A DNA stretch of 64,000 nt from Tachypleus tridentatus (taxonomy: Eukaryota; Arthropoda; Merostomata; Xiphosura; Limulidae): positions 992,001 through 1,056,000 of the forward strand of contig NC_134830.1 of NCBI RefSeq assembly GCF_004210375.1, in the 5' to 3' direction. Positions within the stretch are counted from its first letter, which is position 1. Each line of letters opens with the position of its first letter. Shown here piece by piece: positions 1 to 64,000 of this stretch. The translations under genes and the position numbers were made by a program. Below the pieces are notes generated by a model. The model was not told the origin of the DNA and did no database searches. It saw only the letters and a program-made list of their open reading frames with translations.

Positions 1-565
1 ACATTAAAATTAAACAAACTAGGCTGTATATTTTTAAAAAAGATCCCAGAGTACAAGATACAATGCGAGATTATAAATGTATCCTAGGTTTTGGAGGTGA
101 CTGAAGAAGTAGGATCCACATTGCAGTGAGGACACACTGTTTATCAGTCTTAACTTCCATTTGCCATTCTCACATAAAGAAATAAAATAAAGGAATAATA
201 ATAGAAATTAAAATAATAGATATAGAAACAGAAATTAGGAAAGTGAGATGTGGGTGCTCAAGCCCATAACATCCCATATCTATATCATCTTTCAATGCCT
301 GCAGATAGCTGTGGGAAGGTGACTGCTCTCCAAAGTAAAGAAGAAGAAAAAATAATAAAAATACCTTACATTAGAAAGCAGCATTTTTTATTTTTGTTTT
401 GGCTGGTTTTTGGTTATCACAAACATATATGTATATATATCAATAGATATCCTTTATCAAAATGTACAGAATTAACAAGGTCTAACTCAGACTGTAAGCT
501 AAAATAACCAAGTTATATGCTTTATAATGACACCCCCAATAATCCTGTAGGAGAACAGTACTTAC

Positions 566-780
566 AGAATAGGTAAGGAAACAACCTTTACAATCATTCA
601 GTGCACGACGGTAATTTGTAAAGTTTGGAGCAGAAGACAGCAGCTCAGTAAACTCTGATAACATTTTTTGGAGTCAGGAGGAACACATGCTTTGGTTCGA
701 GATAACCTAGCTAATGCACTGTGGTTAAGACCTCCAACCACTGCCATCAATGTATTGAAGTTCTTGGATTCATAAAGTCT
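566..780 (-). CDS. RASGRP: RASGRP exon with apparent one-base frame break
   Basis: The acceptor TTTCAG ends at 781. A consensus donor, GTAAGT, lies at 560-565. The exon begins [18 protein letters not shown] and runs to VPPDSKK. The conserved continuation [15 protein letters not shown] then appears in the +1 frame. The break falls exactly at the six-base A-run (minus strand) at 664-669; one more A would restore the family spacing. The end of the exon is less certain, because the residues before the donor (GCFLTYS) are not clearly conserved and a weaker donor lies a few codons upstream. Confidence 0.82.
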
Positions 781-3700
781 CTGAAATAAATGTATGTATG
801 GATGCACATATTTGTGTGTGTCCATATATAAAAGAGATACGTTACACTAAAGTTGAAAAATGTCAAATCACTCTGAACTTGAATTCTGGCAGTTACTTTC
901 ATCACAATGATGTTTAACTTAGAAATATGCTTTCCCTTGAGTATCACAAAAGTTATACGAAGTAGCCTTAAACACATTTATCTATTAACTACTAACGTTG
1001 GGCCTATTTGTCCTCAATAATTTTATTTTTTAAATAACTAGTATTTGTGATTTATTTATAAAAGAAAATATTGTATGTTGGTAGTTTAAGCTCATTGTCT
1101 AAATAAAAAATAATATTGGGCATGATAATGTTTCCAAATTAACTAATAAAAAAAGTTTACAAATGAGTCAATGAAAAATTAAAAAACAAAAAAGAATATA
1201 GTGTAAAAGTGAAGTAAAACAGTGATTTGATTATGAAAATCTGCTTATACATTTCTACTAAGAAGTACACTTTAGGATGTTTAGTTTTAGAAGATAAAGT
1301 TATCATCATCGTGAACAAGTAACTGCACAGTATACATCTCAATGGATGTTAAACATTTTCTGTGTGTTGTGTTATTTGGAAGAAGAATGAAGTAGTATAT
1401 TAAAATTAGTGAATAACAAAACAATATTTCACTATAACCTATATGAGAATGTTATTACATTTTAAAGTAATAGTGAATGTTACTGTGTTCAGCTAAACTG
1501 TTGATAACAAAAGCCTATACATGTCTTACAACATCAAATTTAATGCTGTATTAATGACTCACCTTGGCAACAGCTACAAACTTTACAATCACGTCAGCAC
1601 GCTGCTGTGGCAGAGACTTGCTTAAAACCATGCATTGAATCCACTTGGAGATATCGTTACATAAAGATATGGCTCGTTCTAGTTTAGGGTTATCCTGCAG
1701 TGTTCCCTTCACTGCTGAAGTCTTGATGTCCATAAACTTCCCAATTTAGAAAAAAAAAAGAGGTCTCATTGTAATATTTTGTCAGTATAGTGCAATGTAG
1801 TACTTTAAAGTGAAGTCATCTTAAATAATTTTTAATAAAGTAAAACTCATCCTCTCTGTTTTTTATTCACAGATTTACAAAGGGAAAATTTACTTTCATA
1901 TCAATTTATATAATTTACATTACAGAATTTCTGATGGTGTTTGACACAATCAAAGAACACTTATGTTTTAAGAAATTATACAATACTTCAGCAAAGACTT
2001 ACTGTTATCCTGCTCATCATCTTGTGTTCTAAACATGTCAAATGATCCGCTAACTCGGCAGGTTCAAGATGATCAAATACTAATGACACTTTTTTCTTGG
2101 TGTGCTTGCAGAAGGATTTCTTACAGACACACTTCTTGCCCAGTGGTAAGATGGACTGTAAGACATTTAACGATCACAATTGTAAGAAAACATTGCACTG
2201 TTTTTTAAGTAATTGTGTACTTTTAAATAATTCTTTCAATTATTTCATCAAGATATAAAACAAATAAATCTAAAAATTATGTGACAGTCTTTCAGGTTCT
2301 TATAATGAAAAATACAGAAAGGAACGGTTAGTTACACATGTACTTACACTTTGGAGACATCCACTAAATCTCCCAAGGCACTGTAACCTCTGTCTCGTAT
2401 AGACTGCTGAAAGTCCAGCAACAGTTGAGTAACTTCATTATTTAGGTCAAAATGAATTGGAAATGACCGTATCCAAAACCTATAATTTTATGAATAAAAA
2501 CACAACATATTTCATCTAATATTTTGCAATTGATAAGTATTTTAAATTATTTGATAACATTTAGATTAATTAAGTTGTGCAGTTGAGATGTTATAATATT
2601 CTTTTTACTGAGAATCCGTACTGGTTCAGTAAAGAAAGATTTGTTAAAACAGTCTTATCTAAGATCTTGTGATGCATGTGCAATAAGTCATGAGGAAGGT
2701 GGGAAAGTAAAAAATTATCAAATAGTTGATATGTGCACTGCACTGGATCAATGACATTCAGGACTTTTGAGTCACATGGTTGTTAATACATTAGAGCAAA
2801 ACAACAAGGAAAAACTATCAGTATCTGATCTGCTTTACTATGTCAAGAAACATGATTTTACTCTAATTTGCATGCTTCGATACTGGTACACTTAATAAAA
2901 TTAAAATCCATGTAACTAAAGAAATTGGAAACAAAAAAGCATTAGTGAAACTAGAAATTTTCTCATTTAATTTGATAATATTGACTGAAATAAAAAGCAA
3001 ATGACAGAAAAACCATAACCCAATATTTACTGAGTATAATTTTCTGCTGTAGTAGTGGTGTACACCACATATTTTAGAAAAAAATTCAAATGTGGCAGTC
3101 ATAGACATTTGATATGCTTGGGAATAACAATTATAATATCAAGTATTGCATTTTACAGAGCATTGTACATGGTTTTGACAGAAGTCAATTATGAATGACA
3201 ATGTTACAATCTCCCAGTTCTCATCAAATAAAAAACCAAAAATGTATTGGGGAGGTCTGGAATTACATCAGTGTTAGATATTATAATTACTGTTAACACT
3301 GCACTTTTTCAAATGCTACAAAATGCCAGAAATAGCAAGCAAGGAAAAATTACCTGCCTGCTACCTACAGTCAATTTAACCAACAACAAGCAATTTTAGG
3401 TGCAACCTGAGTTATACACCCTGTGTATTTGCTACTGAAATTAATTAGTGTCATATCAATTTTGCCCCCACTAGTACAGCGGTATGTCTCGGATTTACAA
3501 TGCTAAAATCAGGGTTCGATTCCCCTTGGTGGGCTGAGCAGATAGCCCTTTGTGGCTTTGCTATACGAAAACACACACATACATATCAATTTTAATAAAA
3601 CATTTTTTTGAATAGAGAGACTCCATGTATAAATATCACTTAACAGCTAGGTAAGATCAACTACATACACACAGAAAGGTTTTATTAAAAGAAACAATAT

Positions 3701-6700
3701 TTGAATACCACTAAATACAAAGTGATATACAAACAACTATGTAAAACATAAAATATTACTTAACAGTCTCTTATTTATGTGATAAGTTATTTTCACTGGA
3801 GATGACAAATTATATTAATAATTGTAACTTTTTTTAGAATATGGTATACAGTGTTTCATATATTGTACAATAAAAGTGTTCCATATGCTTTCTATCATTT
3901 TCAACCAACATATCAAGCTTATTCCTAAACAAGGCTACTGAACCATCATCTGTTTTCTACAGTGTTCATTGCTTCTCATAACAACCTGTATACTGCCACA
4001 CACTTTATTTAGTTCTCTTAGCTTTTTTGATAGAAAACAAGAGAAGAAAAAGAAATAAAACGTATCATCTCATATAAATCCTCTGCCAGTTGTATTGATT
4101 TTCTAATGAAAAAAGGCTAGTACAGAGGCATGAGACTAAAGGTAGAAACAGTAATGCAGACATGAACATTTTTCTTTGGTGTACAAGTTATGCCAGTTAG
4201 ACTGAGGAATAAAGATTTCACTTTGAAGTTTGTATTGTTAATATATTATAGTTGGGGAAGACAATAACAAGCAACTAACTGAATTTTTTTAATGGTTACT
4301 TCTTATCAAGAAATGACAGCACTTGGTAAAACTGATTAATTCAATGTATAAGAAGAAAATACAATACACTGACCTTGGTGGCATAAGAAAAGAATATACT
4401 GTATCATTTAGTGTTTAATGGCCCTAAAATTTATGGTTTAATGCATTGCCCGTCAGCTCCTGAGAAGTTATCTGATAAAATGTTTAAGGAGCTCTTTGAC
4501 TGAATTCTGCATTATTGTCATTTATGTTTTCCCCATTCATTCAATGGTTTAAATTAAACTCTCATTTTATAAAAACAGGTTAATCAATTTATGAATTTAT
4601 GGCTGAATCAAGAAACATATAATGATTTTAGGGGAACTTTATGGAAGTAATACTTTGTGATATGTATGCAGGAATAATGTGTATAGGATGATAAAATTCA
4701 GCAAAGGTTGTTATTAGAGTTACCTTGAATTTAAAATAAAACTATGGATATAACACAAGTGATGGATCTAGTGGAAATAAATGCTACTGACATTCAATCA
4801 AATCTGAAAGTCACGTTATATGAAAAATGGTTTTGAGGTAGTGTTCAGAATTAAGAACTATAATTCCTTCTTGTCTGGCAGGCATATTTCAAGTGATCAT
4901 CCATCAGCTAAACGAAGTCCTCACAATTTCTTCATCCAAAATATTGAGGTGGATTCTGACATCTGGCACGCATAATTACTCATCTAAATATAAGCCAAGC
5001 AAGAATATTGTCATGCTGATGACATAAACCATTTTCCATTACAAACGATTCCAATACAAACTCTTATACCACAGGAAACAGTGCTATTATTAAAGTTTTA
5101 AAATGCTTCTCCTGTCACAGCTAAAGAAATTGATAAAATAAGATCCTATCTTATCCTGTGTTTGCCTCTTCATTACCAATAGATGGCTTAATGCAAAGGA
5201 ATTCAAGGTTAAGTCATAATTTTCACATGAAATGGAACTGAATGTACAAGAATGAGTTAAACTGAAGGATAAGAAAGTTTTATCATCTAAGCCAAGTAGA
5301 TCAAGACACTAGATACTGCTACATAAATCACATTTAAGAACACTGAGAATGAAACTTTTGGTCAAAGTTATAGTTATAATTGCATATGGATAGGAATATT
5401 GGTAAGGGATGTGTCACATGTTAATTAAGCTAATACTAATTAATACCAGTTTCACCCATGCATCCATGGGATCATTCAAGAGAACCATGTGTAAGAGTAC
5501 ATGTTGATCATGTTGCTCCATTCACAGAGCAAATGTTCCTAGGCACAACCAATGTGTATTAAAAATGGATGGATTTGTATTTAATTGTGAACAATACACC
5601 TGAAGGGACAATTAATAATTTTAAATATTGTTTGTTAATGGTGTGTTACTTATACTTTAACATTAAATAACTCTTATTCATTCATCAGTATTCTGCTGCA
5701 GGAATTTATGAGTACCGAGAAATTCACACACTTGATCTCTGCACATTATCATCCTGGACTGAATGGTTTGATAGAGAGATAAGTACAAACAATTGAAGAC
5801 ATCATGAAAAACTGCAAGGGGGTAATAAAAAAAACCTATGGATTCTGATTCCTCTTTAATTATTAACCTATATTCTACTTCTGGTTCCTCTTTAATTATT
5901 AACCTATATTCTACTACTGACACATTTTCTGCTGAATTTCTGATGGGTATAAAAATTGAAGATTCATCTTGTCTTACTTAAACTGGAGGTGTTGATGAAA
6001 GATTGCTCCACTTAGTTCAAAAAGCAATTATGACTCAAATGCAAAGGTCCAATATTTAAACAATGAAAATAAATTATATGCTTACAACTTTGGATTTTAT
6101 CCATGATCGTTTTACAAAACAAATATTGATCAGGATAGTTCTTCATTTGTAATAAAACTAAGACAGTTGTAATGTCAGAAAGCATGCAGATTACCTGAAA
6201 ATGTCAATGTCAGATACAAGTAATCAAGTATATTCCATAACATCACATTAGAAGATGAAATTAATGAAGTTATTCAGAATACTTAATACAGTTACACTAG
6301 TAGAGAAGAAATATGTCAATGTTTGCACTGAAAATACACTTCTAAGTAAAATTGATTTTCAAAACAATCATAAGAGGTATCAATGGAACAACCAGTACTG
6401 AGAGGTTTCTCCTACATCAAGAAGTCACCTAGTAGGCTGAACTTATAATCTTAAGTGATATTTGCCTCTGACTGTTTTGTTCAAATTGGTAAAAAATATA
6501 TCTAAGCAAGTCATTTGCAGAGATATTTCTAGAATTCAATTACAGTGGATTAAAGTTGGAAAATCCTTTTGGGGTTATTAAACTTAAGGAAAATGCAGTG
6601 TAAAGTATTATATGCTGCAGAAACAGTTTTAGTACATAGGCCGGGTGAGGGAGAGTGGCAGAAAAGTGGTAATGGGGAGACAAACAATATTATTCTGTGT

Positions 6701-9700
6701 AAGTCAGGTCAGATTAGAATGAAGAATAAGATTAAGTTTGATTCTTGATGATGAGAAACCCATTTGAAGTACAAATATATCTCAGAATCGTTGGTATGGA
6801 AGGTCAAAGCATTGTTCTCTGCTTTATTAGTAAAAGTGTTAATACCTATACCAGCAGTTCTGAGATACAAGGTTACGTTTGTTTCCTGTTAAAGAGTTGT
6901 GATGGTAAATATAATACAAATAAGTAATGCTAGTTTAATGCAAGATGCAAAAAAAGCAAGTTAGGTACATTGTGTTCTATGGTTTTGAAACACATTGCAC
7001 CTGAATAATACTTTTCAATCTCAATATGCCTCTATAATTAGTAGTTTTAAAATACCATTTTTTAATAAGTAAACCTTATTTACAATCACCCTGTATATTA
7101 GGATCAAATAATTTTTTCAGCTGTTTTAAATTTCGAAAGTGAACAGAATTTAATTTTTGATTAAGTTTCAAGATTTTAGCAGTAATATTCTTATTGAGTG
7201 CTGTATCGCTATTACATATTATCTGATCCTTTCCACTTTCTATTGTGTTTTACCAGTTTAAATATATGTTTCACTCACTAAAACATGTGAATAAGATTCA
7301 TAAAACATTATACACGTAATAACAAGGAAAAATGAATAAACTTTACCTAAAAGCCTGACAAACTCTTGTGCGAAATTGATATACCCTACATCTATTAACA
7401 TACTCCAAGGTGTGGGGACATGGAGGTCTACACCCATACAACTGTTCAGCCTTCCAGAACGTATGAATGGTTAAGGATATGTGACTTTTTTCTCTACTAT
7501 TTATTTTATCCAAACTCAAAATATCATATTATTCTTTAACCAATAATAAAATTTACATTAACCTATAAACAGCTATTATAACATAAATATTTTTATTAGT
7601 TATTTCATCAAATAATGTTTATTTTTCCACATTTGCAGACTTAAGCATCTTGTGAAAATTATTAAAATTATGTTTTTGCATCTTAATCATTTCACTGTAT
7701 ATCCAAAATAATGTTCTTCAGAACTTCTGATTAATGGTTATTGCAACACCATTGTTTATTACCAAAAGCACTTTTGGACTTAAAATACTGCAGTAATGTG
7801 CACAGAACATTAAAATAGAATGGGCTCAAGAGAGAACAGAGCATTTTTCAAGTATTGTAAGACAAACTTTTTTAAGGGGTGGTGGAAATGAAATAGTAGC
7901 AAGTAAAAACTAAACAGATCATCTTTTATTCCTATTTCTCAAGTCAGTCCTTTAAATATTTTCACACTTAAAACTTTTAATAATTGTGGACATGCAGTAT
8001 TATTATGTGAGAAACAGACACATCAAGGTATTACTAATACTTGACTACTGACAATTACCAATTATAAAATGTATACCATAATCTCATTAACTGTTTTGCC
8101 CCTTTAATAACCTGCTCTATCTATTATACAACTGTGTGTCCTGAAAATGTCCCTGGTGTATAGTTTCCATTGCAAAAGGGTCTGTCATAAGCCTACATAT
8201 CTAAAACACACCACTTTACCCTACAAATTTCCATAGTCCATCAAGTGTATGAAGATTATGGTTCATCAGTGGTTGTTTTAACAATTCAGTATTGCAGTAA
8301 TCCAAAGATCCTATACATGGCAACAGGGACAGTGTGAATCTGTATGGAAGAGCATGGATATACCATTTCATTGTCTAGCTACTTGAGGAATGCAATGGTT
8401 GAATGTGAAGTATGATTGGCCTCATTTACAGACTAAGATCCTTCTTGATTATGTTGCATACTTGCTCCCTATGTCATGTGACCATTGTACACTTTTTTCC
8501 TATCCAGAGTTCCATCTATAATAGTATGTCCTATGATCTGAACTTCTTGTTGTTAATGTAAAATTATACCTTGTAATATGACAATGCTAAAACTACTTGA
8601 CAGTTTATGATATTGTGCTATATTAAGAAGGTTTCACAAACTAAAATTTGCATGAAACTAAAGATATCAGTTTTAACACTTAAAGGTTTCATAATTATAC
8701 TGGACAACACCAGCAATTAATGCAATTTCAGGATATTTAAATACCTAATCAATTCTATAGAGATATAACACAATACAACTGAAATAGCATTTCTGAGACA
8801 TTTATTATTGTAACTTATAAGATACAAAAAATATTTCTACTTAGAATTCTAGCTCATACAAAACTGCTAAAGGATATAAGTCAGTGAGATGTTTTGCAAG
8901 TTCCTTGGATGAAACAAACCACTGATGCATTAAAAGGAAAACATGTGGAAAATCATTGTTTTCTTCTTCTAGGCCACCTACTGGTACTGCAAAAAAATCA
9001 AATCAAATCACACTCAATCAAGTCTTGATTCAAACCATTTTTTCACTTTCATTGCTAATTTTCACATTACAATAGTGTATTAAAATAAGCTTTCTTTGTA
9101 ATTTTGTGATGTTATATATTCAAGAATAAACTCATAGTTTCAAAAGATTTTCTCCACCAATCAGCAGTCTTTGTCTTAACTCATTTGTGTGACAGTACCA
9201 TACTCTTTGCTACAGATGTTTTGATGAAGTTTGGGCGAGTGGAAATTAATTTTTTCCATGGAGAGGTAAATGCTCATTTTGAATTTCATCATAAAAGTAA
9301 TACCAAAATGTAGATTTTAAACCCAATACATATTACTACCCGAGATCATCATAAGAAAAATGAAAGGGCACCATCATACAAAAGTATACAGAACATAGAT
9401 AATGATGAAATTGCAAGATTATGCAAATAAAAGGATGTGAATGTTCTCCATCTACAACAAGACCCCATAACCAAAAACATCAACATGTGGTAAATATTAT
9501 ATTACAAAAAGAAAAAAAAGTATATCTCACACTAAAATTTCCCACCTTATGGATGAATTGGCTGAACTATTTAGTATGTGTGTTTTCTTATAGCAAAGCC
9601 ACATTGGGCTATCTGCTGAGCCCACCGAGGGGAATCGAACCCCTTATTTTAGCATTGTAAATCCATAGACTAGCAGGGGGCAACTACTGAGTAAGTATAA

Positions 9701-12700
9701 CAACTAAAAGTTTGCCATACTAACAGGGATTCTTTGGATAAAGAGGTGAGAAACTCTCCAAAAAATGTCTTGGTTTTTAATAAGACAATAATGAACAGTC
9801 TTAACCAAGCATAGTAGTTTGTTGAGACCAAAATCTACATATCCTAGTAGAAATAAAGAAAATGAAATACAAATTGAGCACTTTCTCAGACCACTCAGTT
9901 CCATAATTGAAAGAAACTGTCAGGGAATAAGTATAAATCATTCAAGGCAAAGAAAATTTTAAATAAAAAAGGACCATATATGGGAAAAGCAACATAATGT
10001 TTCAGCTTAGAATGGTGTGAACAAGTGATATTGAAGTATCCAAATGAAAGAAGACCAAAAGGGTTCAACGGAGCAGCATTCTTGAGTAGGTAGAAAGTCT
10101 CTGCCCAAAAACAGTTAAAAAAGTCTGCCAGTTGCTGAGTGGAAAGCAAAGGAAATGGCTGTTCTGAAACCACCAATAAAATATTTTTCCTTAGACCAAT
10201 AAACTTTCAAGGTAGTATGAAAGCAAGTCTAAGTCAAAAGGCAAGCTAAATATGGCACATTTAAATGTGAAAATGACTTCCATAGTTGTCAAATAAAGAA
10301 TGCCAGGGAAAATGATGAAGGTTTATGGCAGCTAACACCAAGGTTAAAGAGACCACTGTTGGGCAAATAGCATAACCTAGTACAGTGAATGATCCAGATT
10401 AACAGAAAAATCCATGTGCTCTCACAGTTTTGCAAAAACTTATGCAAGGAGAACAAACTTTCATATAAAAGACAATATCCTCAAGAGAGAAATAATATCT
10501 GGAGAATATCAAGGTAATGGCAAAATGAACAAGCTGTCCAAACCAAAAAATAAGAATATTTATGTATTAGGTTGAGGAATAATTTGTGAGCGTTTTTAAA
10601 TAATTTCATTCAAGCATTACATGCAAGACTATACAATACTTCAATGCATGAACACATTACACCCAAAACATTTATTATGATACTTTATTTCATGTAATAC
10701 CTAGGTATATACTATGCATTGTTTGAAACTAAATTGCAAGAAATTAAATGCGAAAAGCAGAAGGTGTCGAAAATGCTCGATTTTGTCCACTTGACATTCC
10801 ATTTAATGAGCTGAAAATGAAAGCAAAAATTAAAGACATATGAAAATCAAATGCACCATCTATTAGAGCAAAAAATTATCTACCAAATGACATGAAATAT
10901 TTTGCGAAAGCGTTTCATTTATGAATATATTTGTTTAACTTGAAAAAAACGCTCGTGAATTATTCCTCAACCCAATATTAGCTGAATCTAATATATTGAC
11001 AAGAACAACTACTACAGAGATAATTATTTGAGTAGAGCAACGTGGAGACTTCAAAAAAAAGCTTATTCAACTGGTATATGTATTCAGGAAGCAGAAATTG
11101 TATGACAGCAGTCTTTAACTGAAGAAAATTTTATTACAGTTGCTCCTCTGATACAGGTCTGAAACCAATCATCCATATAGCAGTAAATAATCTTTGTGAA
11201 CATGATGAAGTATCAAATAAGCACACAACCATTAAAAAGCAAGTAATAAAACAAAAGGAGCTCTTGTGGTATGCAGGCACAATTCACGTTTAATTCCCCT
11301 TTGTTTAAAACTCTGGATCAGCCACTTGTAGTATAACATACACTTTCTCATGGGAGAAAAGTATTTAAGGTTGAAATTACTATGTAAATATGGACTGTGA
11401 TCTTTCCACTGGCATATCAGCTAATACACTATAGATTTAACCTTCTTTATTTTCAACAGCAATGACCAACGATCACATCGGAAACACACACACCAGAGGT
11501 AGATAGCATTGTTATTTTATGTATATGATCTGCATGTTTTCTCAGTCTTGAAAAGTTCTTCAAATTTCTAATGAATCTCACATTAATGGCAACAGTTCTA
11601 AGAATGTTTAACAGATTAGATCTCCAGTGAAAGCATTGTCTCTCATGTACTTGTCTTAATGTTGGTTGTTTTTATATATGGAATAAATGTTGTTTCTTTT
11701 TTGCTACACATTTTGTCATATCTTTTTCTTTGTTCAAATTTAAATAATTTAGACTTGCTCTATAAAACACCTTCTACTGAACATCTTCCTATTCTGTGGA
11801 AATTACTCTTAGGGAAAATCTGTGTACCTAAGATTACCACACTCTAAACATACACAGATATATATATATGGTTTGATTAAAAAGTTCTAAGACTTTTTCT
11901 GTTACAGGCACCTGTACAGAGGCAGTGAGCTTCACTGAGGTGTGTACAATGAACAAATAGTGTTCTATCCCATGAACAACCCATTTCTTCACACCATATA
12001 CCCGTGTTAATCAGACAGTTAACCAGGCCTTTTATAAAGAGGTCTTACTTTGCTTAAGGGAGAAAGTTAGAAAAAACTGCTTCAAGCTGTGAGAGAATTG
12101 TCACTGGTTTCTTCATTATGACAATGCACCTTCACAAACTGATGTGTCTGTTTAAGAATTTTTTTGGCAGTAAAAAGCATTCCTGTGATACAACACCCCC
12201 TGTATTTTCCCAATCTTGCACTGTGTGATCTTTTTTCTGTTCACAAAAATCAAAATTAAGTTGAAAGGAAAGAGATTTGATAACATTCCAACTATCCACA
12301 ATAATCTGAAAGCAGAACTTAGTCACATAATAGTTGAAGATTTTCAACATTGCTTCCGATAATAACAGGAACGTTGGAACAAGTGTGTATCAGCTGGAGG
12401 AGATTACTTTGAAGGGATAGCATATAATACTGATGCATGTGCACTATTCTTCAGAATAAAAGTGAAGTCTTAGAACTTTTTGATCACACCTCATATATGT
12501 CATTGTCATGGAAGAAATAGAGAAATATTCATAAGTCTACTTGAAGGGGATTATAAAGATTTACATTTGGATATCAAAATTTGTTATTAATAAAATTTAA
12601 AAAATAAGCTTCAGAGAGTTATTGAAGTTTCCAACACAAAACAATGGACAATCAGAAACTGAAGCAAGTTTAAGATATTTCAAATAAGTCAACTATAAGC

Positions 12701-15700
12701 TTTTAAGTAAAATCCAAAAGAACATGGATTGATCTTCTTGCTGAAGAGGTTACGGTAAGCCTTCTTGATTCAAAATCTCCACTTGAATAAGACTGAAAAG
12801 CACAAGAAATATACATTAAAGGAAACAAAGATTGGATAGAAAAATACTTCTAAAGAAAACAATCTTAGAAAAAGATAAGTATGCAAGTATCTGAAACAAA
12901 ACTTCCTGTTTATGTACAAAAGACCGAATCTTCACTTACTGGAAATGAAAAAACGGGGAGAAGATCCTGGAGCAGTTGTAGATTATATTTACCTACAGAA
13001 GAACCGCATGTGGATAAGAAGTTCAAAATGAGCAAAATTAGACTGTGGCCCAACAAGAGAGTTGAACTAGCCTGTTGGAATCGAGAAACATTCTGGTGAT
13101 ATGAATGTCAAAAGAAAGAATAATGAGTATCTATAAGATAAGTCAAGGCAGTGAAGAAAGCTTGCTGACTCTAGCTGGCTTCTCACAAATAATGAAGAAA
13201 GCTTGCTGACTCTAGCTGGCTTCTCACAAATAATGAAGAAAGCTTGCTGACTCTAGCTGGCTTCTCACAAATAATGAAGAAAGCTTGCTGACTCTAACTG
13301 GCTTCTCACAAATAATGAAGAAAGCTTGCTGACTCTAGCTGGCTTCTCACAAATAATGAAGAAAGCTTGCTGACTCTAGCTGGCTTCTCACAAATAATGA
13401 AGAAAGCTTGCTGACTCTAGCTGGCTTCTCACAAATAATGAAGAAAGCTTGCTGACTCTAGCTGGCTTCTCACAAATAATGAAGAAAGCTTGCTGACTCT
13501 AGCTGGCTTCTCACAAATAATGAAGAAAGCTTGCTGACTCTAGCTGGCTTCTCACAAATAATATGGACACAGACAGAAGTTGAAAAAAAAAATGGATTCC
13601 AATAAAAGAAGTATTACTGTTTGAAATATGTTTTATTCTCAATAAAAGGCTAAATTAATGTTCTCTAAAGCATAAAGAAATTACAAGTCAAACATTCCAA
13701 ATGAGAAGTTGTAAAGTGCAAAAACATTAACAAGAATGCACATAAAGTATGTAAAATTAATGACATCATGGACATAAGATTACTGATGAAAAGAGTGATC
13801 TATGAAGCTATAAAGAATCAAAAACCCATGTGGCACATGTAAGTAGGAGCAAGGTTTTTTGTTGGTAGGGAGAATATCTTATTAATAATGAGATGGTTCA
13901 TGGATGAGTGATGTTATAGCTTTATTTATAATGAAATGTAGGGCAAAAATCAGTGAGCATAAAATGGTTTAGTACAGATATGTCAAGAGATAATATTCTG
14001 AAATGAAGAATCACTTTCATATACACCTATAATTTTTAATATTAACAACGATAGAATTTTTATGTGATTGAATATTTCACTTAATATAGAAATTTAATTA
14101 GAGAATTAAAAGTATTAAAACAATTTTTTCATACAACTTACAAAAGGAGCTGACTATAAGGTCTATCAAAGCATCCATACAACTTACAAAAGGAGCTGAC
14201 TAGAAGGTATATCAAAGCATCCATACAACTTACAAAAGGAGCTGACTAGAAGGTCTATCAAAGCATCCATACAACTTAAAAGGAGCTGACTAGAAGGTCT
14301 ATCAAAGCATCCATACAACGTACAAAAGGAGCTGAGTAGAAGGTCTATCAAAGCATCCATACAACTTACAAAAGGAGCTGACTAGAAGGTTTATCAAAGC
14401 ATCCATACAACTTACAAAAGAAGCTAACTAGAAGGTCTATCAAAGCATCCATACAACTTACAAAAGGAGATGACTAGAAGGTTTACCAAAGCATCCATAC
14501 AACTTACAAAAAAGATGACTAGAAGGTCTATCAAAGCATCCACACAACTTACAAAATGAGCTGACTAGAAGGTCTATCAAAGCATCCATACAACTTACAA
14601 AAGGAGCTGACTAGAAGGTCTATCAAAGCATCCATACAACTTACAAAAGGAGCTGACTAGAAGGTATATCAAAGCATCCATACAACTTACAAAAGGAGCT
14701 GACTGGAAGGTCTATCAAAGCATCCATACAACTTACAAAAAAAGCTGACTAGAAGGTCTATCAAAGCATCCACACAACTTACAAAATGTGCTGACTAGAA
14801 GGTCTATTAAACCATCCATACAACTTAAAAGGAGCTGACTAGAAGGTCTATCAAAGCATCCATACAACTTACAAAAGGAGATGACTAGAAGGTTTACCAA
14901 AGCATCCATACAACTTACAAAAAAGATGACTAGAAGGTCTATCAAAGCATCCATACAACTTACAAAAGGAGCTGACTAGAAGGTATATCAAAGCATCCAT
15001 ACAACTTACAAAAGGAGCTGACTGGAAGGTCTATCAAAGCATCCATACAACTTACAAAAAAAGCTGACTAGAAGGTCTATCAAAGCATCCACACAACTTA
15101 CAAAAGGAGCTGACTAGAAGGTTTATCAAAGCATCCATACAACTTACAAAAGGAGATGACTAGAAGGTTTACCAAAGCATCCATACAACTTACAAAAGGA
15201 GGTGACTAGAAGGTCTGTCAAAGCATCCATACAACTTACAAAATGAGCTAACAAGAAGGTCTATCAAAGCATCCATACAACTTACAAAAGGAGCTAACTA
15301 GAAGGTCTATCAAAGCATCCATACAACTTACAAAAGGAGCTGACTAGAAGGTCTATCAAAGCATCCATACAACTTACAAAAGGAGCTGACTAGAAGGTTT
15401 ATCAAAGCATCCATACAACTTACAAAAGAAGCTGACTAGAAGGTCTATCAAAGCATCCATACAACTTACAAAAGGAGATGACTAGAAGGTCTATCAAAGC
15501 ATCCATACAACTTACAAAAGGAGCTGACTAGAAGGTATATCAAAGCATCCATACAACTTACAAAAGGAGCTGACTGGAAGGTCTATCAAAGCATCCATAC
15601 AACTTACAAAAAAAGCTGACTAGAAGGTCTATCAAAGCATCCACACAACTTACAAAAGGAGCTGACTAGAAGGTTTATCAAAGCATCCATACAACTTACA

Positions 15701-16637
15701 AAAGAAGCTGACTAGAAGGTCTATCAAAGCATCCATACAACTTACAAAAGGAGATGACTAGAAGGTTTACCAAAGCATCCATACAACTTACAAAAAAGAT
15801 GACTAGAAGGTCTATCAAAGCATCCACACAACTTACAAAAGGAGATGACTAGAAGGTCTATCAAAGCATCCATACAACTTACAAAAGGAGCTGACTAGAA
15901 GGTCTATCAAAGCATCCATACAACTTACAAAAGGAGCTGACTAGAAGGTATATCAAAGCATCCATACAACTTACAAAAGGAGCTGACTGGAAGGTCTATC
16001 AAAGCATCCATACAACTTACAAAAAAAGCTGACTAGAAGGTCTATCAAAGCATCCACACAACTTACAAAATGTGCTGACTAGAAGGTCTATTAAACCATC
16101 CATACAACTTACAAAAGGAGCTGACTAGAAGGTCTATCAAAGCATCCATACAACTTACAAAAGGAGATGACTAGAAGGTTTACCAAAGCATCCATACAAC
16201 TTACAAAAGGAGGTGACTAGAAGGTCTGTCAAAGCATCCATACAACTTACAAAATGAGCTAACAAGAAGGTCTATCAAAGCATCCATACAACTTACAAAA
16301 GGAGCTAACTAGAAGGTCTATCAAAGCATCCATACAACTTACAAAAGGAGCTGACTAGAAGGTCTATCAAAGCATCCATACAACTTACAAAATGAGCTGA
16401 CTAGAAGGTTTATCAAAGCATCCATACAACTTACAAAAAAATGCTGACTAGAAGGTCTATCAAAGCATCCACACAACTTACAAAAGGAGCTGACTAGAAG
16501 ATCTATCAAAGCATCCAAGGTCCCAGCTTTCACAGCTATACCAGAAACATAGGGACGGTCCTCTTCCCACACCAAACAGTTGTTGTTGGTATTACCTCCA
16601 ATTACTTGCCATGATATTCTCATAGGATCATCAGCTT
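566..16637 (-). CDS. RASGRP: RASGRP-family Ras/Rap guanine nucleotide exchange factor, partial (7 exons seen)
   Basis: Seven minus-strand exons (16482-16637, 8860-8986, 7347-7391, 2350-2479, 2003-2155, 1563-1736, 566-780) join in phase with GT-AG borders. Known for the family: these proteins load GTP on Ras or Rap at membranes downstream of diacylglycerol and calcium. The first four exons give the REM (RasGEF-N) region, with motifs [11 protein letters not shown] and FRFWIRSFP. The next three give the CDC25 catalytic start, with [49 protein letters not shown] and [20 protein letters not shown]. The KVSL-FDHLEP and [12 protein letters not shown] blocks point to RASGRP rather than SOS, RASGRF or RAPGEF. 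The rest of the catalytic domain and the expected EF-hand and C1 domains lie left of the window. Exons upstream of 16637 were not found. Oddities: a one-base frame break at 664-669 and a minisatellite made from the first visible exon border. The paralogue within the family cannot be decided here. Confidence 0.85.
1563..1736 (-). CDS. RASGRP: RASGRP exon, CDC25 domain core
   Basis: The exon is 174 bp (58 codons, phase 0). The acceptor GGGAAG ends at 1737 and the donor is GTGAGT at 1557-1562. It encodes [19 protein letters not shown] followed by [20 protein letters not shown], the RasGEF helices that scaffold the catalytic hairpin. Length and residue spacing agree with the vertebrate family as I recall it. 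Confidence 0.92.
2003..2155 (-). CDS. RASGRP: RASGRP exon, start of CDC25 catalytic domain
   Basis: The exon is 153 bp (51 codons, phase 0 at both ends). The acceptor CTTACAG ends at 2156 and the donor is GTAAGT at 1997-2002. It encodes a basic, Cys-containing linker ([17 protein letters not shown]) and then [18 protein letters not shown], the first conserved block of the RasGEF domain. The lysine-rich run just before VSL is a shared RASGRP feature. Confidence 0.9.
2350..2479 (-). CDS. RASGRP: RASGRP exon, REM to CDC25 linker
   Basis: The exon is 130 bp with acceptor TTATAG ending at 2480. It encodes [16 protein letters not shown] and on to LGDLVDVSK. The donor must be GTGTAA at 2344-2349: the overlapping GTAAGT two bases downstream looks stronger but would throw the next exon out of frame. 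The two overlapping donors (GTGTAAGT) are worth checking in transcripts. Confidence 0.82.
3464..3581 (+). mobile_element. Short tRNA-derived SINE (family 2) with 12-bp target-site duplication
   Basis: The tRNA-like head has box A-like TAGTACAGCGGT and box B GGTTCGATTCC, followed by a short tail ending in ACACACACATA. The target-site duplication CATATCAATTTT flanks it at 3452-3463 and 3582-3593. Related copies are at 9574-9682, 26943-27066 and 37409-37529. Confidence 0.85.
4860..5830 (+). mobile_element. Ty3/gypsy-like retrotransposon relic (RNase H end and integrase fragments)
   Basis: Broken frames read like a Ty3/gypsy polyprotein. There is an RNase H end near 4900-5100 with a KEI-type linker near 5110-5140. 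Integrase-like pieces follow at 5450-5830, ending in [12 protein letters not shown], the conserved integrase stretch around the catalytic Glu region. There are many stops and frame changes and no LTRs were recognised, so it is an old dead copy. It sits in the RASGRP intron, opposite in strand to the gene. Confidence 0.55.
5849..5916. repeat. 36-bp direct repeat, two copies
   Basis: TTCCTCTTTAATTATTAACC starts at 5849 and again at 5885, with the following bases also repeated. It lies just past the gypsy-like relic and looks like a local slippage duplication. Confidence 0.85.
7347..7391 (-). CDS. RASGRP: RASGRP exon, 45 bp, end of REM helices
   Basis: The donor is GTAAAG at 7341-7346 and the chosen acceptor TTAATAG ends at 7392. 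The exon encodes [14 protein letters not shown], and the next exon continues RFWIRSFP. With this acceptor the spacing between the LY and the R-[FY]-W motif equals my recollection of the vertebrate family. A longer form, 7347-7441 (acceptor AACAG), is also open and would add about 16 residues. Confidence 0.75.
8860..8986 (-). CDS. RASGRP: RASGRP exon, REM core
   Basis: The acceptor TGCAG ends at 8987 and the donor is GTATGAG at 8853-8859. The exon encodes [20 protein letters not shown] followed by [11 protein letters not shown], the helical REM core typical of Ras exchange factors. It starts with two bases completing a codon from the 16482-16637 exon and leaves two bases for the next. An alternative donor, GTTTTG at 8859-8864, would leave phase 0 but is a weaker site. 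Confidence 0.82.
9574..9682 (-). mobile_element. Short tRNA-derived SINE (family 2)
   Basis: This is the minus-strand copy of the element at 3464-3581. It carries the box B complement GGAATCGAACC and the body GGGCTATCTGCTGAGCCCAC. Small open frames over it are incidental. Confidence 0.8.
10567..10975. mobile_element. Mariner-type MITE, 409 bp, with TA target duplication
   Basis: The terminal inverted repeats are about 31 bp. The left end starts TTAGGTTGAGGAATAATTTG and the right end, reverse-complemented, starts TTGGGTTGAGGAATAATTCA. Both continue into GAGCGTTTTT. TA dinucleotides at 10565-10566 and 10976-10977 fit Tc1/mariner insertion, and the ends resemble known mariner ends. There is no transposase inside, so the element is non-autonomous. 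Confidence 0.85.
11870..12490 (+). mobile_element. Decayed, internally deleted mariner transposon
   Basis: The inverted ends share a GATYAAAAAGTTCTAAGACTT core. Inside, broken plus-strand frames give the mariner transposase signatures [13 protein letters not shown] (second catalytic Asp) and, near the end, SAGGDYFEG. At about 620 bp it is roughly half the usual 1.3 kb, so the N-terminal half is deleted, and stops disrupt what remains. Its ends differ from those of the MITE at 10567-10975, so the two are different lineages. Confidence 0.82.
13153..13562. repeat. 41-bp tandem array, 10 nearly perfect copies
   Basis: The unit begins GAAGAAAGCTTGCTGACTCT and ends with GGCTTCTCACAAATAAT. Ten head-to-tail copies fill exactly 410 bp, and the only difference I see is one G-to-A change in the fourth copy. 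The array lies in the same RASGRP intron, about 570 bp from the 46-bp array, but shares no unit sequence with it. No coding role is visible. Confidence 0.97.
14130..16516. repeat. 46-bp minisatellite, about 52 copies, built from a RASGRP exon-intron border
   Basis: The plus-strand unit reads GGAGCTGACTAGAAGGTCTA, then TCAAAGCATCCATACAACTT, then ACAAAA, and repeats with few changes for 2,387 bp. Read on the minus strand each unit contains 35 bp of coding sequence for [11 protein letters not shown] followed by the donor GTAAGTTG, the same as the exon at 16482-16637 that it abuts. A few units lost the donor: near 14271-14282 and 14821-14830 three bases are missing, and near 14311-14330 the donor is GTACGTTG. 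Unit variants recur in multi-unit blocks. The array lies in the intron just downstream of the exon's first donor. Confidence 0.97.
16482..16637 (-). CDS. RASGRP: RASGRP exon, start of REM region; its donor is the seed of the 46-bp array
   Basis: The exon is 156 bp. The acceptor is a pyrimidine-rich tract ending in CAG just above 16637. The donor is GTAAGTTG at 16474-16481. It encodes a segment ending in [20 protein letters not shown] with one base left over. The next exon supplies two bases, so the junction reads through in frame. An ATG at 16660-16662 lies in the same open frame above the acceptor. A start there ([13 protein letters not shown]) is a possible alternative if this is the first coding exon, but the strong acceptor argues against it. 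The last 35 bases of the exon and the donor are repeated about 52 times immediately downstream in the gene. Confidence 0.75.
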
Positions 16638-18530
16638 CTGAGTTAAATAAAATTAATGACATTTTTAAATAATTTCTTTGAACAACTCTAGAATAATGTT
16701 TAGTTTTACAATATGCTTTTTCCTACAAAAAGTCAGGAAGAACATACTTCACACACCCTTATGTAAATCATTTTATCCATGGGATATATTTTTATTTGGC
16801 TATAAAGTGACATAGGCAGAAATTTATAAAGGATGGTGCTGCTTTTGGGAAAGTAAGGAAATGAGTAGCAAAGCCATGTTGAAGAGATGGATGCCCATTA
16901 AAAAATGTTAGTAATTTTCACTTAAAATGGTAAATTTTGATGGCATCATAGAGTATTTTACACCTTTTAAGTATGTTTTATACATTTATATCAACCATTT
17001 GTCTATAAAAATGATACATCAACTTTAATTTAAACAATCATTCCTGGTTCTTCATTTTACACTGAATATGTTCTAAGTTATTCAAGTAGTTTAAAAAAGT
17101 TTTTAGTTAGGTTTAATTACAAATTTGCTGAAGTATAATCTCTACCACCTAGGTATACAGTAGTAAATCAAAGTAACACAAGATAAATAAAAACACCAAA
17201 TATCAGTCAAGTGTGTGATTCTCTGTTAAAAACATCATACATAATTTCTCTATTTACTACTGACAGTGAAACATGATATGAGTATAATGTGTACATACAT
17301 GAATGTAAAAAACAACTTTTTGATTAAAAGTAAAAGTAAAAATAAATGCTCAAACAATGAGTGATAATCCTAACTATTCATCTTACAATTTGGAATCTAA
17401 ATCCTTCATAAGATAGTTTTTGAAAGCATCCTGTCTGTTCATAAGTTTCTTATAATGTTATATGATACAATTCCAAGGTGTACAGTAGTAATGGCATTTG
17501 AAAAAATGGCATGTATAATAACATCTCTGACAATTATAATACATGTAAAAATAGCACCAATAGAAATGGCACAAGTAATATTTTCATTAATAAATACGAT
17601 TTCAGTAACAATGCTTTTTTTTTTCCAATGAGGGTATTACCAGAAATAATTAACTCTCACTTGTGCCATCCTTTTCATGGATTTAATTCTGAATGACTTT
17701 CTTAAATTCAGTTGTGGTAGTTGGTATGCAGAAAATACCCAAACCTGTAATAGATGATTGACAAATATCTATTATCTGCAATGTTCTTGATATAAATGGC
17801 TATAACCACCTTTACCAATGTATAATAGAATCAGGTTTTGTATAAATTCTGACAAAAAATGACTAACATAAAAAGTTAAAAAGTTAGTTTAACCCAATGT
17901 GCAAAGGTAGGATGCCAAAGAGCGTGACACCTTTTTATAGATTGCCATTCAACATGGTATTATGTATTTGATATCAGAATTATTAACAATTAACTTTACC
18001 CTGCAGTGATAGAGAAGAGTAAATACCAAATACAACATACAAGGATACTGAAAAAAAACTAAATATTTACTGGAGGTTCTAGTGGTTATACAAAGACAAT
18101 ATTCATTCTGCACAATGAATGAAAGTATTCTTATCCTTTGCATTGGCATAAATAAATTAGCATTCCAGCTTATCAGAGTCTGAAGCATTAAATCACATCA
18201 TTAATTCACACACATATCTTGAGTGTAACTGTATTTATAACACCTCTGATTTTTTTGTGTATAACAGAATTGTACACTTTTACTAATAGTTTGATGCATT
18301 TCATGTTAATATATAAAGTAAATTCAAAATTATGGTGAACATTCCTTTTTCAATATGAGATTAGTGCAATAAACTGAGTACTCTTCAAATGCTGTTTTTA
18401 CACACCCCTAATTCTGAATCCCAAATGGGCAAACTGGGAGGAGTGTATGAGGAAAAATCTATTGTTAATACGATGTATTTTTTAGACCTATTGTTTTATT
18501 ATTATATTGGAAGTAAAAATTAGAAAAGCG
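16638..18530. other. Anonymous AT-rich DNA upstream of the first visible RASGRP exon
   Basis: No exon, repeat family or RNA gene could be supported. By position it should hold a 5' intron, untranslated exons or the promoter of the minus-strand RASGRP gene. CpG remains rare here, as in the rest of the gene body, and rises after about 18.53 kb. Confidence 0.4.
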
Positions 18531-19784
18531 CCCTGCTTCGAAGTGTAAATCTATAATAATAGTATGAAGCTTAATGATCCAAGTGAAGCCGGTTACTTTC
18601 GCTAGTATATAAATATCTATATATGTCTCTTAACATTTTACGTGCTAAATTTCACAATTGTTGTTAATAACGTTGCACATTGACACAAGAAAGAACGAAT
18701 GGCAAAAAATGTTAAAGCTGTATAATGTTATTTTTACTTTAGGTCTAAGTCATAAGGAAAGTGTAACGCATTGCACATGGATAGAAGCGTTGTCATTCTC
18801 AGAACAGTCTGGCGAATTTTGCAAAAATCATGGTTTCATCATCGAAAACATCAACCTTATATGTTAGATGTGAAACGCTCCAGAACGATAAAATATAATA
18901 AACTGCTGCATTGAAAAATGTTTTCAATAGTTTAAGTTGTATGTCGAATAGAAGTGCTTACAACAAACCAGCGCCTTATTTTTTACAGCTCTTAGGTTCT
19001 GATGACACACTGAAACATTATGGAATCTGTAGCAATGGGGTAATTATGGAGTTCTCCTGACATATCATTTGATTGGAAACATGTACTACCAACATTGACA
19101 AGGTTAAAATGTTAAATTATTCAATAAATGCCGTAAAAGTGAAAATGGATGTCTTAAAATACAAAGAGAAGTACTGAAAAAAATGGTCATATGAAAAACA
19201 TGCAAACATGTTTGAGATATGGCGATAGAAGATAGAAAAGTTTGTTTAACAAACTGGATTTATGTAATGTGTGATCACACAAATAATTGATTCAAAAGAG
19301 ATTCATCTATTGTATAGTTAAATCTGATCTTGTTTGCGTTTAGTTCGGAAAAAACTTCTACACGTAGATATCTCTAAAATCCCAATTAAATTGCATGACT
19401 CACATTAAAAAGTTTTGATTACGCCTATAACAATGTACTTAGTACAGAATGTATTTACTTGTTAGCACCGTCATCACGAATAGTGCTTTCCGTCGTTCCG
19501 TATTAAGCATAAGCAAGCCAGCATTGTTTACAAATAACCCAAATATCGGACTAGATATGTATTTGAGACGCGTTTAGAAATAACATTAACTGAAAGTTAA
19601 CATTATTTTTTCGTCAAAACCAATAATTTGTTTTCACTATATTTATCGAAAATAAGAAAACCTTATTTGATAATAAACTTTTGACTGATTATACAGTGTC
19701 CCACGAAAAAGTATTTTCACAAATGTATTAAAATATGTTGAAATTTCTGTTAGGCCCTTATCGTAAAGCCCTTATTTCCATTAC

Positions 19785-20085
19785 AGGCACTACACAACGT
19801 GTCTCCGTTAGTCAATTGCTGAGCACCACACAGTGGTTAGGGATGATGGGATTAGAACTGAGGTTCAGTGTTGCGACCTGTAACCTCAAGTATAAAATTG
19901 CACTCCACACTCTGGGCCATGGGTGCGTTATAAGAGAGATAGTCAAATCCCACCATTAATTTTGACAAAAATTGTCTGTGAGTGATGGCGATTAGCTGCC
20001 TTCTCTCTACTATTTTACTTCAAAACGAGAGATGGATGGTTCAGGTAGCCATTGTGATCTCTTGCGCAAAATTCAACAAACAGAA
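19785..20085 (+). mobile_element. Diverged tRNA-headed SINE, related to family 1
   Basis: The element has a tRNA-like head with GTGGTTAGGGATGATGGGAT and a body with GTGCGTTATAAGAGAGATAG and GATGGCGATTAGCTGCCTTC. It ends in a GCGCAAAATTCAACAAACAG tail. The order matches the family 1 SINE but with heavy divergence, so the borders are approximate. Confidence 0.5.
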
Positions 20086-20674
20086 ATAGATAAGCGTTGA
20101 ATAAAGATAAACCTACAGAACACTTATGTTAAAACATAAAAACAGGAGGTAGTTTGATAATATTTGAAAACAAATACAATTTTGGTTCCCACTGGGTTTA
20201 TACTGTTTGACCCGCATATTATCTCCTTTCCAGTTGTTCTATAATTTTACTTGTAAATGTGGGTGATAATTCATATTATATAAGAGAACGCTGACGCTAG
20301 TCATACGTATGCTTACAACTTACTATCTGGGGTTCGACTTCTCGCGGTGAATCAAGTGCAGATAGTCCATTGTGTACTTTATGATGAACAAAATAAACAC
20401 GCCCCCCTTTTGTTAAAACTGTTACTTTTCCGACTAATTATATTATAACACTGAAATCTTAGACTTCATCCCCACAGTAGACACAACACGAATTGTCCAT
20501 TACGTAGCTTTGGTTTTATAAAATAAATATATGAAATAATTTCAAATTTGCTCTAGGCATATCACATTCACTCAGTTAACGTGATGACAAATATTATTGT
20601 AATGAATGTTAACTTGTTACGTATTATAATTTACCTCGGACGAGTCTATGATTTATTATGTTACGTATTATAAC

Positions 20675-20930
20675 GGGCCCAGCATGGCCAGTGGTTAGAG
20701 CACTCGAGTCGCAATCTGAGGCTCGCGGTTTCGCATCCACATCACATCAACTATGCTTGCCCTTTCTGCCGTGGGGGCGTTATAATGTTACAGTCAATCC
20801 CACTATTCGTTGGCAAAAGAGTAGTTCAAGAGTGATGTTGACTAGCTGCCTTCCCTCTTGTCTTATACTGATAAATTAGAGACGGCTAGCGCAGATAACC
20901 CTCATATAGCTTTGCGCGAAATTCCAAAAA
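20675..20930 (+). mobile_element. tRNA-headed SINE, family 1
   Basis: The element begins GGGCCCAGCATGGCCAGTGG, contains GTCAATCCCACTATTCGTTG and GACTAGCTGCCTTCCCTCT, and ends in GCGCGAAATTCCAAAAAACC. It is older than the 21510 and 27560 copies by its number of changes. Confidence 0.88.
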
Positions 20931-21509
20931 ACCAAGCCGTGTTACAATTTCAAATAACCGGAAATTTGAATTTGAATTTAGAACTTAATTTAACGTTAAC
21001 ATGTATTACATTTTTTGATATTTACCAACAAGACTGATGTACACAATTTTCTTTTTTAACACAAATATATTTTACTATCCAACAACAATACAGTTTATAG
21101 TAACGGATATTATCACAATAATGATTTATTTACAATAGTTTTACAAATTTACAGACAACGCTGTGATATCTAGACAATATTTGGTCTAGATGTTAAAATA
21201 AATCTATAACAATAAATCCGTTGCAAAGTTAGTTGACCGTGAATGTTAACTGAAGCATATTCCTTTGAAAATTCATCCAATACTTTTAATGAAAATAATC
21301 ACAAAAAGGAAAGTTATAAAATATATGTAAATTAATACTTATTATTTAAATTTTTTCTTAAAGCCATAAGACTTAGTATGCATAAAGTTGTGAAAACCAA
21401 AAAGGTTTTATTTCGTAACATTCAAATTGTGGCACCAAACAATAATATCAAATTTACAATTCAGAGGCATAAACGCATAAAATGTAAAGCTCCCACATAA
21501 GAGAATACA

Positions 21510-21822
21510 GGGCCCGGCATGGCCAGGTGGGTTAAGGCGTTCGACTCGTAATCTGAGGGTCGCGGGTTCGAATCCCGGTCGCAACAAATATGCTGGCTCT
21601 TTCAGCCGTGGAGGCGTTATAATGTGACGGTCAATCCCACTATTCGTTGGTAAAAGAGTAGCCCAAGAGTTGCTCCTGGGAGAGTAGTGATGACTAGCTG
21701 CCTTTCCTCTAGTCTTACATTGCTAAATTAAGGACGGCTAACGCAGATAGCCCTCGAGTAGCTCTGTGCGAAATTCCAAAACAAACAAACAAACAAGCTT
21801 TGCACGAAATTCAAAAACAAAC
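21510..21822 (+). mobile_element. tRNA-headed SINE, family 1, with a second tail
   Basis: This is the cleanest head in the window. An intact tRNA-like fold includes box A-like TGGCCAGGTGGG, a seven-base loop with CGT in the anticodon position (threonine-like) and box B GGTTCGAATCC. The body follows, then a CAAA-rich tail. After the tail a second partial end, GCTTTGCACGAAATTC, appears, which suggests insertion into or beside an older copy's tail. Confidence 0.9.
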
Positions 21823-23639
21823 AATAGTATACAGTTAGAAATTATTTCACGGCAAAGCACTGTTTTATTTTGTTGCAAAGAGTTGAGGTTGGAAATGTAT
21901 AGTGGTGGCATGAATATTTAAGACTTAGGCGTCTGCGTGTATAACGCTTTGTTTAAACATAAAACAAACTCATGAAAGTTGTTACCCGAGGCTTAGTTGA
22001 CAAGGGTATGTTTATAATACAAGCAGCAAGAGATCTATTACAGATTAGTTATGATCCAAAGTACAACTAAGAATTGTTGTAACGCGTATTAACTTACACA
22101 GTCACTTAAGTGTAATTACTAATTATTCAATAATTAATTTGTTCATTAAATACTAATTACAAAACAGTTTTTATCCGACATTACGGCTGTTTATCTGCTG
22201 CTGTATTCAAGAGTACTGAGAAGGAGAGTATATATGCGGTAGAAGGAGCCTAGGTATATTATAATAAGCGCAGGCCTACTAATTAGTTATTCAGGCTCTC
22301 ACATCAATGATACTTCAATTAACTATATGAATGGTTTGGAAATGGGGCATCCAGGTTTTCTGATGTCTATGTAGCGTTGGCTGAATGTCAATTAATTTGA
22401 TATAAAAGCTTTTTATTCTTCTCTTCTGTACATCTTACTGTTTTATTCCATTTAGTTCTATAATCTTCTATAATGAAAGGCTTTGCAGATAAATTGGCAT
22501 TACAAAGTACCGTATGTCAACTGTACACAGAATTCTGACCTTTTGTGTTTCTTTTGTTCTTCATTGTATTGAAGTCCAAGTTCACAAAGGATATTGTAAA
22601 TGCTTTCTTCTCTCTCTTTTAGGTGGTTTAATGTATATTAATTGCGATATATTGTGTTGAGGCTTCTAAATTAAAGCCGTTGTTTGGATATTCTTTTTTA
22701 CATTTTCAGAGACACCTTTGACATAAGGAAATATGCCTGCGTAGTTGTAATCTTATTTTTTGTTGTTTGTCTAATTTATCGAATACTTAAGATATTCATT
22801 GATAAGGAGGAGTGAGATGACACGATTTTTTTCTTTTTTCTTCTTCTCGGCATCTTCTATATTACAAATGCTGTTCATTCTAGAATCTAGATCGTACGCT
22901 GTTTATTAGACTTATTTACAATGTTGAAATGATCTGACCTACGGAAGCAAGGTATTGTTCAGTACATCTGATGTGCAAGTTTTGTGTCTTGATGATAATT
23001 TTACCTCCATCATACACAGAGATTGTTTCTCAATTGAGACACACCTGTACTAAATTTAATAATGTCATTATAGAGCATGATAAAGAAATAATTCTTTAAA
23101 AAAATATCGTGTCTTCCAATTGGTTCATTTCCAAAAAAACACACAAACAAATACAAAAACAGAATGTTTTAGATTGTTAGGAACAGAAACTGCAGAGACT
23201 ATTGTATGTTTGTTTCTTTCCGTGGGTTATTATTGTACTTTTCTACATTTGATTAATTTCATTTGAATTTAATATTTATACGTTAAACTACCAGCGATAC
23301 ATAATGGTGAGCGTGTCTGGCTGCGTATCAAAGGAGCCGTGGTTCAAGATATTCTTCGCAATTTCAGTCATGGCTGCGTTATTCGGTTCAATAATCCGAA
23401 AAAAGCTTTTTGATGGCGGATGTGTTTCTGGCTGGCTATCTTTTCTCTGGTCAGTAGTTCAAAATTAAGTCGGTAAAATCTAAACCTTTGATCTGACCCT
23501 TTGGCTTATGTGTGATACGTTGAAAATTCCAGTTCTATTTTTTTCATCAAAATTATTTAAATATTTATTGTGACACTGGGTTAAAAGATAAAAGTTTCAT
23601 ATGTCCTACAATAATTTACATATATTAAAAGTAAAGTCT

Positions 23640-23990
23640 GGCGAAAAACTAACTGTGCTAGGAGTCTAACTGGCAAGAACAGTGGAACATCAACAGACAG
23701 CATACTAAAAATTTACAAAACATACATTAGACCAGTAATTGATTATGCAGCTCCAGTTTGGATTAACGTAAGTGACAAGATAATAAAAACCAAGCTACAA
23801 ACAATACAAAACACACTCCTCACAACAGTATACAGAGTTCCCACAATCACATCATCTTATGTCATACACAAATATTCAAACATACCGACCACAGCAGATA
23901 GATTCCTACACAGTACAATAACGTCTTTAATAAAAAAAGTGAATGAAAAATTAATTATTATGCGAACTAGACAGGTATTTCATACATAAT
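23640..23990 (+). mobile_element. Non-LTR (Jockey/CR1-like) reverse transcriptase 3' fragment
   Basis: One open stretch encodes the C-terminal reverse transcriptase region of Jockey-type LINEs: KIYKTYIRPVIDYAAPVW, then a KLQTIQNTLL block and a YRVPTITSSYVIH block. The 5' part is missing, as is usual for LINE insertions. A CCCTAACCC-containing stretch near 24190-24310 may be its 3' untranslated end. Confidence 0.75.
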
Positions 23991-25394
23991 AGTCCTACAA
24001 GATAGTCCTAAACATCTCTCCTGATCAATATGTATTTTAAACATAAAAATAAATAAGTGAAAAAAATATATATAAAGGATGAAAAAAAAGGCCACCATCA
24101 AACTAGACTTTCTACTGATAGGGCAAATAATATCTATAAATGTATAACACTAGTACATGGATATTGCCCTGAAAAGTGTCGGAGAAATTCAACCCTAACC
24201 CTAAAGCAGTAACCATACCAACCAACACTGCATGATCATATAAGTAAACGAAGGAGGAACACGTCAAAGCGCACCTGACCCTCCAGGGTACATATGATTA
24301 CCCAAATCCCGAGGGAGAAAGAGAGAATTTACATATACGCTGAATCCGAAAATACTATCCATTTTCATTTTATATAGATTTTTTTATACAAAAGTGAATA
24401 ATTTTCAATGAAATCGGGTCACATTTTATTGTGCTAAAAACATTAACAAATGCTGGCTACATTATAGATTTCTCAAGACCAATCGCCATGTGAAGCATTA
24501 TTGGTCGTTCTAGAACCCAAGCATTAGAATAAAAAATGTTAGTTGTGGTAAACCAAATAATAATTTGATCCAAGTAAGAGTTTTTACTTTCAAATTAATT
24601 AAACTTCCTTACGGGATAGAAATATAATGAATATTATTTTCGAAATCTGCGTAGCTGAAATATGTAAAATCCGTTATTAAAACCAAGGCAACTTTTACGA
24701 ACTTTAAACTCAATCGATACAGCTTTCAAAATGTTTCTATTTGGAATAACCAACATTATGTTTAAAACAATTTTCTTATTCAAAATATTTCACGATAACC
24801 TTGTAATAAAGAAAAAAAAGTGTGCAAGTTTATGGGTTTCTGCATTTGTTTCACGGTTAATTAAAAAATCGCTTAACTATAACGAAAGAGTTTGTTATAC
24901 TCGAGTTTATTCGTAAAAACAGTTATATTTATATAATTTTAGGTCTGTATCATCTTCACATTCAATATACAGATGTTAGCAGGGATAAAAAAAAAAAAAG
25001 TCAAATTTTATTAAATTTTTTACATATTGAATTTTGATGTTACATTTAATGTAAATACATTCCCTGTCACATTCAATCTCGTGTTACTATTAATTCCCTT
25101 TTGGGTGTCCACGCATCTTTGAACCTCGCGTTACGACATTATCAACAAAAATTTCAGCCTCTTTACCACAGCCAAAATGACCTTACATTATGCAATTAAC
25201 AATTCTCGTTTCGTGTCTACACTTCAACGACCGGACTTTACATTACTATCAGTTTTATTGTGGGTGATATCTTTATAAGCTAGATTTCCTACTAATAATA
25301 ATAACTCGTATTAACTCAAACTATCAACAAAAAATATATATGATTAGTCCAGGTCTAGCAAATACTGTTTGTAGGAGTTGCTGTTATAAAAAGA

Positions 25395-25484
25395 CTGTTT
25401 GTTGCTAAACGCAAAGTTACACAACGGGCTAACTCTACTCTTCTCACCGCGGGTATCGAAACAAGAGATTTTGCATTTTAAGCC
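25395..25484 (-). mobile_element. Older tRNA-derived SINE (family 3) fragment, split by a younger SINE
   Basis: The fragment has CAAAGTTACACAACGGGCTA and the tRNA-like GGGTATCGAAAC (box B complement). The sequence resumes after the inserted SINE at about 25775. It matches the partial element at 48535-48626 in layout. Confidence 0.6.
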
Positions 25485-25762
25485 TTTGTTTGTTTGTTTT
25501 GGAATTTCGCACAAAGCTACTCGAGGGCTATCTGTGCTAGCCGTCCCTAATTTAGCAGTGTAAGACTAGAGGGAAGGCAGCTAGTCATCACCACCCACTG
25601 CCAACTCTTGGGCTACTCTTTTAACAACGAAAAGTGGGAGTGACCGTCACATCATAACGCCCCCACGGCTGGGAGGGCGAGCATGTTTGGCGCGACGCGG
25701 GCGCGAACCCGCGACCCTTGAATTACGAGTCGCGCGCCTTACGCGTTTGGCCATGCCGGGGC
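25485..25762 (-). mobile_element. tRNA-headed SINE, family 1, with 12-bp target-site duplication
   Basis: The full-length minus-strand copy runs from the TTTGTTTGTTTGTTTTGG tail to the head complement GGCCATGCCGGGGC. The target-site duplication GCATTTTAAGCC is at 25473-25484 and 25763-25774. It is nested inside an older tRNA-like SINE. Confidence 0.92.
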
Positions 25763-26227
25763 GCATTTTAAGCCTTCAGACTTATCGAGTAATATAGCGG
25801 AAAGACTAGAAAGGATATTACTTAATTCACTGTAAAAAAGATATACCGAGAGAAAGAAAAGCATTTCTAAAGCAAATGTAATTACTTTTCAAATTCTAAA
25901 CATTTAAAATACTCGCATATTTTAAAGGTAAGATGCTGTCATGGAAAAAGTTACCCGTCATACTCTGATTCACGAAACGATCTCACTTCAGTCAATAGCG
26001 CATAACATATTTATCTAACACGAATGGATTTAAATTTTTGGTTATTTAACAAAGTCTAAAGTATGAAATAAACATAATTGTCTTTAAGTTGATTCTCTTG
26101 CCATGTCATATGGCAGAAAGCTAAAGGTTAAGTTTGACATTAGAGCAGGTAATTTAATGTGTACCGTACGTCATGATACACAATATTGTAACTTTAACCC
26201 TAGTACATCAAACGCTGTACACATGTC

Positions 26228-26430
26228 AGCCATAAGTTAGCAAGCATACCAACGAATATACTCAACCATAAGTTATCAAACGTACATGAATCAACCATAA
26301 GTTAGCAAGCATACCTTAGTACATACACCACATATGTAATTCATGAAGCATACATATCTTAACTATAAGTTACCAAATATAACTAGATAAATAAACCAAA
26401 TATAAGTTATACCATTCTTACTGGGAGTCG
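26228..26430. repeat. Diverged short tandem repeat, about 30-35 bp
   Basis: The motif CCATAAGTTA followed by GCATACC-like sequence recurs at 26230, 26265 and 26294, and in weaker form to about 26410. Related pieces near 26695-26715 suggest the array was split by the SINE at 26444-26644. Confidence 0.55.
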
Positions 26431-26443
26431 ATTTTACCGATAA

Positions 26444-26644
26444 CTTGTTTGTTTCATTTAATTTCGCGCAAAGCTACACGCCGTCCCTGAGTTATCAGTG
26501 TACGGCTAGAGGGAAGGCAGCTAGTCATCATCACCTACCGTCAAATATTGAGCTACTCTTTTACCAACGAACAGTGGGATTGACTGAAACATTATAATGC
26601 CCCCCACAGCTGAAAGAGTGAGCATGTTTGGTGTGGGGGGGGGG
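26444..26644 (-). mobile_element. Truncated family 1 SINE
   Basis: The copy has TTTCGCGCAAAGCTACACG, then GGGAAGGCAGCTAGTCATCA, and ends at GAGCATGTTTGG. The tRNA head is missing, and the break is at a ten-base G-run. Confidence 0.85.
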
Positions 26645-26942
26645 ATTTTCACGGAAGATATTCTATTATTTAAAGCAAACCTTTTCTCTTAAACATACTC
26701 AACAATAAGTAACATAACGCTAAGGTTTACTATTATTGTTCGCTTAAGTTCACAGAGTTAAAACAAAATGCTGTTAGTGCAAAATAAGTAATAATTAATT
26801 TTTGGATTTTATTATTATATGTTAATTACTTCAAGGTTCAAAATATTATATTTAAAATGTCTGTATAGTTTAAAAACCGATAAGTGCTTTAAGAACTATT
26901 ATTTTTGCAGTTTTATTCGGCATATTAATTTAAATCTAAAAG

Positions 26943-27066
26943 CGTGTTTGTGTGTTTTTTCTTATATCAAAGCCACATTGGGCTATCTGCTGAGCCCACC
27001 GACGGGAATCGAGCCCCTGATTTTAGCGTTTAAATCCGTAGATTTACCGCTGTACTAGCAAGGGAC
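26943..27066 (-). mobile_element. Short tRNA-derived SINE (family 2)
   Basis: This is the same element as at 3464-3581, on the minus strand. It has GGGCTATCTGCTGAGCCCAC, the box B complement GGGAATCGAGCCCC, and a head ending CGCTGTACTAGCAAGGGAC. Confidence 0.85.
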
Positions 27067-27559
27067 AAACCTAAAATCTCAGTCACTGACTGATCTGTAC
27101 TAACCAGATGATTTAAGCGTTATTCAGAGCGGTTGTAAACAATGTTAAAACTAACCAGTGGCGCAATCTTGCGGGGTCTTCGATCCCTTATATCATGTGC
27201 ATAGAGTGTAGTGCTCATTTATCTCAAATGCAAATTATTGCCCGTATTTATGTAATTAAGTGTGGATCGATATGACTGTAATCATGCCACCTATAGAGCA
27301 CTTTATGTAAACTAAATTTTTTTAATTAACTGAAAGCTCTCTGACTTTGCATACACTGATATTTTACAGTAATATACCTTATACACTGAATTTCATATTA
27401 ATTAGTAAACGCAGTAACTATATTAAATGTCCAATTTGGTAATTAGCTGTTCAGTCGGGGAGGGGGTAAAAGAGTTCGTCACTATTCACTCCCTCCAAAT
27501 TTAGTACTACTCTGATGGTCGTAACTGAAATATCTTCAGATTTGTTTTAATTATAAATC

Positions 27560-27817
27560 GGGCCTGGCATGGCCAAGCGCGTAAGGCGTGCGACTCGTAA
27601 TCCTTAGGGTCGCGCTAAACATGCTCGCCCTCCCAGCCGTGGGGGCGTATAATGTGACGGTCAATCCCACTATTCGTTGGTAAAAGAGTAGCCCCAGAGT
27701 TAGCGGTGGGTGGTGATGACTAGTTGCCTTCCCTCTAGTCTTACACTGCAAAATTAGGGACGGATAGCACAGATAGCCCTCAAGTAGCTTTGTGCGAAAT
27801 TCCAAAACAATTTGTAC
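27560..27817 (+). mobile_element. tRNA-headed SINE, family 1, with 11-bp target-site duplication
   Basis: The element begins GGGCCTGGCATGGCCAAGCG and carries the whole body, but part of the head after GGGTCGCG is deleted, removing box B. The target-site duplication AATTATAAATC is at 27549-27559 and 27818-27828. Confidence 0.9.
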
Positions 27818-28553
27818 AATTATAAATCGTATTGTCACCACAATTTTTACTTTACCTACTGTTTTAGATTAAATACTACAAGCTAACTTCAACCCCCAAA
27901 TATGTATTTCTTGATATTAGTGCGAAAGTTAAAAAATCTACGATTCTTTGTCAGTGGTAAGCTGCAGAATCTACAACGCTAGAATTAAGGATTTGAATTT
28001 CCGCAGCGATTTATTTATTTTTCATGTTTTACTGTGAATAATATGTGTCACATAAGTATACATTACAGTTCCAGTAGTTTATTTTTCTGTTTTTATACGT
28101 CAAGTAACAAAATAAAATCGTTATGCTCTTTTGGACGTGGTGAATCGGGTTAAAATATTTAGGTGCAGGAGTGTGGATTTCACTAAGAGGACATGAATTT
28201 CCAAATCTGATGTGTCAAGTATGCAACGTACATCTTGCGATCTAACATATCAAACCTACGGTAGTATAGTGATTACCTTCAACCAGTATTGTACTGGTAC
28301 GAACTATTAAGCAGATAAAAGACTCATCTTTGAAATGAATGGAACACAGGAACTTGTAGATCTTTACTGAAAACAAACAAACTGTGGTAATACACAATAA
28401 TGCACTATTTAGTTTTGGATTCTAAAAGTGTTTATAAGACCAACTGAATAGAAGTAACATATGATCTGTTTGACTCTTATCGTTCTTTTAACTTATCTGT
28501 ATGAAAGGTAAGTAATAGGCCCTATAGTCTACCGTTAAAGTTCATACTTCCCA

Positions 28554-28567
28554 GGGCTCGGCATGTC
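28554..28567 (+). mobile_element. First bases of a family 1 SINE, cut by the assembly gap
   Basis: GGGCTCGGCATGTC matches the start of the family 1 SINE, and the N-run begins directly after it. The repeat is a likely reason the assembly broke here. Confidence 0.6.
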
Positions 28568-29067
28568 NNNNNNNNNNNNNNNNNNNNNNNNNNNNNNNNN
28601 NNNNNNNNNNNNNNNNNNNNNNNNNNNNNNNNNNNNNNNNNNNNNNNNNNNNNNNNNNNNNNNNNNNNNNNNNNNNNNNNNNNNNNNNNNNNNNNNNNNN
28701 NNNNNNNNNNNNNNNNNNNNNNNNNNNNNNNNNNNNNNNNNNNNNNNNNNNNNNNNNNNNNNNNNNNNNNNNNNNNNNNNNNNNNNNNNNNNNNNNNNNN
28801 NNNNNNNNNNNNNNNNNNNNNNNNNNNNNNNNNNNNNNNNNNNNNNNNNNNNNNNNNNNNNNNNNNNNNNNNNNNNNNNNNNNNNNNNNNNNNNNNNNNN
28901 NNNNNNNNNNNNNNNNNNNNNNNNNNNNNNNNNNNNNNNNNNNNNNNNNNNNNNNNNNNNNNNNNNNNNNNNNNNNNNNNNNNNNNNNNNNNNNNNNNNN
29001 NNNNNNNNNNNNNNNNNNNNNNNNNNNNNNNNNNNNNNNNNNNNNNNNNNNNNNNNNNNNNNNNNNN
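28568..29067. other. Assembly gap, 500 N
   Basis: Exactly 500 undefined bases, the usual placeholder length, so the true distance is unknown. It removes the 5' part of the hAT-like gene that emerges on the right side. Confidence 1.
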
Positions 29068-29069
29068 GT

Positions 29070-31454
29070 CAGGAATATGACCAAAGTAGTGGAAGGCAGA
29101 AGAACACCTTCATAACAGGATCTTCCAACCTGAGAGCAAGTGCTGTTAAGGAGCATGAAAACAGTTGTGCCCACAGTCCAAGCTGTCAAGCTAAGACAGC
29201 AGAAGAAACACCTGATTTAACTGCCATGATGAAAGAATTGAGCAAACTTAACCAGACTAAGAAAGATCGTTTGCTTGTGCTGTTCAGGACTGCCCATTAT
29301 ATGGCTTTGAATGCCAAACCATTCAGTGATTTTCAAGAGCTTTTGTTGCTGCAGGAGCACAACTTTAGTATGAACATAACAGAACATTATGCCAATGACA
29401 AACAAGCAGTTATCTTTATGAAGTATATTGCTGAAACAATTAGAATTAATGTCAAATCTCGTCTGCACACCTCATTATTCTTTGGCATTATGACTGACAG
29501 CTCAATAGACACTGCCAACATTGAGAACAAGATGGTCTATGTAAGATACTTGGACAGTGACTGTTACCCAGTAACCCACTTTCTGTGTCTGCAGTCAGTT
29601 GAGAAGGCTGATTCTGAACACTTGTTACAGGCACTTAGTTTAGGTAAAGGTTTCTTAATTACCTGGGATGAGAATTTTCTGGATTTATCCTGAATTCCTA
29701 ATTAAGAAAAATTAAAATGGACAATATTTCATGTACATTTGTGTTTTAATTCAGGTTGACATAGTCATTCCATTATTAATATACATCAGTGAAAACTCGA
29801 GCATTTTTCAATTGATTTGAACCAAGAACAACCATGTATTTCCCACTGACAGAATTGGAGCTTAACCTAGCACAACTAGCGTAATAGGTAACGGAGCAAT
29901 TGAATTTTGCAAAGTACAAATGTACTTTTTTTTTTAAACAGAAAGTAACTAATATTGGGTACTAATTTTTTGTACTTGCAGCATTGTCCATATAGGGCAA
30001 GTTTCCTGACTGGCTTGAATCAATTGTATGCCTGACAGTTGATGGGACAGCTGTTAATTTTGGCACAAATAAAGGACTTGTCAACAGATTGAAGGTGCAA
30101 AAACCTTATTTGATAGGGATCCACTGTGTTAGTCACAGATTGTAACTTGCAATTAAGAAGACCATCAAGGACATCCCTTACCTTGATAGTACCCAAACCT
30201 TTTTAGAAAACCTATGGAAGTTTTATGACAATTTGCCACAGAACTGGGCTGGCCTCAGAGAAGCTGGTAAAGCCAACAACATTGTTGTTAGAAAGCCAAC
30301 AAAAGGGACAGGAACCTGGTGGGTGGCCTACAAAGAGCTCTCTGAGTCAGTTTCTCATAACGGGCCAGCTTTAGCAGATCTTTTGTATCAAGTAAAGCTG
30401 CATGACAAAGGGGAACATGGACAGAAAGCTGCAGGATTATACAGTACTTTGACAAGCCTTAAATTCATCTTGTACATGGACATACTCTTGGCAGTTCTGC
30501 CTGTTTTGACATCTCTTAGTCTCAAAATGCAAGACAATTCTGCTACTGTGAACATTGTTTCTGACAAATTCACTGTTTGCAAAGAGAAGCTGGGTAATCT
30601 GAATCATGTTGAGAGATTCCAGAAAATTGTTAAAGAGCTTACAACATGTGAACAAACTGGCAAGTGGTTACTTAAAGGAAAGGTGATTGCTATTAGTGGT
30701 CAGACAAGGGCCAGAGGCTCAAAAAGTGCCACAAAAGAGACAGTTGCTCAATCTGTGGCTGAAGAAACTGCCATCTTCATAGGTAAAATTGTCACATATC
30801 TGAATAAGAGATTTGAAGAATATGATAAAGATTTTATTGGTGTCTTTCATATTTTTGAACCAAGCAACTGGCCTAAAAGCAAGGAAGCATTGTCATCTTA
30901 TGGCCATAAATGAACTCCAGATAATATTAGACCACTTTGGTGCTCTGCTAGAAGCTAAGGGTTTCAACATTGCAGCTGATATTTGCCAAGCTGACTTACA
31001 CGAGACACTGCTCAAAGCCACAAGATTTACCAAATCAGATGAGTCCCTAGCTAGTAGTGCAAGTGGATTGTGGGCCCACATGTTAAGTCAAATTACTGTT
31101 GAGGACGGTAAACCTTTCCCTAGATCAACAGTTTTGGCCTTGGTATGCCTGATGCAGGTGATTTCCATATCATCTGCTGAACCAGAATGTGGATTTTCCC
31201 AGATGGCAGTTATTAAGGTTGACTGGTGGTCCAAACTAATAAATGATTCTCTTAATGACTTGATGACAATAAAATTAGCTAAGAATAAGACCTGTGATCT
31301 TGCAAGCACAGAATTACTGTGCAAGTCTGTAGAATCCTGGTGGAAGGACAGTAAGAAAACCAGACGATTTGTGTGTCAACATGGAACTCGCACACGTAGA
31401 GACAATAAAGATACTGAGTCCACATCAGCTGATGTCTTAGTGCTGGATGACTAA
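29070..31454 (+). pseudogene. hAT-transposase-like gene (ZNF862/KIAA1586-like), disrupted
   Basis: Right of the gap an open frame (29070-29693) starts with a zinc-finger-like tail (SSNLRASAVKEHENSCAHS). It continues with LFFGIMTDSSIDTANIENKM and VYVRYLDSDCYPVTHFL, typical of the RNase H-fold core of hAT-derived ZNF862/KIAA1586-type proteins. After a non-coding stretch (about 29.69-30.0 kb; possible intron, a GTAAAG donor lies at 29644) the core resumes with FPDWLESIVCLTVDGTAVNF. It has a TAA at 30143-30145 where the family has a residue in HRL-x-LA. A further frame change near 30895-30910 leads to the last part (to 31454), which contains the hAT dimerisation region (SSAEPECGFSQM). Length is about right for a full protein minus its N-terminus. 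It is a dead transposon or decayed domesticated gene; no inverted ends were found. Confidence 0.72.
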
Positions 31455-34034
31455 ATCTACCAGTTTGATTAATATGTCATTTTTAATGGATACAAGGCTT
31501 GTTGCCACTTGCTTTGAAGTAATGTTTCAGTGCCATAAATAAAATGATTGTTTTATATAATAATTGTCTCAACTTGATTTCTTGTTTTCGTAATGTCCGT
31601 GACAGTTTTGAGGTGTCCTGCTAAAATGTCTGGCAAGTTTAACTATCCAGCAGGACATGTGTCCTGCTAAAAATTTAGAATATTTTTACCCCTGCTGAGA
31701 CTATCCAATTTTTTTACAACATTAATAATGTTGTATAGTCTATTATTTTCCATTTTTAAATATTTTCTCAGTTAACTGCTTACACTCTGCCTAATTAAGT
31801 ACTTTTCAAAGAATTGTTAGTCTTGTGAATTAGCTTTATAGTTTCTAAAGAAATTTGTTTCATTTTAGAAGTAAAAAGTGATAAAAAGAATTCAAAAAAC
31901 AAAATTATATTAAGATGTCACAATAGTCTTATTTATAATTGCAATTGTCCCTTAAAAACACAAAATTGTCCCTAAAATATGTAATATTGAGACTAAAAAT
32001 TTCAGTCAAAGTATTTCTGCATATTTTGATCAGTGTGAATAATGATTGATCTAATCAGGAATAAGTTTGTAGGCTGCTTTTAGTAGCAAATATTTTTACT
32101 ATTTCTTGCACTGCAATTAAGTTTACGACACTTATTCTGTGATAATGTTGCCTTTTACCTTTGCACATCTCTCTGTATCATTTTATAAATGAATTTTATA
32201 CAGTAACTGATGAAGAGCTCAGGCTAGAAACATTGTTAATTACTTTTGAATTATTTATTAGAAAAACTAATAAAATGTCTATTATCTTATCCCATCAACA
32301 ATTTTACAATTTTAGGGATCCAATCAAACCAGTTTTTAACTTATTTTCCACTAATGAGGTTCATTCCCACAATAGTCATGTGACACATCTTCATTTGCAG
32401 ATGAAGGTACATGTATATAATTCAAAACCTGTTAGTAATCAGTGTTTACAAGTCAGCATATCTTACATTTTACAAGTCATATTATCTATGGTTTTCATGA
32501 AGCTGAAATAAACACAATGGTATTGCTTGTTGTCAGTTAAAACTTGGGTTGAAGGAGTGATGTCATCAGACATTCAAGAACTTTTCCATGATTTCCAGTA
32601 TTGAAAAATTTGCTTGTCTTTATGAAGTATTTATTTTCTGTGAAATACTGATTAAATAATTCTCTTCTTTATTTAACTGAAACAAATCTCAAAGAAACTG
32701 CCCTTATAACTTTTATAAAAAGGATCTGAAGTGCATTTTGTTGAGAAATCTTGCCCATAAATACTCGTGAAGTCTTGCAGTCTGCTTTATTTACTTCTTG
32801 AGGCAAAAAAAATTTCCAGCTGTCACTTTGGTTTTGTGTAATTTGTTATCATGAAAATACATTGAATAAATATTGAAAAATGGTTGGATAACATGTATAC
32901 AATAGTTTCCTTTCCACACATGATGTCATACTAAAACTACACTTTTCCTTCTAACTTTGTGATTGGTTATAATTAACATTCTTATTTACCTAAAGTCTGT
33001 CTCATATCATGTAATGGAAACTACTGATAATATGATTAATAACAATGTTAATAAAAACAACCTTTGTCTCCTGCTGAAACAGGACAGCTAAGGCCTAATT
33101 GTTGATAAAAATCCAAACATGTCTGTTTGTAATGTTGAATTCCAAAATTTTTAAAGCACATTGTAAAATGACTGATGCTATTCATTTCTATACTTAATGA
33201 AACCCCTTATAATAGATAAGACATGGAAATGTGGAGTCACATTACAAAATGTACAAAGAAAGCACTGGCAGAAATGTTTAATTGGTTACCAATCAAAACA
33301 CCAAGAAAAGAGATTTAAGTTTTTCTTAGAGGACTGAATTGAAACTTGTTATTTTTGTACTGTAATATTTTCACAATGGTTTTTTCTGTACATTTAGAAT
33401 AGGACTTACCTAAGTCTGCCTGCTATAAATAGATGGGTTCACACTTTTGCATTGCAGTTTTTCCCTATGCACATTTCCATTTGGAATACACCCTTATGAA
33501 TGAATGTGTCAATTGAGCTAGAGAAATGCATTTCTGTCTTGCTTTAAACTGTTAAGTTCTTAAATGGCAGAGACTAAAACTGTATAGATGAGAAAAACAT
33601 TTTCTTCACATTAGTACATAAATATGTACAATTTAATCTTGGAAATTAACAACAATAGTAATTTTACCCTAATTACATGAATCTATGAGCCTCCATAATT
33701 TTCTTCCATGGAATATTTGTAAAGCAACAATTACAAAAATTATGTATATGTGTGAGGTAACATGTTAACTTTAAAACTGATTTTAAGTTTAGCAGTTCAC
33801 TATTTCATAAGATTTTTTTCTATGGATATATGTATATTAATGGATATAGTGTTAAAAACCCTTACAAAATGCTCTGGTAAGGAAGAGGTTAATGGTGATT
33901 CTAATTAGTATAATTTAAATTATTTGCAGTTAATCAGTAATATTATCATTATATTTTTGATTATTAGAATTTTTAATTCCACATGTAAACTAAATCATAT
34001 CTCCTCTTGCAGTAATTAATAATAATTTTAACTG
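31455..34034. other. Anonymous AT-rich DNA after the hAT-like gene
   Basis: AATAAA-like signals occur near 31540. About 32340-32560 resembles 48970-49150 (shared order of words such as CCTGTT, CAGTGTT and ACAAGTTGGCAT-like), so a diverged interspersed repeat is present. No SRP14 5' exon was recognised. The 116-codon open frame at 32161-32511 has no family signature. Confidence 0.35.
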
Positions 34035-34042
34035 CTCTAGAA

Positions 34043-34320
34043 CAGTGGTTCCCAAACAATGTGCCTCGAAATTTTGTAAGTGTACGGAATCAAATATGCT
34101 TTTTCGTTATCGTATAAAATAATCAAGTTTATTCAGGTCAACATGACCATATTTTTAAATTGAGAGCATAATTCTTTATTCAAAATAGTCCCAAATTAGT
34201 GTATTCCATGTTTTTAATCAGAAAAACTGCCCTCTTTTTGGGTGGGGTCAGACAAGTGTGCAGCAAAGTTAACATTATTTTTCTAGAGTGCCATAAGCAC
34301 AAAATGTTTGGCAACCACTG
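34043..34320. mobile_element. Non-autonomous hAT MITE, 278 bp, with 8-bp target duplication
   Basis: The ends are inverted: CAGTGGTTCCCAAAC at the left, and the right end reverse-complements to CAGTGGTTGCCAAAC. The flanking octamers CTCTAGAA (34035-34042) and TTCTAGAA (34321-34328) differ by one base, as expected for a hAT 8-bp target duplication. There is no coding capacity. Confidence 0.88.
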
Positions 34321-35460
34321 TTCTAGAAGAAACATACAACAGTTTTCCAAACCTTGCACTTCAGATAACTAAATTTAACTACTCTTTTTCAGCCTTTATA
34401 AGTAGTTGGACATATTTGCTCAGTTTTCCTGAGCTGTACCAAACATGATTTTTATTTCCATTATATTCATGCCACAACACTTATCATTAGAAGGCTTCAG
34501 TCACCTAAATGAGTATTATTCATAATTATCAATTTTTTACTCACTTGTGCTTTTTTTCCATTATATAATATTTATTGTACTGTATCAGTTTTTTGTATTC
34601 TTTGTAGGTGTAATTGTGTTTTTACTTAATGTATTGTGTTTAATAATATATTTTTTTGTTTAATGTGCTTTTGAACATTTCTCTGTTTGTTATGTAATAA
34701 TGTATATTGTTCTTTGTATGTAGAACAATTTAAATTGTTTGCAGTGTTACAAATTCTAGTGCATTCCTAAAGAAGAATGTAGCTCAAAATGTCAAGTAAA
34801 TCAATTGATAGTATCAGATTTTTTTCAACAATGATTAATCATGAATTACTTGTTGCATAATTAGTTTGTATTATACTTAGTAATGTGTTGATTCTCTTCT
34901 GCTGAGTACCTGTTTAAAGTTTGTTACATGTTTATTGCATCTTTTTTTGTACAATACTTTTACAGTACTATATGCATTAACACTTCAGTGTTTTAAAGTT
35001 TGTAATACTTGTAATTACAGTAAGCATATATTCATTTTGCAAAAGATATTTTTATGTTACAGTCTGTACTGATTTCATGATAATTCCTTTTTTTTTATGA
35101 AATTCTGGTCTTGGTTTTTATTTCAGCTTTTTTTTATAATTGTATACATTTGATTTTATATGGAAACTCTGTTATTTAAAATTTTCATTAATGCATGATG
35201 TACACAGTACATATGGATGTAGTGTTTTATCTTATGTAATGTAACTTAAATAGTTATATCTTAATTACATAAAATTTTTTATCACAACTTTGGATCATTA
35301 CAGCATTTGTGTACACAAACGTTATTTTGAATATCTAACCCCAGTCTTAATTGTTCATTCTCTAATGCTGTGAAGAGACAAAATTTAGGTTCTGGCAACA
35401 AGGGGCTCAAAAATACTTTTTTTTTTATATCTGTGAAGCAAAGTCACCAATGACTAGCCA

Positions 35461-36149
35461 AATTAATTATGGCAAGTTCTGATACTAAACTTTAAAAAAA
35501 AGAAGTGGGTAAGCTAGAAATATCTGTTATTGAATTCAGATACATAATAGAAAATCAAGAAAAAGAAACTGTAAAATATTTTTCTATTAAAGCCTTTTTA
35601 TTACAGCTTTTTTTAATTCAAACTTCAAGAAAATATATAATTTAATTTTTTGCTGTCTTTTATATAAAAAAGAAATATTTTCTCCAGCTACAAGTTCAAG
35701 GGAAAAAAAAAGTTGTATACTTTTATTAGAAGAGACCAAATACTAGTTTGCAAAAGAGAAAGGATACAAATTTTATATTGGATACATTTATTTATTACTT
35801 GTAATAATTAATTATGGCAAGTTCTGATACTAAACTTTAAAAAAAAGAAGTGGGTAAGCTAGAAATATCTGTTATTGAATTCAGATACATAATAGAAAAT
35901 CAAGAAAAAGAAACTGTAAAATATTTTTCTATTAAAGCCTTTTATTACAGCTTTTTTTAATTCAAACTTCAAGAAAATATATAATTTAATTTTTTGCTGT
36001 CTTTTATATAAAAAAGAAATATTTTCTCCAGCTACAAGTTCAAGGGAAAAAAAAAGTTGTATACTTTTATTAGAAGAGACCAAATACTAGTTTGCAAAAG
36101 AGAAAGGATACAAATTTTATATTGGATACATTTATTTATTACTTGTAAT
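35461..36149. repeat. 345-bp tandem duplication, near-identical
   Basis: Bases 35461-35805 are repeated at 35806-36149. I see only one T-run length change. The unit begins AATTAATTATGGCAAGTTCT. It is either a very recent duplication or an assembly artefact in AT-rich sequence. Confidence 0.95.
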
Positions 36150-36843
36150 AACATTTTTATAAAGTGCACAATTCCTTGGATTAAAATCAAACTATAGTAC
36201 TTATCAATTTACCATTAAAGTGTTTATCACAAAAGCTGGGCAATTAGTGGAATGTATCTCGGTACCTCAGTAGACATATAGGTTGTTTAATATAAGCAAG
36301 GACGAAATCAGTTGTTTAACTTGGGCTGAAAGACTATTAGAATTTTTTTTATCAATTATTCATTGAGCTCATTAATGGATTACATTCAACTAAGACTTGG
36401 ATAGCTGGAATAATGAAAAATAATCTAAAAAAGAAAAAGTAAACCCTAATTTTGATTAGTTGATTATTTTTGTGAGTTGTGATTATAATTAATTACATTA
36501 GCATGCTTGAATTAACTACAAATGATAGTAAGAAATCACAATAGCAATATTTTGATTACTTCAATAGTTGGAAGAATAAATTTTAATTTAGTTAGTTATA
36601 ATGTAGATTAATCAGTTATTTTACAGGGCTCTATCCAAGCTAATTGCTTAGCTATAGTTAACAAGTTGACAAACTTAAATCCATTAATTCTTTATTAGGG
36701 TAAATGATGGAAAGCATCACAGTACACTATATATCAACTTACAATTGAAAAAAAACTACTAATTTTTTGATAAATAACTAAAAGAAAATTAATCAAGTAA
36801 CGTATTTAACAACATAGGTCTTGATTTTTTTTTTAATTTTCAG

Positions 36844-36965
36844 ATGATGGTCGAACCAAACCTCATCCTCGGCCATCTAAAACTTTAGCTAATCCACCAC
36901 CACAAACATCAGAGTACAAATGTCTGGTTCGGGCACATCTTGGAAATAAGAAAATAGCCACTGTG
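36844..36965 (+). CDS. SRP14: SRP14 exon encoding the DGRTKP and KCLVRA blocks
   Basis: The acceptor is TTTTAATTTTCAG and the donor GTAAAT follows ACT GTG. Two bases complete a codon from the missing upstream exon (expected Tyr), followed by 40 codons. The loop between DGRTKP and KCL (HPRPSKTLANPPPQTSEY) is variable in the family. This exon has no second copy in the window. Confidence 0.95.
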
Positions 36966-39900
36966 GTAAATTTTGAATGTTTTTAACTTTTAATTTTTAT
37001 AAGTTGTAAATTTAAATATTCCAAAATGATAGATTTATATCTCTACATACAAGTTGCTATTCCTTGCATGTCTGCCTTTGAAATATTGTGCATGCTGCTA
37101 GCTTGTGCTGTCTTCAGCTGAAGACACATTGTAATGTAAATTGCACTGACAATAGCCCTTCAACAGAAGGAAGGCAAGCCATCCTCCAGACACAGTAGAT
37201 CCTCATAAACATTTGCACTCAGAATTAACTTCATTCTTTTCCTTGGCACTGTGTTTTAACAGACATGTTTCTGTAAGATTAAACTTGACCAATTTTGCAA
37301 AATTTGTCTTGCTTTTTCAAATGTTAACTCTTAAAACATTTTGATGAGAAGAATTGCTATGACAACCATTAATTTCCAAGTGTGGTAGCTACTACTTCCT
37401 TCCATAAGGGCTCCTCGCTAGTACAGTGGTAAATATACGAATTTACAGTACTAAAATCAGGGGTTCAATTCCCCTCGGTGGGCTCAGCAGATAACCTGAT
37501 GTGGCTTTACTATAAGAAGAACACGCATACCTTACATAAGGAAAATGTTAACTTTAACAATTATAATAACATTAGCAACTCTTCAACCAACAAAAATTGA
37601 AAAGAGTCTTGCATATCTCATTACTTTATTTGAAACCATGAGAAAACCTTATTTAGCTTTATTGTTTTATCTACTTTTAATTCCTTTTCTAATCACTATC
37701 AAGAGGTTAATATACCTACATGATTCAGTATGGCTGGTTCTTTACAATACCTTGACGAGGATTTCATCTTCTATTTTTACCATGCTTACTTAGTTCCTTT
37801 GTTGTTAGGATTTGTGGATTTGGTTTCTCAAGTTTGTTCTTTACCTTCACTTTCCTCTATGTCTTCTAATTCGTTCTGTTCTTTACTGCATGACTCACAC
37901 TGAGGATATTTTGGTTTTTCTTTCTTCTCCATACATACATGCCCCCTTTTAACACATTTTTGGACCAGGTTCATTCCTGCTCTCAAATGTTTTGTCCTTC
38001 TCAACTCCACATGGCTTACAGCTGCCCTCTTTTTCTTTTCTTGGATTCCCAATCCCTGCAGTCTATTTTTTTTCACTTGGAGGGCTGACTTCCTGTCTCC
38101 ATTAATGTTCTCAATGTTCACATCTCCATTTTTTTTTTTTTATTTAACTTCTTTTTCTATCTTCTCTTTATTTCTTGTCTGAAGTCTCACACCATGACCC
38201 TGATAGTTTTTCCTTGGGATTTATGGTAGGCCCTTTTTAATACCTTAGCCAGGGTTTAATTTACTATATTGATCCTGCTTGTGTGGTTTCTCTATTATTG
38301 AGACCTTCTAGGACGAGATGCTCTTTTCACTTCTTCTGTGACCTCCATTTGGCTCCCTTTTTTTTTTTTTTTCCTTGAAATCTTTGGAGGTACTCCTGTT
38401 ACCTTGGAGCTTGAGCTGAAGCTATTCAACTTCACTTCTCCTTTTCCTTGGTTTTTTTCTCTTGCAAGTTTGTGAGTGTATTTCTCTTCCTTGATCCATG
38501 AACCCTCCATATTTCTCCATTTCTCATCTTTATACCTCTTCTTGCCATTCTCTTTTCTGTCAGGTTGGCTATCACACATCTAGCTAGTGACTCCTTACAT
38601 TTATTCTTGGTCATTCCAATTTTTTAGAGACATGTCCTTTTCTGATCACAGATGATTGGACCAATTTTGAGAGTGACTGATGAGTCATTAAGATTCATTT
38701 GTGTGCCTCTTCTCTTAACTTCTTGTATCTTTCCCCTCTGTCTGTTTTTTTCTTCTGACCTTCTGCATCTCAAGGCTATGATATTAGAAGTTTTAGACAT
38801 GGGATCTACTGAGAGGGTCCTTTATCCCTCTCTGTGGTTTTAATATCTTTCTGCACCTCCCAAAATGAACAAATTCTAGTTCCTCATCATTGATATTTTC
38901 TTTCTCAACTACTACTTAATGGTTCCTTAGGACAAGATGGAGGTTTTTTTTCCCACCATTTACCCATTTCTTGGATGAGCAAGTTCACAATCTTGCACAA
39001 CTTCATGCATGTTCTGATTGCCCTGTTCTCCTATCATTTCCTTCATTTGCAGGAATCAGGTGTACCAGTTTCAAGTTTTCCCTTTTGGAATTGCTTCTAA
39101 TTTGTTCATATGAATTCAAGGTTTAATGTGGCAGATGATGAAGTTACCATGTTAATAGCCAATGGTTCACACACAATTCCCTGGGTTTCAGGGTCAGTGA
39201 TATCTCCTGAGAAAGTACTGGCTCTAGTTCAAGGGGAGTTCGTGTCTTATGTTCAGCTGGAGGTGCAGCAACAGATGGAAATTGCCATATAACTTGCTGG
39301 ATTAGGTATTGTTATTTTTTTCTAGAAAACTTAGAAACATTATGCCGTTCATTGGGCTCTATATCATTTGCACTGTGTGGGCAGGTGGATGTGGTTCATT
39401 ATGACCATTTCTCTGTTGAAAACTATATCACCAAGCAAAAGAAACCAAGTTCAGATCTCTTTCTTCAGACCCTGGAACTTATGAACTAGGTCAATGAGCA
39501 GAACATGATGGTTCTGGCATGTCATATTCCCAGAATTATGAATTTTGTGTCCAATCACTTATTTTGTCCCATCCAAGTTCTCCTGAGGCATTTCTATGGG
39601 TGTGTTCTCAACTGACTGGAATGTCAAATGTTTTTTCCTTTTTTGCCTCCAGTTCCTTACTTTTTAGCTCTTGGTGTGGATGCTTTTAGTTGATAATGGA
39701 GAGGGTCTTTATCTGTATGCCTTCTCTCTGATCAGAATCCATTCCAGTGTCATTTCCCTTAACCAGACTACTCCTTGTCATGTTTTGCTGATTGTTGTAT
39801 ATTGATTCACTTAGGTATAACTCCCTCTCTCTCTTCTGGTACTTACTGAAACAACAGCTCCTGCCCTTTCCTCTATCTGATTGCTTCTTCAACAACCATA

Positions 39901-42900
39901 ATGGCTTTTGTCCAGTACCTTGCCTTAACTTGGAGATGCAGTCCTTGTCTAATACTGTTCCTTGACTGAACCTTTTGCCTTTCCTCCTTTTGTATGTAGC
40001 AGAGGCATTGGTCTTACTTAGACTTTGGTCCATTTACCATAGCTACAGTTCTTCCAGTTCTTCTGTTCTGGACATGTTCCAGTTCTTTAACTGGTTATTT
40101 GATCAGGGTTTGTCTGTTTCAACTGTTGTTCATTATAGGAGTGCCCTGTCAAATAACTTCTGTTTTTCCACTTGTTGAGATAGGTATATTTGTAAGATTA
40201 CCAGCCACTTATGTGTGTATATGCATTTATATTACTGTTTCATATATAAAAGAACATCGCACATGGAATTCATGAGTAAAGCAGATGGGGATTTTTGCCT
40301 AGTTATACTGACCCAGGATAGTTACAATCTGGGTCTTTCTGCTTTTCAGAATAAGGAATCACAGACACCCATTGCACTGTTTCCAGTATGTTCTGTCTCT
40401 GGACTCCCCAATACATATCTCCCCCTCCTTTTTTTCAGATTTTTCCTGGGTTGATTGCATTTATTGATTAAAACATAAATTTTTTATATAAGGTGCTGCC
40501 ATATGATGTTCTTTGCCCAGGTGGACTGCAGTTGGCCTAATCCTATGTATCCAAGGCACTTCCCTCTATATTTTTCTTGAGCAAACCATATTTGTTGCTC
40601 TCTGTATCTTATGCAAGGTGTTTCTCTTGGATGCTTTTGGCTGGGCAGACCACACTTGGTCATAAAACTATATATCTAACACACTTTCGCTGGATGTTTT
40701 TTGCCCAGATGGACTGCACTTGTTTATGTCAAAAACTTAGACAAGTCATTTTCACTGGATGTCTTTGCTCGAATGGACCATACTAAAAATTGATGTTGAA
40801 TGAGTTGCATGTTGATAGTTTAGAAGGTTTAGAAGGTGAAAATAGTCACTTAAAATTTCAAAATCTGGTTATAACAATGAATCATCACTAGTTAAAATTT
40901 TAGTCAAAATTGATACAGCTGTGTGCTTACGACAACTGTTTGCCATTATTTCAGCAGTAAAAACTGCTAAATTCCACCACCAGTAAATAGCCACATGACC
41001 AAAACATCCAGTAAAATAACATAGAATAGCTATAAAAGAAGAAGTAATTGCTCAGATGAGATAAAATGGCCTCCCCATTTAAAAATAGTGTCAAACAACA
41101 TCAGGAAGAGTTAATTCGTCTTTACCAGGAGAGGCACAACATGTGGAAGCCAAATTAAATCATCTCTCCCAGTTAAAGAGTTAAGATATTATTTTTACAT
41201 AATAATATCTTACTGTTTGTAGAAAGTTGTTGGGTATTTCATTGTGATGTGTTTCAAACCATATTGGATCTCCAGCAAGTAAATTTTTCCCTGTTACCAT
41301 TTGGGTCTATGACTGTTGTGTATGGTAATCTAGGTATCAATATATGGATCAATACCCCTTTTACAATTATATAGACATCTGGTGTTGATATATTCAATTT
41401 CCAAAAAAAAAAGACCATAAATGGGCACTATAGTTTTATGTATACATAGGCAACTGAGTTAGTTCAAATAAGTAAGTTAGTGAATGTGAAATAATAGTTA
41501 AACTGCATTATTGTGAATTTTGCCATAAAGAGCATATAATGGTTGTTGTATTGTAACAACAGAGTAGAGAATAATAACATGTCAGTTGTGTTCTAAAGTA
41601 ATTGAACAAACCTGTATGGACTTTCAACAAAAAGAAACAATTATTTTAAAGCTTTCAATACAACTGTGGTAGCCAACAGTTATAGTGGCGATTTAAAGTG
41701 AGTATTATACCCTTGTATTGTAATAACAAAGTAAAGGAGAATAATTTGTCTTGTCAAAGGGTGTTCTGAAGTTATTTAACCTGTCTGTGTGGACTTTAAG
41801 GAAAAAAGACTATTTAAAGCTCTGGATATAACTTATAACAAGTAATATAAAGAAAGTTTTGTACATTTATTTGACTTGTTTTGAATGTATTATTTTAAAA
41901 CAAGTGGATCATGTAATGTCTGTTTTTTGTTGAAATTTATTGCCAAAAAGTAACAGACACTTGTAAAGAATTGCAGCCCCATACAAAACTGATTCTGGTA
42001 AATGGTACCCTTCAGAGAAGATCCTAGAGGTTAACTTGTGAACAAATTCAAATACATTGTTGAAATCTTACTTACATCACATTGTTCTCTATTAACATCA
42101 GGATTCTGTATGCCTTCATTGTGATGCTTCAAACCAGATGGGATCTCAAGCAAGCAAATTTAAGTGTTACCTGTTGCCATTTGTGTCTATGACTTTAGTA
42201 ATCCTTGTATAACAATACTGACCAATACCTCTTTTGGCATTGAGGTATTCAATTTCCAGAAGAAAAAGACCAGTGTGAGATTCTGTGTTTGAATGGATTT
42301 GTCCTGTTGTGTCTCTTGCATGTGATATGTACCCCTGTAATTGTCCTATACAAATTTTACCCTTTATCTGTGTGCTTCTTCAGAAGATTACATCATCTGG
42401 TGGCTGATGATACCTCATCTTCTACCCCCCTCAGTGTGGATTCCTGTACATAGTGAGGGGACCTCCCAGGGGAAGGTTCTGTTCTTTCAGTTTACCTCCT
42501 ATGGGATCTAAACATCCACTCACCTGTTTGCCATGCATGGTGACCTGTGAAGGGGAGGAGAGGATCCTGGAGGTTGAGGGGTCCAACCCTAACACACCAC
42601 TTTGGCCTTGAATTCCTGTAGATAGGCAGCCTTGTGGTGGCCCCCCTTGGGTCATTTGGCTGGTCCATTTGGGCTAGGGTCAACCAAGTACCAGTGTTAG
42701 ATTTTCTCAACATTAGACCTTTTTTAATGCGATTCCCTTTAAAGAATCAGAGTACATCTAGTTCGATTCAAAATTAGAAAATGGCCATAATGTCAAATAA
42801 CTCGAAACCAGGACTGGAAAGGCCAACTTCAGGTGACTAACGCTGCTGTTTGAGCTACCGTTAGTCATCCTGGTGAGTTATAATAATTAAAATTTTGCTA

Positions 42901-45900
42901 CAAGTCTTTTAAAACTTGTATTACTGTGGTTTTCTCTTACTGCTGTAGGCTAGATGTGAAAATTGGATTTAATGTTATTTATGTTTTTAATTCAAAAATT
43001 AAACTTTGACTTGCTTTATCTTAATTTCCTTTATGAATTTTAACAATTTTAGTTTAATTAACTTTTACTGGATTTTTGGCACAAATAACCTAGCTGCTTT
43101 GCACCATAAAACATCAAACCAACTATTTTCTACCTTTCCCATCTCCCTGTACATGTCCTTGTGTAGCATTTGAGGCATTAGATACAAGATACCCATTTTC
43201 TTTAGTCTTGTAGCTACAACCATGATGAACACTTTAGTCTTACTTGCATCTTTTAACTTTATTTGGTATTTTCATTGCACTGTATGAGAGTAAGTTGTCA
43301 AGTCCATCTTATGTTAATTTTGAATTTTCATGAGTGTCCATTGACTAAGCTGGTTTTATGAATTGGCCAGCCATTACAGATGAGAATGAGGGGGGGGGGG
43401 TCTCTCAAAGCATGTCTAGTCATTAGGCATTATTGATCTTCTTCTCTGAGGTTCAGGATAACACATTACAATCTGACTTTGCATAGTTGTTATGCCACCA
43501 CTTGTGACTACATCTGAAAATGTGCATGACTTCACAGGTACTTACATACTGCCTCGTGATAATTAATTAATTAAAGGGAGTTTAGTACACTGAGGTACCC
43601 TGCTAAGAAGAATGCTTTTTCTTAGTGTCCTTATTTGGTATAATCTCTTATGATGGTGGTCTGCTTCACTCATTTCTTCTATATATCCAGTCCATTGACT
43701 TTGATTCTGGTTCTGGATTCTCCTCAACCTCTGATTGATCATTGGTCACTTGTTTTAGATTATTGTTTTCCTGCTTAAGAACTCACCTATTGGTGATCTA
43801 GTTGGTCTAATTACACAAGAATTTTCTCCTTTATTTCAATACCTTTTATTCATATTTTAGTGATTAAAAGGTAAAACTGTCTAATTTAAATTTTATGTTT
43901 TTTAGAATTAAAATAAATTTAAATTACTTATTTACTTCTGAAACACATTTCACTTGTCACTATAACTGGGAGAACCATACTATACAATTCTGACTGTAAC
44001 TAAAACTGGTTTTCCATACATTTTTAATAATGTAAACTTCATCTGAAAAAGAACATTTCAAAATAATCTACAGTATAGACATAATTTTTGACAACTTGTG
44101 AATGAATACAAACATTGCAGCATTCAACTACAGTAGCTTTTAGATGATTTCACAACATTGCCAAAGCAACAATTCTTAAAATTATTAATTTGTCATAAAA
44201 TTATAGTGAAGAGGCCACAGCTGAAATGATAATAAGAAACCAAAGTTAAAGGTTTATAATAATTAGAACAGCCTCATACAACACTATAATCAGCTTTTTC
44301 TCAGTTAATACTATTACATGAATATAGAAATGTCTTCAGTCTTCTAAATGTAAAACAAGTCCAATAACATGGGTACATCATGCACTAATGATTGAAATTT
44401 TCAAAAAATAAAGAAAAAATAGTACTTGGTAACATTTCACAGTTCTTGTGTAATACAACTAATTATGCACTTTTTTTAAAGTCTGTAAGAATAGTATTTT
44501 TTATATGTATATTTCATGATTCAATTTAACATTCACCTGAGAACATTCATGATACTGGCACTTGAATTGAGTGCCATCTTTCTAGCTGTTTATACTTACA
44601 TATGAGAATGCCTATGCTATAAAATAAACTTTTTTTTATCATTTATGAAATAATAGTTTTGTTTAATTTGTTATGTTTGAGTTGTAGTTTTTTACTTTAC
44701 TTACCCAAAGTCTCTGTGTTTTTGTTGTTTTTTCAGATTAATGCTAAAGATGTGAACAGATTTCAAGTGGTAAGTTTTAATTTCATACTCTGGTCAATGT
44801 TTTGTCTGTAGTATTATTACAGTACATCATGTTAAGGGTTTAAATATTTGTGAATGGTTATTTTCTGTCACTTTAATTTATACAGTTCCTGCATACTCCT
44901 AATGTTTATCAGTGGCATACAAAAGAAAATGGCTTAGCATAGAACATCTGACAAAACTTTGATACATATTTCCCTGTTTTACTAGATGTTTGGTTAAATA
45001 AACATCCTGTAAAGTTTTACTACTGATTTTGCTGGTTGTGCTGAGAAGGCACCTGCAAGTATGGCAGGCTCTTAAAGTTTGGTATTTTATCAAGGTTGCA
45101 GGTTTTGATGAACCTTAATCCATAGTTTTATTCAAAGTTATAAATCATAGCCACTGCAGATACAAAACAGTAGGACAGATGAGTCTCTCTGAGGTTGTTT
45201 TTTTATTATTCTGTATTCTTGTAACTCCTAAAGATACCTCAGGAGTAGACAAACTACTTTTTAGATTTGGGTCATTTAATATCCATTCTCAAGCTTTTGT
45301 AAATCATTTAAAAGGATAAACTATTTATGATTTGACATATCATCTGAACCATTATTACTGTATTCGGCTTTGTGTTTTATTCCTTGCTTTAAAAACAAAT
45401 GTCACAATGGTTTATTTCTATGTTAACCATTATTACAATTAGAAAAAAAAAGACCCTTAAAATTGTGTACATCACATTTTTCTGTTAGCTCTTAGCTGTC
45501 TTTGATATATATGAAATAACACTAAATATAAAGTGTTCACTGTTTTAGGTCATTTCCTGAAATGCTCTTTATATTAAAGGAAACAATTGTACATAATTTC
45601 TCTGAACACTAAAAATTAAAATTGTATTTGTTAATTTCATTAATTTGACTTTCTTCAATTAATAATAATGTAGTGTACTATCAACTAGATGATTCTTTGC
45701 TGGTGATCTCATTATTTCTTTCTAAAATTATGGGCAGTGTTCTCACAGTCCATGGTTTATTTTTCTACAGTCCATGGTTTATTTTTCTAAGATGTTATGT
45801 TTCATGTGCAGTTCAAATGATTTTAGTTTTTAGGGTGTTTTGATATATGTACTTCATTGTGCTTCTATAGCATTGTTATTATATTATGCTACTAAAAGTA

Positions 45901-47061
45901 AACAGACTTTAAGATAGAGTGAAGAAACTTTGATCAACTTTCTAAACTATAGTGAGTCTTCTGTATTTATTCTTATAGATGTACTAGTATTACTTTACAT
46001 ATTGTAAATTTTAATTGAAAACTGCACATATTATTGTTATCAGTAGTTTTATGAAGTTATTTTTATTCTTTGCCCCCAATTCTATGGCTTTTTTTTTTTT
46101 TTAACACCCAGTCTGTGAGTCATGGAAGATGTGTTTGGTGGATTGCTTCCAAAATAAAGCTTTCCAAGACTCCTTTTTAATACTTAATTTAAAGTTGTAT
46201 TGTATCTGGAATCTGAATTGCTCACCAATATGGTAAAGTTTATATTATTTTCTAGGCTATGAAAAAGTAAATATCCCTACCCCAATCAAAGATCTTGCAC
46301 AAGCAAAAAACATATTAGTGGCCATACATCTTGTGCAATAAAAAATCTGGTTCCCCAGCTCTATAAAGCCATTTTCTCCATGGTTTTAATGACTTCTATA
46401 TAAAGTGATGGCCAAGGATGGCCTAACAAAACTTAGCTGACACTGTAATGTATGGTATCTACCAGATTTGAACACCTATTTTGTGCAAGAGGAGCATAGT
46501 TTGCCCAATTTTACTTATTTCCAAATCTTTATAGCTGCACATTATTGAGAGGTAAATCCTTTTAGTATTATTTTTTGCTGTTTGAGTTTGACAGATAAGT
46601 CCTTTATCAGAGTGCATTTTTTGGTTCTAAGTTAAATATCAGGAACTATAATATCCCTATGTAGTCTACCAACTACATACTAAAGTTGGTTTCACTGACC
46701 TGCAAAAGAAGTTCAGTACTTCATGGACATGTTCCCAGTAAGAAATGAATAACTTTCTTTAAAGACCTGTGTGATTTCTTGTAGTTGAAATTTACTTTAA
46801 AAGTTTCATGAACCTTTAGCATTGTTTTTAAATTGAAGGTAAATTCATTTATTGTAAATCCTACCATACTGTAATAGATAGTATTGTATATATCTATAAC
46901 TGATAACTCTAAATAGCTTGAATACAATGCACATTTTAATTATGTATATACACTAATGTTTTTTTCAGGCATATGCCAGTCTTTTGAAGGGCAACATGGA
47001 TGGGTTGAAGAAAAAGATAAGAAGAAAACTTCAATTAAATCAAAAGCCACCCAATAAATAA
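36844..47061 (+). CDS. SRP14: SRP14, 14-kDa subunit of the signal recognition particle (3 exons, 5' end missing)
   Basis: The exons are 36844-36965, 44737-44769 and 46969-47061, all in phase with GT-AG borders. Known role: SRP14 pairs with SRP9 on the Alu domain of SRP RNA in the cytosol and slows translation while the ribosome is brought to the ER. Signatures are YDGRTKP (the Y is completed from a missing exon), KCLVRAHLGNKKIATV, INAKDVNRFQV, and AYASLLKGNMDGLKKK before a basic tail. About 30-35 N-terminal residues are missing; their exon was not found upstream and could lie in or near the gap. The predicted tail departs from the family after GLKKK; adding one A at 47011-47015 would give a Lys-rich tail and a stop at 47055-47057. 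Introns are about 7.8 and 2.2 kb. The last two exons are duplicated at 61717 and 63956. Confidence 0.95.
37409..37529 (+). mobile_element. Short tRNA-derived SINE (family 2) with target-site duplication
   Basis: The element has GCTAGTACAGTGGTAAAT, then the box B GGGTTCAATTCCCCTCGGTG, and GGGCTCAGCAGATAACC. The flanks CCTTCCATAAG (37398-37408) and CCTTACATAAG (37530-37540) match in 10 of 11 bases. Confidence 0.85.
37800..38600 (-). other. Lysine-rich decayed open stretch, possibly retroelement-derived
   Basis: The minus strand has overlapping open frames rich in Lys, Glu and Arg, including a Cys/His cluster (QKCVKRGHVC and then CESC). That could be a broken zinc knuckle of a retroelement gag. 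The plus strand is simply T- and C-rich, and low-complexity composition could explain the frames. No family can be named. Confidence 0.25.
38990..40175 (+). mobile_element. DIRS-type retrotransposon relic (reverse transcriptase, RNase H, tyrosine recombinase pieces)
   Basis: Broken plus-strand frames follow the DIRS order. A reverse transcriptase core comes first with VYQFQVFPFG (about 39060-39095). An RNase H-like part follows with LACHIP and, near 39650-39690, PPVPYFLALGVDAF. A recombinase N-terminal part ends it with LFDQGLSVSTVVHYRSAL (40098-40152). Stops and frame changes are frequent, so it is dead. It lies in the first visible SRP14 intron, in the same direction as the gene. Confidence 0.65.
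40490..40790. repeat. Diverged tandem repeat, units of about 70-90 bp
   Basis: A motif like TGGATGTTTTTTGCCCAGAT followed by GGACTGCACTTG recurs about four times with considerable change (near 40508, 40630, 40692 and 40757). The spacing is irregular. Confidence 0.6.
41210..42290. repeat. Diverged large repeats upstream of the 42.4-kb GC-rich block
   Basis: Two motifs alternate. One (TTCATTGTGATGY with TTTCAAACCA and TTGTGTCTATGAC) is at 41240-41410 and again at 42115-42260. The other (TTGTATTGTAAYAAC with CCTGT and TGGACTTT) is at 41550-41650 and again at 41715-41815. The second half (from 41904) is part of the 5-kb duplication. Confidence 0.6.
42420..42880 (-). repeat. GC-richer block with open minus-strand frame and a hairpin, probable mobile-element piece
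   Basis: The block is compositionally unlike its AT-rich surroundings. The minus strand encodes Pro/Gly/Ser-rich peptide (ending GGPLTMYRNPH) in two overlapping frames; in the copy at 59.4 kb the same stretch is one 94-codon frame because a C-run is longer. At 42831-42871, GACTAACG and CGTTAGTC can form a hairpin. It may be the 5' region of a non-LTR element, but I do not recognise the family. Confidence 0.4.
44737..44769 (+). CDS. SRP14: SRP14 micro-exon, 11 codons
   Basis: The exon is 33 bp, phase 0 at both ends, encoding INAKDVNRFQV. The acceptor TTGTTTTTTCAG and donor GTAAGT are strong. It is repeated exactly at 61717-61749. Confidence 0.95.
46969..47061 (+). CDS. SRP14: SRP14 last coding exon
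   Basis: The acceptor is a T-rich tract ending in CAG at 46966-46968. The exon encodes AYASLLKGNMDGLKKK and a basic tail to TAA. AATAAA signals at 47271 and 47281 suggest a 3' untranslated region of about 230 bp. Confidence 0.93.
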   Translation, partial: AYASLLKGNMDGLKKKIRRKLQLNQKPPNK

Positions 47062-47270
47062 CTTAAATCTTTTATCTTACATCACTTTGATTTTTTGTTT
47101 CATGAAAATAGCTTCAGAGGTTGTCAATGATTCAATAGAGAATTACTTCTATTTAGGCACCATTTCTAAAAGAAAGCAAACTACATTTTGACTTCATTTT
47201 AGCAGTATTGTTCTCTATAACATTAAAAGGAAAATAATGTTTATTTCTGTTTATGTTGTAAATATCTACA

Positions 47271-47276
47271 AATAAA
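47271..47276 (+). promoter_or_regulatory. Polyadenylation signal AATAAA for SRP14
   Basis: This is the first AATAAA after the SRP14 stop, about 210 bases downstream. Another A-rich copy follows at 47281. Confidence 0.6.
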
Positions 47277-47299
47277 AGATAATAAAAATGTTCTCTTAT

Positions 47300-48530
47300 T
47301 TTTACCTTAGTATCTCTGGGTAAAACTTTCAAGTTTTCTAATGGTATACAAGAAATTTATTAGTGTTTACAGAACTCTTTACAAAATATATTTTATATAA
47401 ATACATCTTCCAGTCATCATTTGACCCTCTCTTCATGTATTTGGAAACTGAATAACTGTCTAAAGTCATATGTTATGAAAATTAAAAAGCGATATAAGGG
47501 TTCTACTTTAATGAACACTGATCTAATTTAGGGTCTGAAATAACTCTCACAGTATCCCATCCAGTGTCTTAACTATATAGAAATAAGCTAGCAAGGAGCT
47601 AATGTATTATACCAATATATGCTAGAAGAAATCAAATCAGTAGCATTACACATATAAACCTTCATAAAAACAGTATTTATATATTAAATTTTACTGTCAT
47701 GCCAATGCCTAAAAACGTAGAGAATTGTCAGTAGCTCAGAGTTTGCATAAAAGCTTTACTATGATGTTGGACTCTCAGACAGATTGCTACAGACTTGAAA
47801 TGCTTTCCAAATAATGTGTTCTGGCCAGAGATAAAGCTTCATCTAGCATGTAACCAAATGGTATTTATAGAACACATTACTTGAACTTGCCAATAGAACA
47901 GTAGCTCAACTTGTACTTCACTGGTTGCTGAACATAAAACAGATAAACCACCATGCCAAAAAGCAAAACTTCACACTCATATTGCTGCACAACATTTATA
48001 TTGTGGTGTATCTCCTCATGGTTTCAAATATTTTCTGTATTTACTTTTACAATTCCACTACTAAAAACTGGAAACTTTGTGATTCAATAAAACCTTCATA
48101 TTTCAACATGGTGTTTATTTTGTAAATTTTCTTTTATGATAACACATGTTTAAATAATACTTAATGTTTGTTCTGAATGATCTTGTTTGTTTTGAGTTGG
48201 TACAGTTGTAAGTTTTATTCATTACAGGGACTGATTATTATAAGTAAAATTGGATCCATTTACTTAGAACTTCATATGTTTTACTTCTGAAAGAATAAAC
48301 TAATAAGAAAACAGGGAAAATAATAACCCTCACCATAATCTTCTACTTATAGCCTTGACTGTCCCCAGCTTAGATCAGTTATTAAGTAAAAGCTGATGGG
48401 TTGTCTTTCATAAAAGGTATTTCAAATTTCATACACAGTAGTCAGAATGAATATCCTAAAACTATCATTATAACTTGGATTTGCATTTCTCTCTCTCTCT
48501 AGTTATTAGCAAATTTTAAGCAATAACTAA
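47300..48530. other. Intergenic DNA after SRP14
   Basis: AT-rich with no recognised exon or repeat. The 66-codon open frame at 47925-48125 shows no family feature. Confidence 0.4.
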
Positions 48531-48534
48531 TGGT

Positions 48535-48626
48535 GATTTTTGGAATTAAGCACAAAGCTACACAATGGGCTGTGTTCTACCCACCACAATTATCAAAACC
48601 CAGTTTCCAGCAGTATGAGTCTGAAG
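48535..48626 (-). mobile_element. Older tRNA-derived SINE (family 3) fragment, interrupted
   Basis: The fragment has CACAAAGCTACACAATGGGC and a tRNA-like ATTATCAAAACCCAGTTTCC. It matches the element at 25395-25484 in order and is likewise interrupted by a family 1 SINE. Confidence 0.55.
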
Positions 48627-48900
48627 GGCCTGGCATGGCCAACAAGCGTGTAAGGCGTGCGACTCGTAATCCAAGGGTCGCGGGTTCGCGCCCGCGTCGC
48701 GCTAAACATGCTCGCCCTCCCAGTCGTGGGGGTGTATAATGTGACAGTCAATCCCACTATTCGTTGGTAAAAGAGTAGCCCAAGAGTTGGCAATGGGTGG
48801 TGATGACTAGCTGCCTTCCCTCTAGTCTTACACTGCTAAATTAGGGACGGCTAGCACAGATAGCTCTCGAGTAGCTTTGTGCGAAATTCCAAAACAAACA
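48627..48900 (+). mobile_element. tRNA-headed SINE, family 1, with 12-bp target-site duplication
   Basis: The full-length copy runs from GGCCTGGCATGGCCAACAAG to a CCAAAACAAACA tail. The target-site duplication ATGAGTCTGAAG is at 48615-48626 and 48901-48912. The head keeps GGGTTCGCGCCC in place of a standard box B. Confidence 0.93.
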
Positions 48901-48912
48901 ATGAGTCTGAAG

Positions 48913-51900
48913 AAAAGAAAGTATTTAAATAGAATTTTGAAACATCCACATCTACTTTAGTTTAGATTTCTGCCAAATGAGTAAAACATATTTTGTGCTA
49001 ACAGTCTCATTCCAACAATAGTAATAGATCTGTTTCAAAGCCTGTTGCTGATCAGTGTTGACAAGTTGGCATATTTCTCACTTTGTAGACTGTTTTTCAT
49101 AAAACTGAGGGAAATATAGTGGTATAGCTTGTCAGCAATAAAAATGGAGGATATGGGAACAATGGGTTTAGACAACCAAAGACATATCTTGTGATAAAAA
49201 CCTTTGAATTTACGGTATCAAAAATCATATTTACAATTTTCTTTTTTAAGATTTTAGTTACCAGTTCAAATCCTGTATTGATACCAAGCATATACAATGC
49301 ACTGTTTGTATGTTGTACATCAGTTATGTTTGAAAATGGAAACTGCACACAGGATTCTTAAATATGCAGCTTTGCTATAGTTATAAATATTGCACATTAA
49401 GAAATAAAATTCCTCCATAATTGTTAACAGTTGTAAAGTCTTCCTTTCTTTAGCTGAAGTAACACAGTCAGTATCACACTTGCTTTAAATATTAGAATTA
49501 CATTAAAAATAACTTTTGTACAATATTTAAACTAGAATTAATGAAATTCTGGCTTAAAATAATTGTGATTTCTACCACAAGAAGAGTAATTTGAATGAAT
49601 TTTTTAAAGTACTTGACTGTAATTGTTTGGAATAAACGAGTTTTAACAAACTTCCATTAGTGAAAAATAAGTTTTCTTTTTGCATTATTCAATCAAATCG
49701 TTCTTCAACTTGCTGTTTAATTGAAGTTCAGAAAGCTGAGAGATTTTCATCTCTTAAATTATCACGATTGCTTTATCAAAAAAACAAACAAAAAACAATT
49801 ACTATGGATTTATTAAAATTCAGAGCTATGAATCACTGTTACTGGTTTTTCAATCAGATATAAAGGGTAAAGTAGTCATTTTAATGCTGCAATTGATTCA
49901 TGTCAGAGTTAACTACCTATTTTTTAACAGTATATAAATAATACATCTTTTGACCTGTAATTATCTGTGGGTTACAGTAAGTATTGATTGAATTTATCCT
50001 TTACCTTGCATGTGCACATGAAAATATTACTTTACTTCCAAAATGACAGCAGTTTGATGGGCAGTTAAATATTTATTCAGATGGAAGTATGGTCTGAGTA
50101 AACAAAATACAATAAATGTTAAAAGGTTTCTTGCAGAATAAGAAAATATTTAAGTTTGTGAGAAGCAAAGGAAATGGAATGTTTAAAAGAAACAAAGTTT
50201 ATGGTCAAAGGGTATTGAGTTTATTACCACAATTTTTGCTGGTATTTCCATCAAACATCATCTTCATGATGGATTAAGCTGTGATATACTCAGTTCTTGT
50301 TCATGCTTTTTCATTTTTATTTTCACACAGTTTTTCAATACCATAAAGACTGGACAGTATTAACAAAAATAATTCATTCTCCATTTTGAATTCACTGGTA
50401 GAAACACGAGTATTCTCGTAGTAACTTGTAAAATTTATGCTAAATATGAACATGTTATGATGCTGAGAGGTATCCATGCTGACGTGTGTCAATAATTACT
50501 TCTGGTAGTTCACAATGAAACCTGCAGTCAATCATGCTAAAATGTTTTATTTCTCCCTGTCTTTCCATTTATAAATATTCTCACAAATGAAAACTAAGAG
50601 TAAGTGATGCAAATAAAACATTTATTTTACCTTCAACAATAAATACTGGCCTATAATGATACATTGCTTTTAGCTTTATGGAACCACTAAGCTGATAGAA
50701 GTATGGTTATTGGTAATAATTTAAATACACATAAAAGATGGACTCGCGTGTTATAAAATCAACACTAAATATCACACGTTCCTCAAAAATAAAAAAAAGC
50801 CTTGTCTGAGTGATAAATCGTACAAATTTGTTTTGTTTAAAGTAAACTCAATATCTCAAAATTATTGATAATTCCTATTTGTTGCAACTCTGTGGTGAAA
50901 CTGTTTGTATAGGAATATCCATAAATAACTTCATCCTCTTACTTTACTTCCTAAATTCATTTCTCGAAATCTACACAGTTCCTTAGCTTCTTCATGCAAA
51001 CAAATAGGTTATTAAAACTATAAATTTCAGTGTTGCAACAATTTAAAACTTAGTGACTGAGGAAAATAATTCAAGATAAAATACATACTTCAATGACACT
51101 TACATACATTTATATAAATATATCCCTAAATGCACATTATTTCAAGGAAAAAAAACAACACATTTTTGATAATTTTAAGTTCTTTGGCACTTACAACTTG
51201 TTTTCTTAATATGTATATATTAACAGTTCATTGAATTATGTTTTTCAGAAACAAAAAGCTACACAAAATAATTAACTTTAGCAATGATAATTGTTAGCCA
51301 AAAATACTTTAAAATATTGTTTTCATTTATTACAATGATAATTCAGGAAATGCAATATTTTAGACAAAGTTTAAACTGACTGACATCTTGAAAATCAATT
51401 AATTCTGCAACACTAAAAGGAACGTGTATGGTTTATATCAACAATAGAAACAAGTAATTGAAAATAATCCTTTTTTAGCATAACAAAAACAACCTGTTAA
51501 GTTCCAATTGACTAGAAGCATTTTTTAATGCAAATATACATGAAAAATGCAATTTAGAATGCAAAGAAATTGTTAAATAACACAAAAAAATGAAATCTAT
51601 ACAACAGGATATACACTTGTCCAGTTTACATATATCTTTTAAAATATAACAGTATCAAAATATAAGTTAAAAGTTTTAAATGAATCTAATTTCTAACTTT
51701 CTGATGCTCTTTCTTTTGCATATATAGGATCACAAAAATAAACTGTAATCACTTCCAGACAAGCAAAATTCAATCTTGACAGTGAATAAACTATTAACTA
51801 TACCAATATAACATTAAACTGTTTCAGATATATGTAATCACACATTGCATTCACAAAAAAAAACAAAGCAATCTGCAAGTTTTTCACTAAGAAATTTGTT

Positions 51901-53140
51901 ATACATGTGCTGTTAATTAATAAAGGTATATTATAAGCAAGAAAATATAATATAGATGCTACAAAACTGCTGCTGATAGCTAATGAAAAACAACAAATAC
52001 AGAGTTCTGACTGCTGCCAAGTTTGTTTGTTTTTTGGAAAAGGAGTATAGCTTATTTAAAATGGTCCATGGATTTGTTTTGATTAACAAGCCATATCTGT
52101 ACTACTACCTTTAAGCTCTGAATCCATTTATTCTAGTTTTAAATTCAGATTGTGCTTGGCTTGTTGATCCTTATTCTGACAATTCTATTTTTAATTTTAG
52201 GCTGTATATAAGATCTTCCACCAATATCAATATTTTCTTATCCTGCTTAATAAAAGTGGCAAGTTCAAAACACATCATAAAGAAGAAACAAACAGAAGGG
52301 TTTTGGAAAAAAAAACATGGCCAATAAACTGAAATGGACAAGTATAAGCACCTATAAGTTACAGGAGTGATGGTTCTAAAACAATAAAAATTATTAAATC
52401 AAAGAAGTTATTATCTGAACACCTAAATTACAGTACTTCTCAAGCTACAAACTCTACAGCTAATGGCAAGAGGTAGATTGGGTTAGGCATTTATTTATTA
52501 GTAGTATCACCTCAAAACAATGCAGAATATAATTTATAAAATACTAGAATATAACCCACAAGAAAATAAAGTGGTAAGTACCACTAACTCTACCTCATAG
52601 TATACATTATCCTCACATTTCATAGCTAACTTAAATAAATATTTTGTGAAATCAAGTATAACCAACAAAGAAGCAGAAAATTGCAGTTGAGTCAATCAAA
52701 TGTTGGTAAATTCTTTTGTGAGCCAATCAAAATTAAGATCATTCATGAGAGTAATTCAAAGCATATTCACAGAGTAATTATAAGCAAAAATCAGTTAGAT
52801 TAAAACTTGTAATATATAGAAAAGCCAGTGCACTTCAGTAACACCACTTTCAAACAATGGCTTTTTGTACATAGACTAACAAAAATATTAGGTTCTACTT
52901 TTATGTTAAGTGTCACACATACAAAACTACAAACCTATTTATAAATTTTATAAATTTAAAGTTTCTGTTGATTTAAGAAGGTTGTTTTTTGTTAAAAATG
53001 TTAATGTATCAGAAAATATTTTAATTCAGAAATGATTTAAGCTTAAAACTGGATTATTTTCATGTTCATGATAACTTGTATGCACTTGACTCTGGTCTAG
53101 GTGCTCCTACATTATGTCTTTACTTTAGACTTATTATACC
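48913..53140. other. Long AT-rich stretch without a recognised gene
   Basis: About 48970-49150 resembles 32340-32560 (diverged interspersed repeat). Otherwise I see no exon, RNA gene or mobile element I can name. It could hold introns or a long 3' untranslated region of the weak minus-strand candidate at 53-56 kb. Confidence 0.35.
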
Positions 53141-53149
53141 AACACTTAC

Positions 53150-53200
53150 CACACTTAGGTTTCACAGCACCCTCTTTCATGGCCTCATGCACCTCTAGCA
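53150..53200 (-). CDS. Candidate minus-strand micro-exon, product not recognised
   Basis: A pyrimidine-containing acceptor (CAATTTTAG) and a perfect GTAAGT donor bound 51 bp that read LEVHEAMKEGAVKPKC in the one open frame (phase 2 in, 1 out). The codon use looks protein-like compared with the surroundings. The phase fits a second candidate exon at 54498-54526. No family recognised. Confidence 0.3.
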
Positions 53201-53308
53201 CTAAAATTGTATTAGGAAACCAAAATCAAAATGTTCTATCTTCATAAATATATTTTGGCTTTTATGACTTCTTTCAATTTTTGAGAAATTAAGAATGAAG
53301 TTACACAC

Positions 53309-53330
53309 ACAAACACACACACACACACTG
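53309..53330. repeat. CA microsatellite
   Basis: About ten CA dinucleotides with one interruption, and a shorter related run just before. Ordinary simple sequence. Confidence 0.8.
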
Positions 53331-53376
53331 GTTTTTATGTAGGTTAAATATTAAAGTAATATTATTATTAATAATA

Positions 53377-53541
53377 ATACTATCTTCTGAGTTTTATTTT
53401 AAAATGTCATGATAGTTATAAAGATGCCTCAAATATATGTTCTCTTTATGACTGAGTAATACTATTTTCTGGAGTTTTATTTTAAAATGTCATGATAATT
53501 ATAAAGATGCCTCAAATATATGTTCTCTTTATGACTGAGTA
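53377..53541. repeat. 82/83-bp tandem duplication
   Basis: ATACTAT followed by TTCTG-type sequence through TTTATGACTGAGTA occurs at 53377-53458 and again at 53459-53541, with about three differences. Confidence 0.93.
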
Positions 53542-54497
53542 AATTCTTTACTCTAACATTACAAAACAGACAAGAATATTTAAAAATATTTAAAATTTGA
53601 TGCAATGATATGGTAAAATGCAGTTACCAAATAGCCTGCCTCTTGAAACAGATACATGCAATATTATATAATTGATACTTGAACTGTCAATACTTGGTGA
53701 AACTCTATAATCATAAAATAGAAGAAAACAAAGACAACTAACTTTTACAAATATTTTATTCACTGCAACCATAGTTTCACCAGTAAATGTATCATCAGCT
53801 ACTAGATGATGCATTTACTGACAAAATCATGGTCATAATAAATTTGTGAAATATACAAATGTCTTTGTTTTTTTCAATTCCACATGTGATATATCAAGAG
53901 GAAAATAAAATGTACATTCCAAGAAAAACAGCCACACTCCAGCTGAAAACTTTGAAAATAACTTAAATTCTATTATCCTGTTTTTACACTTTTGTATAAG
54001 AACTACATTCATTAAACATATTTTGAATTACAGATTCTTGTGTTCCTAATGTTTGTTTTTTTACAACTTACACAGAAAAAGAGATTACTGCATTCCTTAA
54101 AGTGTTATTTCTAACACAGTGTAGTGTTCTCAATTACTAAATGTTTTTTTTTCTCATTTAGTATATTTTTATTCCTTGATAAAAACTTTAACATTCAAAA
54201 AAATTTTTCCATTTCTGTAACATGAAAGGTTTGGCTAGTATTTCATGATGAAGAGGAAAATTAACTAGTTAAAAATTTTTGTGATTTCTCTAACTCAGTT
54301 TTCTTTTTCAGTAGCTTGCTTTTTTTTTCCTAGCTATTCTATCATCTTTAACCTTTTATCATCTCTACTCATATACATGTGCCAAATGTCTCGCATGCCA
54401 TTTAAGTACTTCACGCCTTGTTTGTTGTGGTTAGTGTCACTATGGTAATGGTAAAAACCCTTCCATGGATGATAAGGGATTAATAAAATTCTGCTCA

Positions 54498-54526
54498 CCT
54501 GTATCAACAAACTCTACTGGATTAAT
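54498..54526 (-). CDS. Candidate minus-strand micro-exon, product not recognised
   Basis: 29 bp bounded by ACATAG and GTGAGC reads INPVEFVDT, within a longer open frame that extends to 54736. Its end phase fits the start phase of 53150-53200. The acceptor is weak and the exon may start further upstream. This is a hint only. Confidence 0.2.
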
Positions 54527-55574
54527 CCTATGTCTGTAGCCTTTCTTAAAAAAATTTTCTATCAGGGAAAAGTTCATCATAAAATATAATGAGTTGTCAT
54601 GGATAAGATCTATTGCCTTTTTCTTATGTTCTGTAATCTTTATAAATAATTTATATGTAATTTTATAAAATCTTTCAACTCTTTGACATGCAAAGTTTTC
54701 ACTGACTGTAACTGACCACACCACAGTGAACAACATTATCTTTCAGTTCTCTTCACATACTCGCACACACACATTCAAAATACGGCGAAATAAAAAACCT
54801 TTGATGTTAATACTAATCCTTTGGTCATTATACAAAGAAGCTTGGTCTTTATTTTCATTTAAAATGATGACAAAACTATCTTACAAGATTTTAACATAAT
54901 ACATTCTATTCAAAATAGTTTTTAGAACATATCTACTTGCAGAAAATCCATTTAGTGTGAAATCAACATATGCTTTCTCTTAAATTCTACTCTTGAATTA
55001 GTATTATGTCAGCTTGATATTTCCCTGTGGTGCAAAAGATCAGAAAGATGTGGTTTCTGCTGAATATCACATATACATTGTATGATAAAAAAAAGAAAAC
55101 CAATTTTAAATAACAAATGAAACTCCATATTTTCAAGCTGTAGCCTCTATTTGTAGTCCTATTATGCCATCAATCATGCCAAGAAATCATTTCCATTTCA
55201 ATCAATCTACAAATTATTTTTGAGATAAATACTGGCAACTAATTATTGTTTCTAATCAATTAACATTCTGTCTAGGTTTCTACTGCTTAACAAAGTTACT
55301 ACATTCCATTTATTTCCTGGATACTTAGTAAAACTGTTATGGTTAATAACCTTTATGATGAAAGGTTTATTACCAGTTAATTGCCATTATTTATTTCTAT
55401 TCTCAAAACTTTTGATCAAAGCAAGCTATATAAATAGATCAGAACTAACAATTTTATTAACTTAGTAAATAATGCAACTAGTTTCTTAAACCAATATAAC
55501 AAGAAGTATACACTAGAAGATAATGGTTCACATCAAAGGTTTTGGTTATTCACCTGCTACTGTTCAAGAAATTT

Positions 55575-55660
55575 TTGCAAAACCATAATTGGATGCAGGA
55601 GCTTAGCACGTTGGTTCCGGCAAAACCCACCAGCAAGTTGTGCTCCCTTTTCTTTCTAAA
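55575..55660 (-). other. Compositionally distinct coding-like fragment, minus strand
   Basis: Two minus-strand frames are open over about 90 bp: one reads GAQLAGGFCRNQRAKLLHPI and ends in a stop, the other reads LVGFAGTNVLSSCIQLWFC. A GTGAAT donor-like site follows at 55549-55554. GC and CpG are higher than nearby. It may be a terminal exon or a mobile-element fragment; I cannot tell which. Confidence 0.25.
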
Positions 55661-56009
55661 TGACCACTTATTAGCTAAGACACAACAGCTACATATACAT
55701 GACTAGTGGGACCCTGTAAAGTATTGGCAAAATAGACTTGGAAGCCAACGTGTTAATGGAATGTTATTGAACATTTGAATCGTTTCATTTTAAAATATTA
55801 CATTACTAAACAAGCGCATTGGAAAATAAGCGTATTTCTAGGAAGATCACAAAGATAATTAACTTTCTACATAAGTTTTCCTACTTTTATAGAAATGAAA
55901 TTTTCCCCATCTAACTTTTATCATGAAACAAATATCCACCTTCAATGTTTCAATTTCAAAATCCTTTTTTTTTTCCCATTCATCACAAATATTCTAGAAT
56001 TTAAAAAAA

Positions 56010-56087
56010 GAAGGTTGTGTATTAATAATCACTATGAAGGTTGTGTATTAATAATCACTATGAAGGTTGTGTATTAATAATCACTAT
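56010..56087. repeat. 26-bp tandem repeat, three perfect copies
   Basis: The unit GAAGGTTGTG TATTAATAAT CACTAT is repeated three times without change. Confidence 0.95.
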
Positions 56088-57340
56088 TTTAAAAATACTT
56101 CAATTTAAATTATGCCTATTTGCTTGCCCATCTTTTCTTCTAAAAGTTTTCTGTATACCCAAAAAAAACAACTGGTTTTCAGGTTAGTCAAGCTACACAA
56201 AATATGGGAATAAAAATCTGCTAGGAAAGAAATAGTGTTCCATTTACACAATCAACTGAAATGTAACTGAAATAATAAACTGTATATAAATAAGCATGTT
56301 GTTGTTTATACAGAGCAAGTTTATACAAAAACATAATTCCAAATAATCATAAATTTGTAAGTACTTTGTAGAAAAGAATGTATGTCGGATTCCAAGCTTA
56401 TCTGTATGTACCATACAAAGCAATATCTTTATGATTAATACATAATGATAAATCACACTATTTTACTGTTGAGGATAACATTTCTTTCCTGAGAGTTATT
56501 TTAAAAGTACATTGTGCTGTTACTGAAATTTAATGAGATTGTCCTAAACCTGTTCCCAATACAATTCTTTCCTCTGATGTAGAGATAAAATGAAACATTA
56601 TTAAGAAAATTGGTTTTTCTACACATGAAATAGCTTACTCAAAAAAGATTTTTCACTTCAACATTAAGCGTATTTTTACTGACCAATAAAAATAAATTAA
56701 GATGTATACTGTCATATAAATATTTGAAAAACAAAACAGCTATGAGAATTTTATTATATGAAAGAAAGAGGATGTAATACAACAGCATTTTATTACTTCC
56801 ATGAAATATCATTATTTCAATGGAAAGTCTGAAAATAAGAGATGCCACACACACGTAGTATGCAAAGATTAATGTTTAGATACCATACACATACAGTACA
56901 CACAGGTTAATGTTGCATAGTAAAAACATTACAATATGTCCTGGTGGCAAAGGTTTCTTTCTGAACACTCTTCATAATTAAAAAAATATATGTAGATGTT
57001 GGCACTTATAATAGTCAGATATGTTACAAGTAACTAAAATACATGCATAAAAATTAATTAATTGTAACCACTTGAAATAAATCATTTCTAATATTATTGT
57101 TCAGACATTTATTGCACAACTTAATATTTGGGATAAAATCATTTTAAAGTTCAATAACTTAAAATATAACAAACCTTTCTTAAGTTTAATTCTTATGACC
57201 AAAAGCCCACATCTAACAAATTTAATATTTTATTTATATATATGAAATAATCTCACTAGTATTGATAAAGAAACATCGGACTTGAACAGTCATGTAGAAA
57301 TTTTCATTATGTGCAGTTTGGAAAGAGAAAATAGTTACAA

Positions 57341-57542
57341 TTGTTTGTTTTTGAATTTTGTGCAAAACTACACGAGGGCTATCTGTGCTAGCCTTCCCTT
57401 ATTTAGCAGTATAAGATTAGAGGGAAGGCAGTTTGTCATCACTACCCACCACCAACTCTTGGTCTACTCTTTTATCAACAAATAGTGAAGTTGACCATCA
57501 CATTATGACTCCCCCATAACCGAAAGGATGAGCATGTTTGGA
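57341..57542 (-). mobile_element. Truncated, diverged family 1 SINE
   Basis: It has the TTGTTTGTTTTTGAATTTTG tail, GAGGGAAGGCAGTTTGTCAT and TGAGCATGTTTGG. The tRNA head is missing, exactly as in the 26444 copy. Confidence 0.85.
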
Positions 57543-58870
57543 GTTATGATTTAGTTAAACGAATAGCTCAAATCTAAACAAGTAAACGCACTGTATTTGT
57601 GTTTTCTGTTAAAAGATTTGCATTAAACGTTTTACATTGTGTCCAGTCAAGTCACGTTCTTTTCAAAACTCTGATATTCTGAGAAACTCATGACTACTCT
57701 GTAATAGATATCGTGTCAGAACCCTTGTTATTCAGTAGACTTATCTCAATGTTCAGAAAAATCAGTTTTATCTGAATATTACGTGTAATTTATTCATAAA
57801 CTACAAAATTTTTAATTGAAATTTGTACTGTAAACTAAAAATTCCCAGTGTGGCAAGTTATAAACTTAATCTTGGTAACTTACATAATTTCATAACAAGC
57901 ATAATTAACTGTACAAGGTTACATGTTCAAACAACTTTTAATTTATTTTAACATTTTTAGCTGCTAAAATAAGTTTACTAAACATCCAAGTAGTCTGTTG
58001 TTAACAATGTATGTATTTAACTTCTTTTCTGTAATAACTATTTTTAACAACTGTGTACAAACAGGGAATAGTATTTCAGATATAAACATTTATGGGTTGG
58101 AGTTGCAACATCCACTCTTCATTTTAAATTCACACTTAAATTAATTTTCATAGATGATGTGTCCCTACTTTTACAGATACTGATCTAATTAAAACCATTT
58201 CATTGTCCTCACTTTGTAACTTAAGCTTTAGTTTTGTTTTAATAGGAACTCTAGGCAACACTCAAACAAGAAGAAATTCTGGTGCCAGATGTAGCAATTA
58301 ACTACCAACTCATCCTGACAGGTAAAAAAATCATAATTAAAAAAAAAGTCATTTTACCATTTTTTTGTTTCTTTTAATTTTGAAAGTAACAATTAGTTCT
58401 AAACAATTATTAATCACAATCCTTATGTGAAAGTAAAACCTGGTTCTAAACTTTATTTTTTTATCAATAATTGCTCTTGCCATGGGCATGAAAAGGATCA
58501 TACACTGTATCTTAAAAAATACATACATTTTTTTAATAATGCTAAAACAAATTTAAATTGTTGACTACTACAGCACAATATATGTCAGTGCAACAAAAAT
58601 GAGTGTAATAATGAAAAGTGACCACTATAGATAGTAAAAAGTTAATACAAAGTGACAAAGGTAAATATCACTAAAAGTAACTTAACAATTTCTATGCAAC
58701 ACAATTTGTAAAGTGTGGATAGTATCAATGTATTTTAAAGAATAGGACATTTTTTTAGCTTTTGCAATTTAAACTAATATGAGAATCTGTAGAGCATAAA
58801 TCATCTGGGATTAGAATTTTAATCATTTAAGGCATTAGATTAAAACACTGTTAAGAAAATTGAATACATT
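57543..58870. other. Anonymous DNA before the duplicated segment
   Basis: AT-rich. Near 58248-58320 a stretch with splice-like borders is seen on both strands, but its plus-strand frames all contain stops. No gene supported. Confidence 0.35.
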
Positions 58871-61800
58871 GTGGATCATGTAATGTCTGTTTTTTGTTGA
58901 AATTTATTGCCAAAAAGTAACAGACACTTGTAAAGAATTGCAGCCCCATACAAAACTGATTCTGGTAAATGGTACCCTTCAGAGAAGATCCTAGAGGTTA
59001 ACTTGTGAACAAATTCAAATACATTGTTGAAATCTTACTTACATCACATTGTTCTCTATTAACATCAGGATTCTGTATGCCTTCATTGTGATGCTTCAAA
59101 CCAGATGGGATCTCAAGCAAGCAAATTTAAGTGTTACCTGTTGCCATTTGTGTCTATGACTTTAGTAATCCTTGTATAACAATACTGACCAATACCTCTT
59201 TTGGCATTGAGGTATTCAATTTCCAGAAGAAAAAGACCAGTGTGAGATTCTGTGTTTGAATGGATTTGTCCTGTTGTGTCTCTTGCATGTGATATGTACC
59301 CCTGTAATTGTCCTATACAAATTTTACCCTTTATCTGTGTGCTTCTTCAGAAGATTACATCATCTGGTGGCTGATGATACCTCATCTTCTACCCCCCTCA
59401 GTGTGGATTCCTGTACATAGTGAGGGGACCTCCCAGGGGAAGGTTCTGTTCTTTCAGTTTACCTCCTATGGGATCTAAACATCCACTCACCTGTTTGCCA
59501 TGCATGGTGACCTGTGAAGGGGAGGAGAGGATCCTGGAGGTTGAGGGGTCCAACCCTAACACACCACTTTGGCCTTGAATTCCTGTAGATAGGCAGCCTT
59601 GTGGTGGCCCCCCCCTTGGGTCATTTGGCTGGTCCATTTGGGCTAGGGTCAACCAAGTACCAGTGTTAGATTTTCTCAACATTAGACCTTTTATAATGCG
59701 ATTCCCTTTAAAGAATCAGAGTACATCTAGTTCGATTCGAAATTAGAAAATGGCCATAATGTCAAATAACTCGAAACCAGGACTAGAAAGGCCAACTTCA
59801 GGTGACTAACGCTGCTGTTTGAGCTACCCGTTAGTCATCCTGGTGAGTTATAATAATTAAAATTTTGCTACAAGTCTTTTAAAACTTGTATTACTGTGGT
59901 TTTTCTCTTACTGCTGTAGGCTAGATGTGAAAATTGGATTTAATGTTATTTATGTTTTAATTCAAAAATTAAACTTTGACTTGCTTTATCTTAATTTCCT
60001 TTTATGAATTTTAACAATTTTAGTTTAATTAACTTTTTTACTGGATTTTTGGCACAAATAACCTAGCTGCTTTGCACCATAAAACATCAAACCAACTATT
60101 TTCTACCTTTCCCATCTCCCTGTACATGTCCTTGTGTAGCATTTGAGGCATTAGATACAAGATACCCATTTTCTTTAGTCTTGTAGCTACAACCATGATG
60201 AACACTTTAGTCTTACTTGCATCTTTTAACTTTATTTGGTATTTTCATTGCACTGTATGAGAGTAAGTTGTCAAGTCCATCTTATGTTAATTTTGAATTT
60301 TCATGAGTGTCCATTGACTAAGCTGGTTTTATGAATTGGCCAGCCATTACAGATGAGAATGAGGGGGGGGGGGGGGGGGTCTCTCAAAGCATGTCTAGTC
60401 ATTAGGCATTATTGATCTTCTTCTCTGAGGTTCAGGATAACACATTACAATCTGACTTTGCATAGTTGTTATGCCACCACTTGTGACTACATCTGAAAAT
60501 GTGCATGACTTCACAGGTACTTACATACTGCCTCGTATTAATTAATTAATTAAAGGGAGTTTAGTACACTGAGGTACCCTGCTAAGAAGAATGCTTTTTT
60601 CTTAGTGTCCTTATTTGGTATAATCTCTTATGATGGTGGTCTGCTTCACTCATTTCTTCTATATATCCAGTCCATTGACTTTGATTCTGGTTCTGGATTC
60701 TCCTCAACCTCTGATTGATCATTGGTCACTTGTTTTAGATTATTGTTTTCCTGCTTAAGAACTCACCTATTGGTGATCTAGTTGGTCTAATTACACAAGA
60801 ATTTTCTCCTTTATTTCAATACCTTTTATTCATATTTTAGTGATTAAAAGGTAAAACTGTCTAATTTAAATTTTATGTTTTTTAGAATTAAAATAAATTT
60901 AAATTACTTATTTACTTCTGAAACACATTTCACTTGTCACTATAACTGGGAGAACCATACTATACAATTCTGACTGTAACTAAAACTGGTTTTCCATACA
61001 TTTTTAATAATGTAAACTTCATCTGAAAAAAGAACATTTCAAAATAATCTACAGTATAGACATAATTTTTGACAACTTGTGAATGAATACAAACATTGCA
61101 GCATTCAACTACAGTAGCTTTTAGATGATTTCACAACATTGCCAAAGCAACAATTCTTAAAATTATTAATTTGTCATAAAATTATAGTGAAGAGGCCACA
61201 GCTGAAATGATAATAAGAAACCAAAGTTAAAGGTTTATAATAATTAGAACAGCCTCATACAACACTATAATCAGCTTTTCTCAGTTAATACTATTACATG
61301 AATATAGAAATGTCTTCAGTCTTCTAAATGTAAAACAAGTCCAATAACATGGGTACATCATGCACTAATGATTGAAATTTTCAAAAAATAAAGAAAAAAT
61401 AGTACTTGGTAACATTTCACAGTTCTTGTGTAATACAACTAATTATGCACTTTTTTTAAAGTCTGTAAGAATAGTATTTTTTATATGTATATTTCATGAT
61501 TCAATTTAACATTCACCTGAGAACATTCATGATACTGGCACTTGAATTGAGTGCCATCTTTCTAGCTGTTTATACTTACATATGAGAATGCCTATGCTAT
61601 AAAATAAACTTTTTTTTATCATTTATGAAATAATAGTTTTGTTTAATTTGTTATGTTTGAGTTGTAGTTTTTTACTTTACTTACCCAAAGTCTCTGTGTT
61701 TTTGTTGTTTTTTCAGATTAATGCTAAAGATGTGAACAGATTTCAAGTGGTAAGTTTTAATTTCATACTCTGGTCAATGTTTTGTCTGTAGTATTATTAC

Positions 61801-64000
61801 AGTACATCATGTTAAGGGTTTAAATATTTGTGAATGGTTATTTTCTGTCACTTTAATTTATACAGTTCCTGCATACTCTAATGTTTATCAGTGGCATACA
61901 AAGAAAATGGCTTAGCATAGAACATCTGACAAAACTTTGATACATATTTCCCTGTTTTACTAGATGTTTGGTTAAATAAACATCCTGTAAAGTTTTACTA
62001 CTGATTTTGCTGGTTGTGCTGAGAAGGCACCTGCAAGTATGGCAGGCTCTTAAAGTTTGGTATTTTATCAAGGTTGCAGGTTTTGATGAACCTTAATCCA
62101 TAGTTTTATTCAAAGTTATAAATCATAGCCACTGCAGATACAAAACAGTAGGACAGATGAGTCTCTCTGAGGTTGTTTTTTTATTATTCTGTATTCTTGT
62201 AACTCCTAAAGATACCTCAGGAGTAGACAAACTACTTTTTAGATTTGGGTCATTTAATATCCATTCTCAAGCTTTTGTAAATCATTTAAAAGGATAAACT
62301 ATTTATGATTTGACATATCATCTGAACCATTATTACTGTATTCGGCTTTGTGTTTTATTCCTTGCTTTAAAAACAAATGTCACAATGGTTTATTTCTATG
62401 TTAACCATTATTACAATTAGAAAAAAAAAGACCCTTAAAATTGTGTACATCACATTTTTCTGTTAGCTCTTAGCTGTCTTTGATATATATGAAATAACAC
62501 TAAATATAAAGTGTTCACTGTTTTAGGTCATTTCCTGAAATGCTCTTTATATTAAAGGAAACAATTGTACATAATTTCTCTGAACACTAAAAATTAAAAT
62601 TGTATTTGTTAATTTCATTAATTTGACTTTCTTCAATTAATAATAATGTAGTGTACTATCAACTAGATGATTCTTTGCTGGTGATCTCATTATTTCTTTC
62701 TAAAATTATGGGCAGTGTTCTCACAGTCCATGGTTTATTTTTCTACAGTCCATGGTTTATTTTTCTAAGATGTTATGTTTCATGTGCAGTTCAAATGATT
62801 TTTAGTTTTTAGGGTGTTTTGATATATGTACTTCATTGTGCTTCTATAGCATTGTTATTATATTGCGCTACTAAAAGTAAACAGACTTTAAGATAGAGTG
62901 AAGAAACTTTGATCAACTTTCTAAACTATAGTGAGTCTTCTGTATTTATTCTTATAGATGTACTAGTATTACTTTACATATTGTAAATTTTAATTGAAAA
63001 CTGCACATATTATTGTTATCAGTAGTTTTTATGAAGTTATTTTTTATTCTTTGCCCCCCCCCCAATTCTATGGCTTTTTTTTTTTTTTAACACCCAGTCT
63101 GTGAGTCATGGAAGATGTGTTTGGTGGATTGCTTCCAAAATAAAGCTTTCCAAGACTCCTTTTTAATACTTAATTTAAAGTTGTATTGTATCTGGAATCT
63201 GAATTGCTCACCAATATGGTAAAGTTTATATTATTTTCTAGGCTATGAAAAAGTAAATATCCCTACCCCAATCAAAGATCTTGCACAAGCAAAAAACATA
63301 TTAGTGGCCATACATCTTGTGCAATAAAAAATCTGGTTCCCCAGCTCTATAAAGCCATTTTCTCCATGGTTTTAATGACTTCTATATAAAGTGATGGCCA
63401 AGGATGGCCTAACAAAACTTAGCTGACACTGTAATGTATGGTATCTACCAGATTTGAACACCTATTTTGTGCAAGAGGAGCATAGTTTGCCCAATTTTAC
63501 TTATTTCCAAATCTTTATAGCTGCACATTATTGAGAGGTAAATCCTTTTAGTATTATTTTTTGCTGTTTGAGTTTGACAGATAAGTCCTTTATCAGAGTG
63601 CATTTTTTTGGTTCTAAGTTAAATATCAGGAACTATAATATCCCTATGTAGTCTACCAACTACATACTAAAGTTGGTTTCACTGACCTGCAAAAGAAGTT
63701 CAGTACTTCATGGACATGTTCCCAGTAAGAAATGAATAACTTTCTTTAAAGACCTGTGTGATTTCTTGTAGTTGAAATTTACTTTAAAAGTTTCATGAAC
63801 CTTTAGCATTGTTTTTAAATTGAAGGTAAATTCATTTATTGTAAATCCTACCATACTGTAATAGATAGTATTGTATATATCTATAACTGATAACTCTAAA
63901 TAGCTTGAATACAATGCACATTTTAATTATGTATATACACTAATGTTTTTTTCAGGCATATGCCAGTCTTTTGAAGGGCAACATGGATGGGTTGAAGAAA
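58871..64000. repeat. Right copy of the segmental duplication, cut by the window end
   Basis: The start is defined by GTGGATCATGTAATGTCTG. It differs from the left copy mainly in homopolymers: the G-run is longer at 60363, the C-run is longer at 63054, and several A or T runs differ. The offset drifts from 16,967 to 16,987 across the copy. Confidence 0.97.
61717..64000 (+). pseudogene. SRP14: Duplicate SRP14 3' exons (61717-61749 and 63956 onward)
   Basis: Both exons and their splice sites are identical to those at 44737 and 46969 as far as visible. No copy of the DGRTKP exon precedes them in 47-61.7 kb, so this copy alone cannot make a full SRP14. It could serve as an alternative 3' end if the intron from 36965 skipped the first copy, or be a duplication relic, or be a false assembly duplication. 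The window ends inside the A-run that would settle the tail frame. Confidence 0.8.

Follow-up and report, generated by a model that had tools for sequence, protein, structure and literature searches.

The 64,000-nucleotide window of the Tachypleus tridentatus genome analysed here carries, on its minus strand, part of a RASGRP-like gene in which the end of one exon, together with its splice donor, stands in a long tandem array (Table 1). The 156-bp exon at the array and the exon starting at 8986 form an open frame when joined, and the joined exons match the Pfam family RasGEF_N (E 2.7e-7, 31.2 bits, cut-off 28.3) and, weakly, PDB chains of RASGRP1 (E 0.039), RASGRP2 (E 0.45) and RASGRP4 (E 1), in line with the RASGRP identity that the first-pass annotation had given the exon. 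Matches to the RasGEF catalytic domain follow downstream on the same strand, giving the succession of REM (RasGEF_N) and catalytic domains taken to mark a RASGRP gene. A search of the whole genome (2.17 Gb) with the REM query, with 7 of 7 candidates scored, led to four places, namely the two exons at each of two loci, and the array is present at both; no gene other than the RASGRP-like one turned up with these REM exons in that search. As for its C1 part, none of 63 PF00130 matches (from the best 150 of 204 candidates scored) falls at either copy, and the gene may run beyond the contig.

Table 1 Features of the RASGRP-like locus and its contig, in window coordinates.
Feature	Position	Strand	Remarks
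RASGRP-type exon, 156 bp, first half of REM (RasGEF_N) domain	16482–16637	-	AG acceptor before 16637, donor after 16482
Exon-proximal donor GTAAGTTG (donor 0)	16474–16481	-	In frame with next exon
Donor 2	16381–16388	-	+93 bp (31 codons), in frame, open; present in second copy too
Repeat units beyond exon (51), each 44–47 bp	14131–16470	-	GTAAGT kept in 48/51
Second minisatellite, same intron	13152–13562		41 bp × 10.0 here, × 9.0 in other copy (TRF)
Next REM exon	8841–8986	-	Acceptor at 8986; open frame reaches 8841; 3′ end provisional, copies differ by one T nearby
RasGEF catalytic-domain exon (matched part)	1560–1694	-	PF00617 match, C6:993560-993694
RasGEF catalytic-domain exon (matched part)	643–807	-	PF00617 match, C6:992643-992807
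Window part of 40,808-bp contig C6:979760-1020567	1–28567		Duplicates C6:16772088-16818070, inverted (genome comparison)
500-N assembly gap	28568–29067		Duplicated contig ends here

A minisatellite that spans an exon–intron junction

The array extends over 14130–16517 on the minus strand, where TRF reports a period of 46, 52.0 copies, 93% matches and a score of 4130, far beyond chance; tandem units within the range of ~10–100 bp and of high identity make it a minisatellite. Dissection yields 52 units in total, counting the exon's own end as unit 0, and so bears out the ~52 tandem copies of a splice donor and exon end described in the first-pass annotation. Read in gene orientation, the 46-bp unit joins 35 bp of exon end (16482–16516 in unit 0) to the donor GTAAGTTG and 3 intron bases, and the origin of the unit from the exon–donor junction, proposed in the same annotation, stands. 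Unit length is 46 bp in 46 of the 52, with the remaining six measuring 44, 45 or 47 bp. The donor was said to survive in nearly all units, and 49 of 52 do keep an intact GTAAGT; of the other three, one reads GTACGT and two lack the GT because of a 2-bp deletion. The intact donors all lie in an identical TTT|GTAAGT context.

The long array falls into 23 distinct unit types in a structured order, with blocks of five, five and four units recurring at a distance (units 3–7 = 25–29, 9–13 = 37–41 and 18–21 = 30–33), a pattern that suggests to us growth through duplication of blocks or unequal exchange. The exon's boundary copy differs at 2 positions from the nearest other 46-bp units. It alone carries a T at unit position 16 (0 of the 51 other units), so that at this base there is no sign of exchange between the exon copy and the array. 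A TCAG eight bases before the donor is kept in 35 of 52 units; cryptic exons through each unit's own TCAG were considered. Elsewhere in the window, a 36-bp unit is repeated 2.2 times (5843–5920) inside an open minus-strand frame (5678–5977) that matched 0 Pfam families, and an Rfam search of the window gave 0 hits.

A second copy of the locus on the same chromosome

A genome search with 101 bp of the array located a second array at C6:16784078-16784791, 15.8 Mb from the window on the same chromosome and on the opposite strand, at what is probably the home locus of the gene (C6:16.78 Mb). The comparison took in 104 kb at the window and 110 kb at the second array, and kept minus-strand BLAST pieces of at least 300 bp and >93% identity. 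The contig that holds the window array matches the home region from end to end, inverted, save for the extra array units and a home-side insertion of ~6.9 kb. Its first base, 979760, directly follows a 500-N gap, and a second such gap begins right after its last base, 1020567; the match stops exactly at these two gaps, and the home-side sequence has no N in 110 kb. Neither the position of the contig between two N gaps nor the ~15-unit copy elsewhere on the chromosome had been noticed in the first-pass annotation. It had raised misplacement of the array from elsewhere, and this is largely borne out for its location, the contig looking like an alternate haplotype of C6:16.77-16.82 Mb, but the array is present there too. 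The home-side insertion lies between 16799715 and 16806637; on the window side this point falls ~816 bases outside the window, ahead of position 1.

Identity is 99.4, 99.5, 98.0 and 99.0% in the long BLAST pieces outside the array and 95.7% in the piece extending into it. Substitutions outside the arrays amount to 159 in 37,775 aligned bases (0.42%) and are unevenly spread over the four comparison blocks (0.70, 1.73, 0.28 and 0.25%), which together hold 37,889 of the contig's 40,808 bases and leave out the two arrays, the REM exon and the joins. In the block between the two arrays, 9 of 521 bases (1.7%) differ, and the 156-bp exon is identical in the second copy at 156 of 156 positions. Among the indels between the copies, 69 of 97 (71%) fall in homopolymer runs, 64 of these being single bases. 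Beside the matched part of the RasGEF exon at 643–807, an A run differs in length by one base from the home counterpart (C6:16798088-16798345), and further differences lie near the exon's end; the frame is shifted in the window copy, probably through read error or in a damaged allele.

The adjacent contig, which begins at window position 29068, behaves in a similar manner. Its match begins at its very first base, with 1021068 corresponding to C6:16591757 (tested over 29068–31322), and a 1.5-kb piece further along (40000–41500) matches C6:16602785 at 98%, with 40 of 564 candidates scored; the stretch predicted for the far end of the home match gave no match. The two neighbouring contigs therefore both point to the region C6:16.6-16.8 Mb. 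To the left of the window's contig, the sequence at C6:974000-976000 is satellite-like, and its tandem 84–87% matches at C6:45438343-45445567 (1 of 4 candidates scored) form a tandem stretch at C6:45.44 Mb, so that this neighbour is uninformative on haplotigs.

Extra array units aside, the whole contig of the window matches elsewhere at allelic identity and ends at gaps, as an unpurged haplotig does. Comparison of the assembled copies suggests that it is most likely an alternate haplotype that scaffolding misplaced and that was not purged. On both sides of the N gap, the window seems to consist of alternate-haplotype contigs that belong to C6:16.6-16.8 Mb and were placed near 1 Mb, a reading that for the second side is based on 29068–31322 and 40000–41500 only. 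Other gene findings in the window may accordingly duplicate genes of the home locus.

By TRF, the array counts 15.0 copies at the home locus and 52.0 in the window, while the 41-bp array of the same intron is nearly constant between the copies. Unit counts were taken from a strict anchor and TRF, since a loose anchor overcounts (62 and 20); they give 52 units for the long copy, and in the short one the strict anchor occurs 14 times, with one occurrence spanning two garbled units. The first five units, of types A–E, are common to both arrays. The middle units of the short array are irregular, and this garbled part may be real or may be the trace of a collapsed longer array, which leaves the figure of 15 uncertain. 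The two arrays are probably one length-polymorphic minisatellite in two probable alleles of ~15 and 52 units.

Predicted consequences for splicing

Every GTA[AC]GTTG donor was read into the next exon in both copies. As the first-pass annotation had stated, the exon-proximal donor 0 keeps an open frame to the next exon, and the two-unit insert of 93 bp (31 residues) ending at donor 2 is in frame without a stop; donor 2 is in frame because unit 1 measures 47 bp, in both copies. These are the only in-frame, open donors among the 50 of the long copy and the 13 of the short copy. The annotation had further expected later donors to be partly in frame and partly frameshifting. Donor 2 and two frameshifting donors in each copy agree with this, the latter in the long copy running into a stop 2 or 11 codons beyond the junction, but all the others (46 of 50 in the long copy, 9 of 13 in the short one) have a stop inside the retained repeat. 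A ladder of in-frame isoforms beyond donor 2 was rejected on account of these stops.

All intact donors have the same core, and discrimination among them can come only through position and context; in sequence strength donor 0 has no advantage. By exon definition, a 156-nt exon is preferred to one of kilobase size, and when strong donors are duplicated, some experiments show a preference for the intron-proximal copy. Donor 0 ends an exon of normal size, while the downstream copies would give very long, stop-containing exons, and for this reason the gene is most likely spliced mainly at donor 0, with minor leakage to the array.

A quite different role for the same donors would be a VNTR splicing rheostat, in which equal donors compete, the share of donor 2 (+31 aa) or of stop-containing donors rises with array length, and alleles differ in RASGRP output as a consequence. 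We regard this as unlikely. Although 49 of 52 donors are intact in an identical context and the copies differ in number (about 15 versus 52), 46 of 50 donors would be unproductive and 2 more would shift the frame, and the apparent invariance of the donor is not significant. Among units of exactly 46 bp (46 of 52), variation occurs in one of the eight donor columns and in 15 of the 35 exonic ones (Fisher p 0.22); at most one variable column is present in 15 of the 46 circular windows of eight columns. Selection for intact donors finds no support in the same counts, the donor columns not being significantly quieter than the rest. Human IFI6, in which two downstream repeat units serve as donors and three mRNAs result according to the account in PMC4526556, lends the rheostat a precedent. 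The more specific proposal that hypervariable, identical 5′ splice sites act as an allele-specific rheostat on a Ras activator, with a REM-extended donor 2 isoform (+31 residues), seems to us slightly less likely again. If a rheostat did operate, array length would set the share of pre-mRNA lost to stop-containing transcripts.

Origin and interpretation

We favour a largely passive minisatellite at the exon–intron junction of a RASGRP-like gene, present here on a misplaced haplotype and with donor 0 mainly used, and give this reading a probability of roughly 0.7. The minisatellite would have arisen when a 46-bp segment across the junction was duplicated in tandem. We infer from the recurring blocks that it then grew and shrank on the intronic side by exchange of single units and multi-unit blocks, which would have left the exon copy apart. 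The haplotype in the window would carry 51 extra units, and the other haplotype, at C6:16.78 Mb, ~15 units. Occasional splicing at donor 2 would lengthen the REM domain by 31 residues, and use of the other array donors would give transcripts with premature stops; the array would be mostly passive, at most costing some productive mRNA.

The two copies might instead represent a true, recent inverted segmental duplication, with two RASGRP copies 15.8 Mb apart whose arrays took their sizes independently. Both copies do stand in the assembly, with long pieces outside the array 98.0–99.5% identical, and the frameshifting homopolymer difference in the RasGEF exon of the window is what a decaying copy could show. 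Such a duplication is nevertheless improbable, somewhat below the rheostat in our estimation, in that N gaps coincide exactly with both ends of the match, the neighbouring contig, itself beginning at a gap, has its matches in that home region too, and homopolymer indels prevail (69 of 97), as expected from noisy long reads. An array length (52, or 15) that is an assembly error in the repeat is marginally less probable even than this: the garbled middle units of the short copy and the many indel differences resembling read error speak for it, but both copies have an array of several units that opens with the same five (A–E), the long one has its 23 unit types in structured order, and error could alter the count but is unlikely to have created the array twice.

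Under the favoured reading of a misplaced haplotype, two probable alleles place ~15 and ~52 near-identical donors at one exon, a natural test of 5′ splice-site choice by position only. The pair would also test how exon definition tolerates many donor copies. It carries a warning as well, as misplaced haplotigs can make an allele resemble an extra gene copy.

Comparison with known systems

The minisatellite of the human gene IFI6 has a 12-bp unit. In the present array, the unit includes a consensus donor and adjoins a real exon, the arrangement expected of a minisatellite that provides several splice donors. Two downstream repeat units of IFI6 (also 6-16 or G1P3) are used as splice donors and give three mRNA species, according to the passage on this gene in PMC4526556; the original description (Turri, Cuin and Porter 1995, NAR 23:1854) is cited by PMC2572611, PMC3618361 and PMC4526556. 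The first-pass annotation had known of no described case; the supply of splice donors by the IFI6 minisatellite is a reported one. The two systems are alike in being minisatellites with several splice donors and differ in gene and organism; the array here has a 46-bp unit in ~15–52 copies, and its extra donors are candidates that would mostly be unproductive.

Among human genes in segmental duplications, 162 alignments with tandem repeats at exon–intron boundaries have been reported, with 27 intron modifications in duplicated genes after manual inspection (PMC2812944, which we take to be De Grassi and Ciccarelli 2009). Those repeats, like ours, are variable and sit at an exon–intron boundary, and some of them change splicing. 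That work, in the parts that bear on such repeats, compared paralogues with RNA support, whereas we compared two probable alleles by sequence, and amplified donors of the kind seen at the RASGRP-type exon are not described in those parts. CeRep25B (PMC4039745) and intron 1 of an earthworm metallothionein (PMC12783039) offer further tandem minisatellites within introns, in each case of expressed genes; their units, unlike the present ones, are not described as spanning a splice donor in the relevant portions of these reports. The RASGRP-type array probably joins the known minisatellites that repeat a donor or lie at an exon boundary, to which it adds a 46-bp unit, many copies and probable allelic variation in length.
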